A DNA stretch of 34,009 nt from Syntrophorhabdaceae bacterium (GTDB lineage: Bacteria; Desulfobacterota; Syntrophorhabdia; Syntrophorhabdales; Syntrophorhabdaceae): positions 1 through 34,009 of the forward strand of contig DASXUJ010000037.1 in NCBI GenBank assembly GCA_036504895.1, given 5' to 3'. A program made the translations under genes and the position numbers. Positions 1 through 34,009 of the stretch are shown here, piece by piece. The notes under the pieces were generated by a model that was not told where the DNA came from, ran no database searches, and worked only from the letters and a program-made list of their open reading frames with translations. Each line of letters starts with the position of its first letter. The stretch's first letter is position 1.

Positions 1-356
1 TCGGAGAAGATGAAAGAGATCACCACCAGAACGAGAGAGAAAATTACGATCGGTTTCATGATTGAAAAGGTGCTGATCCCCGACGTGCGGATGACGATCA
101 TCTCATTACCCCGTATCATGAGCATGAGCAGAATGAGCAGGGAAATGAGAAATGCCAGGGGAAGGATGAGGTTTAAATAATAGGGCGTCCTGAGAAGGAT
201 ATAACCGATGCTGAGGAGAAAATTGGAAAAAGACTTGGTGAAAAGGTCCATATGCTCGAAAAACTCGATATTGACGAACATGACCATGCCTGCAAGCTCC
301 GTGAGGGCCAATATTTTCAGGGCATTCCAGACGAGATATTTATTTAGTTTTTTCAA
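1..356 (-). CDS. lptG: LPS export permease LptG, N-terminal part (cut by window edge)
   Basis: Reading the minus strand from a TTG at 356 gives an open frame of 118 codons that runs off the window. It begins MKKLNKYLVWNALKILALTE and shows a first membrane segment, then an acidic stretch (NIEFFEHMD), then two more hydrophobic segments. This is the layout of YjgP/YjgQ permeases. LptG pairs with LptF and the LptB ATPase to lift lipopolysaccharide from the inner membrane. The TTG lies inside the end of lptF, so the two reading frames overlap by 17 nt, which implies translational coupling. Only about a third of the usual ~360 residues is present. The name LptG rather than a second LptF rests on its place behind lptF and on the N-terminal sequence. 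Confidence 0.8.
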   Translation of the reverse strand, partial: MKKLNKYLVWNALKILALTELAGMVMFVNIEFFEHMDLFTKSFSNFLLSIGYILLRTPYYLNLILPLAFLISLLILLMLMIRGNEMIVIRTSGISTFSIMKPIVIFSLVLVVISFIFS

Positions 357-1536
357 CGCAATATACCCAAATTTGTCTCAGTTTCTGCGCGGTACCGGTT
401 TGATCCTCATAATTCAGCTCTCTTGAAAGATAAAGACCTATGAAAACAAATAAAATATTAGGCAACATGGTGGTGATGAGGACAGGGAGATGGATTACTT
501 TCCCCACGTTTTCCGTGACTGCCATGAGAAGGTAATAGAATATAAAAAGCAGGATACTGTATAAGGCTCCTGAAAACTTACCCTCCACTCTTCGTTTTAT
601 GCCCAGCGGCACCGTAAGGAAGACAAATGCCAGGGAAGAGAGGGGAATCGTAAACTTCTTGTAAATTTCGAGAAGAAGATCATACCTGTCGCTCGCCGAC
701 TGCGCCTTGGCAAGGGCAGCGGTGAGCTCTGCAGTATCCATTTCAAAAGGCCTCTTACGGGGATTGAAATTCTGAGGCAATACCTTTTCGAGATTCATAA
801 TGAACGTATAATTCCTGAAGGAGACATTGTTATAGGTATCAGCCTTTTTATCCCATCTCTGGAGATTTCCGTTCTCCAGAATAAAAGCCAGGTCCAAGGT
901 GTCCGGATCGAGGTTTATAATCCCCTTACTGGCGGAGATGGTTTGTTTTACGTTCCTGTCCCGGTCGTCCGCTACTAGAATGCCCGTGAGCTGCTTGTCC
1001 TTGGTATTGACCTTATCAATGTATACCACAATACCGGGAAGGGTATCGTTGAAAGCGCCTTCCTTATCGTCCAGGCTTATCCCTTTTTTCACAATATTAA
1101 TCAGGGTGCTTTTGAAAAGAACACCGCTTTTCGGCAGGAGGATCACCGTGTTAATGAGCCCGAAAAGAGTGATGATCACCGCGATAGCGAGCATGGGCAT
1201 GAAAAGGCACTTCAGATTGACTCCGCTGGCCTTGAGCGCCAATATCTCATTTTCAGTCGATAATCTTCCGAGGACGACGATGGTGGAAAGAAGAAAGGCC
1301 ATGGGAAGGGTGAAGGTGAGGTAGGGCGGCGAAGAATAGACGATGAGGAGGATAATGTCCTTGATCTCAACACCTTTATTGACTACCAGATCCGCCAGCT
1401 GACCGATCCTCCCCAGCACCAGAATAAAGGTGAGGATCCCGAGAGAGAGAAGGAAAATATAAGAGAGCTCCTTGAGGAGATAGAGATAAAATCTCTTATT
1501 AAGCGTACCGATTAAATTCACGCGTAAGTCTAACAT
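340..1536 (-). CDS. lptF: LPS export permease LptF
   Basis: This 398-residue membrane protein belongs to the YjgP/YjgQ family. It has an N-terminal helix (around residues 25-45), two further helices (about 65-90 and 105-130), a roughly 150-residue periplasmic jellyroll-like domain containing GILVADDRDR and ASKGIINLDP, and three C-terminal helices from about residue 300. With LptG and LptB it forms the ABC transporter that extracts LPS from the inner membrane. The length is normal for the family. The start used (1536) has only a weak GGGG-type ribosome site; GTG at codon 6 is an alternative. The gene overlaps lptG downstream and is divergent from the phosphodiesterase gene at 1604. Confidence 0.88.
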   Translation of the reverse strand: MLDLRVNLIGTLNKRFYLYLLKELSYIFLLSLGILTFILVLGRIGQLADLVVNKGVEIKDIILLIVYSSPPYLTFTLPMAFLLSTIVVLGRLSTENEILALKASGVNLKCLFMPMLAIAVIITLFGLINTVILLPKSGVLFKSTLINIVKKGISLDDKEGAFNDTLPGIVVYIDKVNTKDKQLTGILVADDRDRNVKQTISASKGIINLDPDTLDLAFILENGNLQRWDKKADTYNNVSFRNYTFIMNLEKVLPQNFNPRKRPFEMDTAELTAALAKAQSASDRYDLLLEIYKKFTIPLSSLAFVFLTVPLGIKRRVEGKFSGALYSILLFIFYYLLMAVTENVGKVIHLPVLITTMLPNILFVFIGLYLSRELNYEDQTGTAQKLRQIWVYCVEKTK

Positions 1537-1565
1537 TCATCAAAGCCCCATGTCAATTTAGCTCA

Positions 1566-1593
1566 TTGACATAAAAGGTTTTTTTGGCATAAA
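1566..1593 (+). promoter_or_regulatory. Sigma-70-like promoter for the 1604 gene
   Basis: A perfect TTGACA (1566-1571) is followed after 16 bp by CATAAA (1588-1593). Transcription would begin near 1600, only a few bases before the ATG at 1604, so the mRNA would be almost leaderless. The -35 box is one arm of TGTCAA-N9-TTGACA (1551-1571). The other arm lies too close to the lptF start to act as its -35 box. Confidence 0.55.
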
Positions 1594-1603
1594 GTAATGG
1601 ACT

Positions 1604-2083
1604 ATGATAAGGATTGGTGTTCTTTCCGACACCCATCTCATCCGCGTGAACGAAAATCTCCGGCGCACAATGGACACACTATTCAGCCGCGTTGATATGC
1701 TTATACATGCCGGCGATATGGTTTCACGGGAAGTGTATGACTATCTCTCCACATGGAATTTGATTGGAGTAAGAGGAAATATGGATGATTATGAAGTGAG
1801 GGAGATCCTGCCGGATACCCGGATCGAGCAAATAGAAGGTAAGAGGATCGGTATAATGCACGGACGGGGTGGTCCCGCGGGGATTGAGGAGCTTGTACTG
1901 AGTGAATTCACAGACGTCGACCTCATTATCTTCGGCCATTCCCATATACCGCTTCAGACCATGAGGGGAGACAGGATCCTTTTCAATCCAGGTTCTTTCG
2001 GTCCTTCAAGGGGCTATGCGGGGACGGTGGGACTGCTGGAGATCTCTCATACCATACGGCTGAGTCACCTGGGGGCCGCATAA
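1604..2083 (+). CDS. YfcE/MJ0936-family metallophosphoesterase
   Basis: The 159-residue protein carries the calcineurin-like phosphoesterase signature in order: SDTH near residue 8, HAGD near 36, GNMD near 58, GHSH near 111 and NPGS near 127. These supply the ligands for a two-metal (typically Mn/Ni) centre. Family members hydrolyse phosphodiesters such as bis-p-nitrophenyl phosphate or 2',3'-cyclic nucleotides in the cytoplasm; the physiological substrate is usually unknown. There is no Shine-Dalgarno sequence before the ATG and the promoter sits directly upstream, so translation may be leaderless. Its stop codon overlaps the next start (TAATG), so it is coupled to the GH57 gene. Confidence 0.85.
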   Translation: MIRIGVLSDTHLIRVNENLRRTMDTLFSRVDMLIHAGDMVSREVYDYLSTWNLIGVRGNMDDYEVREILPDTRIEQIEGKRIGIMHGRGGPAGIEELVLSEFTDVDLIIFGHSHIPLQTMRGDRILFNPGSFGPSRGYAGTVGLLEISHTIRLSHLGAA

Positions 2084-4227
2084 TGGAGCCTCTTTATCTC
2101 TCTTTTCTCTGGCACATGCATCAACCATACTACAAAAACCTGTACACCGGGGAATATCTGCTGCCCTGGGTCCTCCTCCATGGGACAAAAGATTATTGCG
2201 ATATGGCGCTCCTGCTCAGGCAATTCGAGGGCTTGAAGCAGAATTTCAACGTGGTGCCTTCCCTTCTCGTCCAGATGACCGATTACGAGACGGGAAATGC
2301 GCGCGACAGGTATCTCGAGATATTCAGGAAAGAACCCCGTGACCTTTCCCGGGATGAAAAGGCTTTTTTATTAAATAATTTTTTCAATGCGAACTGGGAA
2401 AACATGATAAGGCCCTTTCCCAGGTATTATGAGCTTCTCGCTAAAAGGGGCTTCTATTATCCGAAGGAAGGCATTGGCGGCATAATCGACTATTTCTCCT
2501 ATGACGACCTGCGGGATATCCAGATCTTGTTCTTTCTCTCATGGATAGACCCTGTGTTCATCGAGAGCTACGATGGCTTGAAATCCCTCGTTTCCAAGGG
2601 GAGGAGGTTCAGCGAAGAGGACAAGAAGGTCGTCGAGGACGCACAGCGCCACATACTTCAAAGTACGGTGCCCCTCTACAAGGAGCTTGCCGCGAGCGGA
2701 GCGATGGAGGTTTCTACCTCTCCCTTCTATCACCCTATCGTTCCCCTTCTTATTGACAGCCGCTCCGCAAGAGAGGCGATGCCTTATGTAGATCTGCCCG
2801 AAATGTTGTTTGCGAGGCCTGAAGACGGCGCCGCTCAGATCGAGGAGGCGGTCCGCCTTTTCACCCGATATTTCGGGTCCGCACCCAAAGGCATGTGGCC
2901 CCCTGAAGGTTCGGTGAGCGATGGAGCCCTCGAGCTCTATATGAAAAGCGGAATCTCATGGATCGCCACGGATGAAGAGATACTATTTCAGAGTCTTCAC
3001 GTTGATTTAAGACGGGACGGAAATGGATTCCTTCTGGACCCTGAGATCCTTTATAAGCCGTTCAAATATGAGAAGGACGGGAGATCTCTCCATATGGTTT
3101 TCCGCGATAAGAGCCTCTCCGATCTTATCTCCTTCCATTATTCCCGAATGGCGCCCAAGGAAGCTGCCGAAGACTGCATCCGGAGGATCAGGAGGATCGG
3201 CGAATCGGTGAGGGGGAGAATAAGCGCACCCCTTGTCACCATCGCCATGGATGGGGAAAATGCGTGGGAGCATTACAAGAATGACGGCCGCGATTTCCTC
3301 CAGTTTCTTTATGAGGGTATATTGAAAGAGAGCGCGATCTCGCCCGTGACAATCTCCGAATACCTGGAGAGGGCGCCTGATTCGGGTGCACTGCCCCATT
3401 GTTTCGCGGGCTCGTGGATAGGCCATAATTTCGCCATATGGATCGGTCATGTGGAGGATAATACGGGTTGGACTCTCCTGTCCATGACCCGTGAATTCCT
3501 CGAAAAGGAGGACCCGGGGAAAAACAACAGAGAGGCGTGGGAATCGATCTATATCGCCGAAGGGAGCGATTGGTTCTGGTGGTACGGTGACGAGCATTCT
3601 TCGGAAAATGATGAGGTTTTCGATTTTCTTTTCCGTGAGAACCTTGCAAACGTGTACCGTTTCCTGGGAAAGGAACCCCCCGACATCCTCAACATTCCAA
3701 TCCTTCTCGAAGACCGGGAAGTAAGGTCCGACAGGGAGCCGATAAATTATATTTATCCCATAGTCGATGGACGGGTGACCAATTATTTTGACTGGATGGG
3801 CGCCGGCTTCATCGAAGGCAAAGGCCATGGAATGGCCATGCATGAAGCGGAAGCCGTCATAAAGGGATGTTACTACGGATTCAACGAAAAGTCCCTTTTC
3901 CTCCGGGTGGACGTGAGCCAGTCCTTTATTCCGGACCTGAAAGACCTCTCCTTCGAGATCAGCCTTATGACCAAAGAGGTTCACAAACTGGTCTATCGTG
4001 TAAAGGGAGACGCAGTGGAAGGTTCCCTGCCGGTGCGGACGGCTTTTTCGGAGATCCTGGAGATGGAAGTGCCTTTCGACGCTTTCGGTGCAAAAAGGGG
4101 CGACAAAATTACCATCTGGATCTCACTCAAGATCAAAGAGATGATCGTGGACAGGATTCCCAAACGCGGGTACCTCTCGGTAGCGGTGCCTTCTGAAAAT
4201 TTCGAGATGGAGATGTGGTACGTATGA
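2083..4227 (+). CDS. Glycoside hydrolase family 57 protein
   Basis: The 714-residue protein opens with the family 57 hallmark HMHQPYY (residues 11-17). Further conserved regions are GMWPPEG with the candidate nucleophile Glu275 and AMDGENAWEHY with the candidate acid/base Asp390. The C-terminal ~170 residues look like the all-beta domain found in many long GH57 enzymes. GH57 enzymes act on alpha-1,4-glucans as amylases, 4-alpha-glucanotransferases or branching enzymes. Without a signal peptide this one should be cytoplasmic and could work on glycogen-like storage polymer; the exact specificity cannot be read. It is translationally coupled to the phosphodiesterase. A palindromic repeat begins on the last base of its stop codon. 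Confidence 0.87.
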   Translation: MEPLYLSFLWHMHQPYYKNLYTGEYLLPWVLLHGTKDYCDMALLLRQFEGLKQNFNVVPSLLVQMTDYETGNARDRYLEIFRKEPRDLSRDEKAFLLNNFFNANWENMIRPFPRYYELLAKRGFYYPKEGIGGIIDYFSYDDLRDIQILFFLSWIDPVFIESYDGLKSLVSKGRRFSEEDKKVVEDAQRHILQSTVPLYKELAASGAMEVSTSPFYHPIVPLLIDSRSAREAMPYVDLPEMLFARPEDGAAQIEEAVRLFTRYFGSAPKGMWPPEGSVSDGALELYMKSGISWIATDEEILFQSLHVDLRRDGNGFLLDPEILYKPFKYEKDGRSLHMVFRDKSLSDLISFHYSRMAPKEAAEDCIRRIRRIGESVRGRISAPLVTIAMDGENAWEHYKNDGRDFLQFLYEGILKESAISPVTISEYLERAPDSGALPHCFAGSWIGHNFAIWIGHVEDNTGWTLLSMTREFLEKEDPGKNNREAWESIYIAEGSDWFWWYGDEHSSENDEVFDFLFRENLANVYRFLGKEPPDILNIPILLEDREVRSDREPINYIYPIVDGRVTNYFDWMGAGFIEGKGHGMAMHEAEAVIKGCYYGFNEKSLFLRVDVSQSFIPDLKDLSFEISLMTKEVHKLVYRVKGDAVEGSLPVRTAFSEILEMEVPFDAFGAKRGDKITIWISLKIKEMIVDRIPKRGYLSVAVPSENFEMEMWYV

Positions 4228-4351
4228 TTCCAATTCCAAATCAAAGATGATATCGAGGCGCTTAAGGAAGGAGCGACGCAGATGTACTGCAGTACATCAA
4301 GGAACAGATGACGAGTGCAACGAAGAGAGCACTTTGAGTTGGAAATGGAAT
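4227..4351. repeat. 125-bp palindromic intergenic repeat with terminal inverted repeats
   Basis: The left end ATTCCAATTCCAAATCAAAG (4227-4246) and the complement of the right end at 4332-4351 match at 18 of 20 positions. At the exact midpoint (4281-4298) lies a perfect 18-bp palindrome, GATGTACTGCAGTACATC. The element fills the whole gap between two convergent genes and starts on the last base of the GH57 stop codon. It has the form of a non-coding palindromic dispersed repeat (REP- or MITE-like). I see only this copy in the window. It could also serve as a bidirectional transcription stop. Confidence 0.7.
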
Positions 4352-4358
4352 AACCGGA

Positions 4359-5903
4359 TCAGCGTAAGAAGCGCAGTTTCCTTCGAAGCCTCTCCTGAAA
4401 GTAGCTCCTGAAAAAAATTCCGTAAACTATTACAGTCAGAATGATACCCGCTGCCAGGGAAGGGTACGCCCTGTGGTGAAAGAAGCCTTTTGCGAAAAGG
4501 ATGAGCGGAAAAGCGACGAAGCCTGCGAAAAGAGATTTGGCAATTTTTCTGACCGCATCGGCTCCGGGTTTGTATCCGACTCTTTTTTTCAGCAGGATAT
4601 AGAGAAAAAGGAAATTGTAGAGGGAGACGGCCGATGTGGCAAGGGATATGCCGAGGTTTTTGAAGGGCGTCATAAGGCTATATGCGAGTATGGCGTTAAG
4701 CGCGATCGAAGTTAATCCCACGAGAGCAGGGGTCTTCATATCGTGCATGGCATTGAATATCCTCACGAACGAAAGGGAGAGGGCGTAGAATAGAAGGCCG
4801 ATGCCGTAGCCGAAGAGCGCCTTACCGGTGAGCGACGTGTCCGCGGCGGTGAAGGCCCCCCTCTGGTAGAGTATCTCGACAAAAGTTTCTCCCAGGGTGC
4901 AGAGGAGTACGGTGCAGGGGATCAAGCTTATAAAGAGGAGGACCATCGAGCTGTCGATATGGGACCTTATATCTTCCCATTTTTTCTCGTGAAAAAGCCT
5001 GGATATTTTCGAAAACATTACCGTATAGACAGGCACCGCGAAAAGGCTGAAAGGAAGGATGAATATCCTGAAGGCGTAGGAAAGGGACGCCACTTCTCCG
5101 TGAGGCAAGTAAGAGGCGATAATACGGCCGACAAAACTGTTTACGGGCACGATCGAAGTCGCGATGAGGGCGCCCGTGAAGAGATTCCTTGCCTCTTTAA
5201 TTGCGGGATGGGCGAAGGAGATGACCGGTCTGTACTGTATATGAAGCTTGCGCGTGTAAGGGAGCTGCATCAGTATCTGAAGTGCGGATCCGACTGTTGC
5301 GCCCACCGCCAAACTGTAAATACCCCATTTCCGGCTGAGGGTGAGAGCGAAAACGATGAACGCCACATTCCAGAGAAGGCCCGACATTTCCGGCGCGGCA
5401 AAATGTTCTCTGGCATTGAGGAATGCCTTCATAATGGAAAGTAAAGTGTGGAAGGTGATGACCGGTATCATGATTATAAAGAGATACATGGTCACGCCTC
5501 GCGCTTCGGGACTGAAGCCGGGCGCGATGAGCTTCACTATGCCGCTGCTGAACAGAAGAAGCAGGAGAGAGACAAAAAAGGTAATAAGGAGCGACAGATT
5601 TATGAAAGTGGAATATATCTCCGAATATTCCCGCTCATTTTTCATATACTTCGTACAGACGGGGACGAGAAATGCACTGGTGGCGCCCGAGAAGAAGAGT
5701 GTCTGTACCAGCTCCGGGAAATTAAAGGCGATGATAAAGGCATCCACCAGCAAGGTGGCGCCGAAGAGGTAGGCCTGGATGGCCTCTCTTACATAACCTA
5801 TGGGCCTGCTTATGAGGGTGATCACAGTGATCACCGAGCCCTTCCTCACTATATCCGCGAGCGGATTCGACGCGGGTTTCGCCTCAGAGGGTTTCTGTTC
5901 CAA
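4359..5903 (-). CDS. murJ: Lipid II flippase MurJ (MviN family)
   Basis: The 514-residue polytopic protein has about 14 predicted membrane helices and the MOP-superfamily MurJ N-terminal pattern: [17 protein letters not shown] followed by [18 protein letters not shown]. MurJ flips undecaprenyl-linked lipid II across the inner membrane for peptidoglycan assembly. Conserved features include an Arg-rich first helix region, [11 protein letters not shown] in a cytoplasmic loop, and [20 protein letters not shown]. The length is normal. The first codons overlap the end of the sigma-factor gene by 20 nt, so it is the last gene of the proC-pcm-rpoS-murJ transcription unit. Confidence 0.93.
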
Positions 5904-6792
5904 TATGTTTTCTCTTCACTATTTTTCGCAGTTTATTCAGAGCCTTTTGCTCGATTTGTCTGATCCGCTCCCTTGTGACGCCGAAGGCTTTCCCGACCGA
6001 TTCGAGCGTCTGAGGGTCCTGCCCGTCGAGACCGTACCGGAGAATAATTACCTTCTTCTCATCACTCCCCAGTGTGTCGAGCCAGGAGGCGATCTCTTCC
6101 ACCCGCGTGGTTTGCTCGTATGCGGACAGGGGTTCTTCGGTCCTTGTGTCAGGCAGTACCTCTTCGAGAGTAAGTTTCCCCTCATCATCGATAATTGTTT
6201 CAAGAGAGCACGTCCTCACCACCATGGTATAGAGATTATTGATGAGGTCGACGGAGAGGCCCGTGTCCTGAGCTGTCTCCTCCGGCGTCGGGTCCCGGCC
6301 GTGCTTCTCGAGGAAGGAGTTCACCGACCTGGAGACTTTATAGACTTTCGACGATATATGAATCGGCAGCCTCACAGTCCTCGATTGATTTGCAATGGCC
6401 CTTTCCACGGCCTGACGTATCCACCACGTGGCGTAGGTGGAGAACCTGCAGTTACGGGAGGGGTCGAATTTCTCCACTGCCCGGATGAGGCCGATATTCC
6501 CTTCTTCTATGAGATCGAGATTAGATAACCCCTGATTGGTGTATTTGCGGGCGATTTTCACGACGAGCCTGAGGTTGGCTTCTATCAGCTTTTTCCTCGC
6601 CTCCTGATCGCCGGAGGCGATTCGTTCGGCATAGAGTCTTTCATCTTCAAGGGTCATGATGGAGAGCTTCCGAAGGTCCTTGAGGTAGAGCCTCTCCGCC
6701 CTCAGCTCGCCTTCGCCGAAAAACTCCTCCGACCCCTTTTCCTCTTTTATTCCTTCCAACCCTGCTCTCCGATGAGCTTCACGAACCGGCAC
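5884..6792 (-). CDS. rpoS: RpoS-like group 2 sigma-70 factor
   Basis: The protein is 302 residues from a GTG at 6792. It contains sigma region 1.2 ([20 protein letters not shown], about 36-55), region 2 with [12 protein letters not shown] and the -10 reading helix [17 protein letters not shown] (about 117-133), region 3, and region 4.2 [15 protein letters not shown] near the end. There is no region 1.1 or large non-conserved insert, which separates it from housekeeping RpoD. Pcm next to rpoS is a classic arrangement (surE-pcm-rpoS), so a stationary-phase or general stress sigma factor is likely. The frame overlaps pcm by 46 nt from this start. A TTG 33 nt further in is an alternative start, and the N-terminal ~30 residues are not conserved. 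Confidence 0.85.
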
Positions 6793-7400
6793 CCGCCCTT
6801 GTTCTCTGCCATGATCTGTCCGTCATCCTCTCTGGTATAGAGCATTAAATTCTGCGAGACCTCATCCCCTACCGGGATAATCATTCTGCCTCCCTTGCCT
6901 AATTGATCGAGAAGCGCTCTCGGGGGCCGGGGCGCGGCGGCGGTGACAATGATCCGGTCATAGGGCGAGTGCTCCTTCCATCCCAAAGTGCCGTCGCCTA
7001 TAGTCACCACAATATTCGTATATTTCAATTCATCGAAAAGCTTGCGAGCCCTTTTTGCCAAACCGGGGATTCGCTCGATTGAGTATACCTGCTCGGCAAG
7101 CCGGGCGAGTATGGCGGTCTGATATCCCGATCCGGTGCCGATCTCAAGGACCTTTTCCGTTCCGGTGAACTCGAGCGTCTCAGTCATGAGGGCGACGATG
7201 TAAGGCTGCGATATGGTCTGCTTCTCTCCTATGGGCAATGGATTATCATCGTAAGCCTGACCCTGAAATGCGTCTTCCACGAAGAGGTGCCTCGGGACCT
7301 GGAGGAAGGCATCTATCACCTTGTCGTCCCTCACGCCCCTGGCGATAATTTGGGTTTCGACCATCAGTTGCCTTTGGCTCCCGTATCCGTTACGCATCAT
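6747..7400 (-). CDS. pcm: Protein-L-isoaspartate O-methyltransferase
   Basis: This class I SAM-dependent methyltransferase repairs isoaspartyl residues in aged proteins. It shows the PCMT pattern: VPRHLFV and the loop [15 protein letters not shown], motif [17 protein letters not shown], the acidic SIER of motif II, and post-motif [13 protein letters not shown] start it at 7400, where ATG overlaps the proC stop as ATGA, with GAAAGAG ahead of it; this gives 217 residues, the usual size. An in-frame ATG at 7427 lies deeper inside proC and is less likely. It overlaps the downstream sigma-factor gene. Linkage to rpoS fits a role in long-term survival. Confidence 0.92.
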
Positions 7401-8197
7401 AACGACAGCTCTTTCGCCCTCTTGCATGCTTTTTCGATCGCTTTGCCCACCTTTCCCCTTATGCCGTCTTCTTCAAGAGAGGCAAGCCCTGCGATGGTGG
7501 TGCCTCCGGGCGACGTAATCATTTCCTTCATGAGCGTGGGGTGGATATCTTCTTCTTCAAGCATCCTTGCCGTCCCCTTTACCACCTGAAGGGAAAGGAC
7601 CCTCGCTTTATCGCGGGTAAGACCCATCTTTACTCCCGCGTCGATCATCGATTCGATGAAGAGGAGGAGAAAAGCGGGTGCGCTTGCTCCCAGGGCCGTC
7701 ACCGCGTCCATAAGATCCTCCGTCACCTCGACGAGTTTACCGAGGGGAGCGAAGAGGTTCTCCGTTTCCTCCATCTCTTCCGTGGTAACGAAGCTGTTCG
7801 AACAGATCCCCATCGCCCCCTCGCCTACCTTAACGCACACGTTGGGCATGATCCTTATGATTTTGGAGGGTTTCCCCATCAGGGCTATGATATTTGAGGT
7901 CGTGACTCCAGCCATTATGGAGATAAGGACCGTCTTCTCCCGGATTAGCGGGGAGAGTCCGTGGATCAGCTCCTTTGAATTCTGAGGCTTGACCGCCAGT
8001 ATGAGCCGGTCCGCTTTTTTCGCCGCCTCGCCGATGCTTTGGATGCAGTCTATATGATAAGCCTCCTTAAGAAAAGCGACCCTCTCCGCTTTGACCTCAA
8101 CGCAAAGGATGTCCTTTTTTCCGGCACCCCCTTTGAGGAGGGCTTTCAGAATGGCTTCACCCATATTCCCGAGACCTATTATCCCTATTCTTTTCAT
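7397..8197 (-). CDS. proC: Pyrroline-5-carboxylate reductase
   Basis: The 266-residue enzyme catalyses the last step of proline synthesis, NAD(P)H-dependent reduction of pyrroline-5-carboxylate. The N-terminus is a Rossmann fold, [33 protein letters not shown] lies mid-protein. The C-terminal signature reads [20 protein letters not shown], which forms the dimer and substrate site. Length is standard. A strong AAGGAGG ribosome site precedes the ATG. It is the first gene of the operon that continues, with overlapping frames, into pcm, the sigma factor and murJ. I could not define a convincing promoter in the 140 bp upstream. Confidence 0.93.
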
Positions 8198-8339
8198 GTC
8201 GGTTCCTCCTTGTTTCTTATAACAGAAAGATTGGGAATTTAAAAGCCAAAACTGTCTTTGAAGATCGTGTAAGCACCGGAATTATCATGATAAACCTTTT
8301 ATTCCATAATGGGGTATGCGCCGGAAAGGAAAGGTCCGG

Positions 8340-8990
8340 CTATCCCGCGATGCGTATCTTCTTCTTTTCGGGGATGCGTCTCAGGAGTATGACGGTGGCC
8401 CCCGGGCCCCCTTCGGACATTTTCGGACTTGAGAAGGCTACCACCCATTTCCGGTGTATGGCCCGCACAATCCATTCCTTGAGCTTCTCCTTGAGAACCG
8501 GCCCTGTTTTGGATTTAAGTCCTCTTCCATGGATAATCTTGACGCAGTTAAGGCCCGAGGAGACGGCATCTTTTATGAAATCACTGAAAAGGACGGAGGC
8601 ATCCTCCACAGAATAGCCGTGAAGGTCCAGGATCTTTTGAACAGAGAACTCGCCGCTTCTCAGTTTCTCCATAACAAGAGGGTTTGCATCCTCCCCACGG
8701 CCCTCCATGTATTCCGGCAGATTGGGGACACAAAAAGGTGTTTCTTCCAAGGCTTTCCTGAGTTGGCGGGAGAGGTCATGTGAGCTGGGGCGGGGGTTGT
8801 GAGCTTTGCCTGATTTAGGTATAACCCTGTCTTTCTTCTTACCGATTATTCTTACCGTTTTCATCTCTTCATGGAAGAGAGCGGCATCGTCAGGTTCCGT
8901 CTGCTTCGGGGTGTGGACCTCCGGGGGCTCCGGTTCTCGAATCCGGGGCAGGCCCGACAGAAGCCTGTAAATGGATTCATCTTTTTTCAT
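8340..8990 (-). CDS. Smr-domain (MutS2 C-terminal type) protein
   Basis: The 216-residue protein has a charged, low-complexity N-terminal half. The C-terminal Smr domain has LDLHGYSVEDA (121-131), VKIIHGRG (150-157) and a final GGPGATVILLRR strand. LDLHG and HGRG are the two Smr signatures. Smr domains are nicking or RNA-cleaving nucleases, found fused to MutS2 or, as here, on short stand-alone proteins. Stand-alone forms have been linked to ribosome rescue and mRNA cleavage at stalled ribosomes in some bacteria. Substrate here is unknown. The gene is separate from proC (about 140 bp gap) and has only a weak AGG next to its ATG. Confidence 0.82.
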   Translation of the reverse strand: MKKDESIYRLLSGLPRIREPEPPEVHTPKQTEPDDAALFHEEMKTVRIIGKKKDRVIPKSGKAHNPRPSSHDLSRQLRKALEETPFCVPNLPEYMEGRGEDANPLVMEKLRSGEFSVQKILDLHGYSVEDASVLFSDFIKDAVSSGLNCVKIIHGRGLKSKTGPVLKEKLKEWIVRAIHRKWVVAFSSPKMSEGGPGATVILLRRIPEKKKIRIAG

Positions 8991-9080
8991 CCTAGATTAA
9001 TACATCATGGCGGGGTCTACAATCAAGAGGGGAGATGGGTGCCGGGATAAAGGCCGATTACCGTGAGGCGTTCGAGATGT

Positions 9081-9452
9081 CTATACGGGGAGCCCCCGTT
9101 TTCGCAACTCTTCCGCCTTTTGTTCCGAACAGGCTTCGCAGCGGAATTCCGGCCTCTTGTCTGCTGTTTTATCATACCCCGGAGCTTTCACGATTCGATA
9201 ACCCCGGGCCTCTCTCCCGCAAGTGACGCATACTACGACGTCCCTGATCTCCCATTGGGCGCTCAGTGCCCGGGAGGTAAAGATGAACCTGTCTATCCAA
9301 AAAAATATGAGGCCGCCGATAAAATTTGCAATGATAGTGGCGGTGAGTCTCCCCGTACCGGAGAGGACATAGAGGACCCCTGCCAGTATGGGGGTGGAGA
9401 GTTGCCACCTTATCAGATAGAGACCGTATCTTTTCCAGTTAAAAGCCGTCAT
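9081..9452 (-). CDS. Small membrane protein with C-terminal zinc ribbon (GtrA-like N-terminus)
   Basis: The 123-residue protein has two hydrophobic segments (about 11-31 and 36-58: TATIIANFIGGLIFFWIDRF) followed by a cytoplasmic tail with two Cys pairs, CVTC and CEAC, about 35 residues apart, typical of a structural zinc ribbon. The membrane part resembles one half of a GtrA-type protein (polysaccharide or lipid-linked sugar translocation). I recognise the overall pattern from conserved uncharacterised proteins of Desulfobacterota, but no function is known to me. GGGAGG stands just before the ATG, and a clear promoter lies upstream. Confidence 0.7.
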   Translation of the reverse strand: MTAFNWKRYGLYLIRWQLSTPILAGVLYVLSGTGRLTATIIANFIGGLIFFWIDRFIFTSRALSAQWEIRDVVVCVTCGREARGYRIVKAPGYDKTADKRPEFRCEACSEQKAEELRKRGLPV

Positions 9453-9481
9453 TTTCCTCCCTTGCCGCAGAGTACCTAAAT

Positions 9482-9509
9482 ACTATAAAAGGAAACGCTC
9501 TCTTGTCAA
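9482..9509 (-). promoter_or_regulatory. Sigma-70 promoter of the membrane/zinc-ribbon gene
   Basis: On the minus strand TTGACA (9509-9504) and TATAGT (9487-9482) are separated by 16 bp. Transcription would start near 9475, leaving a 5' leader of about 23 nt that contains the GGGAGG ribosome site. Confidence 0.6.
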
Positions 9510-9553
9510 CAATTGGGGGGTACGTCGCGGGGCGAAGAGAATGAGGTCCGCTT

Positions 9554-9583
9554 TTGACAAAATCAGCCTCTTTATACTAGAGT
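9554..9583 (+). promoter_or_regulatory. Candidate sigma-70 promoter of trmI
   Basis: A perfect TTGACA (9554-9559) is followed after 18 bp by TAGAGT (9578-9583), a 4/6 match to the -10 consensus. It lies about 70 bp before the trmI start and is divergent from the promoter at 9482-9509. Confidence 0.4.
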
Positions 9584-9653
9584 AAGAGCGCCAGGTATCG
9601 GTGTAGGTACGACAAACCATGGCAAGTAAAACAAATCGGACCATAGAGGATAA

Positions 9654-10490
9654 ATGAAGACCATTGAAGAGAACGATCTCGTCCTGATCATTCATAAAGA
9701 CAGGAAATATTTGAAAAGAGTGGGAGCGGACAGATCGTTCCACGGGAAAGGCGGCGCCATCAATTTTGCCGATCTTATCGGAAAACCCTATGGCCTTCAC
9801 TGGGAAGGATACGACCTTTACGAGCCGACCATAGAAGACATTATCATGTACGGGCTCCTGCGAGAGACGCAGATCATATTTCCTAAAGATGGATTTTACA
9901 TTCCTTTTAAATTGAATGTAAAAAGCGGCTCCAGGGTGCTTGAAGTGGGCACCGGCAGCGGCGCCCTCACCTACCTCTTTTCCCATGCAGTCGGTCCCGA
10001 GGGCGGGGTGGTCAGTTTTGAGAAAGAGGACAGGCATTTCAGGAATGCCAGGAAGAATATGGAGCGTTTCCTCGAGTGGAAGAACGTGGAGCTTCGTCAC
10101 CAGGATATAGACGACTATGAAGGAGTGCCTTTTGACGCAGTATTTGTCGATGTAAGAGAGCCGTGGCTTTACCTTTCGAAGGTAAGGAACCTTCTGAAGG
10201 AAAGCGGTACTATCGGCATGATCGTGCCCACTGCAAACCAGATCAGCGAAATATTGAAAGAGATTCATAAAGGCTTCGGCCATGTAGAGGTCCTGGAGAT
10301 AATGCTCAGAAAATATAAGACCATTGCGGAAAGGGTGAGGCCCGAAGACCGGATGATCGGACATACGGGCTTCCTGATCTTTGCCCGTAAGAGGGAAGGG
10401 GCCGGGGATGACGCCGCGACAGGGCCCGAGGAAAAGGTCCGATATGCGGATGACGGCGTCGATGGAGAGGGAGACGTCTTCAGGGAATAG
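9654..10490 (+). CDS. trmI: tRNA (adenine-58-N1)-methyltransferase TrmI
   Basis: The 278-residue protein has the TrmI layout. A small N-terminal beta domain carries HKDRKYLKRV and HGKGGAINFADLIGKPYG. The segment LYEPTIEDIIMYGLLRETQIIFPKD leads into SAM motif I, VLEVGTGSGALTYLF, and the acidic FEKEDR. FDAVFVDVREPW follows as motif IV. TrmI makes m1A58 in the T-loop of tRNA, stabilising the tertiary fold. AGAGGA precedes the ATG. The last ~20 residues are acidic and low-complexity. It is convergent with the LOG-family gene, with 13 bp between the stops and no obvious terminator. Confidence 0.9.
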   Translation: MKTIEENDLVLIIHKDRKYLKRVGADRSFHGKGGAINFADLIGKPYGLHWEGYDLYEPTIEDIIMYGLLRETQIIFPKDGFYIPFKLNVKSGSRVLEVGTGSGALTYLFSHAVGPEGGVVSFEKEDRHFRNARKNMERFLEWKNVELRHQDIDDYEGVPFDAVFVDVREPWLYLSKVRNLLKESGTIGMIVPTANQISEILKEIHKGFGHVEVLEIMLRKYKTIAERVRPEDRMIGHTGFLIFARKREGAGDDAATGPEEKVRYADDGVDGEGDVFRE

Positions 10491-10503
10491 GCAGGTATCG
10501 AAA

Positions 10504-11154
10504 TTAAAGGATAACGAATCTCTTTACATATTCGACAATCTCTTCAGGGTCATCCATTACTTTGAATATATGGAAATCCTCTTTTGAGATGAGGTTTTGG
10601 GCAAGCAGCTGTCCGGTCATCCATTCCATGATCGGTTTCCAATAGGAAGAATCGACGAGGATGACGGGGAAAGGCTTTATCTTCCTTGTTTGAATGAGCG
10701 TCAGGGCTTCGAAACACTCGTCGAGGGTCCCGAACCCTCCCGGCATGACAATGTAAGCCATGGCATATTTCACGAACATCACCTTTCGCACGAAAAAATA
10801 CCTGAAGTGGAGACTCAGGTTGGAATAGGGGTTCGGTTTTTGCTCAAAGGGCAGCTCGATATTGACCCCCACCGATTTAACTCCCTCCTCGGATGCTGCT
10901 TTGTTGGCAGCTTCCATGACGCCGCCCCCGCCCCCGGTGATGATGTTGAATCCGCTCTTGGCCACGAGCTTCGCCAGTTCATAGGTCCTCGTATAGAGAG
11001 GGTCGCCGTCTTTGCAGCGGGCGCTCCCGAAAAAACTGATGGCGGGCTGTATCTCCGAGAGGTTTTCGAAGCCTTCCACGAATTCGGCCATAATATGGAA
11101 CATTCTCCATGTATCCCTTACAGTGATATCATCTATAACATACTGTTTTTCCAC
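10504..11154 (-). CDS. LOG-family phosphoribohydrolase (TIGR00730-type Rossmann protein)
   Basis: From the GTG at 11154 the protein is 216 residues. It contains ISFFGSARC, the nucleotide-binding GGGGGVMEAANKAA and the LOG signature PGGFGTLDECFEALT. LOG proteins cleave nucleoside 5'-monophosphates to free base and ribose 5-phosphate (cytokinin activation in plants; nucleotide turnover in bacteria). An upstream in-frame ATG at 11193 would add 13 residues but has no ribosome site and lies upstream of the transcription start predicted from the promoter at 11194-11222. The GTG has AGGGG at proper spacing, so I prefer it. Confidence 0.85.
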   Translation of the reverse strand: MEKQYVIDDITVRDTWRMFHIMAEFVEGFENLSEIQPAISFFGSARCKDGDPLYTRTYELAKLVAKSGFNIITGGGGGVMEAANKAASEEGVKSVGVNIELPFEQKPNPYSNLSLHFRYFFVRKVMFVKYAMAYIVMPGGFGTLDECFEALTLIQTRKIKPFPVILVDSSYWKPIMEWMTGQLLAQNLISKEDFHIFKVMDDPEEIVEYVKRFVIL

Positions 11155-11193
11155 GCTTTCCCCTTTTTGCCTTGAGATTTTGAAGGTTGACAT

Positions 11194-11222
11194 ATATTAT
11201 TTACATGGGAAGGAGATGTCAA
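11194..11222 (-). promoter_or_regulatory. Consensus sigma-70 promoter of the LOG gene
   Basis: On the minus strand TTGACA (11222-11217) and TAATAT (11199-11194) are exactly 17 bp apart. The start point would be near 11187, downstream of the ATG at 11193 and upstream of the GTG at 11154, so the promoter decides the start codon. Confidence 0.65.
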
Positions 11223-11232
11223 ATCAAAATGT

Positions 11233-12009
11233 ATGGGTGAGATATTTGTAGGGACAAGCGGTTTTTCATTTGCCGATTGGGTTGGCGAGGTATATCCGGC
11301 AGGCATTAAGAAACAGGAGATGCTCCCCTATTATGAACAGGTTCTAGGCTTTAAGGCCCTCGAAGTCAATTTTACCTATTACGCGCTGCCGTCAAAAAGG
11401 ACGATGGAATCCTTCATTGCCAGGACGTCCCCGGACTTTCTTTTTGCCGTGAAAGCATATAAGGGTCTTACGCACGAGAGAAACGAGGACCCGACGGGAC
11501 TTATGAGACTGTTCAAGGAAGGTGTGGCCCCCCTCAATGGAAATATGAAAAGTCTCTTATTTCAGTTTCCTTACGGGTTCATTCCCAACGGCAGGAACCT
11601 TGACTACCTCAAGCTTCTCAAGGACGAATTCGGTGAATTCGGACCGGTAGTGGAGTTCAGGAACGTAAAGTGGTCGGACGAACGCTATATGGAGATCCTG
11701 AGAGGCCTCTCGGTGGGTTGTTGCGTGGTGGATGAACCGGAACTCGCGGGGCTTCTTCCTTTCAAGCCTGTCCTCACCTCAGATACAGGATACTTCCGTT
11801 TCCACGGCAGGAACAAGAATTGGTTCGGTGCGCCGATGGAGGTAAGATACGACTATCTCTATACCAAAGAGGAGCTAAGCGGCCCCCTTGCAGCCGTGAA
11901 GGAAGTCGCGTCGAAGGCGGCCGTGACGTTCGTGTTTTTCAATAATTGTCATCAGGGCAAGGCGGCAAAGAACGGACGAATGTTTCTGGAGATGCTGAAA
12001 GGCGGTTGA
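11233..12009 (+). CDS. DUF72 (YecE-like) family protein
   Basis: The 258-residue protein is a typical DUF72 TIM-barrel. It starts IFVGTSGFSFADWVGEVYP, has VNFTYYALPS and VVEFRNVKW in the middle, and YFRFHGRNKNW then FFNNCHQGKAAKNG at the end. The family is widespread and structurally known, but has no agreed biochemical function. Only a distant GGAGG (about 17 nt upstream) precedes the ATG, so the initiation signal is unusual; no better in-frame start is visible. A GACGGG/CCCGTC hairpin (12023-12050) separates it from the ROK gene. Confidence 0.88.
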   Translation: MGEIFVGTSGFSFADWVGEVYPAGIKKQEMLPYYEQVLGFKALEVNFTYYALPSKRTMESFIARTSPDFLFAVKAYKGLTHERNEDPTGLMRLFKEGVAPLNGNMKSLLFQFPYGFIPNGRNLDYLKLLKDEFGEFGPVVEFRNVKWSDERYMEILRGLSVGCCVVDEPELAGLLPFKPVLTSDTGYFRFHGRNKNWFGAPMEVRYDYLYTKEELSGPLAAVKEVASKAAVTFVFFNNCHQGKAAKNGRMFLEMLKGG

Positions 12010-12075
12010 ATTCGTGAATATCGACGGGGATACCCATAGTGTCTCCCGTCACTTATGAGAGGAAAGGATGTGCCT

Positions 12076-13017
12076 ATGAGAATAGGAATAGACTTGGGAG
12101 GAACAAAAATAGTCGGCGGCCTGGTCGATGCTTCGGGCAATGTCACGGGGAGGACTAAGATCCCCACTGTTGCCGGCTCCGGGTATGCCGGGGTCCTTGC
12201 AGACCTTGCTTCTCTTGTGAACGAAGTTATCGCAAAGAGCGGGATCTCGAGGAAGGCCGTGGAGAGGATAGGGATAGCCTCCGCGGGTCAGATTGAGAAA
12301 TATACCCAGAAAATAGTTTTTTCTCCCAATTTGGGCTGGTGGGACGTACCGTTAAAGGACGACCTGGAGCGGGAGACGGGTATCGCCGTTATGGTCGAGA
12401 ATGACGTCAACGCCGCTACCTACGGGGAATGGAAGTTCGGTCTGAGGCAGACGCCCTCCCATGTGCTCGGTGTTTTTGTGGGAACGGGCATAGGCGGAGG
12501 CCTTATCCTGGACGGGAGGATCTACAGAGGCTTTTCGAATGTGGGCGGAGAGATCGGCCACATGACGCTCAACCCGGAGGGGTACCGGTGCCATTGCGGC
12601 AATAGGGGATGTTTTGAGGCATACTGCGGAGGCTCCTATATCGTCGAAAGGGTAAGGGGCAGGCTCCGCGAGGGCTACAGGGGAAAAGTCTGGGGCCTTA
12701 CGGGCGGGATGATCGAGCTCCTGAACGCAGGCCATATAGAACAGGCGGCCATGGAGGGAGACGAACTCTGCAATAATCTGTGGGCAGAGGTCGTCGAGTA
12801 TATGGGCGCCGGCCTCGCGAGCCTCGTGAACATCCTCAACCCGGAGCTCGTGATGTTGGGGGGAGGCGTGATCTTCGGGTCAACAGGTCTCATGGAAGAC
12901 GCGGCAAAGGCCATGGAGAGACGGGTGATGCCGGCATCCGCGAAGGGCCTTCGTATCGAAAAGGTCAGGCTTGGTGAGGACGCGGCTATTGTGGGCGCCG
13001 CCTATATGGAAGAGTGA
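12076..13017 (+). CDS. ROK-family sugar kinase (glucokinase-like)
   Basis: Starting at 12076, behind a GAGGAAAGGA ribosome site, the protein is 313 residues. The ATP-binding motif is GIDLGGTKIVGG, catalytic END is in VENDVNAATYGEW, and the second phosphate loop is GVFVGTGIGGGLIL. The ROK zinc motif is CHCGNRGCFEAYCGG, with all three Cys and an upstream His (GHMTL). ROK kinases phosphorylate glucose, mannose, fructose or N-acetyl sugars; the exact sugar is not readable. The phosphohexomutase follows 52 bp later, so a hexose-phosphate role is plausible. An ATG at 12055 is in frame but not next to a ribosome site. Confidence 0.87.
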   Translation: MRIGIDLGGTKIVGGLVDASGNVTGRTKIPTVAGSGYAGVLADLASLVNEVIAKSGISRKAVERIGIASAGQIEKYTQKIVFSPNLGWWDVPLKDDLERETGIAVMVENDVNAATYGEWKFGLRQTPSHVLGVFVGTGIGGGLILDGRIYRGFSNVGGEIGHMTLNPEGYRCHCGNRGCFEAYCGGSYIVERVRGRLREGYRGKVWGLTGGMIELLNAGHIEQAAMEGDELCNNLWAEVVEYMGAGLASLVNILNPELVMLGGGVIFGSTGLMEDAAKAMERRVMPASAKGLRIEKVRLGEDAAIVGAAYMEE

Positions 13018-13069
13018 CCGATAAGGGGAGCGGCTCCCGGCCGGGGAAAAGGAATAGGAGAGATAAAAG

Positions 13070-14434
13070 ATGAACACCCAGATATTCCGTGAATATGATA
13101 TCAGAGGCACTGTTGATCCTGATCTGAGTGATGAGGTAGTGACCGACATAGGAAGGGCATATGCCGCCTATATGAGAGAAAAGGGCAAAAAAACCGTCTC
13201 CCTTGCCAGGGACTGCAGACTCAGCTCGGAGCACCTTCGCGACGTCCTCCTTTCCGGGATGATGGAAGGGGGCCTTCACGTAATCGATCTCGGCTTGATT
13301 CCCACCGGCCTTTTCTACTTTTCTCTCTTCAATTATGATGTGGACGGCGGGGTCATGATCACGGGAAGCCATAATCCGGGCGATCAAAACGGATTTAAGA
13401 TTGCCTTCGAAAAAGCCACTATTTTCGGTGAAGAGATACAGAAACTGAAGAAGATCATAGAAGAGAGAAGATTCCTTACGGGTGAAGGCTCCTGCGAAAG
13501 ATATACAGATCTGGTGAATGATTATTACAGATTTCTGAGAACAAATATTTCACTCAAAAATAGATTCAATATAGTCCTCGATGCGGGAAACGGCACGGCA
13601 GGGGTGGTGGCGCTCCCCATACTCAGAGAGATGGGTCAGCAGGTCACCGAGCTTTTTTGCGATATGGACGGACGATTCCCCAACCACCATCCCGACCCCA
13701 CAGTGGAGAAGAACCTGGTCGATTTGAGGAGGATGGTAGTTGAAAAGAATGCCGACGTCGGCATCGGCTATGACGGCGACGGGGACAGGATCGGGGTAAT
13801 TGACGAAAAAGGGGGCATAATCTGGGGTGACTACCTCATGATTATCTTTGCCCGGGACATACTGAAGAGGCATAAAGGAGCCACTATCGTGTCGGAGGTG
13901 AAGTGCTCCACAAACCTCTTCGATCAGGTCGAAAAGAGCGGCGGCAATCCCATAATGTGGAAGGCGGGCCACTCCCTCATCAAACAGAAGATGAAAGAGA
14001 CCGGCGCCCTCCTCGGAGGAGAAATGAGCGGTCATGTATTCTTCGGAGAGAGATTTTTCGGTTATGACGACGCGATATACGCGACCCTGAGACTTCTGGA
14101 GATCATGGGGAACGACGACAGGCCTTTGTCCGAGTACCTTGCGGACCTCCCTAAAATGTACTCTACTCCCGAGATACGGATCGATTGTCCCGACACGCTG
14201 AAGTTTGATGTGGTAAAAAGTCTTACCGAATACTACCGGGAGCGTTATAAGGTGATCGACATCGACGGGGTGAGGGTGATCCTCCAGGGCGGATGGGGGC
14301 TGGTCCGGCCATCGAATACGGGACCCATACTCGTGCTGAGATTCGAGGCAACGACCGAAGACGGTCTGAAAAAGATACAAGATATGGTGACGGGCGATCT
14401 TACCCGAATCATGGAAGAGCGGAGGGCACACTGA
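13070..14434 (+). CDS. Phosphomannomutase/phosphoglucomutase (AlgC-type)
   Basis: The 454-residue alpha-D-phosphohexomutase has the four expected domains. The catalytic phosphoserine loop is MITGSHNPGDQNGFK, the metal loop is GIGYDGDGDRIGVI, the sugar loop is GGEMSGHVFF, and the phosphate-binding C-terminal domain ends with RPSNTGPILVLRFEA. The enzyme interconverts hexose 1- and 6-phosphates, feeding GDP-mannose or UDP-glucose and hence LPS and polysaccharide synthesis. The start is well supported by GGAGAG upstream. Length is typical of bifunctional PMM/PGM enzymes. The N-terminal phrase QIFREYDIRG is diagnostic. Confidence 0.9.
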   Translation: MNTQIFREYDIRGTVDPDLSDEVVTDIGRAYAAYMREKGKKTVSLARDCRLSSEHLRDVLLSGMMEGGLHVIDLGLIPTGLFYFSLFNYDVDGGVMITGSHNPGDQNGFKIAFEKATIFGEEIQKLKKIIEERRFLTGEGSCERYTDLVNDYYRFLRTNISLKNRFNIVLDAGNGTAGVVALPILREMGQQVTELFCDMDGRFPNHHPDPTVEKNLVDLRRMVVEKNADVGIGYDGDGDRIGVIDEKGGIIWGDYLMIIFARDILKRHKGATIVSEVKCSTNLFDQVEKSGGNPIMWKAGHSLIKQKMKETGALLGGEMSGHVFFGERFFGYDDAIYATLRLLEIMGNDDRPLSEYLADLPKMYSTPEIRIDCPDTLKFDVVKSLTEYYRERYKVIDIDGVRVILQGGWGLVRPSNTGPILVLRFEATTEDGLKKIQDMVTGDLTRIMEERRAH

Positions 14435-14451
14435 ATATTCCGTACCATATA

Positions 14452-16728
14452 ATGAAACCGGCCCGTTACGCGGGTATCGAGCCCCACGCGGTAATGAAGG
14501 ACCCCGCAGCGGTGACGGTGAGATTCGCCCTGGCCTATCCGGATATTTATGAAGTGGGTATGTCCTACTACGGCCTCTTTCTCCTCTACGAGCTGATGAA
14601 CAACCGGGAGGATACATGGTGCGAGCGCTGTTTCGCTCCATGGCACGATATGGAGAATTACCTGAGAGAAGGAAACCGTCCCCTCGTCACCCTTGAATCC
14701 CATACCCCACTCGCGGTTATGGACGGGATCGGCTTTTCCCTTTCTTATGAGCTCAACGTAACAAATGTGCTCAACATGCTTTCTCTCGCGGGCATCCCCC
14801 TGAGGTCGGCCGAGCGTGAAAAGGGACCCATTATCGTGGGCGGCGGCCCGCTCATGCTGAACCCCAGGCCTTTCGAGACTTTTTTCGACATAATAGTCGT
14901 GGGGGAAGCGGATCACGCCATTCTCGATATCCTCGATGTACTGAAGGCCATGAAAGGGATGAACAGGAGCGAGATCGTTCGGGAACTGGGTACTATCGAG
15001 GGCGTATATGCGCCCCTTTACCCCCGGGCACGGGTGAAGAGGCTCTTCATCGAAAATCTGGATAACGCCTATCACCCTGTGCGGCCGCCCATTCCAGTGG
15101 TAGGCAGCATCCACAACAGATTGAATGTCGAGGTATCGAGGGGGTGCGGCAACGGGTGCAGGTTCTGTATGGCCGGGTTCGGCTACAGACCCTATCGCGA
15201 GCGTTCTTTTGAAACCGTGGCAGGAATTATTGATCGTGCATTGAGGAAGACCGGTTACGAGGAAGTCTCCCTTCTTTCTCTCAGCTCCGGTGATTATAGC
15301 TGTCTTTTTGATGTTATCAACCACATTAAAATGCATCACAGAGGCGTGTCGGTGGCCCTGCCGTCCCTTAAGATCGGAAGCATCGGCGAAGAGGAGATAC
15401 AGATCATAGCAGACATCGCGCATACGGGCTTCACTTTTGCCCTGGAGTCGGCGTCTGTGGATATGAGGCGCCGTCTCAACAAGAACATTGATTTCGAGGC
15501 CCTCGTGAGGGTTTTGCCGGTCCTCAAGAAGTGCGGGTGGAGAAAGCTGAAACTTTACTTCATGATAGGCTTCCCGTGGGAGAAAGAGGAAGATATCATG
15601 AGTATTCGGGAGCTCGTGACCCCTTTCGCAAGAGAGGGCATAAATATAAACCTTGCGGTTTCGCCCTTCATTCCGAAACCCCACACACCCTTTCAGGGGT
15701 TGGCCATGGAGAGCGAGAGCGTGCTCGCAGAAAAGATGGCCATGATAAAAAGGGCGCTGAAAAAAAAGAACGTGACCGTGAGGTACAGGGACATAAGGAC
15801 CAGCGCTATAGAAGCGGTTATTTCAAGGGGGGACGAACGTCTCTCCCCTCTCTTCGAGTACCTTGCGGACCATGGGGCGAAACTGGAAGCCTGGAGAGAA
15901 TTTTTCAGGCCTGAGCTATATGACGACTGGTTCCGGAAAGAAGGTCTTTCCATGGAGGGCTACCTCGGCGCCATTGCTCCGGGAGAAAGATTGCCTTGGG
16001 AATTTATAGAAACGGGCGTCGAAAAGGCCTTTCTCGATGCAGAATTTCTGAAGGCGGACATGGGCGAGGGGACGGAAGACTGTTATACCGGCTGTGCGGC
16101 ATGCGGGATCGGATGCCGCCGCACCGATACGTCTCCCTCAGACCCGGCCGAAGAATTGACCCCCTCTCCGGAAGACCGGGGCCCGGTGAGTCTCATACGC
16201 AATGCAGTCCACCTTTCCTACAAGTTCACCTTCAGGTACGGGAAATACGGTGACTCCAGGTATATAGGCCATCTCGACACGATGAATATCCTTCTGAGGG
16301 CTCTGAGGTCAGCGGGAATACTGATAAAGATGCACGGAAAATATCATCCCCTGCCTAAAATTTCCCTGTCCGAAGCCTTGCCCATGGGAATAGAGAGTAC
16401 CTGTGAGCTCATAGAAGTGGAAACGGAAGGGGGAATCCTGCCCGACCGGATGTTGGTGGCAGAGATGAACAAGACATTACCCAGGGGAATGAGGATTTTT
16501 GAATTTCGCGCGGGCACGTTGCAGAGCTTAACCCGGGACTACGCATTTTTATTCGTTTCTCACGAGCCCGTGGATCTGGAAAGGGTATGGCCCCGGGAGA
16601 GAGGGGGGCGTTATTTCTCCATCTCCAAAGAGAGGAAGGGGATCAAAGAGCTATGGAAAAGCGGACGGTTTGAGCGTATTGTAAAAATGGAGGCGAGAAG
16701 GATCGATGGCATCGGAACTGATAATTAA
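14452..16728 (+). CDS. Fused TIGR03960 radical SAM / TIGR03936 (DUF2344) protein
   Basis: From the ATG at 14452 the protein is 758 residues. Residues 1-200 form a B12-binding-like N-terminal domain. The radical SAM core has the [4Fe-4S] motif CGNGCRFC (C232, C236, C239; CX3CX2C). A second Cys-rich motif, CYTGCAACGIGC, follows near residues 544-556. The C-terminal ~165 residues (from KFTFRYGKYGDSRYIGHLD) are the DUF2344 domain, often a separate protein. The function of this pair is unknown. The next gene, RNase G, overlaps by 23 nt. The start is uncertain: GGAGGG lies 25 nt before the ATG but 4 nt before an in-frame CTG at 14431, which would add seven residues. Confidence 0.85.
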   Translation: MKPARYAGIEPHAVMKDPAAVTVRFALAYPDIYEVGMSYYGLFLLYELMNNREDTWCERCFAPWHDMENYLREGNRPLVTLESHTPLAVMDGIGFSLSYELNVTNVLNMLSLAGIPLRSAEREKGPIIVGGGPLMLNPRPFETFFDIIVVGEADHAILDILDVLKAMKGMNRSEIVRELGTIEGVYAPLYPRARVKRLFIENLDNAYHPVRPPIPVVGSIHNRLNVEVSRGCGNGCRFCMAGFGYRPYRERSFETVAGIIDRALRKTGYEEVSLLSLSSGDYSCLFDVINHIKMHHRGVSVALPSLKIGSIGEEEIQIIADIAHTGFTFALESASVDMRRRLNKNIDFEALVRVLPVLKKCGWRKLKLYFMIGFPWEKEEDIMSIRELVTPFAREGININLAVSPFIPKPHTPFQGLAMESESVLAEKMAMIKRALKKKNVTVRYRDIRTSAIEAVISRGDERLSPLFEYLADHGAKLEAWREFFRPELYDDWFRKEGLSMEGYLGAIAPGERLPWEFIETGVEKAFLDAEFLKADMGEGTEDCYTGCAACGIGCRRTDTSPSDPAEELTPSPEDRGPVSLIRNAVHLSYKFTFRYGKYGDSRYIGHLDTMNILLRALRSAGILIKMHGKYHPLPKISLSEALPMGIESTCELIEVETEGGILPDRMLVAEMNKTLPRGMRIFEFRAGTLQSLTRDYAFLFVSHEPVDLERVWPRERGGRYFSISKERKGIKELWKSGRFERIVKMEARRIDGIGTDN

Positions 16729-18196
16729 TGTAACTTTCAGCGAAACGAGGATAGCCTTTCTTGAGAACGGGGTGCTCGTTGAATTCTTTATAGAGAAGAA
16801 GAACGACAACAGTATGGTGGGGAGTATCTACAAAGGCAGGGTTGCCCGCATCGTTCCCGGCATGGATGCTGCGTTCGTGGATATAGGTCTGGAGAAGTCG
16901 GCTTTTCTCTATGTGGGCGATATTATCATCGACCGGATGATGTATGAGGAATTCGAGGACGCGGGATTTCATATTGAAATGCCGGAACGCATCGAAGGAG
17001 TGCTGGAAGAGGGACAGGAGCTTACCGTCCAGGTATCGAGAGAGCCTATCGGCCAGAAGGGGACCCGGGTGACGTCGAAGATCACGCTGCCCGGACGGCT
17101 CCTCGTCCTTATGCCGTCCACCGAGCACGTCGGCGTATCGAGAAGGATCGAGCAGGAAGACGAGAGAAAGAGGCTCGCCACGATTCTCAAGGAGATATGC
17201 CCCAAAGGGTTTGGAGTTATCGCAAGGACCGCATCTGAGGGGAAAGCAAAGGAGGAGCTGGAGAGCGATCTCGATTTTCTGAAAAGGGTCTGGGAGAGCA
17301 CACAGGAGAAGGCCAGGCACGTGCGTGCGCCTTCTATACTCCATCAGGATCTGGGAATCATATTCCGTGTGATCCGGGACCTTCACTCCCACAACCTGAA
17401 GCGCATCGTGGTGGACGATCCGTATATTTACGAGAAGATCGAAGAGTTCCTGAAGGAGCTTTTGCCGGGGCAAGCCTGTGAAATCAGCTATTTTAACGAG
17501 AAAGACCCTATTTTTGAAGTTTATCGCATTGAAATGGAGATTGCGAAACTCCTGCAGAAAAAGATATGGCTCAAGTCGGGAGGCTATATCGTCCTCGACT
17601 ACACGGAAGCCCTCACTGTTATCGATGTGAACACGGGTAGGTATTTGGGGAAGAAGGACCTGGAGGACACGATTCTCAGGACGAACCTCGAAGCGGTGAA
17701 GGAAATTGCCTACCAGATCAGGTTGAGGAATATAGGCGGGATTATCATCGTCGATTTTATCGATATGGAGCGGAAGGAATCGAGGGAGACGGTCTTTCAG
17801 ACCCTGATGGAAGCGCTCAAGAAAGACAGGATCAAGACCTTCGCCTATCCCATAAGTGAGATCGGCCTTGTCCAGCTCACGAGGAAACGGACGCGCCATA
17901 ATATTGTCACCCTTCTTTCCGAGGTGTGCCCGAATTGCGACGGCTCGGGTTACGGCAAATCACGCTATACGGTCTGCTACGAGGTGCTGAGGGAGCTCAG
18001 GAGCGCATGCAGGAAGGAAGAGGGGAAGACTTACAACGTGTACCTTTCGCCCGAAGTGGTGAGCCTCCTCTATGAAGAAGAGAAGAGCTCCATCGAGAGC
18101 CTCGAGACGACCTACAGGACCAAAATTAATGTCATCGCCAATCCGGAATTCGGTATCGACAGGTATCATGTGGAGGGTGTCTATGGGCAGGGATAA
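16706..18196 (+). CDS. rng: Rne/Rng-family ribonuclease (RNase G type)
   Basis: The 496-residue endoribonuclease has an S1 RNA-binding domain (GSIYKGRVARIVPGMDAAFVDIG, about 35-57), the 5'-sensor/RNase H-like middle, catalytic Asp residues in LTVIDVNTGRY and IIIVDFIDMERK, and the zinc-link CPNCDGSGYG near the C-terminus. It cleaves single-stranded AU-rich RNA and trims rRNA and mRNA. It lacks the long disordered degradosome-scaffold tail of E. coli RNase E, so RNase G is the better name. Its start lies inside the preceding radical SAM gene, indicating coupling. IspE follows 60 bp downstream. Confidence 0.92.
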   Translation: MASELIINVTFSETRIAFLENGVLVEFFIEKKNDNSMVGSIYKGRVARIVPGMDAAFVDIGLEKSAFLYVGDIIIDRMMYEEFEDAGFHIEMPERIEGVLEEGQELTVQVSREPIGQKGTRVTSKITLPGRLLVLMPSTEHVGVSRRIEQEDERKRLATILKEICPKGFGVIARTASEGKAKEELESDLDFLKRVWESTQEKARHVRAPSILHQDLGIIFRVIRDLHSHNLKRIVVDDPYIYEKIEEFLKELLPGQACEISYFNEKDPIFEVYRIEMEIAKLLQKKIWLKSGGYIVLDYTEALTVIDVNTGRYLGKKDLEDTILRTNLEAVKEIAYQIRLRNIGGIIIVDFIDMERKESRETVFQTLMEALKKDRIKTFAYPISEIGLVQLTRKRTRHNIVTLLSEVCPNCDGSGYGKSRYTVCYEVLRELRSACRKEEGKTYNVYLSPEVVSLLYEEEKSSIESLETTYRTKINVIANPEFGIDRYHVEGVYGQG

Positions 18197-18256
18197 AGAT
18201 TCTTCCGAGGCGGCTTTGTCCGGCATTTTCGGATAGAGGGAAGAAAGGGAGAAAGA

Positions 18257-19093
18257 ATGAAGGGAACTTATCTGGCGCCCGCCAAGGTGAATCTTTTACT
18301 CAAGGTGCTTTCGAAAAGGGATGATGGATACCATAACATATTCAGCGTGGTCGACCTCGTATCCCTTTACGATGTTCTGCATATAGAGGACGATCCGTCG
18401 GGAAGGGTGGTGGTGGAGGACGACAAGGCCCTTCTTCCGGAGGGCGAAAAGAATACCGTCTACAGGGCTATCATGCTCGTCAAAAAGAAGTTCGGCGTCT
18501 CGCGGGGGGCGAGAGTGTTCATGGAAAAGAACATTCCCATCGGCAGCGGCCTGGGCGGGCCGAGCAGCGACGCGGCCACCGCACTGAAGGCGGTCGCGGG
18601 AATTTGGGGACTGGACATCAGCCGGGCCGACCTTATGGCTCTGGGCGCCTCGGTGGGGGCGGATGTGCCTCTCTTCCTGTATGGAAAGCCATGCGTGATG
18701 GAAGGCATAGGGGAGAGAATAACCCCCATTTCACTTCCTCTAATGCATTATCTCATCGTCTATCCGAACGTGCTTTTATCCACCCCGGAGGTATATAAGC
18801 GACTAAGAATCGTGTTGACAAAGGGGGAAAATGATATTAAATTGAGTGGGAATCTTGTAACTGCTTTCGACGTTTCGCGCATTTTGGAGAACGACCTTGA
18901 AGATGTCGGAATACTAATGTGCCCTACAATTAAAGTAGTAAAAGAAAGGCTGATCGCTTCCGGCTCTATCGGGGCATTAATGAGCGGAAGCGGTTCTTCG
19001 GTGTTCGGTATATTCGAAAATGAGACTGAAGCGGGAAGGGGTTCAGTCTCATTAGATGGTACGGGCAGCCGGTTTATCGTTCACAGTATCTAG
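18257..19093 (+). CDS. ispE: 4-diphosphocytidyl-2-C-methyl-D-erythritol kinase
   Basis: The 278-residue GHMP kinase performs the fourth step of the MEP isoprenoid pathway. It shows APAKVNLLLKVL with DDGYHNIFSVV at the N-terminus, the ATP loop PIGSGLGGPSSDAATAL near residue 95 and the C-terminal GHMP motif ALMSGSGSSVFGIF. Length is standard. GGGAGAAAG precedes the ATG. The gene begins the ispE-spoVG-tRNA-prs-rplY-pth block, an order I recognise from Desulfobacterota genomes. The 3' half (18820-19000) is somewhat more AT-rich than its neighbours. Confidence 0.93.
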   Translation: MKGTYLAPAKVNLLLKVLSKRDDGYHNIFSVVDLVSLYDVLHIEDDPSGRVVVEDDKALLPEGEKNTVYRAIMLVKKKFGVSRGARVFMEKNIPIGSGLGGPSSDAATALKAVAGIWGLDISRADLMALGASVGADVPLFLYGKPCVMEGIGERITPISLPLMHYLIVYPNVLLSTPEVYKRLRIVLTKGENDIKLSGNLVTAFDVSRILENDLEDVGILMCPTIKVVKERLIASGSIGALMSGSGSSVFGIFENETEAGRGSVSLDGTGSRFIVHSI

Positions 19094-19103
19094 GGGGGGA
19101 CCT

Positions 19104-19373
19104 ATGGACATTACGGCAGTGAAGATATTTCCCGTTAACGAGAAGAAGGTGAAGGCATACGCTTCTATTGTTCTGGATGACTGTTTTATCGTGAGAGACC
19201 TCAAAGTGATACACGGAGAGAATAAACTCTTTGTGGCCATGCCGAGCAAGAAAATGAAGGACGGCTCCTATCGGGACACCGTTCACCCTCTCAACAGTTC
19301 TATGAGGCAACAGATAGAATCGACCGTGCTGCAGGCGTACCAAAGCCAGATAGATAGCCTGGAAATTGGTTAA
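19104..19373 (+). CDS. spoVG: SpoVG-family RNA-binding regulator
   Basis: The 89-residue protein starts MDITAVKIFPVNEKKVKAYA and has VLDDCFIVRDLKVI, AMPSKKMKDGSYRD and HPLNSSMRQQIE, which together identify SpoVG. In Firmicutes it affects sporulation and capsule; in other bacteria it is a small nucleic-acid-binding regulator and does not imply spores. The start at 19104 follows a GGGGGGA ribosome site; an earlier in-frame ATG at 19056 lies within ispE and is rejected. The gap to ispE is 10 bp and tRNA-Gln begins 13 bp after its stop, so the tRNA is probably cut from a shared transcript. Confidence 0.93.
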   Translation: MDITAVKIFPVNEKKVKAYASIVLDDCFIVRDLKVIHGENKLFVAMPSKKMKDGSYRDTVHPLNSSMRQQIESTVLQAYQSQIDSLEIG

Positions 19374-19386
19374 AAAAACAGATTAT

Positions 19387-19458
19387 TGGGGTGTCGTCAA
19401 GCGGTAAGACACAGGCCTTTGGAGCCTGCATTCGGAGGTTCGAATCCTCCCGCCCCAG
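19387..19458 (+). tRNA. tRNA-Gln (anticodon TTG)
   Basis: A full cloverleaf can be drawn. The acceptor TGGGGTG pairs with CGCCCCA (one T-G pair), with a D-stem GTC/GAC. The anticodon stem CAGGC/GCCTG has loop CTTTGGA and anticodon TTG, and the T-arm is GGAGG-TTCGAAT-CCTCC. The discriminator base is G458. No CCA is encoded. It lies between spoVG and prs in the same direction. Confidence 0.95.
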
Positions 19459-19482
19459 AACTTATTCTTTTAGGGGGTTCAG

Positions 19483-20418
19483 GTGGACAAGCTGAGAATA
19501 TTCACGGGAAATGCGAATGCAGCGCTTGCGGAGAAGATCTGCAGCTTCCTCGGGATGGCTCCGGGGAAGGCGAAGGTCAGTAAGTTCAGTGACGGAGAGA
19601 TACAGGTGGAGATAGAAGAGAGCGTCAGGGGGACCGATACGTTCGTGGTTCAGCCCACCTGTCCGCCGGTGAGCCACAACCTGATGGAACTGCTCATTAT
19701 GGTCGACGCCCTTAAAAGAGCTTCAGCGGATCGTATCACCGTGGTGATACCCTATTACGGATACGCGCGCCAGGACAGGAAGGTAGTCCCGAGGACCTCG
19801 ATATCGGCGCGTCTCGTGGCGGACCTCATTACCACTGCGGGGGCTTCGAGACTTCTTGCCATGGACCTCCACGCGGGTCAGATCCAGGGATTTTTCGGGG
19901 TACCTGTGGATCACCTCCTTGCGTTGCCTGTGCTCTTCGAATACTTAAGAAGGATCGAGGGGGAGATTGTCGTTGTCTCGCCCGACGCCGGCGGCGTCGA
20001 GAGGGCACGCGAGATGGGCAAGCGGCTGAATGCGACCCTTGCCATCATAGATAAGAGGCGCGAAAAGGCGAATGTATCGAAGGTTATGCATATTATTGGC
20101 GACGTCCGGGGCAAAACGGCGATAATTCTCGATGATATGATGGATACGGGCGGTACGATCGTGCAGGCTGCCGAAGCGATTATGGAAAACGGCGCCACCT
20201 CGGTCTATGCGTGCTGCACGCATCCAGTTCTGTCGGGCAATGCAGCGGAACGGATAAAGGCCTCTCCATTGAAGGAATTGGTGGTTACCAATACTATTCC
20301 ACTGGCGGGCGCCGCAAAAGAGGTGGAAAAGATCAAGGTACTCGACGTATCGCCTATACTGGGCGAGGCGATCAGAAGAATACATAATGACGAATCAGTC
20401 AGTTCGTTGTTTATTTGA
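19483..20418 (+). CDS. prs: Ribose-phosphate pyrophosphokinase (PRPP synthetase)
   Basis: The 311-residue enzyme makes PRPP from ribose 5-phosphate and ATP for purine, pyrimidine, His and Trp synthesis. It contains [16 protein letters not shown], the flexible-loop [19 protein letters not shown] and the PRPP-binding loop [14 protein letters not shown]. The start is GTG at 19483 behind AGGGGG. It stands 24 bp after tRNA-Gln and 18 bp before rplY, so the whole block is probably one transcription unit. Confidence 0.95.
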
Positions 20419-20436
20419 TGAGGTAAGGAGGTTTCT

Positions 20437-21045
20437 ATGGAACAGATGGTCATTAAGGCGGAAATTAGAGACAATAAAGGGAAATCGGTTGCGAGGAAGT
20501 TGAGAAAAGAAGGCAGGATCCCCGCCATTCTTTACGGCAGGGATGTGGAGCCTATCGTCCTCACGGTCTCCGCTCGTGAATGGAGCGTCCTCGGCCGCCA
20601 TGTTAAGAGAAATGCAATTCTCGATATGGAGATATTGGCTCAGGGGGAATCGCAGCACAGGCCGGTAATGATTAAAGAAGTACAGAAGGAGACGGTGAAT
20701 GACAGGGTCCTTCATATCGACTTTCTCCAGGTATCGATGACGAGAATGATAGAAGTGGAAATACCGATACGCCTGCAAGGTGAAGCTATCGGCGTGACCA
20801 AAGAAGGGATAGTCGAGCAGCACCTTCGGTCTATCAGGGTCGAATGCCTCCCGACACAGATCCCGGAAGCATTGGACATCGATATCTCTTCACTCGACAT
20901 CGGCGATTCGGTGCATGTAAGCCAGGTATCGCTGCCGGGCGTAAAGCTCCTTGAGGGCGCGGATGTAGCGATCGTCACGATTGCCCATGGCGGCACCACG
21001 GAAGCACCGGTAGAGACGACCGAGACGGAAGAGAAAGAGGAGTAG
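20437..21045 (+). CDS. rplY: 50S ribosomal protein L25, long CTC/TL5 form
   Basis: The 202-residue protein is the two-domain L25/TL5/CTC form. The N-terminal 5S-rRNA-binding beta-barrel includes GKSVARKLRKEGRIPAILYG and VNDRVLHIDFLQV. The C-terminal domain includes VEIPIRLQGEAIGV and SLPGVKLLEGADVAIVTI, with an acidic tail (TEAPVETTETEEKEE). It binds 5S rRNA in the large subunit and is a general stress protein in some bacteria. AAGGAGG precedes the ATG. Pth follows 6 bp after the stop. Confidence 0.94.
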   Translation: MEQMVIKAEIRDNKGKSVARKLRKEGRIPAILYGRDVEPIVLTVSAREWSVLGRHVKRNAILDMEILAQGESQHRPVMIKEVQKETVNDRVLHIDFLQVSMTRMIEVEIPIRLQGEAIGVTKEGIVEQHLRSIRVECLPTQIPEALDIDISSLDIGDSVHVSQVSLPGVKLLEGADVAIVTIAHGGTTEAPVETTETEEKEE

Positions 21046-21051
21046 CCATTA

Positions 21052-21612
21052 TTGTTTCTCCTCTGTGGTTTAGGAAATAAAGGTAGCGGGTATGCGCATA
21101 CAAGGCACAATATCGGCTACCTCGTGGTTGAAAGGTTTTCCGAAAAATACAAGGTGAGCCTCAACCAAAGAATGTGCGGATGCAGGGTGGGAACCCTGGA
21201 TGACCTTATTATCGCAAAACCGCAAACCTATATGAACCTCTCAGGTGGACCCGTGGGGCAGCTCATGAAAAAAACGGGGGTTGCCCGGGAGGATCTCCTC
21301 CTCGTTCAGGACGATCTCGATATGGAGTTCGGAAAGCTAAAAATTAAATGGAACGGGAGAGACGCGGGTCACAAAGGCGTGAGGTCGGTTATCGAAAGCC
21401 TCCAGTCGCCCCTTTTTTACAGGATGAAGATCGGGATCGGAAGAGATCCCGGAATGGCCCCTGAAGATTACGTTCTTTCCCGGTTCCGGAATGAGGAGCT
21501 TGAGGATCTGGCCGACGCCCTGGACAGGGCCGCTGAGGCGGCGCATGTTTTTTTCCTGGAAGGCAGGGAAAAGGCAATGAGCATCTACAATAAATGGAAT
21601 TCCGACCTGTGA
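21052..21612 (+). CDS. pth: Peptidyl-tRNA hydrolase
   Basis: The 186-residue enzyme releases peptides from peptidyl-tRNA dropped by ribosomes. It has LCGLGNKGSGYAHTRHNIGY with the catalytic His (TRHN), KPQTYMNLSG, LVQDDLDMEFGKLKI with the catalytic Asp, and GHKGVRSVIESL. The only reasonable start is a TTG at 21052, about 10 nt after a GAGGAG. A TTG start suggests that expression is kept low or coupled to rplY, whose stop is 6 bp upstream. It is the last gene of the ispE-pth block and is followed by a likely terminator. Confidence 0.93.
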   Translation: MFLLCGLGNKGSGYAHTRHNIGYLVVERFSEKYKVSLNQRMCGCRVGTLDDLIIAKPQTYMNLSGGPVGQLMKKTGVAREDLLLVQDDLDMEFGKLKIKWNGRDAGHKGVRSVIESLQSPLFYRMKIGIGRDPGMAPEDYVLSRFRNEELEDLADALDRAAEAAHVFFLEGREKAMSIYNKWNSDL

Positions 21613-21638
21613 TGGACCGCAAAAACCTCTCGGCGGTC

Positions 21639-21669
21639 TCGACCGGCCCACAATGAACGGTCGGTTTTT
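21639..21669 (+). terminator. Probable intrinsic terminator after pth
   Basis: CGACCG (21640-21645) pairs with CGGTCG (21658-21663) and is followed by G and five T. The loop is 12 nt and the stem is short, so it is modest in strength but well placed 27 bp after the pth stop. Confidence 0.5.
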
Positions 21670-21749
21670 CTCCACCTTTTCTCCGCTACTTCTCGGTCTT
21701 TCGCACTATATGTGAGGCCATCGAAGGCTTACGCAATATATGTTTCCTC

Positions 21750-21778
21750 TTGAGACTCTCTATGGAGTGCATTAGACT
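21750..21778 (+). promoter_or_regulatory. Candidate promoter of the split-barrel protein gene
   Basis: TTGAGA (21750-21755) and TAGACT (21773-21778) are exactly 17 bp apart. The predicted transcript start near 21785 leaves a 35-nt leader that carries the CTGGAGG ribosome site of the gene at 21820. Confidence 0.45.
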
Positions 21779-21819
21779 TAAATCAGCCGGATATCCAAAA
21801 ACAACTCTGGAGGCTCCAT

Positions 21820-22236
21820 ATGACGAAAGAAGAGATTCTTAAATTCTGTAACGACCATCCCGCCTCGTTTTTTGCTACCCTTGAGGGGGACCAACCCCGG
21901 GTGAGGGGAATGGCCCTGGTGCGGGCGGACGAGAAAGGCCTGCTCTATCAGACCGCCGACGCAAAGGATGTATGGAAGCAACTGGTCAGGAATCCGAAGG
22001 TGGAGGTCAGTTTCAACGACCTTGAAGCCGGGATCCAGGTAAGGATTACGGGAACAATCGAGGTGTTCGAAGATCAGGCCCTGAAAGAGGAGATCTTAAC
22101 CATGAGACCCTTCTTAAAGCCTTTTGTCGATACACAGGGTTGGGGCCCGATCAAAGTATTCAGGATCACGAAAGGCACAGCTTACGTGTGGACCAGGAAA
22201 AAAAACTTCGCCCCGAAAGAATTTATCGAAATATAA
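21820..22236 (+). CDS. Pyridoxamine 5'-phosphate oxidase-family FMN split-barrel protein
   Basis: The 138-residue protein matches the short PPOX-like split-barrel fold. It has an N-terminal helix, then SFFATLEGDQPRVRGMALV, LLYQTADAKDVWKQLVRNPKVEVSF and RITGTIEVFED. It ends with VFRITKGTAYVWTRKKNF. Such proteins bind FMN, F420 or heme and act as small oxidoreductases; the true substrate cannot be read, and vitamin B6 synthesis is unlikely for this subgroup. It appears monocistronic, with its own candidate promoter, and is convergent with the porin gene. Confidence 0.8.
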   Translation: MTKEEILKFCNDHPASFFATLEGDQPRVRGMALVRADEKGLLYQTADAKDVWKQLVRNPKVEVSFNDLEAGIQVRITGTIEVFEDQALKEEILTMRPFLKPFVDTQGWGPIKVFRITKGTAYVWTRKKNFAPKEFIEI

Positions 22237-22250
22237 AGGTGGAGCAGAAC

Positions 22251-22299
22251 GTGAGAGTAAGGATTGAGCCGATTGACCGCCAATCCTCACTCTCTCACC
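22251..22299. repeat. Imperfect inverted repeat between convergent genes
   Basis: GTGAGAGTAAGGATTG (22251-22266) faces CAATCCTCACTCTCTCAC (22281-22298) with a small bulge, giving a stem of about 15 bp and a 14-nt loop. There is no T-run on either side. It may end transcription from the 21820 gene or stabilise its mRNA. Nothing else recognisable lies in 22237-22430. Confidence 0.5.
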
Positions 22300-22430
22300 T
22301 ATCCTTCCGCGCCTCTCCTGTCCTGACCGCAACGCATAAATAGATAATACTTCAAGAAGCTGAGCGGGAAGTGGATGGGACGAGAAAAAAGGGGAGGCAG
22401 CGCCCCCCATACTTCCGGTTTAGGACGGAC

Positions 22431-23825
22431 TTAGAAAAAATACCAGGCTCCGACCCTGAATGAGCTTGCGGCGCCGTCCTTGCTCATAGTCGGGACGCCA
22501 CCGACAACTGCGGGATAGCCCGCATAGCGAGTGTTGTAGTAGGAGTACTCGAAACCGACCCTGACCGCGGCATTTACATCATAGAGGAGATTAGCGATCA
22601 TCTGCGTAGTATTGACCGCGGCATTGGTATTGGCCGCGCTGTTCATCCATGCCTGGCTGACATTGGTCCTCATGAAGCCGTACCAGCCGTTGATGAATAA
22701 TTTATCGGTGAAAAAATAGGATGCCTGACCCCAGCCGCCGTACTGGGTGGGTGCAGCATAATCGAGCCCGAGGTAGGCAGCCTGCCCGGCCGGGGTCGTC
22801 AGATTAATGGTATTTGTGCCAAGGGTATTGTACACGCCGGAAGTATAACCAAAGTTTGCATTATATACATTCCCGTTATTCGAAGAGCTCATGAACATGC
22901 CCGGGTTCTGGCTGTAGAATACCACGCCTGATATGGAGAGTGCTCCTGCCTTATTGCCCTTCTTTTCGGGGATAATGGGGACGAAGCCTTTGAAGGAGAT
23001 ACCCCAGGAGTTTATGTTCTTGTCCTCATAGGTGAGCGAGCCGTTCGAATTCGTGATGCCCGTGATCATCTTCTGCTGGCCGTAAAATCCGTCCAGGGCG
23101 AAGAGCATCTTCCAGGGACCGATATTTCCGCATTTGTCCGAAGACCAGCCGAAGGAGCCTTCCAGGAAAGGCATTTGGCTCAAGGTGTAGCCGTCCACGC
23201 CCGGGCTCAGCGTCTCACCGTTCCCCGTAAGGGAGCCGCTTCCCAGGGTGTTCGTGGGAGAGATGATGCCTAATTTCCAGGTCCAGTCCTTCGCAAGGGT
23301 CTGCTCAAATCTTACCAAAGGCTGTCTGATCCCCTTGAGAAAGGGGCTGAGGTCATTATTGCCCAGGGTGGAATTTGCGTAGGTGGGAAGGAACCCCCAG
23401 GTCTGCCACGTCTGGCCTATTACGAGCTTGCTATGGGGCCATTCGAACTGCATGAAGGCATGCCTGAGGCTGAAGGTGCCGGCGTTGCTGCCTGCATTGC
23501 CGTTTGCCTGATTGCCTCTGAAATCTCCTTCGACAAATGCCGATGTTCGGGCACCCCATGCATCCGGCCCCCTCACCAGGAAATTGAGCCTTGTCTCGCC
23601 CGCGTAGGAATAGAAGTTGCCGTACTTATCGGCGAGGTTGTCATTCAATCCGCCCGACCTCTGGGCATACTGGATATCCTGATTCTGAGCCTGGGTCGTA
23701 TAACCCATGTCGAACTTTACATACCCGCCGATAGTCATGTCCCAGCGGCTGGTTGCGCTTCCTGCAAAACCGAGAGCCGGAAGTGTGAGAAGTAGTGCGA
23801 GTGCGAAAATAGCGGTTCTCTTCAT
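22431..23825 (-). CDS. DcaP-like outer-membrane porin
   Basis: The 464-residue protein has a signal peptide (MKRTAIFALALLLTLPALGFAG, cut near residue 22). Alternating beta-strand sequence follows from TIGGYVKFDMGYTT to the end, and the last residue is Phe (FRVGAWYFF), as expected for BAM-dependent barrels. GETRLNFLVRGPDAWG, HAFMQFEWPHSKLVIGQTW and the aromatic girdles fit DcaP-type trimeric porins, which pass small anionic or aromatic solutes. Loops are rich in Asn, Gly and Ser. AAGGAGG precedes the ATG. The promoter contains a palindrome, so expression is probably regulated. The transported solute is not readable. Confidence 0.8.
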   Translation of the reverse strand: MKRTAIFALALLLTLPALGFAGSATSRWDMTIGGYVKFDMGYTTQAQNQDIQYAQRSGGLNDNLADKYGNFYSYAGETRLNFLVRGPDAWGARTSAFVEGDFRGNQANGNAGSNAGTFSLRHAFMQFEWPHSKLVIGQTWQTWGFLPTYANSTLGNNDLSPFLKGIRQPLVRFEQTLAKDWTWKLGIISPTNTLGSGSLTGNGETLSPGVDGYTLSQMPFLEGSFGWSSDKCGNIGPWKMLFALDGFYGQQKMITGITNSNGSLTYEDKNINSWGISFKGFVPIIPEKKGNKAGALSISGVVFYSQNPGMFMSSSNNGNVYNANFGYTSGVYNTLGTNTINLTTPAGQAAYLGLDYAAPTQYGGWGQASYFFTDKLFINGWYGFMRTNVSQAWMNSAANTNAAVNTTQMIANLLYDVNAAVRVGFEYSYYNTRYAGYPAVVGGVPTMSKDGAASSFRVGAWYFF

Positions 23826-23944
23826 TCTGCCTCCTTACTATATATTGCGCCGGTATTACGGGCAGTCTGTCCCTGAAAGTTAGGGCCCTCCCTTCCGTGA
23901 ACTTATCCGCGCCTGCTTTTGCAGCAGGTCTTCCCCTGGTCATC

Positions 23945-23974
23945 GTTATATCCTGGGAGATATAACAATGTCAA
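23945..23974 (-). promoter_or_regulatory. Porin promoter with overlapping operator-like palindrome
   Basis: On the minus strand TTGACA (23974-23969) and TATAAC (23950-23945) are 18 bp apart. The -10 box is one arm of the palindrome GTTATATC-N6-GATATAAC (23945-23966), which fills the spacer. A protein bound there would block RNA polymerase. The 5' leader to the porin ATG is about 113 nt and contains a CTGC-TTTT-GCAG hairpin. Confidence 0.6.
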
Positions 23975-24148
23975 GAAAATAAGGAGAAAATGAAAAGGAG
24001 GGGAGGGCCCGAATTAGATCAGCCTTCGGGGTAAATAATCAATCCTTCATTTTCTTTAATTAAATTTAAATTAGTTCCGGGCCGAACACGGCCGCGCAGA
24101 TGATCGCAAAATATCACATATGGTCCGGAAAGAGGGGCCGGTTGTTTC

Positions 24149-24415
24149 TCAGATGAGGCTTAGCAGTTTTTGCGAAGCATCAGGGGAGATCAGGTGGGCA
24201 TGGGACGCCTTGTGGAAATCGAGTCCCTCGACCGTTGCCAGGGCTTCCGCATGACCGGCCATTGCACCGGCTCTGAGCGGAGACTCCTGCAAACCAAGCT
24301 CTACGCTATCATCCACGGTGTTATTCCCGCGGTCGTTTCGTGGAGCCCGTTCTGCTCGTGTGGATTTTGATTTTGATGAATTTACCGTTGAAGCAAGGGT
24401 GTTATCTACCTTCAT
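24149..24415 (-). CDS. Small unknown protein, 88 aa
   Basis: An 88-residue reading frame begins with ATG at 24415, with GAGG six bases ahead. It starts MKVDNTLASTVNSSKSKSTR. The N-terminal half is basic and Ser/Asn-rich, probably disordered; the rest (DSVELGLQES to DASQKLLSLI) could form two helices. I do not recognise a family. There is no signal peptide or membrane segment. The ribosome site and the position between porin and thioesterase support it; its low complexity and the lack of a family argue for caution. The gap to the porin start (23826-24148) holds the porin promoter and AT-rich DNA. Confidence 0.4.
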   Translation of the reverse strand: MKVDNTLASTVNSSKSKSTRAERAPRNDRGNNTVDDSVELGLQESPLRAGAMAGHAEALATVEGLDFHKASHAHLISPDASQKLLSLI

Positions 24416-24556
24416 GGACCACCTCGGTATAAGACTCAGAGCTATTGTACCATAAGGAGGCGACGGGCGAAAGGATTATTATCGCCCAATAACCAAAAAT
24501 CTTAAGCAGGGCCGGGCAAAGACGGCTCTCGCAAATTGATAATTTCTCCCACTCCG

Positions 24557-25030
24557 TCATTTGAACAGGGAGCGCATGGAGGGCGATACTCCTCTGAAAT
24601 CTAATACTTTTATTACATCCTCCAGCACGAAGCCTTTTGTCCTGAAAAAGGTGCCCGTTCCACGGGCGCATACCCGGTCCTCCATGTCCGCAATCTCGGA
24701 GTAAAGGTCGTACCTCCTTGAAGATCCGCCTCGTAACTCTGCCCATGCCTTGTATCTGTTCCCGCACGCCACGGGTCTCAGGAACTCTACCTCTATTTTC
24801 CATGTGGCGGAGACTACCTTGGTTCTGACGAAGAGAGTCCACCACATGACCTCATCGAGGATACCCGTAACTATACCGCCATGGAGCATCCCTTCGTAGC
24901 CCTGGAACCGATCGGGGGCGAGAAATTCGCAGAATGCCCTTTCGTCTGCGTAATGCAGCTCCAGACCCAGTCCGCCCGTCGCGGGACCGCAGAAGAAACA
25001 TTTCTCGTACTTCGGCAGCATCTCGGCCAT
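24557..25030 (-). CDS. Hotdog-fold thioesterase (PaaI/4HBT superfamily)
   Basis: The 157-residue protein has the hotdog core HGGIVTGILDEVMWWTLF, in which HGG-N5-DE is the typical PaaI-type active-site helix, followed by EVEFLRPVACGNRYKAWAEL. N-terminal CFFCGPATGGLGLEL is a common feature of this subgroup. Such enzymes hydrolyse acyl-CoA or acyl-ACP thioesters; aromatic-CoA and fatty-acyl substrates are both possible. GGGAGGT precedes the ATG. It is divergent from gpmA across about 240 bp. Confidence 0.8.
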   Translation of the reverse strand: MAEMLPKYEKCFFCGPATGGLGLELHYADERAFCEFLAPDRFQGYEGMLHGGIVTGILDEVMWWTLFVRTKVVSATWKIEVEFLRPVACGNRYKAWAELRGGSSRRYDLYSEIADMEDRVCARGTGTFFRTKGFVLEDVIKVLDFRGVSPSMRSLFK

Positions 25031-25272
25031 TTCGGATTACCTCCCTCGAGCTTGAATTCGGGTCTTAACAGGCGACGGTTTATGGAGCTATTCTAGCAGG
25101 AATAATTGACCTGAGGCAATCTAAACCGTTCCTCGCAGGAGGTCCTTCTTTAAAATGGTCAGGCCGGCGATCAACAGGAGATTGAATCTTGAATCCTCAT
25201 AAGTATGGGTTCTTGCCGCAAAATATCTTATAATAGGATTAGGGTTTATAATCTATCTACGGGAAGGTGCGT

Positions 25273-26022
25273 ATGATGCAGGTGGTTCTGTTGAGGCATG
25301 GAGAAAGCCAGTGGAACCTGGAGAACAGGTTCACCGGGTGGACCGACGTCGATCTTTCGGAGCGGGGAGTTGAGGAGGCACGAAAGGCGGGGGAGATTCT
25401 CAAGAAAGAAGGATTCCTCTTTGATGTGGCATTTACATCGGTCTTGAAGAGGGCGATAAGGACCCTCTGGATTACACTCGAAGAAATGGACCTGATGTGG
25501 ATACCGGAGATCAAATCGTGGAGGCTTAACGAGAGGCACTATGGGGCACTCCAGGGGCTTAATAAAGCTGAAACCGCAAAAGCCTATGGAGAAAAACAGG
25601 TTCATGTCTGGAGGAGAAGTTACGACATCCCCCCTCCTGCGCTCGAACTTTGCGACACAAGGTATCCGGGACAAGAAGGGAAGTATGAAGCGGTCGCCAA
25701 AGACGAAATACCCCTGTGCGAAAGCCTCAAAGATACGGTGGAGAGGTTTCTTCCCTATTGGCACGATTCTATAGTGCCTACCATCCGCCAGGGGAAAAGG
25801 GTCATAATCGTCGCCCATGGAAATAGCCTGCGGGCTCTGGTGAAGCACCTGGACAACGTGTCCGATGAGGAGATACCGGAATTGAACATCCCCACCGGGG
25901 TTCCGCTCGTTTACCAATTCGATAATGACCTTAAACCTATATCTCACAGGTACCTCGCCGACGTGAGCGAGTTGGAGAAGGCGCTCAAAAAGGTGACCGA
26001 CCAGGGTAAGGCCGAAGGATAA
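25273..26022 (+). CDS. gpmA: 2,3-bisphosphoglycerate-dependent phosphoglycerate mutase
   Basis: The 249-residue enzyme interconverts 3- and 2-phosphoglycerate in glycolysis and gluconeogenesis. It has [19 protein letters not shown] with the phosphorylated His, the substrate loop [26 protein letters not shown], and the second catalytic His in [14 protein letters not shown]. Length matches the GpmA class. GGGAAGG sits at good distance from the ATG at 25273; an in-frame GTG at 25267 overlaps that ribosome site and is less likely. Two TATAAT boxes in tandem (about 25229 and 25246) lie upstream, but neither has a good -35. Confidence 0.94.
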
Positions 26023-26034
26023 GGGGATGTTATT

Positions 26035-26913
26035 TTGAATTCACCCGTCCTTCTCCTTTCGGCGGAGGAAAAAGAAAGGTTTCACAAGAAAATATGCGGT
26101 CATTATTTGCAGTATGGCCGCGATCTGCCGTGGAGAAAGACCCGGGACGGATACCGGATTTTTGTTTCCGAGGTAATGCTTCAGCAAACGCAGGTGGAGC
26201 GGGTCATGGGCAAATATGAGGATTTCATCTATCTCTTCCCCTCCTTCGCAGCCCTTGCGGATTCTTCTTTGAAGGACGTGCTTTTCGCATGGCAGGGCCT
26301 CGGCTACAACAGACGGGCCCTTTCCATGGTCGGAGCAGCCCGGAAGGTGGTGACGCACCATGATGCTGCGCTGCCCCGAACAATAGGAGATCTGGCTGCC
26401 CTTCCGGGCATCGGGAAGGCCACAGCCGCCGCTATACTCTGTTTCGCATTCGATGAGCCTGTGCCATTTATCGAAACAAATATAAGAAGGGTTTTTATCG
26501 ACCATTTCTTCCAGGGCACAGGACCGGTGAAAGATAATGAAATCCTTCCTTTAATTGAAGAGACCCTCGACCGCGACGCCCCCCGGGAATGGTTTTATGC
26601 CCTCATGGACTACGGGTCCATGCTCGGAAAAAAATCGGGCAATGCAAACCGTAAGAGCGCTCATTACCGGAAACAGTCTCCTTTCGCGAACTCGGACAGG
26701 CGCGTACGGGGAGCCGTTCTTAAACTTCTTCTGACGGAAGATTCAGTGTCTTCAGCCGACATCGGCGCCCGTACCGGGGTTTCAGCCGAAAGGGTCCTGC
26801 CGATTCTACGATGCATGGAGAGAGAAGGGCTGGTAAAGGAGACGGAGGGAACGTATATGATTAATGATGGAGAAAAAATGAATTCTCCGTCGATTTCGAT
26901 TGCACCCTCATAA
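26035..26913 (+). CDS. MutY-like HhH-GPD DNA glycosylase lacking the Fe-S cluster
   Basis: The 292-residue protein matches the catalytic half of A/G-specific adenine glycosylases: LPWRK (31-35), VSEVMLQQTQVERV with the catalytic Glu46, and the helix-hairpin-helix LPGIGKATAAAIL (123-135). Two things differ. The catalytic Asp of the PILDGNV region of E. coli MutY is replaced by Glu147 in VPFIETNIRRV. The four-cysteine [4Fe-4S] motif after the core is absent; that stretch reads MLGKKSGNANRKSAHYRKQS. Instead of the NUDIX-like domain the C-terminus looks like a winged helix (VRGAVLKLLL to EGLVKETEGTY). It starts with TTG behind AAGGGGA and follows gpmA by 12 bp. Confidence 0.78.
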   Translation: MNSPVLLLSAEEKERFHKKICGHYLQYGRDLPWRKTRDGYRIFVSEVMLQQTQVERVMGKYEDFIYLFPSFAALADSSLKDVLFAWQGLGYNRRALSMVGAARKVVTHHDAALPRTIGDLAALPGIGKATAAAILCFAFDEPVPFIETNIRRVFIDHFFQGTGPVKDNEILPLIEETLDRDAPREWFYALMDYGSMLGKKSGNANRKSAHYRKQSPFANSDRRVRGAVLKLLLTEDSVSSADIGARTGVSAERVLPILRCMEREGLVKETEGTYMINDGEKMNSPSISIAPS

Positions 26914-26928
26914 AGAGATGAATTAGAT
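26900..26928 (+). promoter_or_regulatory. Candidate promoter of nrfA
   Basis: TTGCAC (26900-26905, inside the end of the upstream gene) and TTAGAT (26923-26928) are 17 bp apart, each a 4/6 match. The transcript would have a leader of about 95 nt that contains the hairpin ACGCTCT-CCGGGA-AGAGCGT (26961-26980). Confidence 0.35.
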
Positions 26929-27029
26929 TTCATTATATAACGGTGTAACCCGAGTGGCGGACGCTCTCCGGGAAGAGCGTGCAGGGATTGAGTATAACCC
27001 GCTTATGATTCACTTAAAGAGGTGACGGT

Positions 27030-28313
27030 ATGAAGGGGCGAGTGATATTGGTCATGGTAATTCTCGGAATAATGATTTTAACAGTCTCTCTGGCAACACG
27101 GGGAATTGCCCAAAAGCCGGCGGTGCCGGAGAAGTTGCCCGAGATCCCGGAAGGAGAATACGACCCGGCTTATTGGGGAAGATTTTATCCCCTCCAGTAC
27201 AAGAGTTGGCTCAAAAGCCTCGAAACATCGCCTTCACCCACCGGATACGGAGGAAGTATAAACTTTCAGCATTCTACCAGGCAACCCGAGATTCTGATGA
27301 ATTTTAAGGGCATGCCCTTCAGTAAAGATTACAGTGAAGATAGGGGCCATCCTTATGCACTCGGTGATTTTAAGCAGAGCAAGAGGGTTACCGCTGCTAG
27401 CCCGGGTGCATGCATGACCTGCAAGACTGCCAATCTCAAGGACATCTATAAGGAGATGGGCGGGACATACGCGAAGAAGCCGTTACAGGAATTGCTTCCA
27501 AAGCTGACCCACAGCATCACCTGTGCGAACTGCCATGATCCGGCTACCATGGGACTTCGCATTATGAACCCCGCATTTACCGAAGCAATGGAAAGACGGG
27601 GCATTGATGTGAAGAAGGCGTCGAGGGAAGAGATGAGGAGTTTTGTGTGCGGCCAGTGCCACTCCGAATACTACTTCGAGCCCGGCACGACTCGCGTGAT
27701 TTTTCCCTGGAATAAGGGGCTAAGGCCGGACCAGACATTTGCCTATTATGAGATGAAACCGGGAGGGTTCGGTCAGGATTGGGTTCATCCCGATTCAAAG
27801 GCTAAGATGCTGAAAGCCCAGCACCCTGATTTCGAGACGTGGAGTACGGGAACCCACGGCAGCGCGGGCGTTTCCTGCGCTGATTGTCATATGCCCTCGA
27901 TGAAGGAAGACGGAAAAAGATACAGTTCCCATTGGATCACGAGCCCCATGAGAACCGTTGAATCTTCCTGCAGCCCGTGTCATGAAAAAGACGCCCGGTG
28001 GCTCAGGAGCAGGGTGAAAACCGCCCAGGATACCACATGGCTATTACAGCGTACGGCAGGACAGCTTGTGGCCCGTGCCCATGAGACCATAGGCAAGGCC
28101 GCGGCCGCGGGTAAAGCAGATGAGGCCCGGCTTGAGAATGCCCGGGCACTGGTGAGAAAAGCTCAATGGTACTGGGATTTCGTGGCCGCCGAAAACAGCA
28201 TGGGCTTTCACAACCCCGTGCAGGTCCTGGGCACATTGGGACAATCCATCGATCTTGCCCATCAGGCGATCGAAGAGGCGAACCGGGAGAAATGGGAGAA
28301 ATGGGAGAAATGA
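27030..28313 (+). CDS. nrfA: Ammonia-forming cytochrome c nitrite reductase NrfA
   Basis: The 427-residue periplasmic protein has a signal peptide (cleavage after about residue 27) and five heme sites. The catalytic site is CMTCK (128-132), the Lys-ligated heme peculiar to NrfA. Four CXXCH sites follow: CANCH (165), CGQCH (207), CADCH (283) and CSPCH (314). SEYYFEP after heme 3 and MLKAQHPDFETW match the calcium-binding region, and THGSAG and MGFHNP supply His ligands. It reduces nitrite to ammonium with six electrons. No nrfH (NapC/NirT-type quinol dehydrogenase) lies beside it. The C-terminus ends in a short WEKWEK repeat. GAGGTG precedes the ATG. Confidence 0.93.
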   Translation: MKGRVILVMVILGIMILTVSLATRGIAQKPAVPEKLPEIPEGEYDPAYWGRFYPLQYKSWLKSLETSPSPTGYGGSINFQHSTRQPEILMNFKGMPFSKDYSEDRGHPYALGDFKQSKRVTAASPGACMTCKTANLKDIYKEMGGTYAKKPLQELLPKLTHSITCANCHDPATMGLRIMNPAFTEAMERRGIDVKKASREEMRSFVCGQCHSEYYFEPGTTRVIFPWNKGLRPDQTFAYYEMKPGGFGQDWVHPDSKAKMLKAQHPDFETWSTGTHGSAGVSCADCHMPSMKEDGKRYSSHWITSPMRTVESSCSPCHEKDARWLRSRVKTAQDTTWLLQRTAGQLVARAHETIGKAAAAGKADEARLENARALVRKAQWYWDFVAAENSMGFHNPVQVLGTLGQSIDLAHQAIEEANREKWEKWEK

Positions 28314-28316
28314 GTG

Positions 28317-28853
28317 CTATCCGGTTTTTGTTGTGGTGAAACGATTGTGTCGTATTTTGTCATAATCTAATTTCTCAACAGAAACGGGAGGCTTGGTCTC
28401 CGCGCGAAAACCCACACTGATTATGCATTCCACCTTCACATTTTCGGGGATACCAAGGAGGTCCTGTACGTACTCCCCGGCTGTCAGGGCAGACGAATGG
28501 CTTCGGTTCCTGATTTGGATCCAACAGGTTCCGAGACCGAGGGAATGGGCAATGAGTTGAACCACGATCGCTGCTATGGAGCAGTCTTCGACCCACACGT
28601 CTGAGACCTTCTCATCTCCGCAGATTACGATGCCCAAAGGTGCTCCCTTTAAAAATGCGGAGCCCTGTTCCTTTGCGAGGGAGAGGTGTGCGAGGACGCC
28701 GGGATCATCGACGAAAATAAAGGTCCACGGGTTCCTCCCCATGGAAGTGGGACACCGAAGCAGGGCTTCCTTCATGATCTCGAGAGACCGCGCGTCTACT
28801 ATGTCCTTCTCGTATTTCCGGATACTCCTTCTGGTACGCAGTATATTGATCAA
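28317..28853 (-). CDS. Nitroreductase-family flavoprotein
   Basis: I start this gene at a TTG (28853) because a perfect AGGAGG stands six bases ahead; this gives 178 residues beginning MINILRTRRSIRKY, the usual nitroreductase opening. A further upstream TTG (28901) has no such site. Other family features are LRCPTSMGRNPWTFIFV, DCSIAAIVVQLIAHSLGLGTCWIQI and IISVGFRAE near the end. These FMN enzymes reduce nitroaromatics, quinones or enones with NAD(P)H. Its natural substrate is not readable. It is convergent with nrfA, with 3 bp between stops; shared position with a nitrite reductase does not imply shared function. Confidence 0.85.
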   Translation of the reverse strand: MINILRTRRSIRKYEKDIVDARSLEIMKEALLRCPTSMGRNPWTFIFVDDPGVLAHLSLAKEQGSAFLKGAPLGIVICGDEKVSDVWVEDCSIAAIVVQLIAHSLGLGTCWIQIRNRSHSSALTAGEYVQDLLGIPENVKVECIISVGFRAETKPPVSVEKLDYDKIRHNRFTTTKTG

Positions 28854-28953
28854 GATATCCCTCCTGAAGAAATAGACTTTAGTTCTGCCTTTTAATGTCA
28901 ATTATGACATGTTGCAGCCCATATTCAAGAGGATTCTTGTGGGGGGAGGGAGG

Positions 28954-29898
28954 TCAGGCATGGTTTCTGAGCATCAGTTCCGTTGGGTGAGGACTAAGGT
29001 AGAACTGAGTTTCGAGATAAGGTTGCTTGTATTTGCGGACGTAGTGACGGAGCAGGGTCAGGGGGACCGCGAGGGGCAGGAAACCTTTTCGATATTCTTC
29101 TATAAGTCCTAAAAGCTCACTTTTTTCATCTGCCGATAAATGTTTTTTGAAATAACCCGCTATGTGGAGCAGGACATTGGTGTTCTTCCGTGAAGTCGTG
29201 GGAAGTCGAAGGCCTTCCATGAGGAGTGAGATATACTCCCCGTGGATAACCGCGCGCAAATCCCCCGCAGTGGCGATGAGGCGGCCGAGGGTCGTATAAT
29301 GCTTCGTGCTGTGGGAGAGGATGAGGAGCTTATGATTCGAATGAAAAGCTATGAGTTCCTGCGCCGAAGTTTTTCCGGCGATGAATTTCTGCCACCTCTT
29401 GAAGACGAAGAGACGGATAAGGAAATTCTCACGAAATCCGGGATCCCGAAGCCTTTCTTCGTCTTCCGCGGGGATGAGGGGAAAGCGCCTCGTAAATGCA
29501 GTGGCGAAAAGGCCCGCATCCTTTCTCCCGGATGTGCCTGCCCCGGTTTCAATGTGCACTCCCCCCAGGGCGCAGCTGGGCGACCGGCTCTTGAATATGA
29601 ATCCGGAAAGTCCCTCATGTGAGATCCCATCGAGTCTGGCGCGTGACCATTCCACCATGCGCTCCGTATGGTCGATTCCGGTATGGGTGGTCCTGAGGTG
29701 GAGAGCGTCCGACTCTTCCACGAGTTGCATGGCCTCTCTGGGCACGGGCAGCCCGCATTCGACTTCCGGACAGACGGGGCACCATTCGATAGAACGGCCA
29801 AGGGTGTCGGTGAGATAGTGATCCTGCTTACCGGTCCCGTCATAGCGTATCTTATCGCCCGTCAGACATCTGCTGATTCCGACCCTGATCTTTTCCAC
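28954..29898 (-). CDS. DUF523/DUF1722 (YbgA-type) fusion protein
   Basis: The start chosen is GTG at 29898, with GGAGGA eight bases ahead, giving 314 residues. The N-terminal DUF523 domain reads VGISRCLTGDKIRYDG, CPEVECGLPVPRE and FIFKSRSPSCALGGV, with several conserved Cys that may bind metal. The C-terminal DUF1722/YbgA domain has AFHSNHKLLILSHSTKHYTTLGRL and FPLAVPLTLL-like FLPLAVPLTLLRHYV. The fusion is common in proteobacteria; links to photolyases and thiouridine metabolism have been suggested from context, but its function is not established. An in-frame ATG at 29985 would add a basic non-conserved extension. Confidence 0.82.
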   Translation of the reverse strand: MEKIRVGISRCLTGDKIRYDGTGKQDHYLTDTLGRSIEWCPVCPEVECGLPVPREAMQLVEESDALHLRTTHTGIDHTERMVEWSRARLDGISHEGLSGFIFKSRSPSCALGGVHIETGAGTSGRKDAGLFATAFTRRFPLIPAEDEERLRDPGFRENFLIRLFVFKRWQKFIAGKTSAQELIAFHSNHKLLILSHSTKHYTTLGRLIATAGDLRAVIHGEYISLLMEGLRLPTTSRKNTNVLLHIAGYFKKHLSADEKSELLGLIEEYRKGFLPLAVPLTLLRHYVRKYKQPYLETQFYLSPHPTELMLRNHA

Positions 29899-29987
29899 GC
29901 GATCATTCCTCCGCCATGACCGGTCACTTCCCCGCACTGGGGACCGGTTCTCCCGCGCCTTTCCTGCGCGCATCCCGCCGGCCACCC

Positions 29988-30016
29988 TTGACAGGTATTA
30001 GGGATCCTTATATTAT
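29988..30016 (+). promoter_or_regulatory. Consensus sigma-70 promoter
   Basis: TTGACA (29988-29993) and TATTAT (30011-30016) are exactly 17 bp apart; TATAAT also occurs 3 bp further on. The predicted start point is about 30023, the first base of a 59-codon open frame, so the product would be a leaderless mRNA or a small RNA. Confidence 0.55.
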
Positions 30017-30022
30017 AATAGA

Positions 30023-30202
30023 ATGGACGACCAAAAACCGTCAACAGGGGAAATCAAAACACCCCCAAACATGGTGGTCTATCGCCCTGATGAGCCACTT
30101 TACGAGACCCTCTACACATGCGTCTGTCTTTCCGAAATTCGGGATATGGCCGATGAAGAAGTCGGGGAGCCCAAAAAGGAAAAACAGTCGCCCGGCGGAT
30201 AA
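30023..30202 (+). CDS. Possible leaderless small protein, 59 aa
   Basis: An open frame runs from ATG at 30023 to TAA at 30202. The protein starts MDDQKPSTGEIKTPPNMVVY, is acidic in the middle (YRPDEPLYETLYT, RDMADEEVGEP) and ends in Lys/Gln/Gly. It holds the motif CVC and no membrane segment. No Shine-Dalgarno sequence precedes it; instead a consensus promoter places the transcript start on the ATG. I do not recognise the protein. The region 30203-30470 holds two perfect hairpins and no further gene that I can support. Confidence 0.35.
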   Translation: MDDQKPSTGEIKTPPNMVVYRPDEPLYETLYTCVCLSEIRDMADEEVGEPKKEKQSPGG

Positions 30203-30363
30203 TCGGCTATTCGGCAAAATCTGTACAGAAAAGATGTGTTCGGCAGTTCCCTCTGCTTTCCAGGTGTAACGAGGAAGGTCCGCCTTGATTTTACGCATTA
30301 CGGAGAAGCTCCTCTCATAAAGATATAGGCGAGTGCTTCCCACGATTCCGGAAGGTCAGTGAA

Positions 30364-30399
30364 GCCGGAGGGAAAGAGATGAATCCCTTTCCCTCCGGC
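30364..30399. repeat. Perfect 13-bp hairpin
   Basis: GCCGGAGGGAAAG (30364-30376) is perfectly complementary to 30387-30399, with a 10-nt loop. It lies downstream of the large minus-strand gene. No T-run follows in either direction, so it is a stem-loop of unknown role rather than a standard terminator. Confidence 0.6.
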
Positions 30400-30421
30400 C
30401 GTACCCCTGTTTCTGTCTATC

Positions 30422-30451
30422 CACCGGGAGTGAAGTAGCTCACTCCCGGTG
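30422..30451. terminator. Perfect 12-bp hairpin after the FecR/DUF6600 gene
   Basis: CACCGGGAGTGA (30422-30433) is perfectly complementary to 30440-30451, with a 6-nt loop, 20 bp beyond the stop of the minus-strand gene. The stem is strong but no T-run follows on the minus strand; a Rho-assisted stop or 3'-end stabiliser is likely. On the plus strand TTTT comes ten bases later. Confidence 0.45.
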
Positions 30452-30470
30452 AAGAGTCGGTTTTAGTGCT

Positions 30471-33173
30471 TCACCCGGGCTGTCCCGGCTGCTGCTGTGG
30501 TTTCTGCTGCTGTTGCTGTCTTTGTTGCTGCTGTTTCTGCTGCTGCTCTCGCTGTTGTTGTTCCCTCTGTTGCTGCTGTTTCTGCTGCTGCTCCTTTTGT
30601 TGCTGCTGTCTTTGCTGCTGTTCTCGCTGCTGCTGCTCCCTTTGCTGCTGCTGTTGCTGTTGTTTTTGCTGCTGCTGCTGTTGTTGTTCCCTCTGTTGCT
30701 GTTGTCTCTGCTGCTGCTCTCTTTGCTGTTGTTGCTGCTGCTGCTGTTGTCTCTGCTGCTGTTCCCTTTGCTGGGCCTGCTGCTGTTCCCTTTGCTGCGC
30801 CTGCTGCGCCTGCTGTGGCTTAGGCTGCTGCGCCTGCTGCTGTGTCTGCTGCTGTGGCTTAGGCTGCTGGGCCTGCTGCTGTGCGTGTTGCTGCGGCGGC
30901 TGCTGCTGGGCCTGCTGCTGCGGTCTCGGAACCTGGTTTACCTGTCCCGGCTGGCCCGGTTTTGAGGGGGGTGTTATTCCACCCGGCTGTGACGGCTGGC
31001 CTGGCTGACCAGGCCTCGACGGAGGAGTAACTCCGCTGGGCTGTCCCGGCTGTCCCGGTTTTCCCGGAGGAGTAATCCCACCGGGCTGGGTGGGCTGTCC
31101 CGGTTTTGAGGGAGTAGTAACCCCGCTGGGCTGTCCGGGCTGTCCGGAAGGAGTCGGCTGACCGGGCTGACCCGGTTTCGACGGAGGAGTAATCCCGCCC
31201 TGCTGTCCCTGCTGTCCCGGTTTTCCCGGAGGAGTCGGCTGTCCCGGCCTTGACGGAGGTGTTATGCCGCCCGGCTGGGTGGGCTGTCCCGGTTTCGACG
31301 GAGGCGTAACCCCGCTGGGCTGTCCCGGTTGACCCGGCTGTCCGGGTTTCGACGGAGGAGTCGGCTGTCCCGGTTTTCCCGGAGGAGTAATCCCACCGGG
31401 CTGGGTGGGCTGACCCGGTTTTGACGGAGGAGTAACCCCGCCCGGCTGACCCGGCTGACCCGGCTGACCCGGCTGACCGGGTTTCGACGGAGGAGTCGCC
31501 TGACCCGGCTGACCCGGTTTTCCCGGAGGAGTCGGCTGTCCGGGCTGACCCGGTTTTCCCGGAGGAGTGGCCTGACCAGGTTGACCAGGTTGACCAGGAC
31601 CCGTAATTCTCCCGGTAGGCTTCACATCTTTCTGAACGAGTTTGACTTCTGCTTTCGGCTTATTCATCTGGTTTGCAGGTACGATGTAGTCATGGCTCTT
31701 CGGCTGATCGATCTTGGTATTGCGGTTGATCCTTCCCTCAGGAATCTTCTTTACCTGCTGCTCGAGAGTCTGGGCGTTTATATTCCTGACTTGGGGCATC
31801 GCCTTCTCGTTCTGCCTTATTCTCGTGACCACGCTGTTGTGGGGTTTATTATTTACCGTCACATTCGTGAAATTGAACTTCTGCTTATTCGTTGTGTAGT
31901 TGTTGATGACCGTATTGTTCACCACCGGAGCTGCCCTGTAATTATTGATAATGGTGGTCTGATTGATATTGGTTACCCGAACGCTCCGATAATTGTTCAC
32001 GTTGTAAAAATTGTTCTGATTCACCACCACCGCTTGATTCACGTATGCATATCTATTGATATGAACATCCACGTGTCTACCGCCGGTTATGACGATGTCG
32101 TGGCGGCCTCCCCAGTGGCGATGGCTATAGTAAGGTTCCGCAGGGGCAAGGGGCACCCATCCTACGTTGGGGCCGCTATGTATCCAGGCGACTCTTCCCG
32201 GGGTCCAGGCGAAGGCGATATCCAAAAGAGGTATGCCGGCTACTACCCTTGCGACGGGTGGGGCCCAATACCAGTGATGGCCGACGCGGACCCAGTTGCC
32301 GTAGTGGTGCGTCATATATCCGAAAGGCTCTGCAGGAACCCATGTCTGGTCGCCGGACCAGTCGGTCCAACGGCCCGCCGTAAACGGCGCCCATCCAGCA
32401 TCCACATTCACCGGCCGCCACAATAGCCTCTCTCTGCCTTCATACACGACTCTTTCCCATCTGCCGTTCTCCTCCAGGACATAGGCTTCGTCCTGCAGTG
32501 CGGGAGGGAGGTACTTCGCCGACGGACCTCGGACTCTTACCTTTGATGCCCAATATGCTTCACGTGTTCCGTTCCACTGGTCCCACGTGGGATCAACGGC
32601 CCCTTCGCCCGAGGCGACCTGATTCTGGTCGGCGAGAACCGATGGCGAACCGGCAGTCACATCATATTTTGCCTGGGTTGAAGAATGGATGAAACTGACC
32701 TTGCCTTTGACGGCGATCACCTCGACCGAATTCTCCCCAACGTAGAAATCAAAGACGGAGCCCGGATAGGCGAGCACATAGCCGAAAGGACAGGTGGCCT
32801 TAATGACTGTTTTGTGGCCTTTATTGTAAAAACGTGCCACCCCGGAAGCCACGTCAGCCTCCGATACCTCGACATCGAGGGCGATGAACTGAATCTGGGT
32901 GCTGTAGCCGTTCCTGATCCAGGTCCCGTTGGGAACGATTAGTTCATTCATCCCCTGGGTCCCGGAAAAAAGTGTGTCGCCGGCGCCGAAGGGCGCATCC
33001 TTGACCACGGCCACCCAGTCATTTTCCGCCGCAACATAACGAAGAAGGTCCCCCTCGATATGGTAGACGCGACCCACGACCACGGAGGGCGCATCAGCCG
33101 CGAATGACGGCATGATCATCGCAGCCACCGCGGGGAACAAAAAGACCATGAATACCAACCATCTTTTCATCAT
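30471..33173 (-). CDS. Secreted FecR/DUF6600 protein with collagen-like and Gln-rich tail
   Basis: The protein is 900 residues from ATG at 33173, seven bases after AGGAGA. A signal peptide ([20 protein letters not shown], cut near SFA-A) leads into a FecR-like beta domain (about 30-190: [29 protein letters not shown]). A Trp/Tyr-rich DUF6600 segment follows (about 240-340: [22 protein letters not shown]). Next come an Asn-rich region (375-440), a collagen-like Pro-Gly-Gln region (about 521-744) and a Gln-rich tail with interspersed Arg, Glu and Lys (about 750-900). It is probably exported; whether it is surface-bound or periplasmic is unclear. The tail suggests an elongated, disordered or adhesive structure. 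No partner gene is adjacent. Confidence 0.8.
30474..30920 (-). repeat. CAG/CAA trinucleotide-rich tract (poly-Gln tail)
   Basis: About 450 bp of near-pure CAG/CAA codons on the minus strand, broken by CGG, GAG, AAG and GCC codons. It encodes blocks such as [13 protein letters not shown]. Long open frames on the opposite strand here (Cys- or Leu-rich) are artefacts of the triplet repeat. Confidence 0.9.
30938..31605 (-). repeat. Collagen-like [12 protein letters not shown] coding repeats
   Basis: About 670 bp built from variants of the units PGQPGQ and [16 protein letters not shown] 51-bp stretch at 31047-31097 recurs without change at 31362-31412, 315 bp (105 codons) apart and in frame, which points to recent duplication or recombination. 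Confidence 0.9.
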
Positions 33174-33186
33174 TATCATCTCTCCT

Positions 33187-33940
33187 TATAATATTTTGTC
33201 CATAAAGGACCATTCGCATGACTGTACGGTGTTCACGGGAAAGGTCCCTCTCCGGCGCCTCAAATCGGCGCCCGGATTCCCGAACAGCTTTTATATGTTC
33301 AGTGTGCCGAATATGACTCCATAAGCCGGCGACACCGTGGGGAAGAGAAGACGACCCACCTACAGGTTTTCCATATTATCCCGGATGGTGATTCCAGGCT
33401 CGGAAAGCTTTTGTGTCGTGATCTCTTTACAATGTTGACGAGCAAGATGCATGCCACAGTCATATAATCTCATTAAAAAAGGCGATATATAAACGGGCAT
33501 AGTAATGACAACAATATAATACGAAATGATATAAGCGGGAAAGCTTTTTATTAGCGGCAATAAAAGAAGCAACAAAAATGTGTCGCCCTCTTTGAGAGGG
33601 GCGACATTTTTGTCTGTGCAGTTAATGGGCTCACGTCGCCCCTCACTCAGCAAAGCTGAGCGAGCCTCCCCCGCTTCAGGCGCCTACTGTTGGTCTCGCT
33701 CGCGGTGCGAGCTGGACGCGCTCGATAGATTTTTTGACAGTTAGACATTGCACTGGACGCCTAAAGTCACTGGGATGAGGTCGATCCTGAAGAAGGGTTA
33801 GCGTCGCCCCCCTTGCCGGGACACCTCTCTATTTGCTTTTACTATATACTATATACTAACGACTATCGACTGCATTTGAGCCATCGACTGTTTCTCGCTT
33901 GTGTCGTGTTTGCTATCTGTGGTATAAAAGGACAGCTACG
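33187..33940. other. Gene-poor, AT-rich and hairpin-rich intergenic region
   Basis: I see no convincing protein gene here. The 5' part (33187-33360) is the upstream region of the FecR/DUF6600 gene, with a small GTCC-ATAAA-GGAC inverted repeat. The middle (33430-33580) is AT-rich. Then come a strong hairpin (33580-33615), a CTCAGC-AAA-GCTGAG hairpin (33646-33660), a GCTCGC-GGT-GCGAGC hairpin (33698-33712) and, near 33840-33870, short ACTATAT-type tandem units. The string GTCGCCC occurs three times (about 33582, 33635, 33803). A hydrophobic minus-strand frame (33360-33653) starts inside the strong hairpin and is not supported. Confidence 0.6.
33580..33616. terminator. Strong bidirectional intrinsic-terminator-like hairpin
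   Basis: GTCGCCCTCT (33582-33591) pairs with AGAGGGGCGAC (33595-33605) with one bulged base and a TTG loop. It is flanked by A-runs on the left and TTTTT on the right, so both strands show a GC stem followed by a T-run. No gene that it would obviously terminate is visible on either side. Confidence 0.7.
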
Positions 33941-34009
33941 GGAGAGATGTCCGAGCGGCTGAAGGAGCACGACTGGAAATCGTGTGAACGTTAACGCGTT
34001 CCGAGGGTT
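33941..34009 (+). tRNA. tRNA-Ser (anticodon GGA), 3' end outside window
   Basis: The 5' acceptor strand GGAGAGA starts at 33941. D-arm nucleotides follow (CCGAGCGGCTGAAGGAGC), then the anticodon stem CACGA/TCGTG with loop CTGGAAA (anticodon GGA) and the start of a long class II variable arm (GAACGTTAACGCGTTC). The window ends in the T-arm (GGGTT). A possible promoter lies upstream: TTGTGT, 18 bp, TATAAA (about 33899-33928). Confidence 0.93.

Follow-up and report, generated by a model that had tools for sequence, protein, structure and literature searches.

Clusterless homologues of MutY were reportedly the subject of a 2016 FEBS J. article by Trasvina-Arenas et al., whose title points to a dispensable cluster in some MutYs. 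Such 'clusterless' MutYs are noted, with citation of a 2016 FEBS J. paper, in the part of PMC11078426 that was available, and according to the same part 5 of 160 Lost City MutYs carry Glu in place of the catalytic Asp, all five retaining the four cysteines. A 2025 meeting abstract (Horvath, Malek, Yama, Trasvina-Arenas and David; PMC12585504) states that representatives of the archaeal MutYAs can replace MutY in E. coli and that their C-terminal domain is a predicted winged helix-turn-helix replacing the NUDIX fold. For MutYX of Eggerthella sp. YY7918, the abstract (PMC12585504) reports the same winged helix-turn-helix fold from a crystal structure; it is silent on the cluster and on the Glu. 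PDB entry 8UUC, released in January 2025, is titled as a bacterial clusterless MutYX on an abasic site analog (THF) opposite d(8-oxo-G). Within the literature searched, no account of 8UUC was found, MutYX was named in PMC12585504 alone (it is unnamed in PMC12000561 and PMC12938805), and 'cluster-less' together with MutY gave no match. As MutYX has already been described with cluster loss (title of 8UUC) and a winged helix (PMC12585504), and as the Glu is visible in the 8UUC sequence, we regard the protein presented here as a further MutYX-type member.

The window, by which we mean the whole analysed stretch of 34,009 nucleotides, contains a gene whose product is very probably a MutYX-type MutY lacking the cluster. 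The following features were assigned:

26035–26913, plus strand: probable MutYX-type clusterless winged-helix MutY gene; single open frame of 292 aa with a TTG start
26170–26172, plus strand: codon of Glu46, aligned with the catalytic acid Glu37 (E. coli) or Glu43 (G. stearothermophilus)
26182–26193, plus strand: QQTQ, residues 50–53, a motif common to canonical MutY (MIG-like enzymes have QR, HR or RR)
26359–26445, plus strand: helix-hairpin-helix, residues 109–137 (Pfam PF00633, E 1.4e-6)
26473–26481, plus strand: Glu147-Thr148-Asn149, with Glu at the catalytic Asp position and Asn retained
26596–26598, plus strand: Tyr188, at the alignment position of Gln182 in the adenine pocket of E. coli MutY
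26623–26694, plus strand: residues 197–220 at the position of the [4Fe-4S] loop, a conserved cysteine-free NxNRxSaHYxxQxxFxxSxR segment
26695–26862, plus strand: predicted winged-helix C-terminal domain, residues 221–276 (helices 221–234, 240–247 and 251–264; strands 267–270 and 273–276)
25267–26022, plus strand: ORF upstream of the glycosylase gene, 12 bases away, not part of the function

The glycosylase frame is intact, ends with a stop codon at 26911–26913 and has the same G+C content as the window (52.1%). An AAGGGG sequence (26021–26026) is located 8 bases 5′ of the TTG start. A terminator and promoter scan returned 3 terminators (2.9 expected) and 5 weak promoters (1.9 expected), and a plasmid search matched 72 records, each below 60% identity. 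The best mutY model was TIGR01084 (residues 16–201, E 8.5e-49), but the 166.6 bits reached fell far short of its cut-off of 286.5; with 45.2 bits against 211.7, the protein was also below the cut-off of the nth model. The Pfam domains HhH-GPD (residues 44–161, E 2.3e-11) and HHH were both above their cut-offs. Like canonical MutY/MUTYH (TIGR01084), the protein has an HhH-GPD core, the catalytic Glu (Glu46 within SEVMLQQTQ), QQT and GLGY. In contrast to the canonical enzymes, it lacks the [4Fe-4S] cysteines and the NUDIX domain and has Glu for Asp and Tyr for Gln182. Glu147 (ETNIRRV, 26473–26475) aligned with Asp138 of E. coli MutY. The only cysteines are residues 21, 136 and 260, none of them at the would-be cluster loop; the cluster motif C-x6-C-x2-C-x5-C is absent, and no NUDIX domain was matched in Pfam at E ≤ 1. 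The QR, HR or RR of Mig.MthI-type T/G glycosylases is not present and QQ is found instead. The MutYAs, compared by description because PMC12585504 does not give their sequences, share the MutY-like core and the winged helix in place of NUDIX.

An AlphaFold2 model computed from an 11-row alignment (mean pLDDT 89.9, pTM 0.86) predicted three helices followed by two β-strands for residues 221–276, which corresponds to a winged helix. Confidence was high in this region (pLDDT 89–95 for residues 221–280 in ten-residue blocks), and lower at residues 201–220, the position of the cluster loop (pLDDT 78). In Pfam, residues 221–276 gave weak matches to HTH_Crp_2, TrmB and IclR, all under the gathering scores. 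Among solved structures 8UUC was by far the best match (Foldseek E 1.7e-21, TM 0.85/0.90), and it was also the top hit by sequence (phmmer E 7.8e-58). Superposition, a check suggested in the earlier note, aligned 264 residues of 8UUC with model residues 11–276, including the winged helix (VIA Z 32.3, 1.7 Å, 40% identity). Ordinary MutY structures came next, aligning some 200 residues at Z about 25, and the T/G glycosylase Mig.MthI (1KEA), which shares the HhH-GPD fold, reached Z 22.3 over 196 residues at 24% identity. Like the window protein, 8UUC has ETN and a Tyr in place of Gln182, and its aligned part is free of cluster cysteines. The two are about 40% identical and differ in their nearest rows in the tree described below, which are actinobacterial rows for 8UUC and rows from the host phylum and archaea for the window protein. 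The anatomy described in the earlier note was correct point by point: Glu46 and the helix-hairpin-helix are intact, Glu147 stands in place of the catalytic Asp, the cluster cysteines are gone, and a winged helix, aligned with 8UUC up to residue 276, takes the place of NUDIX.

The distribution of this type was determined by TIGR01084 searches of 198 genomes from the host phylum, 145 from a CPR phylum, 147 from an archaeal phylum, 149 from actinobacteria and 120 from spirochaetes, the phylum labels being based on record titles. Altogether 243 sequences from these samples, from ten genome-scan loci and from further retrieved stretches were typed by alignment. After removal of one Nth row with a misaligned ETH (L002, scored 'E, FeS'), 90 Glu-type sequences including the window protein were obtained (host phylum 20, archaea 18, spirochaetes 18, CPR 14, actinobacteria 10, genome-scan loci 10). 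None of the 90 contained the cluster motif; within the 45 residues examined, 83 had no cysteine and seven had one. As Glu and cluster loss recur together in 89 other sequences, these features of the window protein are more than chance. Glu46 was found in all 89 sequences covering the position and Asn149 in all 90, while residues E46, Q50, Q51, T52, G125, G127, E147, T148, N149 and D192 were invariant in a 42-row alignment. The Tyr188 position was more variable (Tyr in 51 sequences, Asn in 13, Trp in 12, Ser in 10, Gln in two, Gly and His in one each). Among the Asp rows, 114 had the cluster motif and 38, by a loose pattern, did not. The latter comprised 22 haloarchaeal-type rows with four cysteines in another spacing, six rows with three to five cysteines that carry QR, HR or RR and were presumed to be MIG-like, and ten rows with one cysteine or none (seven from CPR, three from the host phylum). 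Clusterless MutYs which keep Asp (DTN) were observed within or beside the Glu-type group, namely L090, L094, L096 and L099 from CPR and L054, L057 and L058 from the host phylum.

A family tree had also been suggested in the earlier note; a quick tree of 147 rows calculated with the catalytic column omitted placed all Glu-type rows in the tree together with seven Asp-type clusterless rows in one group (SH-aLRT 96). It contained 89 Glu-type rows (one of at most 200 aa was omitted), 8UUC and samples of other types, among them 34 of the 106 canonical sequences, five of the 22 of haloarchaeal type and six of the 13 MIG-like ones; on this tree the Glu label requires at the fewest two changes. Among relatives of the host, matches were found in neither of the two genomes of the same genus, in eight of the 22 of the same family and in four of the seven of the same order; the family and order matches were 49–56% identical. 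All seven that were retrieved (L269–L275) had ETN and no cluster motif. This patchy presence indicates that the gene was gained or lost often.

The Glu-type and other MutYs did not occur in the same genome in any of the five samples. In the host phylum, among the matches listed (at least 82 bits), the clusterless kind was found in 23 of 198 genomes (20 ETN, 3 DTN) and canonical MutY in 54, with no genome having both; here canonical means at least 233 bits (50 of the 54 were above the cut-off and 30 were checked by alignment), and the contig-end fragments G194 and G192, near 100 bits, were placed in neither class. Likewise, no genome with both was found in spirochaetes (Glu-type 19, other MutY 40, of 120), actinobacteria (11 and 55 of 149), archaea (19 and 22 of the haloarchaeal type, of 147) and CPR (15 and 15 of 145, the latter including Asp-type clusterless rows). 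One-sided tests, uncorrected, with kinship ignored, untyped rows omitted and part of the lists assigned by score alone, gave p 3.9e-4 for the host phylum, 2.0e-4 for spirochaetes, 0.005 for actinobacteria, 0.037 for archaea and a non-significant 0.18 for CPR. In the 'other MutY' class, sequences were retrieved for all 22 archaeal and all 15 CPR genomes and for 30 of the 40 from spirochaetes and 33 of the 55 from actinobacteria, the rest being classified by score. Neither list includes lower-scoring rows without a retrieved sequence (e.g. G490, G462, G364, G596, G592, G648, G708 and G232) or some retrieved actinobacterial and MIG-like rows. In the ten genomes of the genome-scan loci no match exceeded the mutY cut-off. 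This mutual exclusion fits an enzyme doing the work of MutY. A MIG-like enzyme, in contrast, was present beside the Glu-type in 5 of 19 archaeal ETN genomes, showing that the Glu-type does not stand in for MIG.

The search for a second canonical mutY, likewise suggested in the earlier note, found no other MutY in the host genome. Other HhH-GPD ORFs were C129, above the nth cut-off, and C11, which is Tag; C58 (nth) and C80 (3-methyladenine glycosylase PRK13913) had these as their best matches, below cut-off. Two MutT-like NUDIX ORFs exceeded the NUDIX_4 cut-off, and MutM/Fpg was not found in this genome, which is rated 100% complete. Across the host phylum MutM was present in 15 of 23 genomes with the clusterless kind, 29 of 54 with canonical MutY and 54 of 121 with neither, and it was not significantly commoner with the clusterless kind than with neither (p 0.11).

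Of the 90 Glu-type loci, 12 (11 from archaea) have a frame for DNA photolyase or UvdE no more than 118 bases from the glycosylase frame. Photolyase adjoins the gene in L059, L138, L139, L143, L207, L216 and L221 and UvdE in L059, L141, L206, L208, L213 and L214, so that L059 has both; Pfam confirmed ten of these neighbour proteins, which belong to nine of the 12 loci. Among 153 other loci, MIG-like and Nth included, none had either of them within 1 kb (Fisher p 4e-6), a contrast that is inflated by kinship and hindsight, as the test was set after the neighbours had been seen, Glu-type loci supplied the queries and the flanking sequence covered varies from locus to locus. Other recurring neighbours were ORFs that we take to be RecG-like (L010, L012, L016, L228) and cytidylate kinase-like (L017, L227, L228, L232, L235). 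An initial neighbour cluster of eight loci was discarded since its ORFs, judged by their coordinates, run antisense to the glycosylase gene and overlap it. The window's own neighbours are uninformative. The upstream ORF (25267–26022), presumably phosphoglycerate mutase-like according to an LRHGES motif, is possibly co-transcribed with the glycosylase gene, and the ORF just downstream (27030–28313, plus strand) is assumed to encode a multihaem cytochrome resembling nitrite reductase (CxxC[HK] motifs). Elsewhere in the window, a 902-aa ORF on the minus strand (30471–33179) has a long PGQPGQ and poly-Gln tail, and its antisense strand carries a cysteine-rich ORF. The breadth of the Glu-type family and the photolyase or UvdE frames beside 12 of its 90 members are possibly new details.

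Residues, predicted fold, family and the finding of no other MutY are direct observations, and we infer from them that the protein most likely removes adenine opposite oxidised guanine. In such a mechanism the HhH-GPD core would locate the mispair and wedge the helix with its QQT and GLGY loops, and the adenine would be flipped into the pocket. Glu46 would protonate the base and activate the water. Glu147 together with Asn149 may do the job of the MutY Asp, stabilising an oxocarbenium ion or a covalent intermediate. The winged helix would grip the DNA on the 8-oxoG side instead of the NUDIX domain, and the cysteine-free NxNRxSaHY segment would stand in structurally for the [4Fe-4S] loop. The two MutT-like ORFs of the genome and the partial activity that E. 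coli MutY retains when its Asp is changed to Glu (PMC12871665) are in line with this reading. The protein would then be the only A:8-oxoG glycosylase of its host genome. Some observations speak against activity on A:8-oxoG: the NUDIX domain, which recognises 8-oxoG in MutY, is missing, Tyr188 replaces the adenine-contacting Gln182, raising the question of how the enzyme would grip adenine, and MutM was neither found in the host genome nor significantly associated with the clusterless kind across the phylum.

The earlier note had proposed that the target lesion may differ from A:8-oxoG. A glycosylase which moved to another lesion (e.g. T:G, U:G or deaminated adenine), with Glu147, Tyr188 and the winged helix as marks of the change, would account for a Gln182 position occupied by Tyr in 51 and by Gln in only two of the 90 Glu-type sequences, for the MutM not found in the host genome and for the photolyase or UvdE adjoining 12 loci. 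In the available part of PMC2714593, the Q182L exchange lowers the rate of E. coli MutY about tenfold, and both V45A and Q182L bind T/G far tighter; Mig.MthI itself has A50 and L187 instead of the Val45/Gln182 pair. The same mutants, however, gained no T/G cleavage (PMC2714593, same part), and 8UUC, with the same three features, was crystallised on an abasic analogue opposite 8-oxoG. Moreover, QQ is present in all 89 Glu-type rows covering the position, whereas MIG-like rows have QR, HR or RR, and GLGY is retained in the window protein. Further points against a differing lesion are the archaeal winged-helix MutYAs substituting for MutY in E. coli (PMC12585504) and the five samples in which Glu-type and other MutY never shared a genome, yet a MIG-like enzyme coexists in five archaea. 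We therefore found the proposal unsupported and consider another lesion quite unlikely; a shifted substrate preference is possible but not indicated.

Even less credible, and in our view highly improbable, is a catalytically weak or dead relic disabled by the Asp to Glu exchange and the loss of the cluster. As far as the available section of PMC12871665 goes, Asp to Asn inactivates E. coli MutY and Asp to Glu leaves only some activity, and the patchy distribution among relatives of the host would also fit. A relic is difficult to reconcile with the residues invariant in 42 members, Glu147 among them, with the intact frame at the G+C content of its surroundings and with a model that is confident for core and winged helix.

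Beyond the MutY-like activity favoured here, a more far-reaching idea seems to us rather doubtful. The Glu-type winged-helix clusterless MutYs of archaea, CPR, Spirochaetes, Actinobacteria and the host phylum might be one iron-independent repair lineage, which repeatedly displaced canonical MutY and reads 8-oxoG via the winged helix. Its adenine pocket (Tyr, Trp or Asn for Gln182) and sugar-side carboxylate (Glu) might have been rebuilt so that substrate range or kinetics differ from those of MutY, and in archaea it might work with UV-repair genes.

The setting of the window gene is a genome in which it is the sole MutY found and in which no MutM was found. The clusterless MutYs that keep Asp offer a natural Asp/Glu comparison. 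For judging what the cluster contributes, a natural and widespread lineage that lacks it and has a different carboxylate and C-terminal domain can serve directly as a control. This control is already available through MutYX, and the window gene adds to it a member from another group.
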